64,000 bases of DNA. Origin: Stieleria neptunia (GTDB lineage Bacteria; Planctomycetota; Planctomycetia; Pirellulales; Pirellulaceae). Positions 1 to 64,000 of the stretch are shown here, piece by piece. The stretch is taken from the NCBI RefSeq assembly GCF_007754155.1, contig NZ_CP037423.1, forward strand, positions 7,002,938 to 7,066,937, read 5' to 3'. Both the position numbers and the translations under genes were made by a program. Within the stretch, counting starts at the first letter, position 1. Each line of letters begins with the position of its first letter. The notes beneath the pieces are model-generated. The model was not told the DNA's origin. It was given only the letters and a program-made list of their open reading frames with translations, and did no database searches.

Positions 1-1
1 C

Positions 2-667
2 GATCACGAACTTGGCCCCGAAGCGGCCGCATCGATGTCCGGCGAAGAGAAACTGCAGCGAATCGCCGCGCTCAGCGTGGAAGAAAAACGAGTCGCCTTG
101 TCGCTGGTCAAACGCAATGCGTTTCAATTGTCCGGCACGCTGGAACCCCTGCTCGGTCAATCGCTTTCCAACCTCGTGTTCGGCCTCGGCGTGTTCGGAA
201 TGGGTTTCTCCACGATCGTGATCCTGATGCTGATCAACGGTTATGCGTTTCGCGAAATGGCCGGGCAGCCCGACGGGGCGGTCCCGTTTGTCGCCGGTTG
301 TCTGGTCGCGGGACTGAGCGGCGCGACGTGGTGGTATTTGTGGGACGGGGAAGCCAAGTTCTGGCTGGCCATTTTTGCCAGCACGTTCGGCATGATGCTG
401 TTGCCGATCGCCTACGTGACGTTTTTCCTGATGATGAACAACAAACGGATCCTGGGTGCAGAAAAACCGACCGGTGGGCGGATGCTTGCTTGGAATGTGT
501 TGATGTTGTTTGCGGTCATCGGAGCGACCGTGGCGGCCGTGTCGGCGATCAGCGAGAAGGCCAACGATCCGAAATCCTTCCCCGTGATCATCGGGTTGAT
601 CGTCGTGTACGGCGTCGCGGTGATCGTCGGTTTCGTCAAGAAACGCGGCGGGGCGATCGCCGGCTAG
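2..667 (+). CDS. Nramp-like divalent metal transporter, C-terminal part (5' end outside window)
   Basis: The frame is open to the window edge, so the gene begins upstream; an internal ATG at 35 is probably not the true start. The visible part has about five hydrophobic segments. The segment with FGLGVFGMGFSTIVILMLIN followed by a cytoplasm-type stretch, and a later segment ending in LPIAYVTFFLMMNNKRILG, resemble transmembrane helices 8 and 10 of Nramp (Mn2+/Fe2+ proton symporter) proteins in order and spacing. Nramp proteins sit in the inner membrane and import divalent metals. The metal-binding DPGN and MPH motifs of the family lie in the N-terminal half, which is not in the window, so the assignment rests on C-terminal resemblance only. 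Another multi-pass transporter is possible. Confidence 0.6.
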   Translation, partial: DHELGPEAAASMSGEEKLQRIAALSVEEKRVALSLVKRNAFQLSGTLEPLLGQSLSNLVFGLGVFGMGFSTIVILMLINGYAFREMAGQPDGAVPFVAGCLVAGLSGATWWYLWDGEAKFWLAIFASTFGMMLLPIAYVTFFLMMNNKRILGAEKPTGGRMLAWNVLMLFAVIGATVAAVSAISEKANDPKSFPVIIGLIVVYGVAVIVGFVKKRGGAIAG

Positions 668-822
668 CTGCCGGTACGATTGTTGGCATGCCCCGGAACG
701 GGAGGCGATAGGCTCCGATGACGTGTTTCTCGGAGGTGTCGCTGCGATTACCTCCGGCTACTCGCTGACATCCCTCGGGACGTTGATTTCATGACTGCGG
801 ACATCTAATAAATACACTGGCT

Positions 823-881
823 CCCCTCTCCCCAAAAAACGCCAAAGACGCGAAGCGTCGAGCGTTTTTTGGGGAGAGGGG
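823..881. repeat. Perfect 20-bp inverted repeat with nested hairpin
   Basis: The arms at 823-842 and 862-881 (CCCCTCTCCCC followed by six A, and its complement) pair perfectly, and the 19-base loop contains a second hairpin (GACGC-GAA-GCGTC, 847-859). It lies in the 438-bp gap between the transporter and the beta-propeller gene. It could end transcription on either strand but lacks a clean terminal T-run, so it is recorded as a repeat. Nothing else is recognisable in 668-1105. Confidence 0.7.
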
Positions 882-1105
882 CCGGGGGTGAGGGGCAGCA
901 CGTCTGGCCAGCAACGGCGTCAAGGGTAACCGCCCATCCGTCTTCTCCACGACTAGTGAGATGGCTCCAGCCAACCCGCGATCTTCGGAGGGATTCCCGA
1001 CGACGACTCCCGGCTTTCGCTTCCTTTCGGAAACCGATTCGATCGATTATTCTGGTCGGATTGAATTCCCGCCTGTTTGATCCCACCTGCGCATCCAGAG
1101 TGAAA

Positions 1106-2353
1106 ATGAAAAACGTCGTCACCTTTGCGGCTGCCTGCTTCACCATTGTTTCTTCCGTCGGCGTTGCCGAAGACTGGCCCCAGTACCGTGGCGTTGCCGC
1201 CGATGGTAAATCGGCCGAGTCGATCGGCCGGACGAACTGGAGCAACGGTCCAAACGTCGTTTGGAAAACTGAGACTCCGCTCGGCTTCAGCTCCTTCGCC
1301 GTCGCAGACGGGCGGTTGTTCACCGTGATCGCGACCGACCAGAACGAAGTGCTGTTGGCGCTCGATGCAACTTCGGGCGACGAACTGTGGCGGGAGCCGA
1401 TGGGCAGCAGCCAATACGAACAGGGCGGCGGCAACGCCGGGGCGGCGGGTAACAAAGGCGGTGACGGACCACGCTCGACGCCCTCGGTCTCCGACGGCAA
1501 CGTCTATGTCTACGATTCCTACATGGTGTTGCAGTGCTTCGACGCCAAGACCGGAAACCTGATTTGGAAACAAGACATCATCAAAGACTTTGCCGGCCGC
1601 AACATCAAGTGGCTCAATGCCAGCAGCCCCATCGTCGACGGAGACGTGGTCTATGTCAGCGGCGGCGGAGCGGGACAATCTTTCCTCGCATTCAACAAGC
1701 ACGATGGCCAGCTGGTCTGGAAAAGCGGTGACGAAACCATCACCCACGCGACGCCCTCCCTGTCGACGATCTCAGGCGAAAAACAATTGGTCTTCTTCGT
1801 GCAATCCGGTTTGGTCGCAGTCGATGCGGCGACGGGAACGGAACGTTGGCGAGCCAAGTTTCCCTTCAGTGTTTCCACCGCCGCGTCGCCGGTCGTCGAT
1901 GGCAACTTGGTCTATTGCTCCGCCGGTTACGGCGTCGGCGCCGGACTGTTCAAGGTCCAAGGTGACGGCAACGTCGACGAGGTCTGGTTCAAGGCCAACG
2001 AGCTGATGAATCACTGGAGCACCCCGATCGTTCACAACGGACACCTGTACGGGATCTTTGAATTCAAAAAGTACGGCCGTGCACCGCTTCAATGTGTCGA
2101 GCTGGCGACCGGCGAGATCAAGTGGAAAGAATACGGATTTGGCCCCGGCAACTGCATCCTGGTCGGTGAAAAGCTGGTCGTGTTGTCGGATTCCGGTGAA
2201 GTCGTGATCGCCGCGGCGGCCCCCGACGCGTACCAGGAACTGGCCCGCGCCGACGTGCTCAGCGGCAAGTGCTGGTCGACACCGGCCTACAGCGACGGAC
2301 GCATCTACGTCCGCAGCACCGAAGAAGCCGCCTGCATCGCGATCGGAAACTGA
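1106..2353 (+). CDS. Secreted PQQ-like beta-propeller repeat protein
   Basis: The frame is open from 869, but the ATG at 1106 is chosen because it starts a good signal peptide (MKNVVTFAAACFTIVSSVGVA, then EDWPQYRG). The 415-residue product has the DWPQYRG opening usual in planctomycete PQQ-binding-like beta-propeller proteins and repeated W-x-x-x blades such as ATSGDELWREP, AKTGNLIWKQD, KHDGQLVWKSG, AATGTERWRAK and LATGEIKWKEY. This fold is shared with BamB and quinoprotein dehydrogenases. No catalytic calcium/PQQ ligand set or cytochrome domain is seen, so a binding or scaffold role in the periplasm is more likely than an enzyme. It stands alone between repeat-rich gaps. Confidence 0.85.
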   Translation: MKNVVTFAAACFTIVSSVGVAEDWPQYRGVAADGKSAESIGRTNWSNGPNVVWKTETPLGFSSFAVADGRLFTVIATDQNEVLLALDATSGDELWREPMGSSQYEQGGGNAGAAGNKGGDGPRSTPSVSDGNVYVYDSYMVLQCFDAKTGNLIWKQDIIKDFAGRNIKWLNASSPIVDGDVVYVSGGGAGQSFLAFNKHDGQLVWKSGDETITHATPSLSTISGEKQLVFFVQSGLVAVDAATGTERWRAKFPFSVSTAASPVVDGNLVYCSAGYGVGAGLFKVQGDGNVDEVWFKANELMNHWSTPIVHNGHLYGIFEFKKYGRAPLQCVELATGEIKWKEYGFGPGNCILVGEKLVVLSDSGEVVIAAAAPDAYQELARADVLSGKCWSTPAYSDGRIYVRSTEEAACIAIGN

Positions 2354-2383
2354 TCGGAACGTGAGTGTTCCGTCGAAGCTCTC

Positions 2384-2651
2384 GTTCCAAGGCTCTGCCT
2401 TGGAACGCACGGGAGGCGGAGCCCTACGCCATGAACGATTATTAGCGGCAGGGCGCGAGCCCTCCGGTGTTTTGGCAAAGACGCGGAACCGGAGGGCTTG
2501 CGCCCTTCCGCTAACAACTCGCCAACCTCGTCAACCTCGTTCCAAGGCTCTGACTTGGAACGCACGGTACATGTGGCTCCCGCCACAATCGGCCGGGCGA
2601 CCAGAGGCGGAGCCTCCGGGAATCCGCGTTCCCAGGCGGGAGCCTGGGAAC
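2384..2651. repeat. Cluster of short palindromic repeats
   Basis: Three hairpins of the GTTCCAAGGC/GCCTTGGAAC type lie at 2384-2406, about 2539-2561 (one mismatch) and 2628-2651 (GTTCCCAGGC/GCCTGGGAAC). Between the first two, 2442-2514 holds a copy of the TTAGCGGCAGGGCGCGAGCC palindrome that also forms the core of the elements at 33.3, 41.1, 54.2 and 62.4 kb. The whole gap between the beta-propeller and EF-hand genes is made of such repeats; no gene is seen there. Confidence 0.75.
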
Positions 2652-2741
2652 AAGACGTCTTGCCCCGCAATGACACCAGATCGAATAGAATCGCAGGGGT
2701 GATGACCACACCCTTCTCTTCGCGTTTCGTTTAGGTGTCGC

Positions 2742-3872
2742 ATGTCCAGGACTCTCTCTCTCGTCGGTCTGTCGATCGTCATCTTCGCCGGCACCGCGTC
2801 GGCACAGATTCTCAGCGGCGATAAACCGGACCTCTATGCGTTGATCATCGAGCCGATCGATTTGACCGATGCGGCGCGATCGATGACCGTCTACGATACC
2901 GACGAAGACGGCTCGATTGACAAAGACGAACAGAAACGGATCGGCTGGAAAGACAAAATCGATCAGTTCGATCTCAATCGCGACGGCAAACTGACCCACC
3001 TGGAACTCTGCGTCCGGTTCGCAAAACTGCGCGACGAATCGGGCGTGACCCAGAAAGTCGTCAACAATGCCAAGGTCTATCTGCGGCGACACGACAAGAA
3101 CGGCAACGGCCAGCTCGATCCCGACGAGATCGCAGGCGGTTGGCCCAGCGATCCGGAAGAGTTTGACACCAACCACGACGGGGTGATCACGCTCGCGGAA
3201 ATGGCAAAACGATTTGCTTACATGGCCGGTTTGCGGCGTGAAATGGGGATCGAACAAGTCGATCAAGTCACCGCGATTCGCACCGTCCGAACGTTTGATA
3301 CCGATCGGGACCAAAAGCTTGACAAGGACGAACAAGCCGGTGCCTTTCTGCCCTTGCCCGTCAAAGAATTTGACGAAGACGACGACGGCAAACTCGGCAT
3401 CATGGAGATTGCCACAATGCTGGCCAAGCATCGCCGCGAGTCCGGAATGAGCAAGTCGGATCTCGCAAAGGTGCGGTCACTGTTTGAACGCTATGACCGG
3501 AACTCCGATGGCACGATTGATGAAACAGAGTACGCGGCGGCGGCAACACCATTCGGTGGCAACGCCGGTGCCAATCCTCTGAATGAATTGGACAAAAACA
3601 AAGACGGCCAATTGACGCAAATGGAAGTCCAGCAAGTCATCACCCAGACGCGAAAATCGCTCGGCTTTAACGACGATCACCTGGCCGAGGCTCGCAAGTT
3701 ACTCACCCGCCACGACAAGGACCGCAGCACCTACATCGAAGAGGCTGAATTCTTTGAGTCACCGGTCAGCGGCCAACTTGCCAAAACCACTTTGAAGCAG
3801 GCCGACGAAGATGACGACAAACGTGTTTCGCTGATCGAATTGGCCAAACATCTCGCCAAGCAGAAGGAATGA
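2742..3872 (+). CDS. Secreted multi-EF-hand calcium-binding protein
   Basis: 376 residues with a signal peptide (MSRTLSLVGLSIVIFAGTASA). An AGG seven bases before the ATG is a plausible ribosome site. The mature protein is essentially a string of EF-hand loops: DTDEDGSIDKDE (52-63), DLNRDGKLTHLE, DKNGNGQLDPDE, DTNHDGVITLAE, DTDRDQKLDKDE, DEDDDGKLGIME, DRNSDGTIDETE, DKNKDGQLTQME, a degenerate DKDRSTYIEEAE, and DEDDDKRVSLIE. Most keep acidic residues at loop positions 1, 3, 5 and 12. That gives ten loops, eight or nine of them credible Ca2+ sites. EF-hand families are enlarged in marine planctomycetes. The role is unknown; calcium buffering, matrix binding or sensing outside the cytoplasm are all possible. 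Confidence 0.88.
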   Translation: MSRTLSLVGLSIVIFAGTASAQILSGDKPDLYALIIEPIDLTDAARSMTVYDTDEDGSIDKDEQKRIGWKDKIDQFDLNRDGKLTHLELCVRFAKLRDESGVTQKVVNNAKVYLRRHDKNGNGQLDPDEIAGGWPSDPEEFDTNHDGVITLAEMAKRFAYMAGLRREMGIEQVDQVTAIRTVRTFDTDRDQKLDKDEQAGAFLPLPVKEFDEDDDGKLGIMEIATMLAKHRRESGMSKSDLAKVRSLFERYDRNSDGTIDETEYAAAATPFGGNAGANPLNELDKNKDGQLTQMEVQQVITQTRKSLGFNDDHLAEARKLLTRHDKDRSTYIEEAEFFESPVSGQLAKTTLKQADEDDDKRVSLIELAKHLAKQKE

Positions 3873-4020
3873 TGGTGCAGGCCGCACTGCTGAGAAAGCT
3901 TCGTCACCAATGGCAACGGCACAAGCTGTCGGTGTCAAGGCGCTCGCCCTTCACTTGCCGGCATTGAGTTTTAGCCGTTTCCTTGGCACCCGAGAGACGC
4001 CTAGAGCACCGAGAGAAGAA

Positions 4021-4740
4021 GTAGGAAAATTACGGGCAGGAAAAATCCCAGCTGCGATAGCTGCCCCGCCGGTCACGGTTCTCAACAGCATCCAATTTTC
4101 CTACCCAGAATCTTCCTACCTTCTAAAGTCCCCACGGCTCCTCCACAGTGCGTCGGTCAACCCGACCGGCCCCCACAGAACTGCGCCGTGCACGACGCAC
4201 CGAGAGAGAAAAGTAGGAAAATTAAGGGTAGGAAGATTCCCAGCTGCGATAGCTGCCCCGCAGGTCACGGCTCTCTGCAGCATCCAATTTTCTTACCCAA
4301 AATCTTCCTACCTTCAAAACTCCCCACGGCTCCTCCACAGTGCGTCGGTCAACCCGACCGGCCCCCACAGAACTGCGCCGTGCACAGCGCCTCGAGAGAA
4401 GAGGTAGGAAAATTAAGGGTAGGAAGATTCCCAGCTGCGATAGCTGCCCCGCCGGTCACGGTTCTCTGCAGCATCCAATTTTCTTACCCAAAATCTTCCT
4501 ACCTTCAAAACTCCCCACGGCTCCTCCACAGTGCGTCGGTCAACCCGACCGGCCCCCACAGAACTGCGCCGTGCACAGCGCCTCGAGAGAAGAGGTAGGA
4601 AAATTAAGGGCAGGAAGATTCCCAGCTGCGATAGCTGCCCCGCAGGTCACGGCTCTCTGCAGCATCCAATTTTCTTACCCAAAATCTTCCTACCTTTCAA
4701 AGTCCCCACGGCTCCTCCACAGTGCGTCGGTCAACCCGAC
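4021..4740. repeat. 191-bp tandem repeat, about 3.8 copies
   Basis: Units begin at 4021, 4213, 4404 and 4595 (periods 192, 191, 191); the last stops near 4740. Each unit begins GTAGGAAAATTA and contains, 80-110 bases later, a near complement ending AAAATCTTCCTAC, so each can fold into its own stem-loop. The units differ by only a few substitutions. Reading frames that run through the array are in low-complexity repeated translation and are not genes. It fills the convergent gap between the EF-hand gene and the sulfatase. Confidence 0.85.
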
Positions 4741-4758
4741 TTACTCCTCCGCTCCTGC

Positions 4759-7194
4759 TCAGTCGCCTTTGGCCGCAGCGATCAAGAAATCGATCAACTT
4801 CTGGCTGCGGAAAAAGCCTTCCCAGAAATTGTGTCCTTGGCCATCGACGCGTTCGAGCGTGATCGCGGACTCATTGCCGGCCGATTGGTAAGCCGATTCC
4901 AACACCGCCGAATTCCGTTCGATCGGAACCACCCGGTCGTCGGTTCCATGAATCACGTATACGGGGATGCCGGCTTCGGCGATCACGTCCAAGTTTTTGA
5001 CGGGATTGAGTTCATCTTGTCGCTGTTGAAGTTCATCCGCAGAAACCCCGTAGACCGCCGCGGCCCGTTCTACGCCCGGATAGCTGGTGTAGTCCAGCAC
5101 CGGATAGATCCCGCCGATTGCCGCGACGCGTTCGGGACGCTCGATCGCAAACCGGCTGACGTACAAACCGCCTCGACTACGCCCCAGCAAGGCCGGCTTG
5201 GTGCTGTATCCGCGAGACGTCATTTCATCGTACAGCGCGTCAAAGAACGGTTGGCTGTGCGGGCTTCCATAGGCTTCCCCCACGTCGATTCCCGCGACGG
5301 CGATCCCGGCATCGAGAAACTGTTGGTGCATCCACGACTCATGCGTGTCGGGATAGCGGGACAGCGCGGGCGCGTAAAAAACCCACGGCTTGCCGAGCTT
5401 GGTCTTTGCCGGCGCATCGGGTTTCATCAAAAACGCATGCCGATCGGCGACGAAGAACGATTCTCCGTTGGGCAGTACTTGGGTGCGTTTGATGCGTCCG
5501 TCCTGCTGGGCCTTGGACATCACGGCAGACTGGCGAGTCCACTGAGCTTTCTTCCCACGGGCTTCGTCACTGAGATCTTTGGTGGCGAGTTCGATCGATT
5601 CCTGAAGTTGCTGTTCCCACGCCGCGACCAACTCGGCCAGGATATCGGCGTGCGGCAAGGCAAGATCCACCGACTCGATCCGGTCATTCGACAGATCGTA
5701 CAGCTCCCACGGTTCACCGACGGGAGACACGGCTTTCCAGCGGCCCCGTCGGATCGCCCGGTGGCCGTCGTGGTACCACCAAAGCGTCCGTTCATCGGCG
5801 GAGTGGTCGTCTTCAAGGTCTGCCAGAAAACTGCTCCCGGGCGGCGACGGGGCGTCGTCGGGGTGCGTCGCGCCGGTCAAGTCCAACAACGTTGCGGCCA
5901 CGTCGATCACGTGCTGGGGGTTGCGGCGAAATTGGCCGCGGTCTTTGATTCGGTTCGGCCAGGAGACGATGAACGGAGTCGCGATGCCGCCTTCGTGCGT
6001 CCACGTTTTGTGGCGTCGAAACGGCGTGTTGGAGGTCGTCGACCAACCGGGGCCGAGGCACAAATAGGTCAGTGCCGACCCCGGCGGCTGGGCGGGATCA
6101 TGTCCGTCACCGCGGACCATGATTTCGGCGCTGGCACCATTGTCGGACAGAAACATCACAATCGTGTCTTCCCAGCAGCCCATCGCTCGGACTTGGTCCA
6201 AGACACGTCCAATCGCGATGTCCATCCGGTGGACCATGGCCGCATGGATTGCCATCTTGGTCGCCTGGAACGACTTCTGTTTGTCGGTTAATCGATTCCA
6301 CGCAACGGGCCGGTTGGTTTCTCCGTCGCCAAGAATTTCGAAGGCTTCGGGAAAGTGATACGGCGGCCCCAAGTCTCGTTCGACCGGCGAAACGTGGCGA
6401 GCGGATTCGGGATCCAAAATTCCCATCGCTTGCATCTGCTGCCAACGCTCTCGACGAATCGACTCCCAGCCTTCCGTGTAGGTGTCGGCATAGACGGCGA
6501 TGTCTTCAGGCAGGGCGTGCAGCGGAAAGTGCGGCGCGGTGAAGGCGAGGTATTGAAAGAACGGTTGGTCGGGATGCTGTTCGGCGTGTTCCTTCAAATT
6601 TGTAATCGCATCATCAGCCATCGCGCTGGTCAAGTAAAACTCCTCGTCGAACTCCAGCGGTCGCAGAGGCTTTCCGTTCGGACCGGTTTTGGGGTTGAAG
6701 TAACGCCCTGTCCGGTTCAGCGACGTTTTCACAAACCCGCAGTTGGTCGGCGTATCGTCGATATGCCATTTGCCTGTGTGATAAGAGCGATAGCCCACGT
6801 GCGACAACATCTCCGGTAGCAGCACGGCCCAGTCCGGTCGCAGACTGCGGTTGCCTCCGCCGCTGGGAACGCCCGGCAAATAGTCGCGACGAATCTGCTG
6901 GGCGTAGTAGCCGGTCATCATCGAACCGCGCGTCGGCCAGCAGCGTCCGGTGTTGTAGAACTGGGTGAACCGCAACCCGTTTTCGGCCAACGCATCCAAG
7001 TTCGGCGTCTGGATCTCGCCGCCGTAACACCCCAAATCCGAGAACCCCAAATCATCGGCCAAGATCAGAACGATGTTGGGACGATCAGCCGACTCGGCCC
7101 TGAGCATCGTCCCAGACAGGAACTCCGCGAACAGGAATGCAGTCGCGAGTACTGTCAATGTAGCCATTCGATGTAGCGAGAGACGCGGGAACAT
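4759..7194 (-). CDS. Sulfatase with C-terminal alpha/beta-hydrolase domain
   Basis: Start at ATG 7194 (811 residues) is chosen for its signal peptide; the frame extends to a TTG at 7284, and 7167 is also possible. Residues about 38-500 are an arylsulfatase of the alkaline-phosphatase superfamily: RPNIVLILADDLG with metal-binding D47/D48, then C85-W-P-T-R89, the C-x-P-x-R site whose cysteine would become formylglycine, and later SDNGAS and a THEGG motif. Residues about 560-811 are a second module with a G-R-S673-R-G nucleophile elbow, HGTDDRVVP (acid region) and GQGHNFW (histidine), that is, a complete alpha/beta-hydrolase triad pattern. Sulfatases usually end near 450-600 residues. A single secreted polypeptide removing sulfate and cleaving an ester or similar bond of a marine polysaccharide is inferred; the substrate is unknown. 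Confidence 0.88.
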   Translation of the reverse strand: MFPRLSLHRMATLTVLATAFLFAEFLSGTMLRAESADRPNIVLILADDLGFSDLGCYGGEIQTPNLDALAENGLRFTQFYNTGRCWPTRGSMMTGYYAQQIRRDYLPGVPSGGGNRSLRPDWAVLLPEMLSHVGYRSYHTGKWHIDDTPTNCGFVKTSLNRTGRYFNPKTGPNGKPLRPLEFDEEFYLTSAMADDAITNLKEHAEQHPDQPFFQYLAFTAPHFPLHALPEDIAVYADTYTEGWESIRRERWQQMQAMGILDPESARHVSPVERDLGPPYHFPEAFEILGDGETNRPVAWNRLTDKQKSFQATKMAIHAAMVHRMDIAIGRVLDQVRAMGCWEDTIVMFLSDNGASAEIMVRGDGHDPAQPPGSALTYLCLGPGWSTTSNTPFRRHKTWTHEGGIATPFIVSWPNRIKDRGQFRRNPQHVIDVAATLLDLTGATHPDDAPSPPGSSFLADLEDDHSADERTLWWYHDGHRAIRRGRWKAVSPVGEPWELYDLSNDRIESVDLALPHADILAELVAAWEQQLQESIELATKDLSDEARGKKAQWTRQSAVMSKAQQDGRIKRTQVLPNGESFFVADRHAFLMKPDAPAKTKLGKPWVFYAPALSRYPDTHESWMHQQFLDAGIAVAGIDVGEAYGSPHSQPFFDALYDEMTSRGYSTKPALLGRSRGGLYVSRFAIERPERVAAIGGIYPVLDYTSYPGVERAAAVYGVSADELQQRQDELNPVKNLDVIAEAGIPVYVIHGTDDRVVPIERNSAVLESAYQSAGNESAITLERVDGQGHNFWEGFFRSQKLIDFLIAAAKGD

Positions 7195-7315
7195 GCGGGT
7201 GCAACCAGGCGAGATGGGGTGGGAAAACTTGATCATCACGTTCAGACCGATTTGCAGTTTGACGACTCCCCACCCAAATCTCAAGTAATCTCAGCGAGAT
7301 CACCGCGCCGTCACC

Positions 7316-7390
7316 CAACGCTGTGAAGCATTTTCCCCATCTGTTTCTTGAGGTTTTAGCGGCAGGGCGCGAGCCCTCCGGTGTTATGGC
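7316..7390. repeat. Truncated copy of the 132-bp miniature element
   Basis: Begins with the same CAACGCTGTGAAGC end as the complete elements at 33327 and 41110 (opposite orientation of the internal part), runs through the TTGAGGTTTTAGCGGCAGGG segment and the first arm of the core palindrome, then loses similarity near 7390. The opposite end is missing or too diverged to recognise. It sits just upstream of the sulfatase/hydrolase gene. Confidence 0.7.
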
Positions 7391-7465
7391 AGAGATTCTG
7401 CCGGCGACGGCCGCGACACAATGTTGCATTTTCGTAAGCAAACCGGTTGGCAGCTCACCTGCGGG

Positions 7466-9248
7466 GGGTTCTTCCGCGAGTTTAGTGGGTGCTCTCGAAT
7501 ACTCGGGGAAGGTTTTTTGAGGGATGACTGCGATGTCCGATGGTTCTGTTCGGTAGGCTGGCGAAGCCAGCTGTAGCGGAGGCGGGCTCTGCTCTCAAGG
7601 AACTTCCTACCCAGCTAGTTCATTGGGGACCACTCGCAGGTTGAGTGCAGCTGCCCGTTTCGCCAGGTTTTCCATTGCTCGCTTCTTGTATTGCTGTTCG
7701 TAATAGTCGTTGCCGACATCGACATATTCCCTCCCGTACTTCAGCATCCCATAAACTATTTTCGCGAGCTTGTGGGCCGTCGCCGTGATCGCTTTGGGTG
7801 AACCAAGACGGGAACGGATCCTGCGAAAGAACGCTCCTAAGGCGCAGTTTGATCGTGCCAGGGACGCGGCGGCTGTTCGAAGTGCGGCGGCGGCTCGGTT
7901 CGCACTTGTACGTGTTTTACCACTGAGCAATTTCCCACCTGTCTTCTTACTGCCCGGACATAGGCAAAGCCAAGAAGTGAAATGCTTCTCTGTTGCCCAC
8001 CTACTCATGTCGGTACCGATTTCAGAAATCAGTGTGATTGCGGATTGACCGCTAATCCCATCAATGGTCGTCATGTCGACGCCCAGCACCCGGTAGAGCT
8101 GATTGCGCATATCGAACCGGGGGCTATTGCTTCCAGCTTTAGGAGCCTTCAGCTTCGGCAGAATCTCACCGTCACTTCGGTCGGAAAATGTACCCAAATG
8201 TTCTTCAAGCTTGGAATCGACTTCCGACAGTTTGGAACCGTAAAAACGGTACAGTTCCAGAGCCTGTTTTAACGCAAATACATGTTCTTCACGCCAATTG
8301 CCTTCCAGAGCTTTCGCGATCGTCGACTCGTCATTTTTGCACCTTGGATCGCGAAGTTTTGCGAGTAGGTGAGGGTCTCGACTGCCCGCAACAATGGCAT
8401 CCAAAATGGCAAGGCCAGTGGTGCCGGTGATGTCCGAAATGACGTGATGGAGCTGGACATTCATTTCCATCATCGCCTTCTGCATCCGTTGGATATGCTC
8501 GCTCGCGTTGGCGACGAGCATGGCTCGTTGCCGCATGTAAGAACGCAGAACACAAATTGCCGAACTCTTCCAACCAATCTGCGAGCGACGCCAGATCGGA
8601 TGTAAAGGTGCCGAAGCAGCGAACGTGTGATGAGTCGCGATCGGAGGGCACGGCAACATAGTGCTGGGTCGAACCAATATCGATGCCGGCAGCGTTCAAG
8701 TTGATTGTGTCAAGTGATTGTGGAACGGGTGCGTTGTCAATCGGAAACCCACCACGTGATCGACGCTTAGGTTTCCCAGAGGATTTCTTCTTGGCCATGG
8801 CGGAACTCCGAAAGGTGACTTCAACGGAAAAACGCGGCAGGCGCGGGAGTAGGGCTCTGTTATTCTCTCAAACGGGGTCAACGCCGTGAGGCGAGCCACC
8901 AATGTCATTTTCAAGCAAACTCCCGGGACCAGGCTGAGAAGCGGGCACGAAGCACCACGTAGAGAACGGCCTCCACGACCCGCCGCGTATCCGACATGAT
9001 AATCCTCACACCCAGTTCCTCGGAATCATTTGGTCACTTGTGGCCTGCGGCGGCTGAGGAGCAACCCGCCAAGGAATCACCTGGTCTGCGATGCGCCGAA
9101 GGTGCTTCGTGCCCTCCGCCGGCCCCCGTGTCGGCGGCGGGTCGTTTGAACCGAGCGTTTGTCCTCGCTCTCCCCATTCGGACATCGCAGCAATGCCTCG
9201 AAAAACCTCGGTCCTGAGCGATTAGCCACTAAAATCCACGAAGAACCC
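7466..9248 (-). mobile_element. IS110-family element, copy 1 (1783 bp, defective)
   Basis: Nearly identical to 20335-22117 over exactly 1783 bp. The right end, read inward, is GGGTTCTTCGTGGATTTTAG; the left end is a decayed version of the same inverted repeat. The transposase frame (7607-8798) is broken. About 450 bp between the transposase start and the right end carry no gene. Flanks are not duplicated here (CTGCGGG left, CCAGGGG right). The left end has several substitutions relative to copy 2, suggesting that copy 1 is older or less constrained. Confidence 0.88.
7607..8798 (-). pseudogene. IS110-family transposase, internally deleted and frameshifted
   Basis: The N-terminal piece starts at 8798 (MAKKKSSGKPKRRSRGGFP...) and carries the first DEDD-domain strand LNAAGIDIGSTQHYVAV. 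After LADWLEEFG the frame shifts; the other frame resumes at ICVLRSYMRQRAMLV and continues through the Transposase_20 region (LGVDMTTIDGISGQSAITLISEIG, FTSWLCLCPGSKKTGGKLLSG) to the stop at 7607. Of the four DEDD acidic positions, only the first is visible: the middle of the catalytic domain, normally containing the MESTG and DAxDA-like motifs, is missing at the junction near 8550. An active enzyme is not expected. Confidence 0.88.
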
Positions 9249-9361
9249 CCAGGGGAATTCTGCACCGAGTTCTTCCACGCGAGATGGGAAATGGGTGGGC
9301 GATCGGTTAACCTGAAGCGAGTCAGTTTTGATCAGCTTCCTTCCGAGGTCATCCAGTCTTC

Positions 9362-11734
9362 ATGAATCGCCTGTTCTTCAGTCTTTCTTTGCTTGCCGCG
9401 ACCAGTTCTGTCGGCTTTCTTGGTAACAAGTTGGCGGCTGAGACATTGGCTGCGGAGCCCCCGGTCGGAAACAAATTGAGTTTCGATCGCGACATTCGAC
9501 CAATCTTGTCGGAAAACTGCTTTGCCTGTCATGGGTTCGACGCCAAAGCGCGCGAGGCGGACTTGCGACTGGATACACGCCAAGGGGCGACCGAAGATGC
9601 CGAGGCAATCGTCCCGGGCGACCCGCAGGCGAGCCTGTTCGTCGAGCGAATTTTGTCGACCGATCACGACGAGATGATGCCGCCGCCGGAATCGGGCCGA
9701 ACCTTGACGGCCGTCCAAAAAGAAAAACTGATCCAGTGGATCGAGCAGGGAGCCGAGTACGAAACGCACTGGGCCTTTACCGCGCCGACCGCACCGACGC
9801 CGCCGAAGGTCGACGGCGTTGACCACCCAATCGATCGCTTCGTGCGGGCCAAACTCGACGCAAACGGGATCGCACCGTCACCGCCTGCCGACGCGACAAC
9901 CTTGCTTCGTCGAGTCAGTCTGGATCTAACAGGCTTGCCGCCGACGCTTGAACAGGTGGAAGCGTTCCAGCGGGAGGCTCAAACCGATCCGGATGCCGCT
10001 TACCAATCGCTGGTGAATCGTTTGCTCGCCAGTTCGCACCACGGAGAACGTTGGGGGCGATGGTGGCTCGACCAAGCTCGTTACGCCGACAGCCACGGGT
10101 ATTCCATCGACGGTCCACGCCAGATTTGGAAGTTCCGTGACTGGGTCATCGACGCGATCAACACCGACATGCCATTTGACCAATTTACCGTCGAGCAGTT
10201 GGCCGGTGATTTATTGCCCGACGCAACGACCGACCAAAAAGTCGCAACGGGTTTCCACCGCAACACGCAAATCAACCAGGAAGGCGGCGTCGATCCGGAA
10301 CAGTTTCGTGTCGACAGCATCTTTGATCGAGTTGGCACCACGGGGACCGTTTGGCTGGGGTTAACGATTGGTTGTGCGCAGTGCCACGACCATAAATTTG
10401 ATCCGATCACCCAAAAAGACTTTTACCGGATGTTTGCGTTCTTGAACAATCAAGACGAACCGAACCTGAAGGTCTATCCCGACGACGTCGACGCGCCCAA
10501 ACTTGGTGTCGAGAAAAAGCGACTTGAAAATGAGTTGCGAACGCTTGTTGACCAGCATGCCGATTCGGTCGCCGCATGGGAACAAGCCCTCGATGACGAT
10601 GACTCGGTCAGGCAAGACCTGGCCGACGATGTCAAAAAAGCCATCGGCGTTGACGCCAAAAAACGCAAACTCACCGACAAGCTGACGATCCTTGCGGCCA
10701 GCGGTGCCTTGGACTCGTTGGACGAAGTCAAAACCAAGCAAGCTCGCATTGCAGCCATCGATCGAGAATTGGCGAAAGGGGTTTCGACGATGGTGTTGTC
10801 CGAGCGTTCCACGCCACGACAAACAACGGTCTTTATCAAAGGTGACTTCACCCGCCCTGACGAGCCCGTTCAACCGGGCACGCCCGCCGTCCTGCATCCG
10901 CTCAACAGCGAGCAGGAATTGGCAACTCGACTGGATTTGGCCCGTTGGTTGGTTGCCGACGAAAACCCTTTGACGGCGCGCGTGATTGCGAACCGAATCT
11001 GGCAACAGTACTTCGGCCGAGGGCTCGTCGAAACCGACAGCGACTTTGGATTGCAAGGAACCTCGCCGTCGCATCCGGAATTGCTGGATTGGTTGGCGGT
11101 GTCGTTTCGCGAGTCCGGTTGGAGCATGAAGGAACTGCACCGCCAAATCGTGATGTCGCAAACCTACCGCCAGAGTTCGTTGGCGCGCGCAGACTTGAGC
11201 GAGGTCGATCCGCTCAATCTACTGCTGGCGAGACAAAACCGCTTGCGAATCGATGCCGAAATTGTGCGCGACGTCGCACTCGTTGCGAGTGGATTGTTCG
11301 CTCCGAAGATGGGCGGCCCACCGGTGTTCCCACCGATTCCTGATGGAGTGATGTCGTTGGGTCAAGTGCGGCGTAGCTGGAATGCCAGCAAAGGGGAAGA
11401 TCGCTATCGTCGTGGCTTGTACACGTTCGTCTATCGGGCCACACCACCGCCGGCACTCAACGTGTTCGACGCTCCCGACGGGCAAAGCAGTTGCACGCGG
11501 CGAATTCGCAGCAACACGCCCCTGCAAGCACTCACGTTGCTCAACGACGCCGCGTTCTTCGAATTCGCCCAAGCGCTGCAAAAACGCATCGAAGACGAAG
11601 GGCTGGAGTCTGCCTTCATCCGCTGCACCACACGCAAACCGATGAAAGAAGAACTCGAGCTGCTCGAACAACTCGGTTCGCTCGGCGCGGCGCGGGCCCT
11701 CTTGAACCTCGATGAAACCATCAATCGCGAATAA
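9362..11734 (+). CDS. Planctomycete cytochrome c-like protein with DUF1549/DUF1553 domains
   Basis: 790 residues with a signal peptide (MNRLFFSLSLLAATSSVGFLG). Residues 38-110 are a PSCyt1 domain with one haem c motif C53-F-A-C56-H57. DUF1549 follows (LLRRVSLDLTGLPPTLEQVEAF onward, about 180-380), then a charged coiled-coil-like stretch (about 385-480), then DUF1553 (LARWLVADENPLTARVIANR ... SNTPLQALTLLNDAAF, about 520-770). It is immediately followed by a DUF1501 gene four bases after its stop. This pair is a signature of Planctomycetes and is often found near sulfatases; a role in periplasmic carbohydrate breakdown or redox chemistry has been suggested but is not proven. Confidence 0.92.
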   Translation: MNRLFFSLSLLAATSSVGFLGNKLAAETLAAEPPVGNKLSFDRDIRPILSENCFACHGFDAKAREADLRLDTRQGATEDAEAIVPGDPQASLFVERILSTDHDEMMPPPESGRTLTAVQKEKLIQWIEQGAEYETHWAFTAPTAPTPPKVDGVDHPIDRFVRAKLDANGIAPSPPADATTLLRRVSLDLTGLPPTLEQVEAFQREAQTDPDAAYQSLVNRLLASSHHGERWGRWWLDQARYADSHGYSIDGPRQIWKFRDWVIDAINTDMPFDQFTVEQLAGDLLPDATTDQKVATGFHRNTQINQEGGVDPEQFRVDSIFDRVGTTGTVWLGLTIGCAQCHDHKFDPITQKDFYRMFAFLNNQDEPNLKVYPDDVDAPKLGVEKKRLENELRTLVDQHADSVAAWEQALDDDDSVRQDLADDVKKAIGVDAKKRKLTDKLTILAASGALDSLDEVKTKQARIAAIDRELAKGVSTMVLSERSTPRQTTVFIKGDFTRPDEPVQPGTPAVLHPLNSEQELATRLDLARWLVADENPLTARVIANRIWQQYFGRGLVETDSDFGLQGTSPSHPELLDWLAVSFRESGWSMKELHRQIVMSQTYRQSSLARADLSEVDPLNLLLARQNRLRIDAEIVRDVALVASGLFAPKMGGPPVFPPIPDGVMSLGQVRRSWNASKGEDRYRRGLYTFVYRATPPPALNVFDAPDGQSSCTRRIRSNTPLQALTLLNDAAFFEFAQALQKRIEDEGLESAFIRCTTRKPMKEELELLEQLGSLGAARALLNLDETINRE

Positions 11735-11738
11735 TCAA

Positions 11739-13196
11739 ATGCATCCTCATCATGACGTCGAACTCCAGGCTTCGACACGGCGCCATTTCTTCAGCGACTG
11801 CGCGATGGGCATCGGTTCGATCGCCTTGGCATCGTTGATGGCCGACAAATCGCTCGGCGACGATCCGATGGCTGCGATCAAGAATCCGCTCGAACCTCGC
11901 GTCGCCCATTTTCCACCGAAAGTGAAGAGCGTGATTTTTCTGTTCATGGCGGGCGGGCCGTCACAGCTCGAGACGTTCGACTACAAACCGAAATTGAACG
12001 AACTCAGCGGCCAACCGATCCCTGAAAGTTTCACCAAGGGAAAGCGGTTCGCGTTCATGAGCAGTAGCCACCGCACGGACCTGCTCGGGTTCCGCCCCAA
12101 ATTCCAACAGCATGGCGAAAACGGAATCTGGGTCAGCGATTATTTGCCACATACGGCCGGCATCGTCGACGAGCTGAGTCTCGTGAAAACGTGCAGCACC
12201 GATTTGTTCAACCATGCGCCGGCAAAGTTGTTCATGAACACGGGAACCGGCCAGTTCGGTCGGCCGAGCTTGGGGGCTTGGACGACGTACGGCTTGGGCA
12301 GCGAATGCGACAACCTGCCCGGGTTTGTTGTCTTGCAAAGTGGTCCACGTGGCCCGCGCGGTGGAGCGGTTCACTGGAGTAGCGGCATGTTGCCGACCAC
12401 TTATCAGGGCGTGCCGCTGCGAAATCAAGGCGACCCCATTTTGAATCTCTCAACGCCCGATTCGGTCACCCAAACCCAGCAACGACAACTTGTCGACACG
12501 CTGAAAGAATTGAACCTGAAGCGTCTCGTGGCAACCGGCGATCCGGAAATCGGAACCCGCATCAATGCCTATGAAATGGCCTACCGAATGCAATCGAGTG
12601 CACCGGAACTGATGGACACGAGCGACGAAAAGGCCGAGACGTTTGAGCAGTATGGCATCAAGGATCCGAATGAATCGAGTTATGCGCGCAACTGTCTACT
12701 GGCGCGTCGGTTGGTCGAACGTGGCGTGCGGTTTGTGCAGTTGTATCACACGAATTGGGACCACCACGGCGGACCGACGGAGAATCTGGAGACACACTTG
12801 CCAAAGATTTGCGAAGAGATCGACAAGTCGACCGCCGGTTTGATCGCAGATCTCAAGCAGCGTGGATTGCTTGACGAAACGCTGGTGATCTGGGGTGGTG
12901 AGTTTGGTCGGACACCGATGGGTGAAGTGCGTCAATCGACCGGTCGCAACCACCATATCGATGCGTTCACGATGTGGTTCGCCGGCGGCGGATTTAAGCC
13001 GGGTCATGTCTACGGCGAGACGGATGAGTTTGGTTTCGGTCCGGTCGAGAACCCTTGTCACGTGCGAGACATTCACGCCACGATTTTGCACCAATTGGGG
13101 CTGGATCACGAGCGATTGAGCGTGCGATTCCAGGGGCTTGATGTGCGTTTGACCGGGGTGGAAGAGGCTCGTGTTCTCAAGGACATGTTGGTGTAG
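11739..13196 (+). CDS. DUF1501 family secreted protein
   Basis: The ATG at 11739, four bases after the preceding stop, gives 485 residues; an in-frame ATG at 11712 would overlap the upstream gene. The N-terminus has a twin-arginine-like segment, STRRHFFSDCAMGIGSIALASLMA, as in many DUF1501 proteins. The body has the family features VIFLFMAGGPSQLETFDYKP, WVSDYLPHTAGIVDELSLVKT, YARNCLLARRLVERGVRFVQ, VIWGGEFGRTP and GRNHHIDAFTMWFAGGG. DUF1501 belongs to the alkaline phosphatase/sulfatase-like fold, but its reaction is unknown. Co-transcription and functional coupling with the DUF1553 protein are inferred. Confidence 0.93.
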   Translation: MHPHHDVELQASTRRHFFSDCAMGIGSIALASLMADKSLGDDPMAAIKNPLEPRVAHFPPKVKSVIFLFMAGGPSQLETFDYKPKLNELSGQPIPESFTKGKRFAFMSSSHRTDLLGFRPKFQQHGENGIWVSDYLPHTAGIVDELSLVKTCSTDLFNHAPAKLFMNTGTGQFGRPSLGAWTTYGLGSECDNLPGFVVLQSGPRGPRGGAVHWSSGMLPTTYQGVPLRNQGDPILNLSTPDSVTQTQQRQLVDTLKELNLKRLVATGDPEIGTRINAYEMAYRMQSSAPELMDTSDEKAETFEQYGIKDPNESSYARNCLLARRLVERGVRFVQLYHTNWDHHGGPTENLETHLPKICEEIDKSTAGLIADLKQRGLLDETLVIWGGEFGRTPMGEVRQSTGRNHHIDAFTMWFAGGGFKPGHVYGETDEFGFGPVENPCHVRDIHATILHQLGLDHERLSVRFQGLDVRLTGVEEARVLKDMLV

Positions 13197-13338
13197 TCAC
13201 CGGAGGGCGATATCGCCGGCCACGGCCGTCCTGATCGATCGACCACAAATTCGCGGAGATCGCAACAATTTCGACGCTTCACGCCCCCCGAGTGCTGTCG
13301 GTCCCTTGCACCACGTCATCGGTTTTTATCGTGCGTTG

Positions 13339-13455
13339 CTTAGGACCGTTGGAAGAGTAAGTGGCGGGGAGTGATTGTGGGATAGGCTTCCAGCCTGTCG
13401 TTTTCGTCATGACAGGCTGGAAGCCTATCCCACTTCTTCTTCCGACGGTCCTAAG
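13339..13455. repeat. Nested inverted repeat with the GTGGGATAGGCTTCC palindrome
   Basis: Inner arms 13377-13399 and 13411-13433 form a perfect 23-bp inverted repeat. They are framed by an outer imperfect inverted repeat, CTTAGGACCGT at 13339 and ACGGTCCTAAG ending at 13455. The inner palindrome recurs at 16.95-17.04, 20.2-20.33 and 50.4-50.5 kb. It occupies the convergent gap between the DUF1501 and PPK2 genes and could form a terminator-like hairpin for both. Confidence 0.8.
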
Positions 13456-13470
13456 TTCGTTTCGCGTTGT

Positions 13471-14961
13471 TCAGCCGAGCCTTTCCTGCAGATGATCGAT
13501 CACGGTCTGCAAGACCTTGAGGCGGGCATACTGCTTGTTCTTCGCCTCCACGAGGATCCAGGGTGCTTTTTTGGTGCTCGTGTACTGGATGATGTCCTGT
13601 CCGTACTGTTTGTAGGCTTGCCACAGTTCGCGGTTGCGCCAGTCCTCGTCGGTCAGCTTCCAGTGCTTGTACAGCGATTTCTCGCGTTTCTTGAAGCGTT
13701 TGAGCTGTTCGTCCTCGTCGATGTGCAGCCAAAACTTGAGCAGCAGGATGCCGTGATCGACGATCTGGTGCTCGAAGTCATTGATCTCGTTGTAGGCGCG
13801 CCGCCACTCGTCCTCGCTGGCGAAGCCCTCGGCGCGTTCGACGAGCACCCGCCCGTACCAGCTTCGATCGAACACTGAAACATGGCCCGCTCGTGGCAGG
13901 TGGCGCCAAAAACGCCACAGGTAGTGATGCGCGCGCTCCTCTTCGGTGGGTGCGGCGAACTGGAAGACGCGGTAGGTGCGGGCATCCAAACTCCAGACCG
14001 TGCGGCGGATCGCGCCGCCTTTGCCACTGGCGTCGGGACCTTCGAAAACGAGTACGGTCGACTGTTCCATGGCCTGGGCCTTGCGACCGAGTTCGCCGAG
14101 TCGAGCCTGGCCGGTTTTGATCTCTTTCTTGTACTCCGACTTCGGCACCGAGCGTGTCAGGTCGAGCGCATCGAAGACCGTGTCGACCTTGGGCATGTCG
14201 GGGCTGGCGACCCGCACCGGATCCGACGCGGCGGCCGCTGTTCGCTCTTGCGCGTCGAGATGGCGAGCCAGTTCGGCGGCGATGATTTCGCCGACGCGGA
14301 GGTGCCGGTAGTTCTCATTGCCCCCTTCGACGATGTGCCACGACGCGGCGCCGCGGTTGGTCCGGGTGATCAGCCGTTCGGCGGCCGCGATGAAATCGTC
14401 GTAGTGCTCGTGGTTGTTCCAATCTTCCTGGGTGACCTGGTAGCTCAGCAGCGGATCGGCCTCGAGCTCTCGGAGACGCGCTTCCTGCTGGGTGGCGCCG
14501 AGGTGCATCCAGAACTTCAAAATCAGCGCGCCGTCGTCCACCAGCGCGTTTTCGAAACGGATGATTTCGGACAGGCGATTGTCGAATTCCCGCTCGTCGA
14601 TCTCGCCATAGACCCGGCCCAGCAACGGCTCGGAGTAACGGCCGCTGAGGTACAGACCGATGCGGCCTTTGGGCGGCATGTCGCGCCAGTACCGCCAAAA
14701 CCGCGGGCGTGCCGCTTCCAGATGCGTCGGCCGCTGGTACCCGATCGTCCGGATCCAACGCGGATCCATCCACATGTTCAGCATGTTGATCGCCGTGGCC
14801 TTGCCGGCCCCTTCCACGCCGGCAAAGTCGATCAGGACAGGAAATCGTGCGAGTTCGTTCGTGCGATACTGCAACGTCAGCAGCTTGGTCCGCAGCTCGA
14901 GCTCCCGTTCCTTGAATTCACGCTGGCTAACACGTTGCCCCAGCTCTGCCGCGTCGAACAT
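13471..14961 (-). CDS. pap: Polyphosphate:AMP phosphotransferase (two-domain PPK2)
   Basis: 496 residues with two PPK2 domains. The N-terminal domain has the P-loop-like GVEGAGKAT (48-56) and RFWRDMPPKGRIGLYLSGRY; the C-terminal domain has EGPDASGKGG (about 307-316), the RWFWRHLPRAG-type segment and VFDRSWYGRVLVERAEG. In two-domain PPK2 enzymes the C-terminal half normally carries the intact Walker A/B (here DASGKGG and DRSWYGR) and is catalytic, while the N-terminal half has degenerate motifs, as seen here. The reaction is polyP(n)+AMP to polyP(n-1)+ADP in the cytoplasm, letting the cell recover adenylate charge from polyphosphate. It is monocistronic and converges on the DUF1501 gene. Confidence 0.9.
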   Translation of the reverse strand: MFDAAELGQRVSQREFKERELELRTKLLTLQYRTNELARFPVLIDFAGVEGAGKATAINMLNMWMDPRWIRTIGYQRPTHLEAARPRFWRYWRDMPPKGRIGLYLSGRYSEPLLGRVYGEIDEREFDNRLSEIIRFENALVDDGALILKFWMHLGATQQEARLRELEADPLLSYQVTQEDWNNHEHYDDFIAAAERLITRTNRGAASWHIVEGGNENYRHLRVGEIIAAELARHLDAQERTAAAASDPVRVASPDMPKVDTVFDALDLTRSVPKSEYKKEIKTGQARLGELGRKAQAMEQSTVLVFEGPDASGKGGAIRRTVWSLDARTYRVFQFAAPTEEERAHHYLWRFWRHLPRAGHVSVFDRSWYGRVLVERAEGFASEDEWRRAYNEINDFEHQIVDHGILLLKFWLHIDEDEQLKRFKKREKSLYKHWKLTDEDWRNRELWQAYKQYGQDIIQYTSTKKAPWILVEAKNKQYARLKVLQTVIDHLQERLG

Positions 14962-15277
14962 GACTGCTCCTTAAGCTCCTGTGATCCCCAACCATGACGT
15001 GCCGATCCTGAGCGACGACCGATCGTGAGTCTGCCCCCTGGTTCAGGGCCAAGAGTACCCGAAACCAACGATGGCTTCCACTCCGCGCCCCGCTCGATGC
15101 GATCGACTGATGCGTTGGTATTGAATGCCGGTTGCTCGCTGGCGCAATGACCGTCCCGTGGGACGAATGGGACAGATAGGACGTATGGGTCGCATAAGAC
15201 CAATGGGTCCCATCGAGAGCGACAGGTTTCGCCGGCGTGGTTGGACCAGTACCGGTGGCTGTCACGGCGTGCTGCGA

Positions 15278-15294
15278 TGGACAGAAACTGTCCA
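15278..15294. promoter_or_regulatory. Candidate regulator-binding palindrome upstream of pump operon
   Basis: TGGACAGAAACTGTCCA is a 7-bp perfect inverted repeat around AAA. The same site with one change (TGGATAG...) lies upstream of the kinase/regulator operon at 25189-25205. Its centre is about 105 bp upstream of the -24 element at 15391, a normal enhancer distance for an NtrC-type activator. Binding by the response regulator at 22121-23545 is inferred. Confidence 0.65.
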
Positions 15295-15388
15295 CCCCCG
15301 TGGCGAATCTCTGTGCTTTGCACGGCCGTGGCCTTTCGAATCCGGCCAAAACGGCCCCAAAACCTCGTCCTCGTGCTTCTATCGCACT

Positions 15389-15405
15389 CTGGCACGGTGC
15401 GTGCT
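15389..15405 (+). promoter_or_regulatory. Sigma54 (-24/-12) promoter for metal-efflux operon
   Basis: CTGGCACGGTGCGTGCT matches the sigma54 consensus YTGGCACG(R)NNNTTGCW at all but one position (GTGC for TTGC). GG (15391-15392) and GC (15403-15404) are separated by exactly 10 bp as required. The predicted transcription start is near 15416, about 40 bp before the adaptor ATG at 15456. Upstream, 14962-15277 has no gene; it contains small inverted motifs such as GTCCC-GT-GGGAC near 15153. Confidence 0.65.
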
Positions 15406-15455
15406 TCTGGATTCCGGCACGCCCCGAATCCCTTCCCTCCCGAGTGCTCCCCGCG

Positions 15456-16946
15456 ATGACCGATCCAACGAGCCCCGCCGCCAAGCCGAATTTCTTGCAG
15501 ACACTTTCGCAGGGTCTTCCAACACTGCTGGTGTTGGTCGTCATGGCCGGCGGCTGGCTGGCGATCCACAAAATCAACAACCCCGCGGCGATCGAAACAC
15601 AGACCGAGGACGCCCAGCAGCCCGCCGATCCGAATACCGTGATCCTGCCCGAGGGCAAGCTGGCGGTCGCGCGGATCCAAACCGTTCCGGCCCAGCGTCA
15701 ATGGGTTCAACATGTTCACACCGTTCCGGGCAGACTGCGCTACGACCAAACCAGACACGTCGACGTGAAAGCCCCGATGGATGGGATTTTGTCTGAAATC
15801 TTGGTGACCCCCGGCGACGCCGTGGCCAGCGGTCAGCTGATCGCCGTTTTGCGCAGTCCCGAAATCGGACAGGCACGTGCCGAAATCTTGAAACGCCAAA
15901 AGGAGCGTGAGATCGCGGGGCAGGTGCTGGCACGGGAAACGACACTTTCCAAAAACCTGCAGCTGCTCTCGGAGATGCTCGATCGGGGGGAATCTGTCGA
16001 GGTGATCGAAGCCGCGTTCGCCGACGAGGCCTTGGGCAGCTACCGGCAAGAGATTTTGTCGAGCTACTCGAAAATGAAGTTGGCCGACACGTTGATCGCC
16101 AAGATTCAACCCTTGGTCGAATCGGGATCGGTTTCAGGACGGACGGCGCGGCAGCGCGAGGGCGAGCGGCAACTGGCCGAAACGGCGTTCCGAACCGCCC
16201 GCGACCAGGCGACGTTCGCCGCCGAACAAGCAAAACTGAAAGCCGAAGCCGAGTTATCTCAGGCCGACCGTCAACTGAATCTGGCATGGCAGTCGCTCGA
16301 AACCTTGCTCGGATACAAGGAAGACAAACGAACCGCAAATCTGAGCAACGAAGAAGCGTTGTCGCGACTGGAAGTCCGCGCCCCCTTTGACGGGACCGTC
16401 GAATCGCGGATGTTCGCCGACAACGAACGCGTCTCACGTGGCGACTCCCTGATCGTGCTGGCCAACACCGATTCGTTGTACGTCGAAGCGAGTCTTCGCG
16501 AAAGCGATTGGTCCGCGGTGTCGCTGCAACCCGGAACGGAGATCTCGGTCCGCGTTCCGGCGTTGGAGAACCAGACCTTCGGCGCAAACATTCACTACGT
16601 CGGTCGCGAAGTTCAATCCGACACCAACTCCGTCCCGTTGGTCGCAAGAATCGACAATCGCGACGGCCTGTTGCGGCCGGGCATGTTTGTCCGCGTGACG
16701 ATTCCCATCGGCCAAGGCCGCCAAGCGTTGTCGGTCAAACCCGAATCGGTGATCCAACACGACAACCAGCAATTCGTCTTCGTCGACCTCGATGGCGGTT
16801 CCTATCGACGCGTCGACGTGACCACCGGCGACGTCTCGGACGACTGGGTGGAAATCACGGCAGGATTGTCGCCGCAACAAAGGGTCGTGACCGAAGGGGC
16901 GTTCCTGCTGAAGTCCGAACTGTTGCTGCAAGGCGAAGGCGAGTGA
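15456..16946 (+). CDS. RND efflux adaptor (membrane fusion protein), CzcB-like
   Basis: ATG 15456 is chosen (496 residues) because the upstream frame is low-quality and contains the proposed promoter. A short cytoplasmic end is followed by one membrane anchor (LPTLLVLVVMAGGWLAI). Then come a biotinyl-lipoyl half (TRHVDVKAPMDGILSEILVTPGDAVASGQLIAVL), a long alpha-hairpin (about 145-290), the second lipoyl half (LEVRAPFDGTVESRMFADNERVSRGDSLIVLANTDSLYVEASL), a beta-barrel and a membrane-proximal domain (PESVIQHDNQQFVFVDL, VEITAGLSPQQRVVTEGAFLLKSEL). This is the usual layout of HlyD/CusB/CzcB adaptors linking an RND pump to an outer-membrane channel. The pump gene follows after 136 bp. Confidence 0.88.
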   Translation: MTDPTSPAAKPNFLQTLSQGLPTLLVLVVMAGGWLAIHKINNPAAIETQTEDAQQPADPNTVILPEGKLAVARIQTVPAQRQWVQHVHTVPGRLRYDQTRHVDVKAPMDGILSEILVTPGDAVASGQLIAVLRSPEIGQARAEILKRQKEREIAGQVLARETTLSKNLQLLSEMLDRGESVEVIEAAFADEALGSYRQEILSSYSKMKLADTLIAKIQPLVESGSVSGRTARQREGERQLAETAFRTARDQATFAAEQAKLKAEAELSQADRQLNLAWQSLETLLGYKEDKRTANLSNEEALSRLEVRAPFDGTVESRMFADNERVSRGDSLIVLANTDSLYVEASLRESDWSAVSLQPGTEISVRVPALENQTFGANIHYVGREVQSDTNSVPLVARIDNRDGLLRPGMFVRVTIPIGQGRQALSVKPESVIQHDNQQFVFVDLDGGSYRRVDVTTGDVSDDWVEITAGLSPQQRVVTEGAFLLKSELLLQGEGE

Positions 16947-16952
16947 CCGCCC

Positions 16953-17040
16953 GTGGGATAGGCTTCCAGCCTGTCATCCCGACGTGGGATAGGCTTCCAG
17001 CCTGTCAGCTCTGAATCGACAGGCTAGAAGCCTATCCCAC
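16953..17040. repeat. Three copies of the GTGGGATAGGCTTCC repeat
   Basis: Direct copies at 16953-16975 and 16984-17006 and an inverted copy at 17018-17040 lie between the adaptor and pump genes. The second and third can pair as a 23-bp hairpin (one mismatch) inside the operon transcript, which could stabilise upstream mRNA or reduce read-through into the pump gene. Confidence 0.8.
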
Positions 17041-17082
17041 TGATCCTACCTCAACTCGCGCAGCAACTCCGACTCTGACACC

Positions 17083-20000
17083 ATGCTCACTCGCATCATT
17101 GAACTCTCACTGACCAACCGTGGTCTGGTCATCATTTTGACCTTGTTGATGGCCGCCGCGGGAATGTATTCGGCGTTGCACCTGCCGATCGACGCCGTGC
17201 CCGACATGACGAACGTGCAAGTGCAAGTCGTCACCGACGCCGGTTCACTCTCGCCGGTCGAAGTCGAACGCTACGTCACGTACCCGGTCGAGAACACGAT
17301 GGGGGGGCTGCCGGACGTGGAGGAACTCCGCAGCGTTTCCAAGTTCGGCATCTCCGTCGTCACGATTGTGTTCACCGAAGGCACCGATATCTATCGTGCA
17401 CGCCAACTGGTGACCGAACGTCTGGGGGATGCCGCGGCCAGCATTCCTCCCGGTTACGGATCCCCCACCGTCGGGCCGTTGACGACCGCACTGGGAGAAA
17501 TCCTGCAGTTCGAAGTCCGCAGCGAACGGCACACTCCCATGGAATTGCGCACGCTGTTGGAATGGGATGTCGCACCGCGGTTGCGCGAAGTCAGCGGCGT
17601 GACGGAAATCAACACCCACGGCGGCTACTACAAAACGTTCGAGGTGCAACCCGATCCCGACCGCATGACCAGCTATGGCATTTCGATGGAACTGCTGTTC
17701 GAGCGTCTGCAAAACAATAACAACACCTCCGGCGGTGGCTACGTGATCCACCACGGTGAACAGCGTTTCATCCGCGGCGTGTCGTTGTTGGAAACCGCTG
17801 GAGACATCGAAGAGGTGGTGGTGCGGCGCGAAAGCGACGGCAATCCGATTCTGATTCGCGACATCGCCAGCGTCAGCATCCAACCGATGACACGTCAAGG
17901 TGCGGTCACACGCGACGGTCGGGGCGAAGTCGTGACGGGATTGGTGATGATGCTGATCGGTGAAAACTCCCGCGAGGTGGTCCATGCGGCGAAACAGCGT
18001 CTGAAAGAGATCGAGGTCACGCTGCCCGACGGGGTGAGGTTGGAAGTGACCTATGACCGGGCCGCGCTGATCGGCCGAACGCTGAAAACGGTACTGACCA
18101 ATCTGACCGAAGGCGGCATGCTGGTGATCGTCGTGCTGTTGCTGATGCTGGGTAATCTGCGCGCCGGCATCATCGTCGCCTTGGCGATCCCATTGTCTAT
18201 GTTATTTGCCACGAACGTGATGGCCTACACCGGCGTCACCGCCAGCCTGATGAGTCTGGGGGCGATCGATTTCGGATTGATCGTCGACAGCAGTGTCATC
18301 ATGGTCGAGAACTGCATCCGCAAGCTGTCTCATGACAACGGTGACACCAAACACGAAGACGTGATCCGCGACGCGGCGGTCGAAGTCCGAAAGCCGACCA
18401 TGTTCGGCGAATTAATCATCGCCGTCGTGTTCTTGCCGATCTTGCTGCTGGAAGGGACCGAAGGCAAGCTGTTTCGGCCGATGGCGTTGACGGTGCTGTT
18501 CGCGCTGGGCGGCTCATTGGTTCTGTCCCTGTCGTTTATGCCCGCGATGGCCTCCATCTTTCTTCCCAAAAAGATGAAGGAGAAAGAGGTCTTTCTGGTG
18601 CGGGTGGTGAAGTTCTTTTACACACCGCTGGTCACCCGCGCGATCAAGCACCCGATCGTGACGATCGCTTCGGCGCTCACTATCTTTGCGGTCAGTTTGC
18701 CGATGGCACGCAATTTGGGGGCGGAGTTCATGCCGCGGTTGGAAGAGGGCGACTTGTTGGTCGAAGCCTTGCGGTTGCCCAGTGCGACGCTGGAGGGATC
18801 GATCGAAATGTCGACCCAGATCGAAAACATCCTGAAAAAGTACCCCGAAGTCGAAACCGTGTTTTCCAAAACCGGGCGACCGGAGATCGCCAATGACGTG
18901 ATGGGCGTGCACCAAACGGACGTCTGGGTGCTGCTTAAACCCGTCGCCAGTTGGCCTGAGCCGAAGACGCGTGACGAGTTGATCGAACAGATGTCCGACG
19001 AGCTGAACGCAAACGTTCCCGGTGTGGCCTTCGGATTCACCCAACCGATCGAAATGCGGGTCGACGAATTGGTCGCCGGCGTCAAGGCCGATGTCGCCGT
19101 GTTGCTGTACGGGGACGACATGGAAGAACTGGGAATCAAGGGCAAAGAGATCGAGTCGGTGTTGCGGTCGATTCCCGGAGCGGTGGACGTCAAAGCGGAT
19201 TACCAAGCCAACCTGTCGACGCTGACCATCAAAACCAAACCCCAAGCGCTCGCACAATACGGCATCGATGCGCAAACCGTTCTCGACGTCGTCTCGTCGC
19301 TCGGTGGGCACCAAGTCGGTCAGATCTTTGAAGGCCGCGCCCGGTATCCGATCATGGTCCGTGTCCCGGTCGAGTGGCGGGAGAATCTCGAACTGCTCGA
19401 ACAGGTCCCCGTGGCGAATGCGGCCGGCAAATCAATCCCGCTGAAGGAACTTGCGGACATTCGGTTGGAAGAAACACCGCCGACGATCGAACACGAAGGC
19501 CAACGGCGGCGGACCTTCATTTCCGCCAATGTGCGTGGGCGTGATGTCGCGACGTTCGTCAACGAGGCTCAAACCACGGTGGAAGAGAAGGTTGAATTCG
19601 CCCCCGGCTACGAGATCCGCTGGGGCGGTGACTTTGAAAACCTGCAATCGGCCAGTCGTCGACTCGCCATCATTTTGCCGATCGTGTTGATCATCATCAT
19701 GTTGCTGTTGCACACCAGCCTGGGATCCCTGCGATTGGCGCTGCTGATCTTCTTGGCCGTCCCGATGGCGGCATCCGGCGGCGTGATCGCGCTGTACCTG
19801 CGGTCGATGCCCTTCAGTATCTCCGCCGGCGTCGGTTTTATCGCACTGTTTGGCGTCGCGGTCCTGAACGGGTTGGTTTGGGTCAGTGCCGCGGAAAATC
19901 TGCGTCACACCGGGATTCCACTGCGAGAGGTCAGTGCGGAAACGGCCCAGGTGCGTCTGCGGCCGGTGCTGATGACCGCCTTGGTGGCGAGTCTGGGGTT

Positions 20001-20193
20001 CTTGCCGATGGCACTGTCCACGAGCGACGGCGCGGAGATGCAGCGTCCGTTGGCGACGGTCGTGATCGGGGGCTTGATCACGTCGACCCTGTTGACCTCG
20101 TTGGTGGTGCCCTGCATCTATCCCTGGTTCGCACGTGGATTGCAGAACATCAAACTGACGCATCATGGCGAACCGGAACCGACGCTGCACTGA
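17083..20193 (+). CDS. czcA: Heavy-metal efflux RND pump, CzcA family
   Basis: 1036 residues, the family length, with a short N-terminal helix, two large periplasmic regions and twelve predicted membrane helices. The heavy-metal RND proton-relay motif D396-F-G-L-I-V-D402-S-S-V-I-M-V-E409-N is intact in helix 4. The porter segment [28 protein letters not shown] resembles CzcA (Co/Zn/Cd) rather than CusA, and the clear CusA methionine triad is not evident, so a divalent-metal substrate is favoured over Cu+/Ag+. The pump drives proton-coupled export from periplasm or cytoplasm through adaptor and TolC-like partners. The adaptor is directly upstream; the outer-membrane partner is at 25.8-27.4 kb on the other strand. 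Confidence 0.9.
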   Translation: [1036 protein letters not shown]

Positions 20194-20212
20194 CGGATCG
20201 GCTGGAAAGCCA

Positions 20213-20329
20213 GTGGGATAGGCTTCCAGCCTGTCATCCCCAGTGGGATAGGCTTCCAGCCTGTCGTTCCCAGTGGGATAGGCTTCCAGCCTGTCATTCA
20301 GCATCGAAGAGCCTGGAAGCCTCTCCCAC
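20213..20329. repeat. Four GTGGGATAGGCTTCC-type repeats after the pump gene
   Basis: Direct copies start at 20213, 20243 and 20273 with a spacing of 30 bp; a diverged inverted copy ends at 20329. The IS copy 2 begins only a few bases later, and the inverted copy lay four bases from the response-regulator stop before the IS inserted. Confidence 0.8.
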
Positions 20330-20334
20330 GTCAG

Positions 20335-22117
20335 GGGTTCTTCGCGGATTTTAGTGGCTGCTTTCGAATACTCGGGGAAGGTTTTTTGAGGGATGACTGC
20401 GATGTCCGATGGTTCTGTTCGGTAGGATGGCGAAGCCAGGTGAAGCGGAGGCGGGCTCTGCTCTCAAGGAACTTCCTACCCAGCTAGTTCATTGGGGACC
20501 ACTCTCAGGTTGAGTGCAGCTGCCCGTTTCGCCAGGTTTTCCATTGCTCGCTTCTTGTATTGCTGTTCGTAATAGTCGTTGCCGACATCGACATATTCCC
20601 TCCCGTACTTCAGCATCCCATAAACTATTTTCGCGAGCTTGTGGGCCGTCGCCGTGATCGCTTTGGGTGAACCAAGACGGGAACGGATCCTGCGAAAGAA
20701 CGCTCCTAAGGCGCAGTTTGATCGTGCCAGGGACGCGGCGGCTGTTCGAAGTGCGGCGGCGGCTCGGTTCGCACTTGTACGTGTTTTACCACTGAGCAAT
20801 TTCCCACCTGTCTTCTTACTGCCCGGACATAGGCAAAGCCAAGAAGTGAAATGCTTCTCTGTTGCCCACCTACTCATGTCGGTACCGATTTCAGAAATCA
20901 GTGTGATTGCGGATTGACCGCTAATCCCATCAATGGTCGTCATGTCGACGCCCAGCACCCGGTAGAGCTGATTGCGCATATCGAACCGGGGGCTATTGCT
21001 TCCAGCTTTAGGAGCCTTCAGCTTCGGCAGAATCTCACCGTCACTTCGGTCGGAAAATGTACCCAAATGTTCTTCAAGCTTGGAATCGACTTCCGACAGT
21101 TTGGAACCGTAAAAACGGTACAGTTCCAGAGCCTGCTTTAACGCAAATACATGTTCTTCACGCCAATTGCCTTCCAGAGCTTTCGCGATCGTCGACTCGT
21201 CATTTTTGCACCTTGGATCGCGAAGTTTTGCGAGTAGGTGAGGGTCTCGACTGCCCGCAACAATGGCATCCAAAATGGCAAGGCCAGTGGTGCCGGTGAT
21301 GTCCGAAATGACGTGATGGAGCTGGACATTCATTTCCATCATCGCCTTCTGCATCCGTTGGATATGCTCGCTCGCGTTGGCGACGAGCATGGCTCGTTGC
21401 CGCATGTAAGAACGCAGAACACAAATTGCCGAACTCTTCCAACCAATCTGCGAGCGACGCCAGATCGGATGTAAAGGTGCCGAAGCAGCGAACGTGTGAT
21501 GAGTCGCGATCGGAGGGCACGGCAACATAGTGCTGGGTCGAACCAATATCGATGCCGGCAGCGTTCAAGTTGATTGTGTCAAGTGATTGTGGAACGGGTG
21601 CGTTGTCAATCGGAAACCCACCACGTGATCGACGCTTAGGTTTCCCAGAGGATTTCTTCTTGGCCATGGCGGAACTCCGAAAGGTGACTTCAACGGAAAA
21701 ACGCGGCAGGCGCGGGAGTAGGGCTCTGTTATTCTCTCAAACGGGGTCAACGCCGTGAGGCGAGCCACCAATGTCATTTTCAAGCAAACTCCCGGGACCA
21801 GGCTGAGAAGCGGGCACGAAGCACCACGTAGAGAACGGCCTCCACGACCCGCCGCGTATCCGACATGATAATCCTCACACCCAGTTCCTCGGAATCATTT
21901 GGTCACTTGTGGCCTGCGGCGGCTGAGGAGCAACCCGCCAAGGAACAACCTGGTCTGCGATGCTCCGAAGGTGCTTCGTGCCCTCCGCCGGCCCCCGTGT
22001 CGGCGGAGGGTCGTTTGAACCGAGCGTTTGTCCTCGCTCTCCCCATTCGGACATCGCAGCAATGCCTCGAAAAACCTGGGTCCTAAGCGATTAGCCACTA
22101 AAATCCACGAAGAACCC
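20335..22117 (-). mobile_element. IS110-family element, copy 2 (1783 bp, defective) with 7-bp flanking repeat
   Basis: Ends are GGGTTCTTCGCGGATTTTAG (left) and the complement of GGGTTCTTCGTGGATTTTAG (right), about 25 of 26 bases matched. ACGTCAG occurs immediately outside both ends (20328-20334 and 22118-22124). The right copy of this 7-mer contains the TGA of the response-regulator gene, so insertion was between that stop codon and a palindromic repeat. The internal sequence differs from copy 1 (7466-9248) by only scattered bases. Confidence 0.88.
20476..21667 (-). pseudogene. IS110-family transposase, same internal deletion as copy 1
   Basis: The predicted fragments are identical to those at 7607-8798: N-terminal piece from 21667 up to LADWLEEFG, then a frameshift and resumption at ICVLRSYMRQRAM to the stop at 20476. 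The same central part of the DEDD domain is missing at the same junction. The lesion therefore predates the duplication of the element; movement of this copy would have needed transposase supplied by an intact relative. Confidence 0.88.
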
Positions 22118-22120
22118 ACG

Positions 22121-23545
22121 TCAGGAGAATTGTTTGATGTCGATGCCCAGCGATTTGATCTTGCTGCGCAGCGTCACGCGGGAGATGCCCAGGATCGTCG
22201 CGGCCTTCAGTTGGTTGCCCGTGGTGTGGTCCAGCACTTGCGTGATCAGTTGCCGTTCGGCGATCGCGATCGCTTCGGCGTACAGGTTGTCACTCCCCGC
22301 TTCTAAACGTTCGGCGACAAACTGCTCGGACAGAAAACTCGACTTGTCGGACTGCGAGTCCGCGTGCGGGCTAACGGCGCTGAGCGGCGGCAGGAAGTCG
22401 GGCAGCAAGATGTTGCCCCGTGCCGTCAACAGCGACTGTTTCATGACGCTTTCGAGTTCTCGAACATTGCCGGGCCAGTGATATTGATCCAGGATTTCAA
22501 GCGTCTCGGGGGCGATCGTGCGAATGTCTTTGCCGAATTCGTTGCTGTAGCGGCGCAGAAAATACTCGGCCAATACCTTTAAGTCGTCTTCACGCTCGCG
22601 CAACGGGGGCAGATGGATGGTCACCACGCTGAGCCGGAAATAAAGGTCCGAGCGAAACAGGCCTTCGGTGACCAGCTTTTTGAGATCATGGTTCGTCGCC
22701 GCGATGATCCGCGCGTCGACTTTGATCGGTGTGTTGCCGCCGACACGTTCGAACGTCTGGTCTTGCAGCACACGCAACAGTTTGGCTTGCGTCATCGGCG
22801 ACATGTCACCGACTTCGTCTAAGAACAAGGTGCCGCGGTCGGCCTGTTCCAGTTTACCGATCCGCTGGCGATGGGCGTCGGTGAACGCTCCTTTCTCGTG
22901 GCCAAAGATCTCGCTTTCCAACAGCGCGTCGGGAATCGCCGCGCAATTGATGGCTTGGAACGGTCCGCTGGATCGGGCGCTGTGGTGATAGATCGCTTGG
23001 GCGACGACTTCTTTCCCGGTTCCACTTTCGCCCAACAGCAGGACGGTCAAGTTTTGCGATGCGACACGCCCGATCGCCTTGTAAACTTCTTTCATCGCGT
23101 GACAACGACCGACGATCGCGTCGGCAACCGATTCATCCATCGGGGCGTCTTCGTCGGCCAACACCGGTTGGACCCGCACCATGCGGCTGAGGTTAAACGC
23201 CTTTTCCAATAGCGCACGCATCTCATCGAGCTCCAACGGCTTGAACAGATAGTCGTACGCTCCCAACTTGGTCGCTTCGATCGCGGATTCGACGGTGCCG
23301 TGACCGGTGATAAAGATGAAGGGGATGCGGGGGTCGATCTCGCGCAGCCGCTTGAACAATTCCAATCCGTTGGTGTCGGGAAGGCTGAGGTCCAAGACCA
23401 CGACGTCGGGTTTGGCCTGGACGAACAGCGCTTCCCCGTCGGCTCCGTTTTTTGCGGTCATGACCGAGGTCGTTTCGGTCGTGAAGGCGCGCTCAAACGC
23501 CTTCAAAATGGAGGCTTCGTCATCGATGACTAACAGGCTTTGCAT
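22121..23545 (-). CDS. Sigma54-activating response regulator (NtrC family)
   Basis: 474 residues. The receiver domain (1-120) has the acidic pair D8/D9, phosphoacceptor D52 (VVVLDLSLPD), T/S at FITGHG and K in YLFKPLEL. The AAA+ sigma54-interaction domain (about 145-385) has Walker A GESGTGKE, the sigma54-contact loop written GAFTDA instead of the commoner GAFTGA, Walker B GTLFLDEVGD and the arginine region FRSDLYFRLSVV. The C-terminal Fis-type helix-turn-helix is NQLKAATILGISRVTLRSKIKSLGI. The start overlaps the kinase stop by 16 bp, so the two are translationally coupled. It most likely activates the two sigma54-type promoters in this locus. The stop codon touches IS copy 2. Confidence 0.93.
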   Translation of the reverse strand: MQSLLVIDDEASILKAFERAFTTETTSVMTAKNGADGEALFVQAKPDVVVLDLSLPDTNGLELFKRLREIDPRIPFIFITGHGTVESAIEATKLGAYDYLFKPLELDEMRALLEKAFNLSRMVRVQPVLADEDAPMDESVADAIVGRCHAMKEVYKAIGRVASQNLTVLLLGESGTGKEVVAQAIYHHSARSSGPFQAINCAAIPDALLESEIFGHEKGAFTDAHRQRIGKLEQADRGTLFLDEVGDMSPMTQAKLLRVLQDQTFERVGGNTPIKVDARIIAATNHDLKKLVTEGLFRSDLYFRLSVVTIHLPPLREREDDLKVLAEYFLRRYSNEFGKDIRTIAPETLEILDQYHWPGNVRELESVMKQSLLTARGNILLPDFLPPLSAVSPHADSQSDKSSFLSEQFVAERLEAGSDNLYAEAIAIAERQLITQVLDHTTGNQLKAATILGISRVTLRSKIKSLGIDIKQFS

Positions 23546-25014
23546 GATTTCTCGCTCGTCGGCGCGTCGCCGGAACCGCTGTCCGCTGCGCCGGGATCTC
23601 GGTCGGATGCGCCGCCGGTTGGATTGGCGATCGGCAGCGTCAGTCGAAACTGTGCCCCCCGCGGGATTCGGTTGGAACCGACCAAGCTGCCGTGATGTGT
23701 TTGGGCGATCCGGCGACAGATGCCCAGCCCCAGACCGACGCCATTGGGTTTGCTGGTCGCAAAGGGCGTAAAGAGTTTGTCCAAGATCGTCTCGCTGATT
23801 CCTTCCCCGCTGTCCACAACGGTGACCTGGACCTGTGAATCATCCAACGTGACCGCGATCGACAACTCTCCTCCATCGGGCATCGCATCGAGAGAATTGA
23901 GTGTCAGGTTCAAGAGCAATTGTTGAATCTGTGCGACGTCGCCGTCGATGGCGATCGGGGCATCGGGGCAATCCAGAGTCAGGCTGACGTTTTGCGTGCC
24001 GCAGCGTCCTTCGATCAATTGAACCGTGCGGCCGATGGCGTCTTGAATCGGAAACGTCTTCGATTCACCTTGTTCGGGGCGGGCATAGTCGAGCAGACTG
24101 TTGACCGAGCGTTCCATCCGCCGAATCTCTTGCTCGACCAATTCCAAATCGTCGGTCGGCAACCCCTCGTCGGCGAACTTGCTGCGATTGACTTGGATCA
24201 ACATTTTGATCGACGTCAGCGGATTGCGGATTTCGTGTGCGACGCCCGTAGCCAGTTGAGCAAGCGTGGCCATCTGTTGTGCACGCAACGCTTCGGTTTC
24301 CCGCGCCATCAGCAATCGTTCCCGTTCGGCCCGCTCAAACTCGGTCAAATCACGAATGATCGCGATTCTTAGTTGCCCGGTTTCGGAGGGGTATTCGCTG
24401 ACGGAGACCTGGACCGGAAACGACGTTCCGTCCTGCCGATCGACGTTGATCCGAAACTCACAGGGAAGCGTCTGGAACGAGTCGGGGAAGTCCGGCATCC
24501 GCGATTGCGTCGTGTTTCCGACCCAATCTGCGGCGTCGACGCCCAACAGTTCCGAACTGGCGCGATTGCATGACGCGACCCGCCCCTGACGATCAAACGT
24601 GATGATCCCCTCGCTGGCGTTGGCCACGATCGTTTCAGAACGTTGATGCTCCTGGATCGCGATTCGCCGCAAGGGGCCGATGATGACCCACCACAACACG
24701 GGCGCGCAAACCATCGTCAGCAACACCGCATCGAGCACCGCCGTCCCCGATTCGCCGAGAAACTCGGGCATCACGTGGGGCAATAGAAACATCACGCCGA
24801 CTTCGGCGGTGAAGACCAGCATCAAAACGATCCCCAGAATTCGCGTCGGTGAACGCAGGATCGATGACAAGGCGGACACGCGGTTGGACATGCGAAACCA
24901 CTGACGAAGGCTGGGAATTCGAGGCACCCGCGTGACAGGACGCCAGCCACCCTCCGGCTCGCGTGCCTGAATCGGGCAGGTGGAGAGTTCCCATTCTATC
25001 AGTGATTTCGGCAT
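23530..25014 (-). CDS. Membrane sensor histidine kinase with PAS domain
   Basis: 494 residues from ATG 25014; ATG 24891 (453 residues, MSNRVSALSS...) is an equally credible start just before the first membrane helix. Two hydrophobic helices (about 58-80 and 93-113) enclose only a short loop, so sensing is probably in the membrane or by the PAS domain (about 125-225, ETIVANASEGIITFDRQGRV). The HisKA box has H260 in GVAHEIRNPLTSIK; the ATPase domain has an N-box (LLNLTLNSLDAMPDGG), G1 VVDSGEGI and G2 GVGLGLGICRRI. It would autophosphorylate and pass phosphate to the co-transcribed NtrC-type regulator. A sigma54-like promoter lies 44 bp or so upstream of ATG 25014. Confidence 0.9.
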   Translation of the reverse strand: MPKSLIEWELSTCPIQAREPEGGWRPVTRVPRIPSLRQWFRMSNRVSALSSILRSPTRILGIVLMLVFTAEVGVMFLLPHVMPEFLGESGTAVLDAVLLTMVCAPVLWWVIIGPLRRIAIQEHQRSETIVANASEGIITFDRQGRVASCNRASSELLGVDAADWVGNTTQSRMPDFPDSFQTLPCEFRINVDRQDGTSFPVQVSVSEYPSETGQLRIAIIRDLTEFERAERERLLMARETEALRAQQMATLAQLATGVAHEIRNPLTSIKMLIQVNRSKFADEGLPTDDLELVEQEIRRMERSVNSLLDYARPEQGESKTFPIQDAIGRTVQLIEGRCGTQNVSLTLDCPDAPIAIDGDVAQIQQLLLNLTLNSLDAMPDGGELSIAVTLDDSQVQVTVVDSGEGISETILDKLFTPFATSKPNGVGLGLGICRRIAQTHHGSLVGSNRIPRGAQFRLTLPIANPTGGASDRDPGAADSGSGDAPTSEKSCKAC

Positions 25015-25068
25015 CGAACATCTCTGGCACTCGCGGTGATCACCATCCCATCGACCTCTCGACGGGTT

Positions 25069-25085
25069 TGCAACCGATGTGCCAA
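25069..25085 (-). promoter_or_regulatory. Sigma54 (-24/-12) promoter for kinase/regulator operon
   Basis: Read on the minus strand this is TTGGCACATCGGTTGCA: TGGCAC and TTGC are both perfect, and GG (25083-25082) to GC (25071-25070) spacing is exactly 10 bp. The predicted start is near 25058, followed by the kinase ATG at 25014. The palindrome at 25189-25205 is about 114 bp upstream, reproducing the geometry at the pump promoter with about one helical turn of difference. Confidence 0.68.
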
Positions 25086-25188
25086 ACCGCTCCCCCGCGA
25101 CTCCCTCGGTACAACACCCGCGATTCCCGCCAATGCCCGCCGTTTCTCACCGGAATTTCAATCCGATGACGTCGCTGGCCGGTCTCCA

Positions 25189-25205
25189 TGGATAGAAACT
25201 GTCCA
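25189..25205. promoter_or_regulatory. Candidate regulator-binding palindrome upstream of kinase operon
   Basis: TGGATAGAAACTGTCCA differs from the site at 15278-15294 by one base and shares its AAA centre; flanking A and T extend it to a 19-base near-palindrome. The shared site in front of both operons suggests that the regulator controls the pump and its own synthesis. Confidence 0.65.
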
Positions 25206-25377
25206 TCGTGTGATCAACTCTTGCCTTCCACGCGATCTTTCAATTCAACATGCCGACGCGGAGACGGGTAGAACGATGGAGGTAAGGCATGGTCGAGCGG
25301 GGAAGGGGACAAGGAGACAAGGAGACAAGGAGAGGGGGAGAGCGAGCGATCGGAGCAAGACCTGCGAAGCCCCAGCT

Positions 25378-25766
25378 GCCACTCCATTATTCTGCCACTC
25401 CATTATTCTGCCACTCCATTATTCTGCCACTCCATTATTCTGCCACTCCATTATTCTGCCACTCCATTATTCTGCCACTCCATCATTCTGCCACTCCATC
25501 ATTCTGCCACTCCATCATTCTGCCACTCCATCATTCTGCCACTCCACTCCATCATTCTGCCACTCCATCATTCTGCCACTCCATCATTCTGCCACTCCAT
25601 CATTCTGCCACTCCATCATTCTGCCACTCCATCATTCTGCCACTCCATCATTCTGCCACTCCATCATTCTGCCACTCCATCATTCTGCCACTCCATCATT
25701 CTGCCACTCCATCATTCTGCCACTCCATCATTCTGCCACTCCATCATTCTGCCACTCCATCGTTTT
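25378..25766. repeat. 16-bp tandem array (24 units)
   Basis: Units of GCCACTCCATTATTCT (six, 25378-25473) are followed by GCCACTCCATCATTCT (from 25474), a single 21-bp unit at 25538-25558 carrying a 5-bp CACTC duplication, twelve more regular units, and a final variant ending TCGTTTT at 25751-25766. There are no spacers, so it is not a CRISPR array. A shorter imperfect GACAAGGAGA repeat lies just upstream near 25308-25332. All three frames are open through the array in places, but the translations are pure repeat. Confidence 0.92.
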
Positions 25767-25806
25767 GCCCCCATCGTTTTGCCTTTCGACTCCGCCCCCA
25801 TCTGCG

Positions 25807-27408
25807 TCACTGTCCGCCGAAGGATGCGCCTCGGATTCCGTCGCCGTCGGTATAGTCGGCCGGTGCGTCCAACCCGCCGGTCAACAACAGCCCTTCGACT
25901 TGGGCGTCGGCCTGTGCCAGTCGGCCTTGGGCGGTAATCAATCGGATCGCCGATTCGAAATAGCTGCGGCGAACGACCAAGACTTGCAAGAACTCCAGTT
26001 CGCCGGCGCGGTAGGCTTCTTCACTCAGGTCCAAGCTCTTTTGCGTCTGGGGGATGATCTCTTGTTCGTACTTCGTGACCGCTGCCAATGATGAATCAAA
26101 GGCTTGCGCGGTGCGTGCCAGGCGAGACTTGATCGCTTGTTCGATACGTTTGACATCTTCGAGGGCCCGCGTGTAGTCGGCGTAGGCTGCGGAGATGTTG
26201 CCCGCGTTTTTGTTCCAGACGGGAAGGGGCGCGTCGAATTGCAGATTGATCATTCCCGAGTCGGTGGCGTTGTCATAGCCGGCACCGAATTGAGCGGTCA
26301 GGTTGGGGATCATCTGAACGCGTTGTCGTTTCAGCAGCGCGTACTTTTCACACACCAGCGCGTTGGCGGCGGACAGTTCGGGACTCTCGGCCAGAATCTG
26401 GCTGTAGGCGGCTTCCCAATCGCGTGAGGATTGCGGTGTCGCCGGAACGTCGACCAGTCGCGCGGGGGCGGTTTCGCCCAGTCCGGCGACGGCGGCCAGA
26501 TCCTGCCACGCCCCCCGATACTCGATTTCCGCCTGTTCGGCGGCGAGCATGATTTCACTGAGCAGGGTCTGGGCCTGCAAGACTTCGATCAGATTGCCTT
26601 CTTCGGCCTCCTGACGCTCCGTCGCGACCTGAACGCCGCGCCGGGCAACGGTTTCAAAACTGCGAGTCGCGTCGGCTCGTCGCTGCGCCGCAACCGCCTC
26701 GAAAAAGCGGACGCGAACATCCGTCAAGACGCGATGCCGTTGGGTCTGCATCTCCCAACGTTGGGCCGACATCGTGTGCCCCAAGACTTCTCGATTGAGT
26801 TCCAACTTGTTGCCACGAACGAACTCCTGTTCCACAAACACGCCGTGCTGGTCGGTATTCTCATCGGCGAGCTGTTGCCCGAAATAGCCCAGTGTCGGGT
26901 TCGGGCGCGTCCCCACTTGGCTCCGCAAACCGGCAGCCTTGCTGGCCGTCGCGCCGGCGGCGATGATCGCGGGGTTATTGCCGAGCGCGAGCTGTTCGAG
27001 TTGTTCGAGCGAGTAGACGGGTTCGCCAACCGTTTGCGGCCCGTCGGTCGTGACCAGATCGCTGAACGATTCCAATCGCGATTCAGCCGCCTGGATATCG
27101 ACCGGCTGCAATGCGATTCGTTCCAATTGATCGGCAAAACTGATCGCGTCCTCGTCGCCATCTTCCGCGTAGGCGACCGTGTCGACCCTACCGGCCGATT
27201 CACTCGCGGACGTGGAGCGTCCACGCGTTGTCTCGCCGGACTCGATACCGGTGAACCCAGCGCGCTCCGGCGGGGTCACAGACGATGGATTAGTTGACGA
27301 AATTGCTGGCGGGTCGGGACGCGAACCGACTTGTGCGCAACCGACCAGGGACAACAAGCAACAGGCCGATAGCGACATCTTGCGACGTCTGATGGCATCC
27401 GTGCACAC
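25807..27408 (-). CDS. TolC/CzcC-like outer-membrane efflux lipoprotein
   Basis: GTG 27408 is chosen (533 residues) because GGAG lies seven bases upstream and because it gives a proper lipoprotein signal, with positive residues RRRK before MSLSACCLLSLVGC; the ATG at 27378 would lack the charges. The lipobox cysteine is in LVGCAQ. After a Ser/Glu-rich linker (to about 130) come two outer-membrane-efflux-protein repeats with long helices, for example LEQLALGNNPAIIAAGATASKAAGL and YSQILAESPELSAANALVCEKYALLKRQRVQMIPNLTAQFGAGYD. It is the natural channel partner of the adaptor and RND pump at 15.4-20.2 kb, although encoded on the opposite strand beyond the two-component genes. Confidence 0.88.
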   Translation of the reverse strand: MCTDAIRRRKMSLSACCLLSLVGCAQVGSRPDPPAISSTNPSSVTPPERAGFTGIESGETTRGRSTSASESAGRVDTVAYAEDGDEDAISFADQLERIALQPVDIQAAESRLESFSDLVTTDGPQTVGEPVYSLEQLEQLALGNNPAIIAAGATASKAAGLRSQVGTRPNPTLGYFGQQLADENTDQHGVFVEQEFVRGNKLELNREVLGHTMSAQRWEMQTQRHRVLTDVRVRFFEAVAAQRRADATRSFETVARRGVQVATERQEAEEGNLIEVLQAQTLLSEIMLAAEQAEIEYRGAWQDLAAVAGLGETAPARLVDVPATPQSSRDWEAAYSQILAESPELSAANALVCEKYALLKRQRVQMIPNLTAQFGAGYDNATDSGMINLQFDAPLPVWNKNAGNISAAYADYTRALEDVKRIEQAIKSRLARTAQAFDSSLAAVTKYEQEIIPQTQKSLDLSEEAYRAGELEFLQVLVVRRSYFESAIRLITAQGRLAQADAQVEGLLLTGGLDAPADYTDGDGIRGASFGGQ

Positions 27409-27651
27409 CGCGAGACTCCAAAATGAGAAACGATCAACAGGCCTCCCTGCCAAGCTGATCCACAGCACATCCGATCGACGTGCAATACGGTTTTCCTATC
27501 GGAACGATTGTCGCGATGCTTTGCCTTGTACCGGACCTGAGCCTCGAAAGCACGGCACGCCTACCGGCGAATCACTGCAACCGGTATAGATTGACATGGT
27601 GTGATAAACTTTCGCCGGAACAGTGATCTAACGCAGAAGAGAATGCGATCG

Positions 27652-28371
27652 ATGGACAGATTTCTATTGCTGCAAATCCGCAATGCGGACGACCTGATGC
27701 GTGATCAAGAAATCGGGTGTTTTGCCAGGGCGTTGAACTGTGACCGGGCGCAGATCGGGGTTCATGATTTGTTGGCCGGACCGCCAACGATTCAAGAACT
27801 CGATGCCGTCGACGTTGTTCTGCTGGGGGGCAGCGGTGACTACTCGGTCGCCGAGGGTGGAGACTGGCTGCCACCGGCGTTGCTGGCGATGTGGGAGTTG
27901 TATGAACTGGGCAAACCCACCTTTGCGTCCTGCTGGGGATTCCAGGCGATGGCCAAGGCGCTCGGCGGTGAAGTCGTGACCGACGCTTCACGCGCCGAAC
28001 TGGGCTCCATCGAAGTTCAATTGACCCAGGCCGGTCGTGACGATCCACTGTTCGGCCCGTTGGGGGACCGCTTCCTTGCCCCGATGGGACACCAGGATTG
28101 CGTCGTCCAATTGCCCCCACAAGCCGTCTTGTTGGCGGAAAGTGAAACGAACCAAAACCAGGCGTTTCGCGTCAAGGATCGGCCGATCTATGGGACCCAA
28201 TTTCATCCCGAACTGGACCGCCTCGCCTTCATCCAACGGATCCACGCCTATCCGGCCTACGTCAAATCGATCACCGGAGAATCGCTGGAAGCGTTCGAGG
28301 CGAGCGTGCAAGACACGCCCGCGACCGACCAATTGCTCGGCCGGTTCATGCAGTTGCTGCGCGACGCGTAG
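27652..28371 (+). CDS. Class I glutamine amidotransferase (GMP synthase-like)
   Basis: 239 residues from ATG 27652 (an ATG at 27643 and a GTG at 27601 are in frame). A single GATase-1 domain: nucleophile C94 in ASCWGFQAMAKALGG and the H185/E187 pair in GTQFHPELD make the usual triad. The stretch DAVDVVLLGGSGDYSV matches GMP-synthase-like amidotransferases that are not fused to a synthase. It would release ammonia from glutamine for an unknown partner, or act on gamma-glutamyl compounds. The TAG stop lies inside a short repeat (28366-28389). Confidence 0.85.
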   Translation: MDRFLLLQIRNADDLMRDQEIGCFARALNCDRAQIGVHDLLAGPPTIQELDAVDVVLLGGSGDYSVAEGGDWLPPALLAMWELYELGKPTFASCWGFQAMAKALGGEVVTDASRAELGSIEVQLTQAGRDDPLFGPLGDRFLAPMGHQDCVVQLPPQAVLLAESETNQNQAFRVKDRPIYGTQFHPELDRLAFIQRIHAYPAYVKSITGESLEAFEASVQDTPATDQLLGRFMQLLRDA

Positions 28372-28427
28372 GGCATGCTGTGCATGCCGATTGTCTGCGT
28401 GAAGCGTAGGGCATGCTGTGCATGCCG
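28366..28427. repeat. Two direct copies of a GCGTAGGGCATGCTGTGCAT repeat
   Basis: Copies begin at 28366 and 28404 (24 bp each, 38 bp apart), each holding the hairpin GCATGC-TGT-GCATGC. The first supplies the stop codon of the amidotransferase gene. They fill the convergent gap before the amidohydrolase gene. Confidence 0.75.
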
Positions 28428-28447
28428 GTTGTCACGCACAGCGTGAC

Positions 28448-31400
28448 CTACCTCCCGCGATGGCAACTGCAACCGACCGCATCGGATGCCGTCGCCAACA
28501 CCCCCGCACCTGCGTTGCCTTCCCAATAGAATTCTGCCCGGGGCGCATTGTCTCCGATGCGATTCATCCGATCGGCTTCGAACAGGTTGCCGTTGGCGAT
28601 CACGAATTGGATCTTTTCCGAATCGCGAATCTGCTTGGTCGGGTCGGCGCCCCGGCGAATCACGATCAGGTCCGCCAACTTGCCCGCTTCGATCGATCCC
28701 AGATCGTCATCCAGCCCCAAATACTTCGCTCCATTGATCGTTCCACAGCGGAGTGCCTGCATGGGAGTCATTCCTCCCTGCACGAAACTCCACATTTCCC
28801 AGTGCGTGCAGATTCCCGGAAGTTGCCCATGACCGCCGGTTTGAACCAGCCCGCCTTGCTCGACCACTTGTCTGGCGATCTCCGCGACCTTGATGTGGTT
28901 GTAATCTTCCAGCGGTGATTTTTCGCGGCGCCGGGCGCGGGGGTTCAAGATGTGGGGTGGGATGAAGGTTTTTAAACGCGTGTGCAACCACAGGTCGTCG
29001 ATTTCATACCAATAACGCTCGCCGGAAAGACCTCCGTAGGCGACGTTCAACGTCGGTGTGTATCCCACGCCGGTGCCACGCCATAGATCCATGACATCGT
29101 CATAAGCCGTTTGCACCGGCAGGGTGTGTTCGATCCCGGTGTGTCCATCGACGATCATGGTCATGTTGTGCATGAACGTGGAACCGCCTTCGGGGACGAC
29201 CAACATGTCCAGCTTTCGAGCCGCCGCCAAGACTTGCTGCCGTTGATCCCGTCGCGGTTGGTTGTAGCTTTTGACGCTGAACGCACCGACGGCCTGCATG
29301 CGTTTGAGATGGAACTCGGCGTCGGCCAGGGATTCGATTTCGGCTTTGTAGGAACCGGTTGCACCGTACAGAATCTTGCCGGTCGAAAAGGTCCGCGGGG
29401 CATGGATCACGCCCGCCTTGGTCATTTCGCTGGCCGCGAAAATACTGTGCGTGTCATTGCTGGGGTCATGGATCGTGGTGACACCAAACGCCAGACGGGC
29501 GTAATCAATCCAATTCTGTTGAGGCGTGATTCCAGCGGTGGCTTGGGCCCCGTGGGCATGCGTGTCAATCAACCCGGGCAGCACGATTTGTCCCTTGAGA
29601 TTCGTTTTGATCGCATCGTCCGGCAGTTCGACTTGATCGCGGTTTCCTACGGCAACGATCCGATTTCCCCGGATCAGGACGACGCCGTCTTCGATCACTC
29701 CGGCCGGCCCCATCGTCACGATCCGTCCGCCGACCAGTACCCGTGTTGCATCGGGTTGGGCGTGAGGATGGGTGAATCCGATGTGGAGGTTCTGCACGAC
29801 CGGCACAGACGATTCGCCTGCTTCGGTCGCCTCGGGATCGGTCTCCGCATCTTCCTGCTCCGCATCTTCCTGCTCCGCATCTTCCCGCTCTGGATCCGCC
29901 TGCTCCGGTTCAGCACCATCGGTTGCCAACTTGCCCCTCGCCCGGGAAACGTCACAGGTGAACAGTTCCGGTCCGAGGGACCAGTGCAATGCCGAACCGT
30001 CACCGGAGAAATGGACAAAGTCGCCGGCTTGTTCGCTGACCTGGGCGATCGGCAACCCTTTCCCGCCGGGACCGACTTTGATCGCCGACGGGGCGTGAAC
30101 GAAGGGAGTGACATAGACATGGAACCGCTCGATCAGCGCCAGCGACTTGCCGTCCGGCGAGACCTGCAACTCGGTCGCCCAATCACTGGTGTAGTGATCG
30201 CGGGCGTGTTGGCCGGAAAGGTCGACCGAGTACAGGGTGACGTTGTCCGATTCTTTCCCACCGCCGCGGCGGGTCAAGAAGATCCGATCGCCCGAAGCGG
30301 CAAACTGCGGATCGCTCCCCGATTCGGTGATCCGTTCTGCTCCCCCGTCGCGCCAATGGATTTGGTAGACCCCTTGTTCGCGTGACCAAAGCGGTGACCG
30401 CAAATGGCCGCCGCCGCGACGTTCAAACACCACCCGTTTCCCATCGGGTGAAAACGTCGGGTTGGTGTAGTGTCCCGGTTGCTCGGTCACGATCCAGTTT
30501 TCGTCGGCCGCCGGATCGGTCGATGCGATTCGGATCGTCCCGAGATCACGATCATTCCAAGTGGTGTAAACGATGTAGTGTCCGTCACGGGAGAAACACG
30601 GTGCAAATTCAAAGTGTTGAGTTTGATTCGTCAAACGAACCGGGTCACCGTCGGGTAGGGCTTTGGTGTAGATGTATCCCAGTGCTTGATAGGCGACCCG
30701 GTCACCGGTCGGCGACACAGCGACGTCACGCAACATCTTGACGTCAAACTCGTCCTCCGCGACCGGCGTCTTGTGGCGGACGACGGTTTTGACGGTTCGC
30801 TTGTCTCGGATGCGAAAGGGGATGATTTCGGAATCGCCGCTTTCAAGATCGATCCGGCGAATCTTCCCTTTCGCCCAGATCACGATGGATCGACCGTCGG
30901 GGGCGAAATCAAACGCGCTATAGACGCCGTGGATCGCCCACGATTCTTGCATGTCACGTTCCAGGTTGTCATCGACCAGTCGAATCTCGCCCGACTGCAG
31001 ATCGAACAAATGCAATCCGGTCTTCGCCCCGACACGGCGAACAAATGCCAGTGTTTTGCCGTCCGGCGACGGCGTCGGGCGGCAGGCTCCGCCGGGTCCG
31101 CGGATCAGGGTTTCGGTCTCGCCTTCGACCAGATCCAATCGCTTGAACGCGTAGATGCCTTGGTGCGAATTCTTGTCGTACTCAAAGGTGTCGCCCGGCG
31201 TCACGTCTTGGCTGTAATACAGGTAGCGTCCGTCGGGAGAAAAAACCTGTTCGTTGACATCTTTTTGGTCGTTGGGGCGCTTGGTCAGCTGCACGCCCGC
31301 GGTCGCCCCGCTGGCCACGGCATCGCGGTGGTACATCCAAAACTCGCCGGCACCGAGCGAACGTCGGCTGGTGAAGTGTTTGCGACCGACCAGGTACTGA

Positions 31401-31909
31401 CCGTCGGGCGACCAGACTGGATTGCAAATCAACCGATACGTTTCGCTGGTCACCTGGGTCGGCGAAGATCCATCGAGATTGATGATCCACAGGTTGTCGC
31501 CGGCTTTCTTGTTGTTTCCGGTCCGGTCACTGGTCATCGCGATCTGGCTGCCGTCCGGGCTAAAGCGTGGCTGCATTTCCCAAGCGACCGTATTGGTCAA
31601 GTTTTTTGGAAATTGCTTGCCCGTCGCTTCGGTTCCGTCGGCTCCCGTGATCGGCATCAGGTACAGGTCGCCGAGCAGATCGAAGACAATTTGGCCGCCG
31701 TCGGGACTGACATCCAGGTTCATCCAAGTTCCGGTGTCGCAGTCGATCGACTGTTGGCGACTCGGGGCGGGGTAGTTCTCAACGGCCCATTCTTGCGACG
31801 TGTCCAGGTCGGCGGCGACGCTGGGGACCGCGGCGACGACAAACAATAACGTGAGCAAGGAGGCGAGCAGAATCTTAAAGCGGGACGGCATGGTGCAATG
31901 AAAGTTCAT
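28448..31909 (-). CDS. Secreted TolB-like propeller/amidohydrolase fusion
   Basis: ATG 31909 (1153 residues) or ATG 31891 both precede a signal peptide (MPSRFKILLASLLTLLFVVAAVPSVAA). Residues about 60-640 are a series of PD40/WD40-like propeller blades with SPDG motifs (DVSPDGGQIVFD, RFSPDGSQIAMTSD, TFSPDGKRVVFERR). An acidic repeat of E-D-A-E-Q units follows (about 665-700), then an amidohydrolase (about 715-1130): LVGGRIVTMG, GQIVLPGLIDTHAHG with the two metal-binding histidines, later GGHGQLPGI and YLGLDDDLGSIEAGKLADLIVI. Similar fusions are known in marine bacteria. It probably hydrolyses a cyclic amide or peptide-like substrate outside the cytoplasm; the substrate is unknown. Confidence 0.88.
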   Translation of the reverse strand: MNFHCTMPSRFKILLASLLTLLFVVAAVPSVAADLDTSQEWAVENYPAPSRQQSIDCDTGTWMNLDVSPDGGQIVFDLLGDLYLMPITGADGTEATGKQFPKNLTNTVAWEMQPRFSPDGSQIAMTSDRTGNNKKAGDNLWIINLDGSSPTQVTSETYRLICNPVWSPDGQYLVGRKHFTSRRSLGAGEFWMYHRDAVASGATAGVQLTKRPNDQKDVNEQVFSPDGRYLYYSQDVTPGDTFEYDKNSHQGIYAFKRLDLVEGETETLIRGPGGACRPTPSPDGKTLAFVRRVGAKTGLHLFDLQSGEIRLVDDNLERDMQESWAIHGVYSAFDFAPDGRSIVIWAKGKIRRIDLESGDSEIIPFRIRDKRTVKTVVRHKTPVAEDEFDVKMLRDVAVSPTGDRVAYQALGYIYTKALPDGDPVRLTNQTQHFEFAPCFSRDGHYIVYTTWNDRDLGTIRIASTDPAADENWIVTEQPGHYTNPTFSPDGKRVVFERRGGGHLRSPLWSREQGVYQIHWRDGGAERITESGSDPQFAASGDRIFLTRRGGGKESDNVTLYSVDLSGQHARDHYTSDWATELQVSPDGKSLALIERFHVYVTPFVHAPSAIKVGPGGKGLPIAQVSEQAGDFVHFSGDGSALHWSLGPELFTCDVSRARGKLATDGAEPEQADPEREDAEQEDAEQEDAETDPEATEAGESSVPVVQNLHIGFTHPHAQPDATRVLVGGRIVTMGPAGVIEDGVVLIRGNRIVAVGNRDQVELPDDAIKTNLKGQIVLPGLIDTHAHGAQATAGITPQQNWIDYARLAFGVTTIHDPSNDTHSIFAASEMTKAGVIHAPRTFSTGKILYGATGSYKAEIESLADAEFHLKRMQAVGAFSVKSYNQPRRDQRQQVLAAARKLDMLVVPEGGSTFMHNMTMIVDGHTGIEHTLPVQTAYDDVMDLWRGTGVGYTPTLNVAYGGLSGERYWYEIDDLWLHTRLKTFIPPHILNPRARRREKSPLEDYNHIKVAEIARQVVEQGGLVQTGGHGQLPGICTHWEMWSFVQGGMTPMQALRCGTINGAKYLGLDDDLGSIEAGKLADLIVIRRGADPTKQIRDSEKIQFVIANGNLFEADRMNRIGDNAPRAEFYWEGNAGAGVLATASDAVGCSCHRGR

Positions 31910-32286
31910 GGATCGGTTGGCAGGACGCGAACGGGTGCTTCGGACGCACGATAGTGTAGCCACAGGTCGGTCGTCTTGAAGGATCACCCGTCGCAATGGC
32001 TCGCTGTTGCACTTCTCGATGCGATACGGGCACGCCAGTTGCATAGGGGACGAGCCGAAGGGTGCGATCATCGCCCGAGTGATCTCGGCACGTCGTTTCC
32101 TTTTCCGTTTCCTTCCCCCCCAAGCGTTTCCGATCCCGATTCGCCTAGCATTCGTAGAACATCTGGAGGCTGCGTGGTTGACGCGAAATCAACCAGCTTG
32201 GCCGATCAACTGCAGTCAACTTGCTTGTGGCGTGGAAATGCGAATCGAGACCTGCAACGCAAATTGAACAACTGGAGCCATGAATC
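31910..32286. other. Divergent intergenic region
   Basis: 377 bp between the divergently transcribed amidohydrolase and DUF1571 genes. It must contain both promoters, but no convincing -35/-10 pair, palindrome or repeat family of this window was recognised. Confidence 0.4.
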
Positions 32287-33192
32287 ATGAAACCGTCTCC
32301 CTCCGCGCATTGGTTGCCCGCGGTCGCACTGTTGGCACTGACGACCACCCCGCCGGCTGCCGAAGACACGCCGCCGCAACCGTCAACCCGTTTGGTTCGC
32401 TCCAACACCGTCAGTTCCAACCCGCAGCGTGTCGGGATCGAAAAGGCCACCGCTCGCCCAACCGATTCGCTGAACCCGCTACGTGCAATCTTGATTCAGG
32501 GACAAGAAAGCTTGGAACGCTGTCGTCGCGACATCCAAGATTACACCTGCACGCTGATCGCCCAGGAACGGATCGACGGACGACTTCAAAGTGTCAAGTG
32601 CTGCCAAGCCAAAGTCAAACATCACGATGATCCGGGCGCGGACGGCAATGGCTCGATCAGCATCTATCTCAAGTACGAAGCACCCAAATCAATCAAGGGC
32701 CGAGAGGTGCTTTGGATCGACGGTCAAAACGACGGCAAAATGCTTGTCCGCAAAGGCGGATCTCGGCTGGCGTTCATCACCGCACTGATTGAACCGACCA
32801 GCGAGATGGCGACGCAAAACAGTCGGTACACGATCCACGATTTCGGAATCCAGCGTCTGGTCGAACGGATGATCGAGTTCGGGAGCGTCGAATTGGCCGG
32901 CGGCGAATGCCAGACCAACGTGGTCGAGGATGTCGACGTCGATGGACGCCGCTGCAAACTCTTTGAAGTCATCCACCCCGAGCGGCGCGACGATTTGCCG
33001 TTTCATTGTGCCAAAGTCTACATCGACAAAGAACTGCATTTGCCGACTCGGTTTGAAGCGTACGACTGGCCCAGCGAAGACGATGGTCAGCCCGTCTTGA
33101 TCGAACGCTATGCCTACTGTGATCTACAGCTGAACGTCGGTTTGACACCGAAAGACTTCGACAAGAACAGCGCCGAATATCAATTCCGGTAG
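32287..33192 (+). CDS. DUF1571 family secreted protein
   Basis: 301 residues with a hydrophobic N-terminus (MKPSPSAHWLPAVALLALTTTPPAA). From about residue 70 it matches the DUF1571 pattern: LIQGQESLERCRRDIQDYTCTLIAQERIDG, YLKYEAPKSIKGREVLWIDGQNDGKMLVR, FGIQRLVERMIEFG, and the C-terminal AKVYIDKELHLPTRFEAYDWP. The fold is expected to resemble LolA/LolB-like lipid-binding half-barrels. DUF1571 proteins are abundant in planctomycetes and their role is not established. It lies between the amidohydrolase (divergent) and a sulfatase (same strand, separated by a miniature element). Confidence 0.87.
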   Translation: MKPSPSAHWLPAVALLALTTTPPAAEDTPPQPSTRLVRSNTVSSNPQRVGIEKATARPTDSLNPLRAILIQGQESLERCRRDIQDYTCTLIAQERIDGRLQSVKCCQAKVKHHDDPGADGNGSISIYLKYEAPKSIKGREVLWIDGQNDGKMLVRKGGSRLAFITALIEPTSEMATQNSRYTIHDFGIQRLVERMIEFGSVELAGGECQTNVVEDVDVDGRRCKLFEVIHPERRDDLPFHCAKVYIDKELHLPTRFEAYDWPSEDDGQPVLIERYAYCDLQLNVGLTPKDFDKNSAEYQFR

Positions 33193-33326
33193 CCCAATCG
33201 CGAACCCAAACTCCGACATTTGACTTCGCCGATCAGACCAAGGAGACTATCCAGCCCCAAATCTCCCCCCCACGGACGCAGCCTGGAACAGACACCAGCG
33301 TCGCTCAGCCGCATGCCCCAGTCAGG

Positions 33327-33458
33327 CAACGCTGTGAAGCATTTTTTAGCGGCAGGGCGCGCGTCCTCCGGTGTTGTGGCAGAGATGAAGAACCGGAGGG
33401 CTCGCGCCCTGCCGCTAAAACCTCAAGAAACACATGAAAAAAATGCTTCACAGCGTTG
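33327..33458. repeat. 132-bp miniature inverted-repeat element, complete, with 9-bp target duplication
   Basis: Termini CAACGCTGTGAAGC... and its complement form a perfect inverted repeat of 21 bp. The interior carries the TTAGCGGCAGGGCGCG/CGCGCCCTGCCGCTAA palindrome around a 20-30 bp loop. CCAGTCAGG flanks both sides (33318-33326 and 33459-33467). No coding capacity. It lies just upstream of the sulfatase start, and the ATG at 33434 that would extend that gene is inside the element. Confidence 0.88.
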
Positions 33459-33475
33459 CCAGTCAGGAATCCAAC

Positions 33476-35254
33476 ATGACACAGATGTTTGGCAGGTTGA
33501 CGCGATCGGTCGCCAGGCGGTTGCACAACCGATCCATGGCCGTTGCAAGCCTGGTCGGGATCGCACTGCTCACCTCCATCCTTGGTGTGGGGCGTCTGCC
33601 TGCCCAATCGGCCGATCGTCCGAACATCATCTACATCATGTCCGATGACATGGGCTATTCGGATATCGGGTGTTACGGCAGCGAGATCGAGACGCCGAAC
33701 TTGAACGCGCTCGCCGAACACGGGCTGCGTTATACCCAGTTCTACAACACCGCCCGCTGCTGCCCGACGCGGGCGAGTCTGCTGACCGGATTGTATCCGC
33801 ACCAAGCCGGTATCGGCCACATGATGAATGATCGCGGCCACGACGGATACCGCGGCGATCTGAATCGCAACTGCGTCACACTGGCCGAAGCCCTCAAGCC
33901 GGCCGGCTACCGGACCTACCTGTCCGGAAAGTGGCACGTCACCAAAATGATCCGGCCGGAAAACGAAGCCGACAAACACAACTGGCCGCGGCAGCGCGGG
34001 TTCGACCGCTTTTACGGCACCATCCACGGCGCCGGAAGCTTCTTTGATCCAAACACCTTGACCCGTGACAACCAATACATCTCGCCCGCCGCCGATCCCG
34101 AATACGGTCCGGACGATCAAACCAACGGCACGTTTTACTACACCGACGCGATCGCCGATCACGCCGTTCGCTTTATCAACGAACATCATTTCGAAACCGG
34201 CGATCAACCCTTTTTCATGTACGTCAGTTTCACCGCCGCCCACTGGCCGATGCATGCGTTGGAAAAAGACATCGCAAAGTACAAGGGGAAATACGATGCC
34301 GGGTACGACGCGATCCGCACGGCGCGTTACCAAAAGATGATCGACCTGGGCGTGATCGATCCGAATGCGACGACGAAGTTTCCGATCCCTGAAAGGGCCA
34401 AAGAAACCGAATACTGGGAGTGGGACAAACGCAACATGGAAGTCTACGCCGCGATGATCGACAACATGGACCAGGGCATCGGGCGGATCCTCAACGCGCT
34501 CCGCGATACCGGCGAGTTTGAAAACACGCTGATTTGTTTCTTCCAAGACAACGGCGGCTGCGCCGAAAGCTATGGCCGGGGCGGCAACGGCAACGAACGC
34601 AGTCAAACGGCGTCCCTGCCCGCGTTGCCCGACGACTATCTGCAACCCGACATGCAACCCAAACAAACGCGTGACGGATTCCCGGTCCGCGCGGGCAAGG
34701 GGGTGATGGCGGGACCGGCCGACACCTACATCGGTTACGGACGCGCCTGGGCGACCGTCTCCAACACGCCGTTTCGAGAATACAAACACTGGACCCACGA
34801 AGGCGGCATCTCGACGCCGCTGATTGTTCACTGGCCGGCAAAGCTCACCCGTCACGGCGAACTGGAACACACGCCCGGGCATCTGGTCGATCTGATGGCG
34901 ACCGCCGTTGACGTTGCCGGCGCAGAGTATCCGACCGTTTTCCACGGCGGTCAAAAAATCAAGCCGATGGAAGGCAAGAGCTTGGTGCCGACGTTTGACG
35001 GAAAACCGGTCGAACGCGAAGCGATCTACTGGGAACACGAAGGCAATCGTGCGATTCGAGTCGGTGATTACAAATTGGTCGCCAAGGGCGTGAAGGGAAA
35101 CTGGGAACTGTACAACATCGCCGCCGACCGCAGCGAGCAACACAATCTGGCCGACGAACAACCCCAGCGAGTGGCAAAGCTGGCCGCCATGTGGCAGGCT
35201 TACGCCGAGCGGGCCGATGTCTTGCCTCTGAACCCGAGAAGAAACAAACGGTGA
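33476..35254 (+). CDS. Arylsulfatase
   Basis: ATG 33476 (592 residues) is chosen since the upstream in-frame ATG (33434) is part of a mobile repeat. A long signal peptide (residues about 1-45) precedes SADRPNIIYIMSDDMGYSDIGCYGSEIETPNL with the metal-binding aspartates. C95-C-P-T-R99 is the formylglycine site, followed by ASLLTGLYPHQAGIGHM; GYRTYLSGKWHV, FFQDNGGCAE and HWTHEGGISTPLIVHWP are conserved sulfatase segments. It is a periplasmic or exported formylglycine-dependent sulfatase of the arylsulfatase A type, acting on a sulfate ester, probably of an algal polysaccharide (inference from habitat of relatives). It appears monocistronic. Confidence 0.93.
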   Translation: MTQMFGRLTRSVARRLHNRSMAVASLVGIALLTSILGVGRLPAQSADRPNIIYIMSDDMGYSDIGCYGSEIETPNLNALAEHGLRYTQFYNTARCCPTRASLLTGLYPHQAGIGHMMNDRGHDGYRGDLNRNCVTLAEALKPAGYRTYLSGKWHVTKMIRPENEADKHNWPRQRGFDRFYGTIHGAGSFFDPNTLTRDNQYISPAADPEYGPDDQTNGTFYYTDAIADHAVRFINEHHFETGDQPFFMYVSFTAAHWPMHALEKDIAKYKGKYDAGYDAIRTARYQKMIDLGVIDPNATTKFPIPERAKETEYWEWDKRNMEVYAAMIDNMDQGIGRILNALRDTGEFENTLICFFQDNGGCAESYGRGGNGNERSQTASLPALPDDYLQPDMQPKQTRDGFPVRAGKGVMAGPADTYIGYGRAWATVSNTPFREYKHWTHEGGISTPLIVHWPAKLTRHGELEHTPGHLVDLMATAVDVAGAEYPTVFHGGQKIKPMEGKSLVPTFDGKPVEREAIYWEHEGNRAIRVGDYKLVAKGVKGNWELYNIAADRSEQHNLADEQPQRVAKLAAMWQAYAERADVLPLNPRRNKR

Positions 35255-35290
35255 CCGGAATCGTTTGGGCATACGTGTTGGTTTGCAGGC

Positions 35291-35485
35291 TTTAGAGACC
35301 GTCCAGCTTAAGGCGATCGATATTCTGATGTACGATGGCCCTTCCGGGCTGTCGCCCGTGGGGCTCTGCGCGACGACCTAGAAAGGACGTCGTACACCGC
35401 TCCGCCGACCACCTATCCCCCATTCGGTCAGACCCTTCCGATTTGTCGCGTTTCGCGCTAGCCCTAAGCTGGACGGTCTCTTTAA
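35291..35485. repeat. 195-bp MITE-like element with inverted ends
   Basis: TTAGAGACCGTCCAGCTTA near 35292 and the complement of AAAGAGACCGTCCAGCTTA ending near 35485 form 22-24 bp imperfect inverted ends. The interior has TACGATGGCCCTTCCGGGC, shared with the 49-bp repeats at 58213-58359, which are also preceded by ACCGTCCAGC. No target duplication is evident. It occupies the convergent gap between the sulfatase and the ECF sigma gene. Confidence 0.7.
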
Positions 35486-35544
35486 CCGTCAACGGTTGCT
35501 GAATCCCTTATTACTTTTTCCCGTTTCAATCCGTGGTGACGGTG

Positions 35545-36471
35545 TTATTCAGGTTGGGGAATCTGATCATCTGGCCCCACCGACGCACTGAAAAAGCCGA
35601 TGGTGGATTGCACCAATCGGTCGCGGGCAGCCTGGTGATCCTCCGCCGCCGTCTGCGGATTGAGTTCGTCCAGGTTGGCGCGGCAAAAAGAGCACCCCAG
35701 GGTTCGGACGTGAAACTCGATGTAGTCTGCCCACGGCGGTGGCAGAATCCCGAGCGTGAATTTGCCCAACGTACTTCGCTTGGGACAACTGGGACGCTGC
35801 GATTCCCAGACGCGACTCAATAGGTCACTGGCCAATGTCATGTCGTTTCCCCAGTCCCCCAAGGGCTCCGCCGATCGGCTCAAGTCGTCGCGCAGTCGTC
35901 CGATCAAACGTCGTTTGACCACGGCGATTTCGTTTTCGCTGCAGTCCATCACCGCGGCCAACTGTCGGTTGCGTCGCCGTGCGAAGAACAATCCTTCGGC
36001 GATTTGCAACTCTTTGAATCGCTCGCCCGATTGAAGGAATTGAGCGAGGCGACGCACCGCGCCGGCGAGCGCCCGGGTCGCTCGTTCGTCTTGCTCGTCG
36101 CGACGGACGTACCAGCTGACGCCGGGTTCGGTGGAGACCGCGTCGGCGACGACGTCACTTGCATCGGACCCGATGAAGTCACAAACGGGAACCTCACGAT
36201 GGATGCCACTGCGACGGTAATGGTCGATGATGCGATAACGCAGAATCTGAAACAGAAACGATTCCAGTTCACCCTCAGCTCGATAATGTTCTCGCGACGA
36301 CAAGAACGAAACAAACGTTTCTTGAACCAAATCTTCGGCGGTCGCCACGGTTCCCACACGCTTGACCGCAAAAGCGATCAAGCGACGCTGGAAACGATCC
36401 ACGAACTGTCGCCACCCCTCTTGATCCCCCGCCCGGACCAATTCCAGGAGATGTTCGTCGACTTCGTTCAT
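35545..36471 (-). CDS. ECF sigma factor with zinc-finger-like C-terminal extension
   Basis: ATG 36471 (308 residues) lies eight bases after the upstream gene's stop. Region 2 is ELVRAGDQEGWRQFVDRFQRRLIAFAVKRVGTVATAEDLVQETFVSFL; region 4 is degenerate but placed at AEGLFFARRRNRQLAAVMDCSENEIAVVKRRLIGRLRDDL. The protein continues about 110 residues beyond sigma4, with GCSFCRANLDEL (C-x2-C) that recalls the anti-sigma zinc-binding or kinase-associated ECF types known in planctomycetes. It is the last gene of a four-gene minus-strand operon with a Ser/Thr kinase, so control by phosphorylation instead of a classical anti-sigma factor is inferred. Confidence 0.85.
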   Translation of the reverse strand: MNEVDEHLLELVRAGDQEGWRQFVDRFQRRLIAFAVKRVGTVATAEDLVQETFVSFLSSREHYRAEGELESFLFQILRYRIIDHYRRSGIHREVPVCDFIGSDASDVVADAVSTEPGVSWYVRRDEQDERATRALAGAVRRLAQFLQSGERFKELQIAEGLFFARRRNRQLAAVMDCSENEIAVVKRRLIGRLRDDLSRSAEPLGDWGNDMTLASDLLSRVWESQRPSCPKRSTLGKFTLGILPPPWADYIEFHVRTLGCSFCRANLDELNPQTAAEDHQAARDRLVQSTIGFFSASVGPDDQIPQPE

Positions 36472-36479
36472 TGAATGGG

Positions 36480-37799
36480 TCAGCTGATAAACATGACGGT
36501 GAGCAGAAAGCCCATGATCACGACGCTCGCCAATCCTAACATGACCTGGCTGCGATAATAACCTTGGGTGACCCAGTTCAACCCCAGGCACATGACAACG
36601 GTCACGATGACCAGAACCAGCATTCCGACGGCCTTCGAAAGCTTGCCCATCGAAGATCGTTGAAACGCTTCTGCGGCCGTCATTCTCGCGTTGCTGACCT
36701 GCTGCGAATCAGGCACTTCGACCAAGACGGCCTCCCGCCAAACGTCACCGTAGGAACGCGAAAGTCGCTGAGCGAATCGATCGATGACATGCCGCTCGTC
36801 GATGATCGCATACGGCTTGCCGCGAAAATCGATCGCGGCCTGGCGAACCGCATCGGACAACGCCTGTTTGCGTGCTTGCCCCTCGGAAGACTGAAGTTCG
36901 CCGGAGTAGCCGACGACAAAATTGCGTCGCGGATACATCGAAACGAACTGATCCAACGATTCGACCCAAGGCTTTTCGGTGACAAAGGCCTGAAACGAGG
37001 TTTGGTGCTGTGCGGATTGCATGGTGCAGGTCAACAATCCGTTCTCGATCCGTTGTTGACGATCCCATGTCGCCGGTTGCGAGCTCGCCGCAGAGACGAT
37101 CAGATGAACCGAAAGCTGATTCTCGGTGGGTTCCGCTGGCACGGTGCCGACCGACCGGACGACGACGCCGGGAAACAGCTTGCTAAGCTGTTCGGTGATT
37201 GGGGGGACCAGAGACTCGACGCTCGGCCCCGACGCGCTGACGACAATGGTTTGGGGATCGATCACGTCGTCGTTCTCGTCGCGCTGGAGCACTTGTTTCT
37301 CTGCGAGTCTTTCTCGCAGTCCGGCAGTCAGCGGCCTGATTGCCGCGGAGTAACTGGGATAAACGTTTGCCGTGAACGCTTCCGTACCAGTCGTTCGCCA
37401 TTGCCCCGGCGTCTGTTCACCTGCCGACGGTTCCTCGGCCAACTCAACGATCGGCGGCGGCACAGGCCGCTCGGGATTGGACGCAACCGCGGCAGGAACG
37501 TCCCCCCGTGGCGTGGCGGGAACAGTCGCGTCGACCGATCGCGGCGACGGCTTGGATCCCGTCGCAACCGTCATCGTTGATCCGCTGCTGCCGGGCCCCT
37601 CTTGGTTCGATTCCATCCGCAGGGTAAACGTGGCGACCAGAAAAAGTGATGGCACCACCAACAGCAAAAACAGTCCGGCCAAGATCGATCCGACGCGACC
37701 GGCGGTCGATTTTGCGTTGATGGAAAACACGATCGTCAAGATCAAAATCGCCAGGTACAAGCCGGCAATGATCAACAGGGCAAAGGTCGCAATCATCAT
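36480..37799 (-). CDS. Membrane protein of the kinase/ECF operon
   Basis: 439 residues; its ATG overlaps the kinase stop in an ATGA. Two N-terminal helices (MMIATFALLIIAGLYLAILILTIVFSI and GSILAGLFLLLVVPSLFLVATFTL), a Pro/Ser/Thr-rich linker (about 75-130), a globular region (about 135-365) and two C-terminal helices (LSKAVGMLVLVIVTVVMCLGL, VMLGLASVVIMGFLLTVMFI). The globular region is presumably outside the cytoplasm and could sense a signal. No family was recognised. Its place between kinase and sigma factor suggests it is the envelope component of that pathway. Confidence 0.82.
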   Translation of the reverse strand: MMIATFALLIIAGLYLAILILTIVFSINAKSTAGRVGSILAGLFLLLVVPSLFLVATFTLRMESNQEGPGSSGSTMTVATGSKPSPRSVDATVPATPRGDVPAAVASNPERPVPPPIVELAEEPSAGEQTPGQWRTTGTEAFTANVYPSYSAAIRPLTAGLRERLAEKQVLQRDENDDVIDPQTIVVSASGPSVESLVPPITEQLSKLFPGVVVRSVGTVPAEPTENQLSVHLIVSAASSQPATWDRQQRIENGLLTCTMQSAQHQTSFQAFVTEKPWVESLDQFVSMYPRRNFVVGYSGELQSSEGQARKQALSDAVRQAAIDFRGKPYAIIDERHVIDRFAQRLSRSYGDVWREAVLVEVPDSQQVSNARMTAAEAFQRSSMGKLSKAVGMLVLVIVTVVMCLGLNWVTQGYYRSQVMLGLASVVIMGFLLTVMFIS

Positions 37800-39490
37800 G
37801 AAACTCGCTCGGCAGTTGGTGGTGTGGAGGAATTGGCGGGATCTAAACCATGTGCCTCGGACGGGGTGTCATCGACCGACGCAGCTGTCCCGGTCGTCTC
37901 ATGGCGGTTCGGTGAAAACTGGTCTGGTTCCACCCAAATCGACGTCAACTGAACGGTGATCGCCGCCGCCATCGTGGCGGCCATCGAAAGGATGGCGAAG
38001 TCCAGAATGACGACATACATCCCCAATGCCCAACCACTCGCTCCGGAGACCAAACCGCCGATCGCACCGGCAACCAAGGTGCGTGTGACAATCACGCGTT
38101 GGGCGCGGTGCGGGTCCCGGAAGGAACGCCAATCCATCAGCATGGTCGCCACGAGTGTCCCCAGCCAACATCCGACGAAAACCTCGTAAGAGGACAGATT
38201 GTTCAGGAAGTTGGCGATGAAAAAATAGACCAACAACCAAATTCCAAGCAACCAGAGTCGGGAGACCAATGCGGTGACAACGCGGGGCTTTTGAGGTTCG
38301 ACAAGAACGAGCGCGATGGCCAATAACATCGAAATCAGCCAAATCCCGAGCGTCATCAGCACGGCGGTCGACGCATCGAGAGCCCCAGAAACGTCATCCG
38401 TGGCTGCGAATGCCACCGTCATCAAAAGAAGCGTTGCACCGATTGAGAGTCCCACGCGGGCCAAGTACCGGACGTCGGCCATCCGCCGCACCCGCGCCGC
38501 GAGCACTTCATGGCGAACGGGTTCATCGAACAACGTTTCCGATTCGGCGGTATCGCTGATCGCGTGCGCCGTGCCGACGGTATCGGCCAGGTCTTCGACA
38601 CCGATCGATTCGATTGGCGGCGGTATCGAAGCTGATGGAGAGGGTGATCTTTGCCCGACCAGCGACAAACTGGCAGGAATCGAATCGTCCGTCACACTCG
38701 TCGTCTCGCAGCCGAGTGCCGCGGCCATTTCCCAAGCCGACTGAAATCGCTTTGCCGGATCTCGGTCCATCGCTTTTCGCACGACGCCGGCAAAGGGTTC
38801 TTGCAATCCGCTGACGTCGACTTCGCCCGCCAAATGTTTCATCAAAATCTCGCCGACACTTTCTCCCACAAACGGCGGTTTGCCGGTCAGCATTTCGAAC
38901 AGCATGACGCCGAGCGCATACAGGTCGACCGTTTTGTCGTACCGGCCCATGCTGATTTCCGGCGCCATGTAATGCACGCTGCCGACGGTCATCGTATGAC
39001 CGCTGGCGTGACTGACCGTGATCACTTTGCTCAAACTGTAATCGCCGATCTTGACGATGCCGTCTTCGAAGAAAATGTTGTGCGGCTTTAAATCGCGGTG
39101 CACGATTCCGGCTTCATGCAGATAGTCGATGCCCTTGGCCAATTCGCGAACAAAGAACAACGCCTGCTCCGGCCCGATCCCCTCCGGCGACGCATCCAAG
39201 ATCTCGCGCAGCGATGCGCCCGAGACAAATTCCATGATCACCCAGGGCGTTCCGTCGACTCCCTGTTTGACATCGAAAATCATCACCAGATGCGGCGACT
39301 TTAAATTCATGCAGTGCCCGATCCCGCGCAGTTCGACGTCCTCGTAATTCTGCACCGCTTTCAAAGCGACTTCGCGGCCGGCATCGCTGGTCGCAAAGTA
39401 GACTTCGCCGAATCCGCCGCGGCCGAGGGCGTGCCCGATCGTAAACCCCTCCAGCGGCCGATCGCCCGGTTGGTAGTGAAAAGCTGGCAT
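37796..39490 (-). CDS. Membrane Ser/Thr protein kinase (PknB-like)
   Basis: 564 residues. The kinase domain (1-270) has the glycine loop GRGGFGEV (23-30), K44 in VALK, H131-R-D-L-K-P-H-N138, and D150-Y-S in place of the usual DFG, then APE (YMAPEISM). The metal-binding aspartate is kept, so activity is likely. A Ser-rich linker is followed by five or so membrane helices (about 340-530), unlike PknB with its single helix and PASTA repeats. The upstream gene encodes an FHA-like protein that could bind its phosphothreonine, and downstream genes encode a membrane protein and an ECF sigma factor. Confidence 0.92.
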   Translation of the reverse strand: MPAFHYQPGDRPLEGFTIGHALGRGGFGEVYFATSDAGREVALKAVQNYEDVELRGIGHCMNLKSPHLVMIFDVKQGVDGTPWVIMEFVSGASLREILDASPEGIGPEQALFFVRELAKGIDYLHEAGIVHRDLKPHNIFFEDGIVKIGDYSLSKVITVSHASGHTMTVGSVHYMAPEISMGRYDKTVDLYALGVMLFEMLTGKPPFVGESVGEILMKHLAGEVDVSGLQEPFAGVVRKAMDRDPAKRFQSAWEMAAALGCETTSVTDDSIPASLSLVGQRSPSPSASIPPPIESIGVEDLADTVGTAHAISDTAESETLFDEPVRHEVLAARVRRMADVRYLARVGLSIGATLLLMTVAFAATDDVSGALDASTAVLMTLGIWLISMLLAIALVLVEPQKPRVVTALVSRLWLLGIWLLVYFFIANFLNNLSSYEVFVGCWLGTLVATMLMDWRSFRDPHRAQRVIVTRTLVAGAIGGLVSGASGWALGMYVVILDFAILSMAATMAAAITVQLTSIWVEPDQFSPNRHETTGTAASVDDTPSEAHGLDPANSSTPPTAERVS

Positions 39491-39499
39491 GCGGCGATC

Positions 39500-41053
39500 C
39501 TAAGACAAGGTGATTTGATTGAGCGTGAACCGCGTCTCGCCGAGCAAGACCGAACGATCGGCCACCAGTGGGCTGGTCTCGCCTCCGCATCCGGCGTACT
39601 TGATCGCGTAACCTTCTGCGGTGCGAAAAACAACGATCGGGCGTTCACAACCGGAGATCGAAAAGTGTCCGCCCCGCGGGGAAAACAGCAAGGAGTCCGC
39701 CATCAACGCCGCACAGCGAATCTCTCGCTTGGCCAGTCCCGCACCGGACAACTGCAGCAACGCTGAACCGCTCGCGGGAACCGGTTTGCGGAACTTCAAT
39801 CGGCCCCGTCGCCCGAAGCCGATCGAATCACCGTTGGCCAACAGCCGCCGTCTGGTCGGCTGGTCATTGACACCAAATTCGGCGTCCGACTCGGCAAAGT
39901 AGTCTTCGCCCGCCCGACGGATGAACAACGCTGACGAGGGCCCCTCGGTCATCAGCGGCAGATCGTATCGCTTTGATCGGGAAGCCGAACCGACCGAAAT
40001 CCGATCCGCATCGAGCAACAACACCGCCCCCAACCCATCGACCCGCAACACCCAAACCCCCAAAAAGGTGTCCGACACCTTTTTGGCAAACAGGGCGCTT
40101 TGAGCAGATGGGGTGTGGAAAAAGGTGTCGGACACCTTTTTGGCAGAAGGGGCAGTTTGGTGGGGTGGGGTGGTGCCGTCGAGTAGGCCCAGTGGCCCCG
40201 AACGCACGCCCGCGGACTGGCGGGCAAGCTCGGCGAGCGTCGTGCGGGTCTCTGCGATCCAACGCGTGCCCGGGACGATCTGGTCGACCAGGGCGAGTTC
40301 GCGTTCGGCTTCCACATAGTTTGCTTGATCGACTAACTCGCACGCCCGAACGCATCGATCGAAACAGCTTCGCATCTCATTCAGGCGAGCATCCGTGGGC
40401 GCCACGACGACCGCCAGCGCTAACCAATCGTTGCCGCGATCCAATCGACCGCTCTCCAAGTCGCCGACGATTTGCGCGCGGATCGGTTCGAGCATGGCAT
40501 TGATTTGCATCACCACCAGTCGATGGTGTTGAAGCTCTGGATCAAGCGATTTGACGATCGCAATCCCCGCGCTCCAATCCCCCGTCTCGATCGCCTGTTC
40601 GATTCGATCGGCGGCAGCGGCGGCCAACGCGCGTTTGCGTTCGATTTCCGCGGCAAGCCTGGATTGGGAGGGGCCGGTCGGCAAGAGATTCTGTCCTAAA
40701 GTGAAGTGTCCCAACTGAGCCTGGATTTTAGCTGCTCGGGCAGACGCCTGCTCAGCGGCGTCCCGCGAACGGTGTTCCGATTCCATTTGAGCAACACGTT
40801 GGACCAAATTCGCGACGTCGTCCGTGCGCCCCGCCAGACGCTGTGCTTTGTCCGCATCACTGCGGGCATCGCCGGATCGTTGTTGATCGAGATGTTGGTG
40901 TGCCCGATCCACAAATTTTTTAATCAGCACGTCCGTTACACGTTGTCCGTCACGGTGCTCCCGCTGCGGCGTGGCCACAAGTAATTCAAACGCTTCATCC
41001 AATCGCCCTGCGGTGATCGCGGTCTGGATTCGTTTGAGTTGAAGGTGGAGCAC
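39500..41053 (-). CDS. Helical protein with FHA-like domain, first gene of kinase operon
   Basis: GTG 41053 (517 residues) is preferred: the in-frame ATG at 41125 lies within a mobile 132-bp element. Residues 1-290 are mostly alpha-helical and Glu/Arg/Ala-rich, with short repeats suggesting a TPR-like or coiled region. Residues about 340-460 resemble an FHA domain (DADRISVGSASRSKRYDLPLM, ESDAEFGVNDQPTRRRLLANGDSIGFG). FHA domains bind phosphothreonine. Between the two parts, two copies of a GGTGTC-GACACC palindrome are translated as KKVSDTF. The stop lies nine bases before the kinase start. FHA assignment is by pattern only. Confidence 0.75.
   Translation of the reverse strand: MLHLQLKRIQTAITAGRLDEAFELLVATPQREHRDGQRVTDVLIKKFVDRAHQHLDQQRSGDARSDADKAQRLAGRTDDVANLVQRVAQMESEHRSRDAAEQASARAAKIQAQLGHFTLGQNLLPTGPSQSRLAAEIERKRALAAAAADRIEQAIETGDWSAGIAIVKSLDPELQHHRLVVMQINAMLEPIRAQIVGDLESGRLDRGNDWLALAVVVAPTDARLNEMRSCFDRCVRACELVDQANYVEAERELALVDQIVPGTRWIAETRTTLAELARQSAGVRSGPLGLLDGTTPPHQTAPSAKKVSDTFFHTPSAQSALFAKKVSDTFLGVWVLRVDGLGAVLLLDADRISVGSASRSKRYDLPLMTEGPSSALFIRRAGEDYFAESDAEFGVNDQPTRRRLLANGDSIGFGRRGRLKFRKPVPASGSALLQLSGAGLAKREIRCAALMADSLLFSPRGGHFSISGCERPIVVFRTAEGYAIKYAGCGGETSPLVADRSVLLGETRFTLNQITLS
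40060..40143. repeat. Two GGTGTCCGACACC palindromes inside a coding region
   Basis: CCAAAAAGGTGTCCGACACC plus CTTTTTGG at 40060-40086 and a second copy with one base changed (GTGTCGGACACC) at 40119-40143 lie 32 bp apart within the FHA-like gene. Both are translated in the same frame, giving the duplicated peptide KKVSDTF. The palindrome is a widespread intergenic repeat type in bacteria, so its presence in frame within a gene is unusual. Confidence 0.8.
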
Positions 41054-41109
41054 GATACTGGAATCCCTGTTAGGGAGTGTCGGACGTGAGGTGCCAGCGG
41101 CCCGGGAGG

Positions 41110-41241
41110 CAACGCTGTGAATCATTTTTTAGCGGCAGGGCGCGAGCCCTCCGGTGTTGTGGCAGAGATGAAGAACCGGAGGGCTCGCGCCCTGCCGCTA
41201 GAACCCCAAGAAACACATGGGAAAAATGCCTCACAGCGTTT
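41110..41241. repeat. 132-bp miniature inverted-repeat element, second complete copy
   Basis: Same length, ends and core palindrome as 33327-33458, with a few substitutions (for example GTGAATCA for GTGAAGCA). Flanks are CCCGGGAGG (41101-41109) and TCCGGGAGG (41242-41250), an 8-of-9 target duplication. It lies 56 bp upstream of the preferred start of the FHA-like gene, in the likely promoter region of the kinase operon. Confidence 0.87.
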
Positions 41242-41315
41242 TCCGGGAGGGTTATTCAAAAATGTGTCGTTACCCACGCCTGCCAAAACGGGGAAGTTGA
41301 TTCACCCTGAGCACC

Positions 41316-42131
41316 TTACTGGTCGCCAACGCTGACCATTGTTTTTCGGTTCTCCGTGTCGTCGAAATACTCGTCAAAGTCAGCCAGAATCTGTGCCTCG
41401 CTTTGCCCCTCGTCGGTCAGTTCGATGGCAAAGACGTCTTGCTGATGATCCAAGACTCGTTCGGCGACCGCCAATCGCATTTCGATCTGTTTCAGCAACT
41501 GATCGGCCTGCGACAGTTCGCTGCCGTCGACGTGGATTCCGGATTCGAACTTGGACGCTTGAACCAACCGAGATTGCGCGGCCAGGGCCTCGACCTTCTG
41601 CTCCAATTCGGCTTTCCGGTGACGCATCGAATCCAGTGACGCGAGCGCCGCGGTCAACGATTCGTTTCGTTTTTCCAACAGACGTTCCTTGCTGGCCAGT
41701 GCGAGTTGTCCCGTCTTGTAGCGGTCCAGTCGCCTGGAAAGCTGTTCGGTGAGTTGAGATCGCGTCAGGCGATGGCCGCCGACTTGATAGGACACGGTCT
41801 GTGTTCGCATCTGATCGCGAAGCTTTGAAAGCGTTGCCAGTTCGTTTTCGAGGCGTGCTTCGGTTTCGGAGACGTCTCTTTGCAGGGCCGAGATTTCCAC
41901 CTCTTCCTGGGCGATCATCCGCACTTGCGCCTGTAACTCCGGCAAGATGGCTTCGATCAGATCACGGGCGCGGCGCAGTTCAAACTCGACCGGAACGGTT
42001 TCTTGGACCGAATCACGGACCGAACGTGCCGACGTCCGGAGGTAACTAAAAAACCCCGGCCCCAACAACAGGACGCCGCCGACCAGGACCGCCAGGAATG
42101 CGGCGACGGAGTATTTGACCGCTCGAAACAT
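41316..42131 (-). CDS. Membrane-anchored coiled-coil protein
   Basis: ATG 42131 (271 residues), with GAAGG about ten bases upstream. One N-terminal helix (VKYSVAAFLAVLVGGVLLLGPGFFSYL) anchors a long region (about 45-235) rich in heptad-type Leu/Glu/Arg/Gln, including IAQEEVEISALQRDVSETEARLENEL and ERLLEKRNESLTAALASLDSMRHRKAELEQ. The acidic C-terminus ends FDEYFDDTEN. This resembles hypothetical planctomycete coiled-coil proteins of unknown function. It faces the kinase operon on the same strand but is separated from it by 74 bp plus a miniature element. Confidence 0.8.
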   Translation of the reverse strand: MFRAVKYSVAAFLAVLVGGVLLLGPGFFSYLRTSARSVRDSVQETVPVEFELRRARDLIEAILPELQAQVRMIAQEEVEISALQRDVSETEARLENELATLSKLRDQMRTQTVSYQVGGHRLTRSQLTEQLSRRLDRYKTGQLALASKERLLEKRNESLTAALASLDSMRHRKAELEQKVEALAAQSRLVQASKFESGIHVDGSELSQADQLLKQIEMRLAVAERVLDHQQDVFAIELTDEGQSEAQILADFDEYFDDTENRKTMVSVGDQ

Positions 42132-42255
42132 GACAACCAACCTTCAAAGAGTGAATGCGACTCGAAAACGACCGAGTTCACGGTCTTCAAAAGGGCAGTC
42201 GAAGGTTCGGGGGAAATGTGACAGAGAAAGTGGGAAAGTTTTTGGGGAAAGGATT

Positions 42256-42275
42256 CCTGCGGCGATGGCCGCAGG
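42256..42275 (-). terminator. Hairpin after the methyltransferase gene
   Basis: CCTGCGGC and GCCGCAGG form a perfect 8-bp stem around a 4-base loop, just beyond the methyltransferase stop codon in the direction of transcription. There is no U-run after it, so rho-independent termination is uncertain. Confidence 0.35.
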
Positions 42276-42279
42276 AGCA

Positions 42280-43512
42280 TCAACGGTGACGGTGCCCGGA
42301 CGCTTGCGGGACGCTCATCGCCGCGAATTGCCGTCGGGATCCTTTCCCGATCCACAGCGTGACCGGTCGCTCGCCACAGGGTCGGTAACGTTTTTCCAGC
42401 ACGTTGGGATTTTGAGACACGCCCCTGGTCTTCACCCGCCAGGGATAACAATTCATCGATCGCAAGGTTTTGCGCAACTTGCGGTCGTCACAGGCACCGG
42501 ACCAGATCACCGGTTCGCAGATCGCCAAGTCACTCTCGATCGCGGTGTCGCCGGTCAGAAAACCGCTGGGTCCGCCGATCATGCTGTAGCCGTGTTGTCC
42601 GGCAAACGATTCGGTCAGTCCGGCGGCGCGGATCGCGGCATCGGGATCGGCCAAGTAGTCGAGCGGCTTCTCGACCCGGCGGCCCGCCCGGTCGTCCCCA
42701 TCGCCGGTGTAGGTCACCGCGCCGCCATCGGTGCGAACCACCACGGAGGTGCGTGAAGCTTCGATCAGCGGGTGGCCGAAACATGCGGCGGCCCGGTCGA
42801 TCGCCTGCCGGGTCAACAACGTTTGCTCGCGGACGCTGCCGCCGAGTGAAATCCACAGCCGATGCCGCTCCGGGCGGTCTTCGATCACTGCGGCAGGCGC
42901 CAGCTTGACGATCCCGGCGGCGCAGCGGTCCAAGATTTCCTCCACCACATCCCACGTCGGCGAATAATCTTCGGGGCGTACCTTGCGACCAGCGTCATCA
43001 CGTCGATCGGGATCCAAATGAACCGTCGCATCGGCGGCAATGGGCACCGTGGCGACGTCATCGCAGCGGACCGCAACCTGCGTTACCGTGGACTGCACAT
43101 TCATCCGCAGATTCTCCGTCGTCATCGCGACCATCATCGGATCGCGATCGACCGCGGTCACCGGGACATCGCCAGACCCGACCCTCTTGGCGATCGCCAA
43201 CGTGTCAGCCCCCAGGCCACAGCACCCGTCGAGTACCGAGCCGGAGTTCATCCAACGCGCCTTCAACTCGGCGACCGGAGCGGGCGTCGCTTGGCTGAGC
43301 GATCGTTCGGTGCACCACCAAATCCCATCTCCGAGTTTCGCCCGGGCTTTCGATTGCAGATTCAACGACACCAGGACGACGGCAGCCAGATCTTCGCCGA
43401 CCAGTGACCGAATCTTGGCGGCCAAGGCGGTGTCCCAAGTCCCGTGGGCCAATGCGATGCGCAGCGCGTCTTCGCAGCGTTCCAGGTCGTCGGCGGAAAT
43501 CGGAGCAATCAT
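42280..43512 (-). CDS. Class I SAM-dependent methyltransferase with THUMP-like C-terminus
   Basis: 410 residues. The Rossmann core has motif I as VLDGCCGLGADTLAIAKR (SAM binding), an acidic motif II TAVDRDPMMVAMTTEN and a motif IV-like ATVHLDPDRR. The C-terminal part (about 290-405) with LRSMNCYPWRVKTRGVSQNPNVLEKRY and GERPVTLWIG matches the THUMP-like domain found in bacterial proteins of this type. The substrate is not known; RNA methylation is the likeliest guess because of the THUMP-like module and DPDR. Probably monocistronic. Confidence 0.83.
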   Translation of the reverse strand: MIAPISADDLERCEDALRIALAHGTWDTALAAKIRSLVGEDLAAVVLVSLNLQSKARAKLGDGIWWCTERSLSQATPAPVAELKARWMNSGSVLDGCCGLGADTLAIAKRVGSGDVPVTAVDRDPMMVAMTTENLRMNVQSTVTQVAVRCDDVATVPIAADATVHLDPDRRDDAGRKVRPEDYSPTWDVVEEILDRCAAGIVKLAPAAVIEDRPERHRLWISLGGSVREQTLLTRQAIDRAAACFGHPLIEASRTSVVVRTDGGAVTYTGDGDDRAGRRVEKPLDYLADPDAAIRAAGLTESFAGQHGYSMIGGPSGFLTGDTAIESDLAICEPVIWSGACDDRKLRKTLRSMNCYPWRVKTRGVSQNPNVLEKRYRPCGERPVTLWIGKGSRRQFAAMSVPQASGHRHR

Positions 43513-43605
43513 CGTAAGGCAGTAAGTCGGTAGGTTGCGTCATTCATCCCAGCACGTGGCGTCAGCCAGTGGCGCGTGCTCGATCCCTCGCGCCGCTCGC
43601 TGACC

Positions 43606-43722
43606 GGGCTGTCGATTTAGTGAGCCGCGACGCGTAAGCGGCCGGGCATTTCCGCGCCCGCCCGAGGCCTTACGGCCAGCGGCTCACCATTGACTCCGCA
43701 GATCCCGATTCAATCGACAAGC
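43606..43722. repeat. About 117-bp palindromic element, family B
   Basis: Begins GGGCTGTCGATTTAGTGAGC and ends in AATCGACA. Its inner arms GTGAGCCGC... and ...GCGGCTCAC bracket a GC-rich core. The reverse complement of the whole unit, with few differences, occurs at 62511-62627, where it interrupts another repeat. It fills the gap between the methyltransferase and uvrA. Confidence 0.82.
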
Positions 43723-43746
43723 TGTGACGCGTCCCGCTGGAGTGCA

Positions 43747-46700
43747 TCACGACGTCAACGTTCGCTTGAGGAATCGGCGCAGGGCCGGTTTGGTGGCTTG
43801 GCCGAGTCGATTGATCGCCAGCGTGGTGGCTTGTTCGTCGCGTGAGACGGTGATTTTTGCGTCACCGAGTTCGTCGGCTTCGGCCGGATCGAGTGGCTCA
43901 TTGGCAACGATCTTGACCGCATCGAGGTCACGGGTGCGGATCGACAGTTTGACGTCGCCGTCGGCGCCAACCACATCGACGCGGTTGGCGGCCGACATCC
44001 GCAAACAATCTTCGCCGCCGATCTTTTCAATTTGGTCGAACAGACGGTCGGGCAGTTTGATCGGCCAGTCGGGCGTGGCGTTGTCGTCAAACCCCTTGGG
44101 CATCGAATGCCATTTTCGTCCCAGCGTTTTCCAGATCGTGCTGGCGTCGTGTTTCTTCTTCTTGCGTTTCGGTTTCGCCTTTTTCGCTTGACCGTTCGAT
44201 TTGGACGCCGTTTTCGACGCGAGCGAACTGGTTGCGGGAGACGTGGCTGCATCGATCCGCAATTGCCCGGCACTGGACTCGGCGACCGACTCGCCAGCCG
44301 GTTTCGATTTTCCGGTGGACGGATCGAGCGCCTCGGCAACGAAGGACGCCGTGACGGAAACCGGTTCGCCGTTGCGGCGTTTGGCCGTCGCGGCCAATTG
44401 CTCGGGCGTGCCTTCAAAGACAATCTTGCCGCCATCGACACCGGCACCAGGCCCCATGTCGATCACCCAATCGGCGCATTTGACGACATCCAGGTTGTGT
44501 TCGATGACGACACAGGTGTTGCCCAAGTCGACCAGACGCTGAATCACGTCCAGCAGCTTGGCGATGTCGTCAAAGTGCAAACCGGTCGTCGGTTCGTCCA
44601 ACAGATACAACGTTTTGCCGGTGCCCGGGCGCGCGAGTTCCGACGCCAGCTTGACGCGTTGTGCTTCGCCGCCGGAAAGCGTCGGTGCGGACTGGCCCAA
44701 CGTGACGTAATCCAAGCCGACGTCACACAGGGTCTGCAAGACGCGGGTGATGCGTGGTTCGGCGGCGAACAACTCGACCGCCTCGCCGCAGGACATCGCC
44801 AAAACGTCCGAAATCGATTTGCCGTGATACTTCACCTGCAACACGTCGTCGTTGTAGCGCCGCGATCCGCATTCCTCACAGGGCACCCAAACGTCGGGCA
44901 AAAAATGCATCTCGATCTTGCGTTGGCCGCTGCCCTCGCATGTCTCACAGCGTCCGCCGGAGACGTTAAAGCTGAACGTTCGCGGCGTGTACTTTCGCTC
45001 GGCCGCCTCGGGGATCAACGCGAACAGGTTGCGGATCGTATCGAACACGCCGGTGTAGGTTGCCGGGTTGCTGCTGGGCGTGTTTCCCAGCGGCGATTGA
45101 TCGACACGAATCACTTTGTCGACGTGCCGCAGGCCTTCGATTTTTTCGTGGCGTCCGGGTTTCATCCGCAGCCGATGCAAACGCTTGCCCAGAATCGGGT
45201 ACAGCGTGCCCTCGATCAACGTGCTTTTGCCGCTGCCGCTGGGCCCGGTCACGACCGTCAACACTCCCATCGGCAATTTTAGATCGACGTGATCCAGGTT
45301 GTTTTCCGACGCGCCGATCAGGGTCAAATAATCGACCAATGGCTTGCCGCCGTCGGTCATCACCGGGCGTCGCACGGACGGCAACGGAATGTGCTTGGTG
45401 CCGTTGATGTATCCGGCCGTCACGCTTTGTTCGATCGGAGACAATCCTGTCGGTGGACCCTCGGCTACGATTCGGCCGCCATGCCGACCGGCGCGGGGCC
45501 CGAAATCGCACAGGTAGTCGCTGCCGGCAATCACGTCGCGATCGTGTTCGACCACCAACAGCGTGTTGCCCAAATCTCGCAATCGATGCAGTGCCGAGAG
45601 CAGTCGCAAGTTGTCACGAGGATGAAGCCCGATCGTGGGTTCATCCAGCACGTACAGCACCCCGCACAATCCGCTGCCGAGTTGGGCGGCCAATCGAATC
45701 CGCTGCGCTTCGCCGCCGGACAGCGTCGCCGCACCGCGATGCAGCGTCAAATAGTTCAACCCCACATCCAACAGAAAACGCACGCGTGATTGGATTTCAC
45801 GCACCAGTTCGCCGGCAATCTTTTTCTCGCGGCGATCGAGTTTCCAATCGGTGACGACACCATCCAAACGATCCAACGGCATGTGAACCAAATCGGCCAT
45901 CGTCCAACCGCGGAACTTGCAAGCCGCCGACTCTTCCCTCAATCGTGACCCGTCGCAGGCGCTGCAATTGATGTCGTCGACGAACTGTTCCAGTTTGCCG
46001 CGCAATCCAGGTGTCAAACGCGAGGCTTCTTCAAGCGCGGGATAAAACCCTTTGAAACGAAACCGGAACAACTTGGCGGTCGACTTTGAATTCGGTTTCG
46101 CATCGCTCTGCCGGACTTCGATCCAGCGTTCGCCCAGACCGTGAAACAGCAGTCGGCGGTGCGTGGCGGTCAGCTCGTCGAACGGGACATCGATCGGAAT
46201 ACCTGTCTGTCGCGACAGCGCCCGCAACAACCACAACGAGACCTCTTGATCGACACTCGGCCACAGCAGCGAGGCGCCTTCGGCAAGCGTTTTGCGAGGC
46301 GAATCGATCAGGGCGGCGGGATTGGTTCCCGTTTGCTTGCCCAGCCCTTCGCACTGCGGACACCAGCCGACCGAACTGTTGAACGAAAAGTGGTGTGGCG
46401 TCAGCGTGGGAAAGGACCGACCACAATCGCCGCAAACGAGATGTTGGCTGTGCGTGATCGTTTCCCAGTGCTGTTCGTCGCGATCCGGATTGGCGATCGC
46501 GACTTGGATCACGCCGATCCCCAGCGACAATCCTTGTTCGACGCTGTCGCTGATCCGCGAGCGTTCTTCGTCATTGACCGCGATCCGGTCGACAACAACT
46601 TGAACGGTTTGTCGTTTCCGCGGGTCGAGCGCCGGTGCCTCGTCGAGTGCGACCGTTTTTCCGTCGATGCGAATCCGCTGGAAACCTTGGCTGCGAAGCG

Positions 46701-49700
46701 ATTGCCAGGTGTCTTTGGACGCTTCACCGGCCACCACCTCGATCGGCGACAACAACAGGGCTCGCGTTCCTTCGGGCATCGACAGAACTTTTTCGGCGAT
46801 CTGTTCGGGAGTCTGCGTGCCGACTTCCACGCCGCAATCCGGGCAGTGTCGCGTCCCCAACCGAGCCATCAAGATCCGTAGAAAATCAAAAATCTCGGTG
46901 ACCGTGCCGACGGTACTTCGCGGCGAATGCCCGAGATTTTTTTGTTCCAACGCGACCGCGGGCGACAACCCTTCGATCCGTTCGACCTTGGGTTTTTGCA
47001 CCTGGCCGATGAACTGCCGGGCGTACGACGAAAGCGATTCGACGTAGCGACGTTGGCCTTCGGCGTAGATCGTGTCCATCGCCATCGAACTCTTGCCGCT
47101 GCCGCTGGGACCGCAAAACACGGTCATCGCGTCGCGGGGAATTTCCGCGGACACCGATTTCAGGTTGTGTTCCGAAGCGGACTGGACCACCAAGTGGGTC
47201 TTGGCCTTTTCCGGCGGTGGTGCGAGCGCGGCCGATGCTCTGGCGGCGGTCGCGTGATGCTTGGCCGGCTTGCGACGTTTGACACCCATCACCTTGGCCA
47301 ATGCCGCACCGGTGTAGCTGTCCATGTTCTTGGCGATCTCGATCGGGCGTCCGGCGGCGACGATTTTTCCGCCCCCGGCCCCGCCTTCGGGGCCCAGATC
47401 GAGCACGTAGTCGGCCGTCTTGATGACGTCCATGTTGTGTTCGACGATCACCACGGTATTGCCCCGATCGGCCAACCCGTGAATCACCCGCAACAACAAT
47501 TCGATGTCGGCAAAGTGCAATCCGGTCGTCGGTTCGTCCAGCACATAAAGCGTCTTGCCGGTTTCTCGTTTACTGAGTTCGCGGGAAAGTTTGATCCGCT
47601 GGGCTTCGCCGCCGGAAAGTGTCGGGGACGGTTGGCCGAGTTTCAAATATTCCAGGCCGACGTCGACCAGTGTTTGCAATTTTTCGGCGACCTTGGGAAC
47701 GTTTTCAAACAGCTCGAGCGCCTGGGCAATGTCCATCTCCAGCACGTCCGCGATCGAGGCGCCTTTGAACTGGACGGACAGCGTTTCGCGGTTGTAGCGT
47801 TTGCCGCCGCAAACCGGGCAGGTGACCCAGATGTCGGCCAAAAAATCCATTTCCAACTTGGACGCACCGTTGCCGTCACAGGCGGCGCAGCGTCCGCCAT
47901 CGACGTTGAAGCTGAATCGGCTGGCGGTGTAACCGCGCGTCTTCGCCTCGGTCAGTTTTGCGAACAGGTTGCGAATCTCGTCAAACACTTTGACGTACGT
48001 CGCCGGGTTGCTGCGTGGCGTTCGTCCGATCGGTGATTGATCGATCGCGATCGTCTTGTCCAAAAATTCCAGGCCGCTGATTGAATCGTGGTCACCGGGT
48101 TCGCATTCGGCACCGTTCAGCTCACGCCGGAGGGCGGGTTCCAGAATGCCGCCGATCAAGGAACTCTTTCCGCTGCCGGATACCCCGGTCACGCACGTCA
48201 CGGTGCCCAGCGGAATCGTCGCGTCGACGTTTCGCAAGTTGTGAAATCGAGCGCCGTGGATCGTCAATTGGGCTTCGCCGTCGATCGGCCGCGGTGATTC
48301 GGGGATCGCGATCTCGCGGTCGCCGGACAGAAACTGGCCGGTGACGCTACGCTTGTTCGTCCCCAGTTCGTCGGCCACGCCGATGCCGACGATCTCGCCG
48401 CCACGGACACCGGGTCCTGGGCCAAAATCGACGATGCGATCGGCCGCCCGCATCGTGTCTTCGTCATGTTCGACGACGATCAGCGTATTGCCGGCATCGC
48501 GGAGCCGCACCAGCGTTTCGATCAACCGATCGTTGTCGCGGGCATGCAATCCGATCGAGGGTTCATCCAAGATGTACAACACGCCGACCAGCCCGCTGCC
48601 GATCTGGCCGGCCAGACGAATCCGTTGCGATTCGCCACCGGAGAGTGTCGGCGCGGTTCGCCCGAGTGTCAGATAGTCCAGCCCGACACCGAGCAGGAAA
48701 CCCAACCGCGTGCGAATTTCTTTGAGCGCTTCGGCCGCGATCTTGGCGTCGGTTTCTCCCAGACTGATGTCGGCAAAAAACTGGCTCAACTCATCGATCG
48801 ACAATTCACACAATGCGGGCAGCGACAGCGAGTGACGATCTTGGAAGGCGTCCGCTGTCGTTGTGATCGTCGCCGCGCTGGCTTGTCGATTCAGCCGACG
48901 GCCTTCGCAATCGACGCAATCGATCGTGTTCATGAACTTTTCAAGATGCCGCAATTGCATCTTGTTCTTGGTCGTGCGATAGCGATCCAGAAGCTCGGGA
49001 ATAAAACCGTCGAACGACCCGGTGTACTTGCGACTCTTTCGGCCGCCACGCCACGTCAATTGGTACGTCGAGTCGCTGCCCCACAGCCACATCTTTTGTG
49101 CTTCGGCGGGCAGGTCGCGCCAGCGCGTTTCCAGCATCGACCCCGGTTCGAGTTCGAGCAGCTTGTCCATCGCGGTGGCGAAGCCTTTGTAGATGTGCCG
49201 TCGATAGCGACCGATGTCGCCCCATTGGCCCAGCAACGTGATCGCGCCCTTGCGAATCGACTTGGATTCGTCGGGGATGATCATCTCGGGCACAAATGTG
49301 TACAGGTGCCCGAGTCCGTCGCAGGCTTCACACATCCCTTGGGGACTGTTGAACGAAAACAGTTGCGGCGTCGGCGGGCGAAAACTTTCACCGCACGATC
49401 CGCAGGAGTAGCGGGAGGAAAACAGAATGTCTTCTTTGGCCGGTCGAGCCGAATCGCTGTTGGGCTCGGACAACGACACGATCACCGACGCATCGCCGAG
49501 TTTCAGCGCCTGATCGACGGCTTCGTTGATCCGTCCGCGGTCGCGATCATCGATGCCCACTCGATCGACGACCACTTCGACGTCGTGGCGACGGGACCGG
49601 TCCAGCGGAGGGGGATCCGACAGACGAATCGTCTCGTTGTCCACGCGCGCCCGGGTGAACCCTTGTTTACGCAAGTCTTCGAACAGGTCTTTGAATTCGC

Positions 49701-50217
49701 CCTTGTGCCCGCGGACCAGCGGCGCCAGCACCCAGATCGTTTCTTCGGGATCCAGGTCCAAAATCCGCGACGTGATGGCGTCGGACGGTTGGGCGGCAAT
49801 CGGGACGTGGCAATTGGGGCAATTCGGCGTCGCGACACGGGCGAACAGGACGCGTAAAAAGTCGTAGATCTCGGTGATCGTGCCGACCGTGCTGCGCGGA
49901 TTGTTGCCGGTCGATTTTTGCGCGATCGAGATCGAGGGGCTCAGGCCGCTGACCAGGTCGACATCGGGTTTGGGCATTTGCCCCATGAATTGCCGGGCGT
50001 AATTCGAGAGCGACTCGACGTAGCGGCGTTGGCCTTCGGCGTACAGCGTGTCAAAGGCCAGGGACGACTTGCCACTGCCCGAGACACCGGAAAAACAAAC
50101 CAGTTCGCCGCGCGGCAGGGTCAGATTGACGTCACAGAGGTTGTGCTCGCGGGCACCCTTGACCTTGATTTCGGTCGTCGACATTCGGGGCAATTCGTGG
50201 TCAGTAGAAGACGGCAT
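43747..50217 (-). CDS. uvrA: Tandem-fused UvrA excinuclease subunit (2156 residues)
   Basis: Twice the normal UvrA length (about 940). Two complete UvrA units are joined in one frame. Unit 1 (about 12-965) has Walker [10 protein letters not shown] near 44-52 and again near 676; unit 2 (about 1004-1960) has GPSGSGKSS near 1036 and GPSGSGKST near 1655. Each unit keeps two LSGGE signatures, the zinc-finger cysteines (CPNC/CGSC/CEAC/CPVC and CPDC/CGDC/CPQC/CEEC) and the FSFN segments. A basic, Ala/Pro linker (about 977-1003) joins the halves, and a novel tail of about 190 residues with a KKKKH stretch ends the protein. UvrA normally works as a dimer with UvrB to find bulky DNA lesions; this form would be a covalent dimer. 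There is no frameshift, so fusion is genuine. Confidence 0.95.
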
Positions 50218-50397
50218 TCCTTTCCCCGTAGTCTAGCGGGCACGTCAATCTGGCGAAATGAGAGGTTTTCCCGCGAGTTCGGGGCGGTCAGGCGGAATCG
50301 ACCGGCACAGATGGACACTGCCGGGGATCAAATCCGACCAGACCACAAAAAACACGACTCGCGCACCTCGCCATCGCAACCATACTGCTGGCGACTC

Positions 50398-50488
50398 GTG
50401 GGAGAGGCTTCCAGCCTGTCGCGTTTGAACCGTGGGATAGGCTTCCAGCCTGTCGTGCGTACTTTGACAGGCTGGAAGCCTATCCCAC
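50398..50488. repeat. GTGGGATAGGCTTCC repeat triplet
   Basis: Direct copies at 50398-50420 and 50432-50454 and an inverted copy at 50466-50488, the same arrangement as at 16953-17040. It occupies the divergent region between uvrA and the protease gene, where both promoters should lie; the rest of 50218-50520 shows nothing recognisable. Confidence 0.82.
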
Positions 50489-50520
50489 CTTTCCCCCCTT
50501 GGCTTTTCAACACGCAGCAG

Positions 50521-51771
50521 ATGCAACTTTATTACTTTCTGGCCGTCATTCTCTCGCTCAGCCTGGGCTCGCTGCCGGAATCCAATCAGTCCTTCGCGCA
50601 GGCGGTCGGATTCACCGGGCTGGTGATTCTCGCTTGGTGGGTCCTCTGTTTTCTGGCGGTGCGGTTGGTCGCCGGGCTGATCGACAAGGGGGAGGTCGAC
50701 GCGACGGTGGGCTACGATTGGTTTGAGCGTCAAACCGAGTGTTTTCGCTGGTTCTCGCTGGGGCTGATCCTGCTTTGCCTGGGGGGATTCGGGCTGGGGC
50801 GGAACCTGGACCGGTTGCCGCTGATTCAGCACTCGTTGGCGCTGCAGTCGATGGTATTGTTGGTTCCCGCGATCGCGATGATGGCCGGTTTGTGGGCCGG
50901 GGAATCGCGGTTTGCGGCACGGATGGGTGTGGCGCGTCGGGGGTGGTGGGCGACGTTGACGTCCACGTTTTCGGCGCTGCGGAGCAGCGTCGGATGGCTG
51001 ATCGCACCGATCATCGGCTTTCTGGCGATCATCGATCTGGTCTCGCTGACGGCCGTCGGGGAACAGATCCCGAACTGGGCAGCGTGGGTGGCGTTGGGTG
51101 TCGTGATGGTGGCCGGCATCCCGATTTTGGTGCGGCGTGTGTTTCCGACCCGTCCGATCGATGATGCCACCAAGCAATGGATCCAGTCCATCGTCACCGC
51201 CGGCGGCATCCGGCGATGCAAGATTGTGATGTGGGACACCAACCAGCAGACCCACAACGCGATGATCGCCGGGCTGTTGGGGCGTTTTCGCGTGTTGCTG
51301 TTGAGTGATCGTTTGGTGCGAGATCTGGCGCGTGAAGAGCTTGCCATGGTGATTCTGCACGAAGTGGCTCATGCGAAACGGTTTCACGTGCCGCTGCGAA
51401 TCACGGCGTTGGTCCCCGCGTGGTTGCTCGGGGCGGGGCTGGAGCGGGGGCTGATGCAGGATGCCTGGGCGACGTGGGCGACGGACTGGGCGGGAACGCT
51501 GGGCAGCGTGCTCAGTCTGGTCGCGACCGTGTTGATCTTGCGATGGGTCAGTTATCGCAGTGAATTTGATGCCGACTCGGTGGCCTGTCGGTTGGCGCCC
51601 GCGGTTTCACGCAGGTGCGAGCGGGTTCCCGCGACCGAGCCCGACGCACGCCGACAACTTGCATCGGCGCTGCTGCGTGTGACCGAAGGATGCGCCGCGG
51701 CGCGCAAGCCGACGTGGCTACACCCCGGAATCGCCGATCGAATCAACGCCTTCTCCCCACCAGTGGCGTAA
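50521..51771 (+). CDS. Membrane-bound M48/M56-like zinc metalloprotease
   Basis: ATG 50521 (416 residues) starts a hydrophobic helix; the open frame upstream is antisense to uvrA. Several membrane helices (about 3-20, 27-48, 73-92, 102-122, 150-172, 180-200) precede a catalytic region with H-E-V-A-H in LAMVILHEVAHAKRFHVP and the third-ligand segment YRSEFDADSVACRLA (ExxAD pattern). Helices near 300-355 follow the HExxH. This is the layout of integral-membrane peptidases of the HtpX/Ste24 (M48) type, possibly M56. Substrate is unknown; membrane-protein quality control is one option. The TAA stop falls inside the tandem repeat that follows. Confidence 0.82.
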   Translation: MQLYYFLAVILSLSLGSLPESNQSFAQAVGFTGLVILAWWVLCFLAVRLVAGLIDKGEVDATVGYDWFERQTECFRWFSLGLILLCLGGFGLGRNLDRLPLIQHSLALQSMVLLVPAIAMMAGLWAGESRFAARMGVARRGWWATLTSTFSALRSSVGWLIAPIIGFLAIIDLVSLTAVGEQIPNWAAWVALGVVMVAGIPILVRRVFPTRPIDDATKQWIQSIVTAGGIRRCKIVMWDTNQQTHNAMIAGLLGRFRVLLLSDRLVRDLAREELAMVILHEVAHAKRFHVPLRITALVPAWLLGAGLERGLMQDAWATWATDWAGTLGSVLSLVATVLILRWVSYRSEFDADSVACRLAPAVSRRCERVPATEPDARRQLASALLRVTEGCAAARKPTWLHPGIADRINAFSPPVA

Positions 51772-51961
51772 GCTTCCAGCTTGCGACCCGGGAAGCGTCC
51801 AGCGCCCCACTCCACCAGTGGCGTAAGCTTCCAGCTTGCGACCCGGGAAGCGTCCAGCGCCCCACTCCACCAGTGGCGTAAGCTTCCAGCTTGCGACCCG
51901 GGAAGCGTCCAGCGCCCCACTCCCCCAACCTCCCAACCTCCCAACCTCCCAACCTCCCAAC
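51757..51961. repeat. 55-bp tandem repeat (three units) plus CAACCTCC tract
   Basis: Three near-identical units begin near 51757, 51812 and 51867, each containing GTAAGCTTCCAGCTTGCGAC with the hairpin AAGCTTCCAGCTT. They are followed (about 51923-51961) by five copies of a 9-bp CTCCCAACC-type repeat. The first unit provides the stop codon of the protease gene. 51962-52148 shows nothing further. Confidence 0.85.
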
Positions 51962-52148
51962 CGGCAATCAAGACGCTTCCCCCACGAGTCAACCGGAGCA
52001 CCGGCGGATCACCAATTTCACCGTTTTTTTGCCTTCGGATCGCACTCAGCATTGGTTTTCGCCCGAGAAGTTGCGTATCGTGGAAAGCGGCTGGGCCGTC
52101 GATCGGTCTGCCAATCTGCCCATTTCCTACCCAAAATCGAGTCCAGAC

Positions 52149-52595
52149 ATGAAGCGATTTTTAGCCTCTGCGGCCGCCGTTTTGCTCGTCGCGACCGCCA
52201 CCACATTGACCGCCGACGTTGACCTGAAAGACATCCAGTGCGTGGTGGCGAAAAAAGCCGCCGACGCCAGCAAGTCGGCCGACTACAAAGACGGCAAAGT
52301 CTTTTTCTGCTGCAACGGATGCGCCGGCAAGTTCGCCAAGGACACCGAGAAGTACGCCGTCAAAGCCAACCATCAGTTGGTCGCGACCAAGCAGTACGTG
52401 CAAAAGAAATGCCCGTTTAGCGGCGGTAAATTAAACGAGTCGACGGCGATCAAGTTGGCCGGCACCAAAGTCGCGTTCTGCTGCAACAACTGCAAAGGCA
52501 AAGCGGAAGGCGCCGAAGATGACGAAGCCAAGCTGAAGCTGATCTACAACGACAAAGCCTTCAAAAAAGGTTTCGAGCTGGCGAAGAAGGAATAG
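52149..52595 (+). CDS. Small secreted protein with two YHS/TRASH-like cysteine motifs
   Basis: ATG 52149 gives 148 residues with a signal peptide (MKRFLASAAAVLLVATATTLTA). Two repeats carry F-C-C-N-x-C: VFFCCNGCAGKFAKDTEKYA (about 57-76) and VAFCCNNCKGKAEGAEDDEA. Each follows a K-x-G-x-x-x-x-F/A turn as in YHS/TRASH metal-binding domains, where the cysteines hold a metal such as copper or zinc. A CPFSGGKLN segment precedes the second. Periplasmic metal binding is inferred; it is not adjacent to the efflux locus. A cytoplasmic function is excluded by the signal peptide. Confidence 0.82.
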   Translation: MKRFLASAAAVLLVATATTLTADVDLKDIQCVVAKKAADASKSADYKDGKVFFCCNGCAGKFAKDTEKYAVKANHQLVATKQYVQKKCPFSGGKLNESTAIKLAGTKVAFCCNNCKGKAEGAEDDEAKLKLIYNDKAFKKGFELAKKE

Positions 52596-52614
52596 TCGCT
52601 CGTACTGAATTGCA

Positions 52615-53877
52615 ATGCGTTATCGCCTTGTTGTCCATCTCGACGCGCTGACGGCGATCGCAGTTTTCAACGCGGCGTTGCTGTTGATCGGCATCGCCGC
52701 GTTGTCGTTTTACCTCGTCGTGCGTCCCAGCAGGCCGCTGGCGGACTGGGCCAGAAAGCGTCGCAGAGTCTTCTGGGTTGCCGGCACGGTTTATCTCGCG
52801 TCGATCCTGGTCACCGCCTACTTCCAAACGGGCTGGTATCGTCACGGGATCGGCCTCTTCGTCGCCGGTCTTTCCGGGCTGATCTGGACCGTGTTCGTTG
52901 CCGCCCTCGCGGCCGAACGCACGATCCGTCTGCAGACCTTGCTGTGGCTGACGCTGTGTCTGTCGCTGGTCTTTGCCGGCTGGACGACCGGCATCAATCG
53001 GTCTCGCAGTCGTGCGCGAATGATTCACGCAATTGAAGCGGCAGGCGGCAGCGTCAACATGGATCGGTTGAGGAACACCGAACCCACGGTGCATCTCCCC
53101 AAATGGTCCTTCGCGTTTTTCGACACCTCGTGGGATCGCGTCAGCGACGCGATCATTCCGATCGAAGCGTTCACCCCGAGCGCCGTGCGATCCTGGTGCC
53201 TGGACGAACTCTCCGAGATCTATCTGTTGGACGCGAAGAACCAACGGATGGCCGTGGATGCCGATGCGATCGCCGCGATGGATCCCGACAGCCAACTCGA
53301 TGACTTTGGCGTCTACGGCGGCACCATCGATTCACGTGGACTTGAGTTGTTGGCAAAGTTTTCCGCAATCGAGTCGCTGGCGTTCGACTGCTATGGTGCC
53401 CCATTAAACAGCCAGATCAAGCAGTTCCAGAATCTGGAAAACCTTTATCTGACCAACCCCAAATTCGATGACGTCTTTATCGAGCGGATCGATGCGTTGC
53501 CGAAACTGTTTCACCTCAATCTGACCGATCCGGTGTTTGCATCCGATTTTTCGACTTCGGCGACACCGGCGGTGGATGTGGTTTATATCTCAGGCAGCAC
53601 GATCGAGACGGGCACGCTGTCGGCGCTCGGTGCGTTTCACAGCTCGCTGGCGTTTTCAAGCAGCACGCTCAGCCTGTCGCGAAACGAGCTTCCGGTCATG
53701 CCGCACACCAAAGGGCTCTACTTCTATCAGTGCAATCTGACCGATGAGATGTTGATGCAGTTCTCCGCGCTGCCGCAACTGGAGCATTTGTCGATCCGCA
53801 GCGGAAACGTCACGCGGTCCGGGCAAGAAGCGTTTCGAGAATTGCGGCCGAACGTGGCGATGGATTTTGTCCGGTGA
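52615..53877 (+). CDS. Membrane protein with LRR-like C-terminal half
   Basis: 420 residues. Four or five N-terminal helices (to about 125) include AIAVFNAALLLIGIAALSFYLVV, VFWVAGTVYLASILVTAYF, LFVAGLSGLIWTVFVAALAA and TLLWLTLCLSLVFAGWTTGI. A basic segment, NRSRSRARMIHAIEAAGGSVNMD, begins the soluble part, which has irregular leucine-rich units: GLELLAKFSAIESLAFDCYG, FQNLENLYLTNPKFDDVFIERIDALPKLFHLNL, LPQLEHLSIRSGNV. The region from the third helix onward aligns by eye with the C-terminal half of the next gene (TAL..GLIW/GLAW, WCLDE, AAGGSVNM/EFGGRVEM). Function unknown; the repeats suggest binding to another protein. Confidence 0.78.
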   Translation: MRYRLVVHLDALTAIAVFNAALLLIGIAALSFYLVVRPSRPLADWARKRRRVFWVAGTVYLASILVTAYFQTGWYRHGIGLFVAGLSGLIWTVFVAALAAERTIRLQTLLWLTLCLSLVFAGWTTGINRSRSRARMIHAIEAAGGSVNMDRLRNTEPTVHLPKWSFAFFDTSWDRVSDAIIPIEAFTPSAVRSWCLDELSEIYLLDAKNQRMAVDADAIAAMDPDSQLDDFGVYGGTIDSRGLELLAKFSAIESLAFDCYGAPLNSQIKQFQNLENLYLTNPKFDDVFIERIDALPKLFHLNLTDPVFASDFSTSATPAVDVVYISGSTIETGTLSALGAFHSSLAFSSSTLSLSRNELPVMPHTKGLYFYQCNLTDEMLMQFSALPQLEHLSIRSGNVTRSGQEAFRELRPNVAMDFVR

Positions 53878-54195
53878 AAGTGTTTCATTCGGCGTTATCG
53901 GGAACCGGGTAGTCAACGCGGAGAAGCATTGATTTGCTGTTTTTGCCCGTCGGGGTCGTGCCGTCGGCTACCTGCTGCGATCCACGTCATGCAGGACATC
54001 GACCGATCGCAGCGTGATGACGCGGTTGCGGTTTCACACATTCTTGCCGAATTTCCCCCCTCTTGTTTTGCCTCGGCGGTGGCCCATTCGCTATGGTGTA
54101 CCAACCTTCTCCCGCTTTTTGAACAATTCGCACGAGACAACCTGCGAGCCATGATGTTCAGCCAACCTTCGACTTTTCGTGCGGAAGGGCGTGAG

Positions 54196-54344
54196 CCCAA
54201 TGCCCCTTTCTTTGGCTCTAAAGGTGTTAGCGGAACGGCGCGAGCCGTCCGGTCGCGTTTCAAAATCACCGTGAAAGACCGGAGGGCTTGCGCCCTGCCG
54301 CTAAAATCGAAAGAAACTCCGGGGCAAAATGCTTCACCGCGTTG
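54196..54344. repeat. Composite palindromic element at the 5' end of the next gene
   Basis: Begins CCCAATGCC like the end of the 62405-62677 element, contains the core palindrome (GTTAGCGGAACGGCGCGAGC ... GCGCCCTGCCGCTAA) and ends GCTTCACCGCGTTG like the 132-bp family. It appears to be a hybrid of the two families. It is in the reading frame of the following gene if an upstream ATG is used, which argues for a later start. 53878-54195 contains no clear gene. Confidence 0.72.
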
Positions 54345-54348
54345 CCGC

Positions 54349-56691
54349 TTGGGGCGACGGATCGAGATCGCTTGCTTGGCGTTGTGGCTTTCGACCGGCG
54401 CGGTCGCGATCGCAGACACAACAGTCCCTGATTCGTCGGCGACACCTGAATCGTCGGCGGCTCCGTCGGTGAATGCACGGCCAGCGGTCGTCGCCCCCCA
54501 CCTGACCGAAGACGCTCCGCGAGCGTTGGCCGACAATCTGGGTCGGCTGAGACGTGAAGTCGACGACGTGCGCAAAGCCTATCAAGGCTGGGGGCTGAAA
54601 CGCACGATCGAGGTGTTCAAGACGGTGCGGGAGGATCCGACGGCTGGCGGCTCGCAAACGGTCGACTGGTCCAAACAAACGTCCCAGTATTCTTGTCGCG
54701 ACGACTTTCTGCGTCTGGGAGAACGGTTTCGTTCGGAACGTGTTGAGCCATCTCTGCAGAGGATGGTCTTTGCCTTTGACGGTCAAGTCGGACGGATTCG
54801 ATTCTCCCAGGGTGTGATCAATCGCCCGCTGTCGACCAGCAGCAACGTCTATGAACGCAACGGCACGCCGAAGTTGCCACACAGTGTTCTGGTCGAGCTT
54901 CATTACTCGCGACATCTCGAGTGGTTGCTTCTGGACAACTACGAGGTTCGACCGTTTCCGCCGCAAACCGTGATCGGTGACCCCGAGGTGGAAGAGGTCC
55001 AGCTTGACGGCCATCCGTGCTGGAAGCTGCGTTGGTACGGGATCAACAACGAAGACCTGGACATGATTAGCGATTGCGAAGTCTACCTGGCCAAGGACCG
55101 CTGCCTGCTGCCGCTCCGCCAGATCTATGAGACTCCGGCCGGCGATCGGGTGCCGGAAGTGAAGACCATTGACATCGATGAATTTCAATTCGATTCGGCG
55201 ACCGGTTTGTGGTTTCCCAAACAGGTGACGGCCGCCAACCGATGGAATTCGCAAATGCAATTGAACCGGATTCGTTTTGAATTGGATGATCAATTCGGCG
55301 ACGTTGCGAAGTACGCCGACGCACCGGTGATCACCCCGGAACACTCAAAACCGCCCAAGGCCGTTGTCTCCGGGCACGCACCGGCCGCGGTGCTGACCGA
55401 ACTGGCTGGCCCGGGAGCCAGTTCGATCGTGATGCGTCAAGCCTTTGAAACCCAAACCGCCGGCAGCAGCACGCTCGGGTTGCTGCTGTTTTTAGCCACC
55501 CTGGCGATCTGGTTCAAAGCAACGCGTCTGGGCCGCGCGTTGCGGCAGTTCCTCGGTCGGCACCCGACGCTGATGGGGCTCAGCGGGATCTCCTTGACGG
55601 CCTTGGTCGGCTACGCCAGTTCATATCCGCCCGGCTGGACGGTCTACGGTTTGTCGATGATGTTTGCCGGACTGTTCGGGCTGGCCTGGATCGCGATGAC
55701 CTTCATGCTGATCGGTGACAAACAAGTTTCCATCCGGACCGCGCTGTTCGCCGCCGCCTGCACCGCACTTTGTTTTGGGGGCTACAGCAAGGGGATCAAA
55801 CGAATCCAAGTTCGCCAGCGGATGATCAGTGAAGTCCGGGAGTTTGGCGGGCGAGTCGAAATGGGGCTTTGGCATCTGGATGAAGAAGGCTTGTATCTGC
55901 CCAACCGTCTGGAGCAACTGTTCGGCGAAGCCTGGTCGGGCCGGGCGCATCGCGCTGCGATTCCCAACGAATCGTTCTCTGAAAAAAACATCGACCGTTG
56001 GTGTTTGGATGAAGTCAGGTGGCTCGGGTTGGCGTCGCAAGACGAAGCGGCGTTTGACGTCGACGGTGACTCGCTGTCTCGACTCGGCGCGACCGACGCA
56101 TTGTGGACGCTGCATGTCGAAGGCGGCTACCTGGGCGGCGAAGCCCTGACGGCGGCGGCGAAATTTCCGCGGCTGGTCGACCTGCATTACGATTGCCAAC
56201 ACCGCTCGGTTGCCAAAGAAATCGCGTTGCTGGGACATCTGGAACGCGTCTGGCTGACCAACGCCGTCGTCGACGATGCATTGATCAAGTCACTCCGCGG
56301 AATCAAAAACCTGGATTACGTGACCTTGATCAAGCCACGTTTCGGAAACTGCGATCGCCCGCATCACGACTGGAGCATTGACGGGGTCGAGGTGCAGTAT
56401 GCCACGCTCACGCCGCAAGCGGTCAACACGCTGGGTCAGCTTTCCACCAATCTGTTTTTCGTCGATTGCCATGTCAAACTGCCCGCCGCCGCCGAAGTCG
56501 CGCTGCCGTTGACGACCGGGTTCTCGTTCCGCGACAGCGACCTGGACAACCAAGCGTTGTTGCGGCTCACCGAGGCGCCCCACCTGACGTCGGTCGGCTT
56601 GACCGGCACCGACGTGTCGATCGACGGCATCGAAGCCTTCTCACAACGTCGTCCCGAGGTTGCCTTGGCCTTGCGTTCGCCTCGCGAATGA
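54349..56691 (+). CDS. Secreted/membrane protein with LRR-like C-terminus, paralogue of preceding gene
   Basis: TTG 54349 is preferred (780 residues): it begins the signal peptide LGRRIEIACLALWLSTGAVAIA just after a repeat; the frame is open back to 53929, with an ATG at 54151, but would then translate the repeat. Residues about 30-370 form a beta-rich domain resembling LolA/RseB-type folds (DDFLRLGERFRSERV, VFAFDGQVGRIRF, CEVYLAKDRCLLPLRQIYE). Four helices follow (about 380-480), then an LRR-like region (FPRLVDLHYDCQHRSVAKEI, LGHLERVWLTNAVVDDALIKSL, HLTSVGLTGTDVSIDGIEAF). The second half parallels the upstream gene, so the pair arose by duplication with gain or loss of the first domain. No family name can be given. 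Confidence 0.75.
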   Translation: MGRRIEIACLALWLSTGAVAIADTTVPDSSATPESSAAPSVNARPAVVAPHLTEDAPRALADNLGRLRREVDDVRKAYQGWGLKRTIEVFKTVREDPTAGGSQTVDWSKQTSQYSCRDDFLRLGERFRSERVEPSLQRMVFAFDGQVGRIRFSQGVINRPLSTSSNVYERNGTPKLPHSVLVELHYSRHLEWLLLDNYEVRPFPPQTVIGDPEVEEVQLDGHPCWKLRWYGINNEDLDMISDCEVYLAKDRCLLPLRQIYETPAGDRVPEVKTIDIDEFQFDSATGLWFPKQVTAANRWNSQMQLNRIRFELDDQFGDVAKYADAPVITPEHSKPPKAVVSGHAPAAVLTELAGPGASSIVMRQAFETQTAGSSTLGLLLFLATLAIWFKATRLGRALRQFLGRHPTLMGLSGISLTALVGYASSYPPGWTVYGLSMMFAGLFGLAWIAMTFMLIGDKQVSIRTALFAAACTALCFGGYSKGIKRIQVRQRMISEVREFGGRVEMGLWHLDEEGLYLPNRLEQLFGEAWSGRAHRAAIPNESFSEKNIDRWCLDEVRWLGLASQDEAAFDVDGDSLSRLGATDALWTLHVEGGYLGGEALTAAAKFPRLVDLHYDCQHRSVAKEIALLGHLERVWLTNAVVDDALIKSLRGIKNLDYVTLIKPRFGNCDRPHHDWSIDGVEVQYATLTPQAVNTLGQLSTNLFFVDCHVKLPAAAEVALPLTTGFSFRDSDLDNQALLRLTEAPHLTSVGLTGTDVSIDGIEAFSQRRPEVALALRSPRE

Positions 56692-56760
56692 TGATCCGCT
56701 GCAGGTGGACAACGACCGATCGACGACGGCTGATGAACGACGGCTCCATCGCGTGGCGGT

Positions 56761-56976
56761 TCAATAGTGTGGCGGTTTTTCATCCAGGGGATCCGCGGCC
56801 GACTCGGTCGCATTTTTGATCCGGTCGACGGTCTGTTCCCACTTGGCGATGCGTTTGTTGACGCGGTCCAACAACATCGATTGTTCCGTCACGACGTCGT
56901 TGAGCACGTCGTATTGACGCTGCAAGTGGGCCAACTGGACTTCCAGATGGGTGATTCGTTCGGTCTCGTTTTTCAT
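56761..56976 (-). CDS. slyX: SlyX family protein
   Basis: 71 residues, the family length. A coiled-coil of heptads, ITHLEVQLAHLQRQYDVLNDVVTEQ, SMLLDRVNKRIAKWEQTVDRI, ends in the typical SlyX tail EKPPHY. SlyX proteins are small cytoplasmic coiled-coils of unknown biochemical role. It is divergently placed relative to the aminotransferase gene and tail-to-tail with the preceding LRR-like gene. Confidence 0.88.
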   Translation of the reverse strand: MKNETERITHLEVQLAHLQRQYDVLNDVVTEQSMLLDRVNKRIAKWEQTVDRIKNATESAADPLDEKPPHY

Positions 56977-57080
56977 CGGTAGCGGTGTCCTGGGGTTCGG
57001 AGGTCGAAGCCGAGACGGGTTTCGCGTAGAATTCTCAGCGATGTCTTTGCCAGCTAGCCCTTAACCTGTCAAGAACCAAG

Positions 57081-58187
57081 ATGGTCTCTCCACTTCATCC
57101 TCGACAACGATTGCTCATGGGGCCAGGCCCCAGCACGGTGCCGGCGCGTATTTTGCAAGCGATTTCCGCGCCCACGCTCGGGCACCTCGACCCCCAATAC
57201 ATCGAGTACATGGACGAAACCTGCGAGATGATTCGACAGGTCTACCGTACGCAAAACGCGCTCACCTTTCCCGTCTCCGGGACCGGAATGGCCGGGATGG
57301 AGACGATTTTGGTCAACTTGCTCGAACCCGGCGACGAAGCGATCGTGATGATCAACGGGGTGTTCGGCGGCCGCATGAAAGACAACATGGAACGTTGCGG
57401 TGCGACCGTCCACGCCGTCGAAATCCCGTGGGGAAAATCGTTCTCGCTGGACCAATTCGCCGAAGCCGTTGCGGCCCACCCCAAGGCCAAAATGCTGGGG
57501 GTGGTCCACGCCGAAACCTCCACCGGTGCCCTGCAGGACCTCGGCGGTGTCGGTGATCTGTTGCACGATGCCGGCATGCTGTTCGCCGTCGACGCGGTCA
57601 CCTCGCTGGGCGGCCACGACGTTCGGGTCGACCAGTGGGGCATCGACGCGATTTATTCCGGAACACAAAAGTGTCTTTCCTGTCCGCCCGGATTGTCCCC
57701 CGTCTCGTTCTCCGACCGCGCGATCGAGCGGATGGAGGCGCGGTCGACCAAGTCCCGATCCTGGTACTTGGACGTTTCGATGCTCAAGAATTATTACACC
57801 GGCGGCGGCGGGCGCGCCTATCACCACACCGCACCGATCAACATGGTCTACGCACTCCGCGAAGCGTTGGCGATTGTGTTGGAAGAAGGCTTGGACGCAC
57901 GCATCGCACGCCACCGCGAAATGCACGAATTGCTCCGTGACGGGCTGCAAAAACTGGGCCTGTGTTACATCCCGGACCATTCGCTGTGCACACTCAATTG
58001 CGTCACGGTCCCCGAAGGCGTCGACGAAGCCGCCATCCGTCGGCGACTGCTCGATGAGTTTGATATTGAAATCGGCGGCGGCCTGGGCGTGTTCGCCGGC
58101 AAAGCCTGGCGGATCGGATTGATGGGCGAGTCCGCTTCCCAAAAGAACATCCTGACCCTGCTGGCCGCCTTGGAAGCCTGCCTTTAA
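57081..58187 (+). CDS. Alanine/serine-glyoxylate aminotransferase family protein
   Basis: 368 residues, class V PLP-dependent aminotransferase. [28 protein letters not shown] is the AGT/SGT signature near the N-terminus; [20 protein letters not shown] and [20 protein letters not shown] precede the PLP-binding lysine K197 in [15 protein letters not shown]. The C-terminal half has [18 protein letters not shown]. These enzymes convert glyoxylate to glycine using alanine or serine. The neighbouring glcDEF genes make glyoxylate from glycolate, so this gene very probably supplies the next step. It starts a same-strand cluster, separated from glcD by 236 bp of repeats. Confidence 0.9.
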
Positions 58188-58212
58188 GAACCGTCCAGCA
58201 AAGGCGACCGCT

Positions 58213-58359
58213 TTCCGCAAGTACGATGGCCCTTCCGGGCCGTCGTCCGAAAGGCTCGCCGTTCCGCAAGTACGACGGCCCTTCCGGGCCGTCGTCCGAA
58301 AGGCTCGCCTTTCCGCAAGTACGACGGCCCTTCCGGGCCGTCGTCCGAAGGGCTCGCCC
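58213..58359. repeat. 49-bp tandem repeat, three units
   Basis: Units beginning TTCCGCAAGTACGA at 58213, 58262 and 58311 each contain the palindromic GGCCCTTCCGGGCC. They are preceded by ACCGTCCAGC (58192-58201), the end of the MITE-like element at 35291-35485, of which these are an expanded, damaged relative. They separate the aminotransferase gene from glcD. Confidence 0.82.
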
Positions 58360-58423
58360 CGACGCCCCGGAAAAGACGTCGTCCAACGATCCCCGCCGCC
58401 CCCTCCCCACCGGTTTAAATGCC

Positions 58424-59869
58424 ATGTCATCGGTCCACCTGCAAACGCTTCGCGACCTGTTGCCGCCCGGTCGGCTCAGCGAAGACGCGGCGTCGCGGGC
58501 GGCATTTGAATCCGACGGGCTGACCGCGTTTCGCTGTCGGCCGCTGGCGGTGGTGATCCCGCAAAACGAAACAGAAGTCGTCCAGACGGTGCGTTGGTGT
58601 GACCAGCACGCGGTGCCCTTCGTCGCCCGTGGCAGCGGCACCAGCCTTTCCGGCGGGTCGATGCCCGTCTCTGACGGCATCGTGATCTCGCTGAATCGAT
58701 TGCGGCAAATCATCAAAGTCGATCCCGACAATCGAATCGCCGTCGTCCAGCCCGGTGTCATCAATCTGCAGGTCTCGGCGGCCGCCGCGCGACACGGCCT
58801 GTATTACGCACCGGATCCGTCCAGCCAAAAAATCTGCACCATCGGCGGCAACATCGCGTTCAATTCCGGCGGTGCCCACTGCCTGAAATACGGCATGACG
58901 TCCAACCATGTGATCGGGATTCGAGCGGTCACGGCCAGCGGAGAAATCGTCAGCTTCGGCGGCGAGTCCCTGGAATCGGTCGGCCCGGATTTCACGGGAC
59001 TGTTCTGCGGCAGCGAGGGATTGTTCGGGGTCGCGTTGGAAATCACGCTGCGTCTGCTGCCCAAACCGGAGTGTTTTCACACGGTGCTGGTCGGTTACCG
59101 ATCCCTGCGTGCGGCCGGCGATGCGGTTTCGGCGGTCATCGATTCGGGGCTGTTGCCCGGCGCGATGGAAATCATGGAAGCACTCGCGATCGAAGCGGCC
59201 GAAGCCGCGACCCAGTGCGGCTATCCCAAGGGGGCCGCCGCCGTGTTGATCGTCGAATTGGAAGGACCGCGTGAAAAAATCGATGCCGAAAAGAAGCAAC
59301 TCGAATCGATCATCGCCGCGACCGACGCGTTCGAAACCGTCGTCGCCGCCGACGACCACCAACGCGCCGGGATTTGGGCCGGTCGCAAGAGTGCGTTTTC
59401 AGCCGTCGGAAAACTGAGTCCAGATTTTCTGGTCCAAGACGGCGTCGTCCCGCGAAAGCGGTTAGGCGACGCACTGGAAGCGATCGAAGGTTTTTCCAAA
59501 GACTCGGGGCTACGTGTCGCCAACGTCTTTCACGCCGGCGACGGCAATTTGCATCCGCTGATTTTGTTCGATGATTCGGTCGACGGTGAATTGGAACGCG
59601 CCGAAACACTGGCCGGAAAGATCCTCGACCTGTGTGTCCAGATGGGCGGGTCGATCACCGGCGAACACGGCGTCGGGATGGAAAAGCGAGAGTTTCTTCC
59701 CAAAATGTACGACGAACCCACGATGGAATTGATGCATCGATTGAGAGCCGCGTTTGATCCCCAAACGATCGCCAACCCCGGCAAAATGTTCCCGGGCGCG
59801 GAGGCACCTGCACTCTCGTCCCACGGACTGCATCCCCTGGAAAAGGCCGGGGTGATCAGCCGTGAGTGA
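58424..59869 (+). CDS. glcD: Glycolate oxidase subunit GlcD
   Basis: ATG 58424 (481 residues); the frame is open upstream only through repeats. FAD_binding_4 domain (about 40-180): [47 protein letters not shown], and [25 protein letters not shown] ... [14 protein letters not shown]-oxidase C domain (about 230-465), with [17 protein letters not shown] and [19 protein letters not shown]. This is the FAD subunit that, with GlcE and the iron-sulfur protein GlcF, oxidises glycolate to glyoxylate. glcE overlaps its end by 8 bp. Confidence 0.95.
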
Positions 59870-61013
59870 ATTCACCAGCGTTGATTCGGTCCAAGCCTTG
59901 CAAGAATTGGTCCGCCACAGCGAGTCGATTCTGGTCGTCGGCAATCGCACCAAGCCGGCGCTTTCGTCGCTCGCTGCGCCGACACAATTGATCACCACAC
60001 GGTCGCTGACGGGGATCATCGAATACGAACCGTCGGAGTTCACGTTCACCGCGCTGGCGGGAACGACGCTCGCCGAAATCAACACGGCCCTGGCGGCGAA
60101 GAACCAGTACCTGCCGTTCGACCCCTTGTTGGCCGGGACCGACGCGTCAGCGGGAACCGACGCGTCGGCGGGTGACGCCGCGACGATCGCCGGCACGCTG
60201 GCCGCCGGACTCAGTGGTCCCGGTCGGCATCGCTACGGCGGCGTGCGAGATTTTGTGTTGGGCGCCCAATTCGTCGACGGTGATGGAAACCTGATCCAGT
60301 CCGGCGGGAAAGTCGTCAAGAATGCCGCGGGATTCGACATCCCGAAACTGCTGGTCGGCAGCTGCGGCCGCTTGGGGGCGATCACCGCGCTGACCTTCAA
60401 AGTCTTCCCACGGCCGTGTGAATTCCACACCTATCAGCTGCAAGCCGCCGACCACGATGAAGCGTCCTTGATGATCGCAACCCTGGCGCGAGGCCGCTGG
60501 GAACTGGATGCGATCGACTACCGATCCGAGTCTCGTGCGATCTGGGTTCGCATCGGCGGCGCCAAACCCGTCTGCGATGCGATCGCGACCGACATCCGTC
60601 GTTGCCTGAAAACGCACACCGTCGAACCGATGACCGATGAACAAACCGCCCAATCATGGACACCACTGATGCAGCTTCGCTTTGGCGGACCGAATCGACG
60701 CTCTGTCGTCAAAATCCCGATGGTCTTGCAGCAGATGCAGCGACTGGCAACCTGGTGCGACGACCGTCGCGACAAAGCCTGCCTGCACGCCAGCGTTGCC
60801 GGCAGCATCGGATGGCTGGCCGTCGCCGACGACATGCTCCAGGACGTCGATTCGTTCTTGGTCGATTCGGCAATGACCGGCTTGGTCCTCCGCAGCGATC
60901 CAGGATCAACCGGGCGCTGGATGCTGGGCACTCGCCGCTCCGCCCCCATCGACCAGAAGATCAAAGACGCGATGGACCCGCCCGGACGTTTTCCCAACCT
61001 GGGAGGTGAATGA
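59862..61013 (+). CDS. glcE: Glycolate oxidase FAD-binding subunit GlcE
   Basis: 383 residues from GTG 59862, overlapping glcD by 8 bp (translational coupling). An FAD_binding_4 domain: [81 protein letters not shown] and [22 protein letters not shown]. The C-terminal half is shorter and more variable, as in other GlcE proteins. A small DNA direct repeat encodes the duplicated AGTDAS peptide near residue 90 (60136-60165). It partners GlcD and GlcF; alone it is not expected to be active. Confidence 0.93.
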
Positions 61014-62284
61014 TGCGACACGAGATCAAGACGTCCCAGCACGGCGCGATGGGCCAGACGATGGCCGACGCCGTGAGCACCTGTGTGCACTGTGGGTTTT
61101 GTCTGTCGGCCTGCCCGACCTATCAAGAGCTCGGCCGCGAAACCGATTCCCCCCGCGGCCGAATCATCTTGATGAAGGAGGTGCTCGAAGGCACGTTGCC
61201 GATCGAGACCGCGGCACCACACCTGGACGCTTGCCTGGGCTGCCTGGCGTGCGTCCCGGCGTGCCCTTCGGAAGTGCCCTACGGTGATTTGATCAGCCCG
61301 TTCCGAGCGATCCACGAGTCGAAACGCAAACGCACGCTGGCCGATCGTTTCAAACGCACGCTGGCTCAGTGGACGCTTCCTTATCCGCAACGATTCCGCT
61401 TGGCAGCCCTCTCCGGGCGATTGATGAAACCGCTTGCGCGATGGATGCCGAGCCCGATTCGTGTGATGCTGGACCTGCTGCCCGAATCGCTCCCCAAGGC
61501 GATGCCGCTGCGTGAAGTCTACCCGGCGATGGGCGAGCAACGCGGACGCGTGGCGTTGCTGGCCGGCTGCGCCCAAACGGTGTTGGATCCCGACATCAAC
61601 GCGGCGACGATCGAAGTGCTCAACCGAAACGGGATCGAAGTGATCGTGCCGAAGTCGCAAGGGTGCTGTGGGGCGCTGTCGTGGCACGTCGGCAATCTGC
61701 GGCAAGCACAAACATTCGCCAAGCAGAATCTGGACGCGTTTCCCAGCGACATCGATGCGATCGTGACCAACGCCGCCGGTTGCGGCAGCGGGCTGCACGA
61801 GTACGGATTGATCCTTAAGGGCACGCCAGAGGAAGCCCGTGCGGTGGAATTTACCAAACGCGTTTGCGACGTCTCGGTTTACCTAATCCGCCTGGGTGAG
61901 CTCGCACCGTTTCCCGCGTCCCCGGCACCGCAGAGCGTCGCCTATCACGACGCCTGTCACTTGGCCAATGCCCAAGGCGTTCGATCGCAGCCGAGACGTT
62001 TGTTGGAACAGGTGCCGGGACTGACGTTGGTGGAGATCGCCGACGGACACCTGTGTTGCGGTTCGGCCGGAACCTACAATATCGACCAGCCCGAGATCGC
62101 CGATTCACTCGGACGCCAAAAAGCCGAAAACGTGGTGGCAACCGACGCGGACGTGGTGGCGATGGGCAACATTGGCTGCTTGACACAGATCGCCAACCAT
62201 CTGCGCGGCCGCGGATCGCCGATCCGCCCCAGGCATACGATGCAAATCCTCCGCGACGCCTACCAGGCCTCTCCCACTGGTTAA
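61010..62284 (+). CDS. glcF: Glycolate oxidase iron-sulfur subunit GlcF
   Basis: 424 residues; ATG in an ATGA overlap with glcE. Two 4Fe-4S clusters: CVHCGFCLSACP (residues 24-35) and CLGCLACVPACP, followed by CCG-domain motifs GCAQTVLDP, CCGALSWHVG, YHDACHLANAQGV and CCGSAGTYNIDQPE. It passes electrons from the FAD subunits to the quinone pool at the inner face of the membrane. Together with the aminotransferase upstream it forms a glycolate-to-glycine path, useful for photorespiratory glycolate released by algae (inference from habitat). Confidence 0.95.
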   Translation: MMRHEIKTSQHGAMGQTMADAVSTCVHCGFCLSACPTYQELGRETDSPRGRIILMKEVLEGTLPIETAAPHLDACLGCLACVPACPSEVPYGDLISPFRAIHESKRKRTLADRFKRTLAQWTLPYPQRFRLAALSGRLMKPLARWMPSPIRVMLDLLPESLPKAMPLREVYPAMGEQRGRVALLAGCAQTVLDPDINAATIEVLNRNGIEVIVPKSQGCCGALSWHVGNLRQAQTFAKQNLDAFPSDIDAIVTNAAGCGSGLHEYGLILKGTPEEARAVEFTKRVCDVSVYLIRLGELAPFPASPAPQSVAYHDACHLANAQGVRSQPRRLLEQVPGLTLVEIADGHLCCGSAGTYNIDQPEIADSLGRQKAENVVATDADVVAMGNIGCLTQIANHLRGRGSPIRPRHTMQILRDAYQASPTG

Positions 62285-62404
62285 GGCACTCCGCCCCTAC
62301 CCACGCGCCCTCATCATTCTGCCCCGAATCATTCTGCCATCGCTCCCCTCATTCCTCCTCGTGACAAGGCTCCGCCTTGTCACGCAATGCACCGGAGGCT
62401 CCCG

Positions 62405-62677
62405 CCCAATGCCATCTACTTTGACGCCAAGCGGGGTGTTTTTGTTAGCGGTAGGGCGCGAGCCCTCCGGTCTTTCACGGTGTTTTTGAAGCGCAACCGG
62501 ACGGCTCGCGGGCTGTCGATTTAGTCGGGATCTGCAGAGTCAATGGTGAGCCGCTGGCCGTAAGGCCTCGGGCTTTCGTCGCAGTGCCCGGCCGCTTACG
62601 CGTCGCGGCTCACTAAATCGACGGCCCGCTCGCGCCGTTCCGCTAACACCTCTAGTGCCAAAGTAGATGGCATTGGG
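62405..62677. repeat. Palindromic element A' interrupted by element B
   Basis: Ends CCCAATGCCATCTACTTT... and the complement, with CTCCCG directly repeated outside (62399-62404 and 62678-62683). The interior holds the TTAGCGG...CCGCTAA core, which is continuous in the relative at 54196-54344 but is split here by 117 bp at 62511-62627. Without the insert the element would be about 149 bp. Upstream (62285-62404) there are two ATCATTCTGCC motifs, the same as in the 25.4-kb array, and a GTGACAAGGC/GCCTTGTCAC hairpin at 62361-62383. Confidence 0.82.
62511..62627. repeat. 117-bp element B inserted with 7-bp target duplication
   Basis: Inverted relative to the copy at 43606-43722. Termini GGCTGTCGATTTAG and complement of GGGCCGTCGATTTAG. 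GCTCGCG is present on both sides (62504-62510 and 62628-62634) but only once in the uninterrupted relative at 54 kb. No coding capacity. Confidence 0.85.
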
Positions 62678-62740
62678 CTCCCGCCGCCCCGACGTTGGCG
62701 TGAACCGGCTGAATCCATCGGCACTCCAGCCCCAAAACCG

Positions 62741-63055
62741 CTACGCCCAGTCCTCGGCCGGCTCGAAGTCATCGTCGTCGTCATCCTGCAGCCCGTCATC
62801 CTCCAGGGAATCCTCTTCAAGCGCGAGCTTGAGAGCACTGCGGCGTGCGGCAGCGTCTCCCCCAGCCACTTCGGCCGCGGATTCGCCGGTCGGTTCCGCG
62901 GCGGGCTCGAGCCCCTTGAGGACTTCGGAGAGCTTGGCATCGAGTGCGTCCAGCTGGTCCAGCACGTCGTCCTGCCGCCGTTCCAGCTCCCCCAGCAATC
63001 CACCCGGTTGCGACTCATTGGGTTCGTCATCGAAGTGATGCGGGGGGACGGCCAT
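62741..63055 (-). CDS. Small acidic coiled-coil protein
   Basis: ATG 63055 (104 residues) is chosen; the frame is open to 63172 but the added residues look non-coding. LLGELERRQDDVLDQLDALDAKLSEVLKGLE (about 20-50) is a short coiled coil; the C-terminus is very acidic, with a run of six Asp (DDDDDDFEPAEDWA). Such small proteins are common conserved hypotheticals in Pirellulaceae. No function recognised. It lies alone, upstream of rpsU on the other strand. Confidence 0.65.
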   Translation of the reverse strand: MAVPPHHFDDEPNESQPGGLLGELERRQDDVLDQLDALDAKLSEVLKGLEPAAEPTGESAAEVAGGDAAARRSALKLALEEDSLEDDGLQDDDDDDFEPAEDWA

Positions 63056-63532
63056 CGGCGAGAACTTTCGGATCGAGGGGGACAACGGATGCGGTGCGAC
63101 GCGGCGAGCGAACGAAGCGGTCGCACCGTTGCCATCGGACGAAAGGGGGAAGGATCGTGCGTGCCGCTCCAAACAAACCAGTCAGCTCGTCTGGGGAAAG
63201 ATTGCCGGTTATCGGAGTTCTGCCGAATTTCCGGCGGACTGCCGGAGCGGTGGACAACCGCGACGATGATTTGTGCGTTCCGGTCGCGCCCGGCGGCGAA
63301 TCACCGGGGCCGGCGGGAGAAAAAAGGCAGAAACCGTGGGAATTCTGATCAATCCGAAAAGGATGGCCGTTGCGGGAGTGGTGTGCCGATCGTTACACTC
63401 CCGCGTCTCTCAATTGGCCCCTGCGCGAAATCCACCCAAGTGTGGCTGACGGCACACTCTGGGGGGCCGATCTGGGTGTGGTAGCGATTCCAATTCAAAA
63501 TCAGAGGTTCCAACGATGCAGATGGAGAAACA
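63056..63532. other. Divergent intergenic region before rpsU
   Basis: 477 bp between the small acidic protein and rpsU. Several open frames exist but none has convincing composition or similarity. It should contain the rpsU promoter. No repeat family of this window was found here. Confidence 0.45.
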
Positions 63533-63727
63533 ATGGTTAAGTTGATGGTCCGTGACAGCGAAACAATTCAAGAGGCAGTCCGAAGATTCCGAAAATTGGT
63601 CGAACGCAGCGGAATCAAAAAAGAAATGCGTCGCCGCGAGCATTACCAAAAACCCAGCGAAATTCGTCGCCGCCAGAAGATCCAGGCAGAGCGACGCAAC
63701 AAGCGAGCCCGGATGCTCGGCCGCTAG
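63533..63727 (+). CDS. rpsU: Ribosomal protein bS21
   Basis: 64 residues, very basic. The sequence [43 protein letters not shown] is characteristic of bS21, with the Arg/Lys tail. GGAG lies five bases before ATG 63533, a strong ribosome site that decides this start over the in-frame ATG at 63545. It is a protein of the 30S platform involved in initiation, acting with the anti-Shine-Dalgarno region. Monocistronic, with tRNA-Val downstream. Confidence 0.94.
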
Positions 63728-63902
63728 CCGCGACCGCGAAAAACGTTGCCTGAATCGGCGGAATTCTGTCACCGCTCGGCAACTTTCGGTCGATCCGAAC
63801 CATAACCACCCGGGCGCCAGCAGCGCGCCCACGGTCGATGCGAAACCACTGCGACCCCGCAGGGTCCCTTGCCGATCCGCGGCAACCATCGCATCCCCCC
63901 AA

Positions 63903-63976
63903 GGGCGTTTAGCTCAGTTGGCTAGAGCACCTCGTTTACACCGAGGGGGTCGGGGGTTCGAGTCCCTCAACGCCCA
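63903..63976 (+). tRNA. tRNA-Val (anticodon TAC)
   Basis: GGGCGTT pairs with AACGCCC as a 7-bp acceptor stem, GCTC/GAGC is the D stem, CCTCG-TTTACAC-CGAGG the anticodon arm with anticodon TAC (Val, GUA codons), and GGGGG-TTCGAGT-CCCTC the T arm with one G:T pair. Discriminator A at 63976; CCA is not encoded. Confidence 0.95.
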
Positions 63977-64000
63977 CTTCTAAGTCGGTCTTCAGAAACG

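What the first reader, a model, noticed from the sequence alone, without database searches (positions are those of the whole stretch)
15278..25205. Shared enhancer palindrome and sigma54 promoters define a self-contained metal-response regulon
TGGACAGAAACTGTCCA (15278-15294) and TGGATAGAAACTGTCCA (25189-25205) differ by one base in 17. Each lies about 105-114 bp upstream of a -24/-12 sequence with exact 10-bp GG-GC spacing (15389-15405 plus strand; 25069-25085 minus strand), one before the adaptor/pump operon and one before the kinase/regulator operon. The regulator encoded here is of the sigma54-activating class. The distance between palindrome and promoter differs by about one DNA turn. This predicts autoregulated, metal-responsive control. 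Most characterised heavy-metal RND systems use CusRS/CzcRS-type (OmpR-like) regulators or MerR proteins; an NtrC-type regulator is less usual (ZraR is a known case).
Basis: partly seen in the sequence, partly recalled or inferred. Interest (0 to 1): 0.82.

Follow-up and report, generated by a model that had tools for sequence, protein, structure and literature searches.

The report
Sigma54 enhancer-controlled metal-type efflux pump regulon
Two matching DNA palindromes mark where one two-component regulator probably switches on both a metal-type efflux pump and its own genes, and in some related bacteria a very similar pump and the same kind of membrane sensor sit beside a completely different regulator, so evolution appears to have swapped the control machinery.

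Summary
The 17-mers at 15278-15294 and 25189-25205 are the only genome copies with at most one mismatch, each with a -24/-12 box downstream (112 and 121 bp, start to start). A composite dyad-plus-box pattern gave 31 sites in 241 family genomes and no control matches; 19 precede the pump adaptor, 9 the kinase, 3 other genes. All 25 complete adaptor upstream regions read in regulator-positive genomes carry the dyad; 0 of 19 read beside homologous pumps in regulator-negative genomes do. The regulator therefore very probably uses this enhancer at the pump. Autoregulation is likely here but lineage-specific (14 strong, 2 weak of 26). "Metal-responsive" is unproven: the kinase has no obvious metal-binding loop. 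New: six regulator-negative relatives with a 79-81% identical pump carry a divergent NarL/LuxR-type system whose kinase has the same two-helix membrane module, and their pump promoters share a different element. Sensor and pump stay together while the output machinery differs. Verdict: a new variant of a known kind (ZraSR-like sigma54 control), with an interesting chassis swap.

The parts
15278..15294 (.). strong enhancer dyad TGGACAG-AAA-CTGTCCA of the pump operon
   Evidence: dyad present in 25 of 25 complete adaptor upstream regions read in regulator-positive genomes
15301..15317 (+). second, weak dyad-like element 23 bp downstream of the first (TGGCGAATCTCTGTGCT)
   Evidence: conservation at +22..+40 in the 25 pump sites (mean 0.71 bits against 0.20 in both flanks); not seen in the 14 kinase sites (0.29)
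15390..15405 (+). -24/-12 (sigma54-type) promoter box of the pump operon
15456..16946 (+). periplasmic adaptor (RND_mfp, CusB/CzcB-like)
17083..20193 (+). CusA/CzcA-family RND pump
   Evidence: TIGR00914 1140.5 bits, cut-off 701.45; best PDB relative ZneA
22121..23545 (-). NtrC-type response regulator (receiver, AAA+ with GAFTDA loop, Fis HTH)
23530..24891 (-). PAS-HisKA-HATPase sensor kinase; alternative start at 25014
24649..24888 (-). two-helix membrane module of the kinase (80 residues after the start Met)
25069..25084 (-). -24/-12 (sigma54-type) promoter box of the kinase/regulator operon
25189..25205 (.). enhancer dyad of the kinase/regulator operon (sense: TGGACAG-TTT-CTATCCA)
25807..27468 (-). 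outer-membrane factor (OEP family), probable third pump component; no dyad found in the 600 bp upstream in this genome

Best explanation
The response regulator at 22121-23545, phosphorylated by the kinase at 23530-24891, binds the dyad TGGAMAG-N3-CTKTCCA and, by DNA looping, activates sigma54-RNA polymerase at the -24/-12 box about 110-120 bp downstream. It drives the adaptor/RND pump operon, through a strong plus a weak dyad, and in this genome its own operon through a single dyad. The kinase probably senses through its two-helix membrane module, most likely something linked to the pump's substrate. Shown by sequence: the anatomy, genome-wide specificity, and the co-occurrence of regulator and site. 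Inferred: binding, sigma54 dependence, looping, the signal and its metal nature.
For: Only two genome copies at 0-1 mismatch. Composite pattern: 31 distinct sites in 241 genomes, 0 control matches; 19 precede the adaptor, 9 the kinase, 3 other genes. Sites in 21 of 29 genomes with the regulator orthologue (71% identity or more; the next matches are 58% or less) against 2 of 212 without (Fisher 1.2e-21, not corrected for phylogeny). Not preselected for the site: 25 of 25 complete adaptor upstream regions in regulator-positive genomes have the dyad (23 at 14/14, one 13, one 12) with a -24/-12 box 88-136 bp from dyad start; 0 of 19 readable regions beside pump homologues in regulator-negative genomes do (18, G200). 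In G003 the pump lies about 200 kb from the kinase/regulator yet keeps dyad and box. The genome has one match to the sigma54 family PF04552.
Against: No binding or expression data. Two regulator-negative genomes (G009, G200) have composite sites near other genes, so related regulators may share the motif. Kinase sites are missing in 10 of 26. Eight of 29 regulator-positive genomes have no exact composite site, some by mismatches, some without a close pump. G247, an 83%-complete genome without a detected regulator, has a 91% identical pump whose upstream is off the contig, so it could not be tested. The AAA+ loop reads GAFTDA rather than GAFTGA; this is a listed natural variant (PMC4641369 passage), but G266D in NorR is constitutive (PMC2941729 passages).
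Confidence: 0.87

Rival explanations
1. Same wiring, but the signal is membrane or envelope stress (as in Psp or Zra systems) or an organic substrate, not metal; the CusA/CzcA-family label misleads about the inducer.
For: The stretch between the kinase's two helices is short and variable with no conserved metal ligand; H38 is in 40% of 121 sequences. [quoted passage not shown] G010, with no close pump orthologue (best 52%), has its only composite site before a kelch/Ig-like protein.
Against: Pump and sensor module stay together in 6 of 6 relatives whose output system differs, which fits sensing of pump substrate. The pump is well over the CusA/CzcA family cut-off.
Confidence: 0.3
2. The dyad is the operator of a different regulator (for example another NtrC paralogue) and the local regulator is a bystander.
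For: 27 relatives of the regulator were scored in the own genome; G009 and G200 have sites in stretches that also hold NtrC paralogues 47-51% identical.
Against: Presence of the dyad at the pump follows this orthologue: 25 of 25 against 0 of 19; the operon of the same regulator carries it in most genomes examined.
Confidence: 0.06
3. Chance palindromes or a dispersed repeat near chance -24/-12 matches.
For: -24/-12-like words alone are common in this genome, and the dyad alone with a free spacer and one mismatch is little above control in 15 relatives (40 against 30).
Against: Two genome copies only, 31 composite sites against 0 controls, cross-genus conservation of the dyad (1.60 bits per base against 0.20 in flanks).
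Confidence: 0.01

Closest known systems
ZraSR (HydHG) of E. coli and Salmonella
   Same: Kinase plus NtrC-type regulator; the regulator acts on sigma54 promoters of a stress target and of its own operon (PMC4987338 passages).
   Different: Target here is an RND pump, not the ZraP chaperone; the kinase has a two-helix module with a short loop; NCBIfam scores are far below the ZraR and ZraS cut-offs (346.3 against 760; 167.4 against 479).
CzcRS / CusRS control of CzcCBA / CusCBA
   Same: A two-component system that controls a heavy-metal-type RND pump; CzcRS induces CzcCBA in Pseudomonas aeruginosa (PMC3362554 abstract, search listing).
NarL/LuxR-type pump system of related Pirellulaceae (L247-L252)
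   Same: Pump 79-81% identical; kinase carries the same membrane module.
   Different: HisKA_3 kinase and GerE regulator in 6 of 6, a different conserved promoter element, no dyad, and best -24/-12-like scores of 5-9 of 11 anywhere in 500 bp against 9-11 at the dyad-linked boxes.
ZneA / CusA RND pumps
   Same: Best solved relatives by sequence.
   Different: None of three CusA methionines (M573, M623, M672) is kept: E, T, E (read from the alignment). Helix-IV motif is DFG-DSS-VEN, not the DFG-DGA-VEN given for HME1/HME2 (PMC3637150 passages).

Membership tests
sigma54-activating response regulator (NtrC class) | receiver + AAA+ sigma54-interaction domain + Fis-type HTH | tested here: met
   Pfam PF00072, PF00158, PF02954
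sigma54-activating response regulator (NtrC class) | GAFTGA loop | tested here: inconclusive
   reads GAFTDA; listed among variants that would keep activity in PMC4641369 (passage)
sigma54-activating response regulator (NtrC class) | activation of a sigma54 promoter | not testable with these tools
   conserved -24/-12 box only
ZraSR | ZraR/ZraS equivalog score over curated cut-off | tested here: not met
   346.3 against 760; 167.4 against 479
ZraSR | ZraP target | not tested
   no search for ZraP was made; the targets found are the pump and the kinase operon
CusA/CzcA heavy-metal RND (TIGR00914) | score over curated cut-off | tested here: met
   1140.5 against 701.45 bits
HME1/HME2 subgroup | DFG-X3-DGA-X3-VEN in helix IV | tested here: not met
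   DFGLIVDSSVIMVEN (motif from PMC3637150 passages)
Cu(I)/Ag(I) CusA type | three-methionine site M573/M623/M672 | tested here: not met
   E, T, E at the aligned positions (the three positions are named in PMC3637150)

The most novel reading that the evidence does not exclude
A two-helix membrane module (E29, M33, P37, D53, T58, P63 and W66, numbered from the residue after the start Met; 98-100% conserved in about 120 homologues and kept in all six NarL-type kinases) is a dedicated sensor for the substrate or state of this pump. It has been kept with the pump across two unrelated output machineries: PAS-HisKA/NtrC/sigma54 with the TGGAMAG dyad, and HisKA_3/LuxR-type with an unrelated promoter element. 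Sensor and effector would be the conserved unit; regulator class, promoter type and operator would be exchangeable.
Probability: 0.4. Interest if true: 0.75.

Novelty: new variant of a known kind. Interest (0 to 1): 0.58.

Why it matters
It gives a regulator, its likely operator and its target in a phylum where, to my knowledge, few regulons are mapped, with a clean natural control (similar pumps with and without the regulator). If the shared module is the sensor, the two sister systems offer a direct way to find what is sensed and to study how a pump changes between enhancer-dependent and other promoters without losing its sensor.

Tried and rejected
Wider regulon in this genome: the composite patterns, including a looser one over 14 genus genomes (12 places, all among the 31), returned only the two sites for the own genome. 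Two-mismatch palindromes elsewhere (L003, L004) were read and dismissed. Outer-membrane factor as a third target: no dyad within 600 bp upstream in four of five genomes examined, this one included; G007 has one. Helical phasing: R 0.65 in the pattern-selected set (n=28) fell to 0.44 in the larger set (n=41, p 0.0004) and 0.40 after collapsing by genus and gene (n=24, p 0.024); a period near 11.3 fits better than 10.5. I treat it as suggestive only. Cys61 as a pump-specific metal ligand: 99% in the homologues, but I in the pump-linked kinase of G141 and other residues in the NarL-type kinases, so not required. Copper/silver specificity: rejected on the methionine test.
Full report
What is there. 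The window lies in a single 10,975,817-bp contig. The named proteins closest to its kinase module are from Rhodopirellula sp. SM50 and Stieleria magnilauensis, so I take this to be a Stieleria-type planctomycete. Two operons converge: adaptor (15456-16946) and RND pump (17083-20193) on plus; kinase (23530-24891), then regulator (22121-23545) on minus, with an outer-membrane factor (25807-27468) further upstream on minus. The regulator has receiver, AAA+ sigma54-interaction and Fis-type domains; the kinase has PAS, HisKA and HATPase domains. The pump passes the CusA/CzcA subfamily cut-off.

The observation. In the window there are 4 matches within 3 mismatches against 0.21 expected. In the genome only these two match with 0-1 mismatch. 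The -24/-12 boxes are TGGCACGGTGCGTGCT and TGGCACATCGGTTGCA, 112 and 121 bp from the dyad starts. Each element alone is weak evidence: -24/-12-like words are below control at 2 mismatches, and the dyad with a free spacer and one mismatch is 40 against 30 control forward matches in 15 relatives.

Genome-wide and family-wide test. A composite pattern (dyad, 70-130 bases, GGCAC-N6-TGC) was run on 241 family genomes. It gave 23 and 9 listed places in the two gap ranges, 31 distinct, against 0 reversed-pattern controls. Of these 31, 19 lie before an adaptor orthologue, 9 before a kinase orthologue, and 3 elsewhere. Regulator orthologues (71% identity or more, next matches 58% or less) occur in 29 of 241 genomes. 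Sites occur in 21 of these 29 and in 2 of the other 212 (Fisher p 1.2e-21; relatedness is not corrected for). A looser pattern in the 14 genus genomes gave 12 places, all among the 31, two of them in this genome, and 0 controls.

Test not preselected on the site. I took the adaptor upstream regions (500 bp) that could be read in regulator-positive genomes. Of the 29 genomes, 24 gave 25 complete regions (G215 has two pumps). G013 is cut by its contig edge, with a partial dyad visible. G008, G010, G118 and G154 gave no close, complete pump locus. All 25 regions have the dyad: 23 at 14 of 14 scored positions, G019 at 13, G083 at 12, each with a -24/-12 box 88-136 bp below that scores 9-11 of 11. 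The scoring allows three bases at two positions, and the shuffles used there move blocks of two bases (p 0.005, the floor, for all but G083, 0.015). Of 26 evaluable kinase upstream regions, 14 score 13-14, two score 12, and 10 score 9-11, no better than shuffles (p 0.10 or more) (G227 and G154 too short, G141 not placed at its start). So the pump site is constant where it could be read, and the kinase site varies.

Natural negative controls. Close pump homologues exist in genomes without the regulator. I fetched 20 such loci and G200, 21 of 43 listed at 64% identity or more. In the 18 of 20 with readable upstream, and in G200, the best dyad score was 9-10 of 14, the chance level. For the more distant adaptors (32-38% identical) the start was extrapolated from the alignment. 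The contrast holds at equal pump identity: G032, G083, G141 and G137 (77-81%, regulator present) have the dyad; G031, G088, G089, G091, G092 and G094 (79-81%, regulator absent) do not. One locus could not be tested: G247, an 83%-complete genome with a 91% identical pump at a contig end. In G003 pump and regulator are about 200 kb apart and the pump still carries dyad and box.

Anatomy of the enhancer. Pump enhancers have a second, weaker element 22-23 bp below the first (mean information 0.71 bits at +22..+40 against 0.20 in both flanks); kinase enhancers do not (0.29). In the window it is 15301-15317. This resembles the paired sites of other NtrC-class enhancers (recalled). Dyad-to-box distances cluster at 88-93, 100-103, 111-116, 121-123 and 132-138, but with exceptions (67, 68, 108, 159); the phasing statistic is only weakly significant after collapsing relatives.

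A similar pump and the same sensor module with another output system. In all six regulator-negative loci with a 79-81% identical pump (L247-L252), a divergent gene pair sits next to the adaptor: a HisKA_3 kinase and a receiver-GerE (LuxR/NarL-type) regulator, in 6 of 6 by Pfam. A profile of the first 80 kinase residues from our clade finds the kinase of all six (E 9e-13 to 5e-17) and nothing in the other 15 loci of that set without the regulator orthologue (two of these are short contigs). E29, M33, P37, D53, T58, P63 and W66, counted from the residue after the start Met, are 98-100% conserved in our clade and, read from the alignments, kept in all six. Hydropathy places two helices around a short loop. 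The six adaptor/kinase intergenic regions share a different element, roughly GTCAGGRAANCCC..ACA ... TTYTCCYGAATTG, and no dyad. A pump tree puts the six together (100/99) inside a 31-row clade with 25 NtrC-linked pumps (100/100); whether NtrC or NarL control came first is unresolved, since G032, the six and the other 24 form an open fork. The module is not exclusive to pump loci: two kinases beside more distant NtrC-type regulators (L071, L075) have a recognisable version, and no pump homologue showed in the short stretches held for these (9.3 and 3.9 kb).

How it probably works. The kinase module senses, the kinase phosphorylates the regulator, the regulator binds the dyads, and DNA looping brings its AAA+ ring to sigma54 polymerase. 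The genome has one PF04552 match. Sequence shows the parts and their co-occurrence. The signal is the weakest link. The pump lacks the CusA methionine site, which argues against Cu(I)/Ag(I); its helix-IV motif DFG-DSS-VEN does not match the HME1/HME2 motif (PMC3637150 passages). A divalent cation is my guess, no more.

Known or new. Sigma54 control of ZraR-type genes in Planctomycetota has been predicted in bulk (PMC12316311 passages), and ZraSR is an autoregulated sigma54 two-component system (PMC4987338 passages). In the open-licence library searched I saw no paper that describes this dyad, an NtrC-type regulator of a CusA/CzcA-family pump in planctomycetes, or the two-output arrangement (searches, of which I saw the listings and the passages cited here; most subscription papers are not in that library). 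A paper on planctomycete genomes that include Stieleria mentions heavy-metal efflux annotations and, in the passages seen, nothing on their regulation (PMC11588811). I therefore rate this a new variant of a known kind.

Noticed in passing
L247-L252 (six relatives), intergenic between adaptor and NarL-type kinase: A shared element unrelated to the dyad (roughly GTCAGGRAANCCC..ACA ... TTYTCCYGAATTG ... AAT) that may be the LuxR-type operator and its promoter.
   Followed up: partly
22121-23545: The regulator's sigma54-contact loop reads GAFTDA; the same change made NorR constitutive (PMC2941729 passages), yet it is a listed natural variant (PMC4641369).
   Followed up: partly
L098:5481-5620: In G010, which keeps kinase and regulator but has no close pump orthologue, dyads and a -24/-12 box precede a 997-aa kelch/Ig-like protein.
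   Followed up: partly
L143:7602 and L153:9822: TGGAAAG-N3-CTTTCCA sites with -24/-12 boxes near ATP-grasp, Alpha-E and universal-stress genes, in stretches that also hold a different NtrC paralogue; perhaps a sister regulon.
   Followed up: partly
25376-25769: Tandem array of a 16-bp unit, 24.3 copies, between the outer-membrane factor gene and the kinase enhancer.
   Followed up: no
20476-21667: IS110-type transposase in two overlapping frames, apparently frameshifted, between the pump and the regulator; only the downstream part has a Pfam match.
   Followed up: no
20210-20322: Short 30-bp direct repeats (CCAGTGGGATAGGCTTCCAGCCTGTCATCC) just after the pump gene.
   Followed up: no
L145 and L147, upstream of the kinase: Differently spaced or extra dyads (159 and 67 bp from the box) in two relatives, so kinase-promoter architecture varies.
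   Followed up: no
G247:C329 (L260): A 91% identical pump in an 83%-complete genome with no regulator detected; its upstream is off the contig, so it is an untested possible exception.
   Followed up: no
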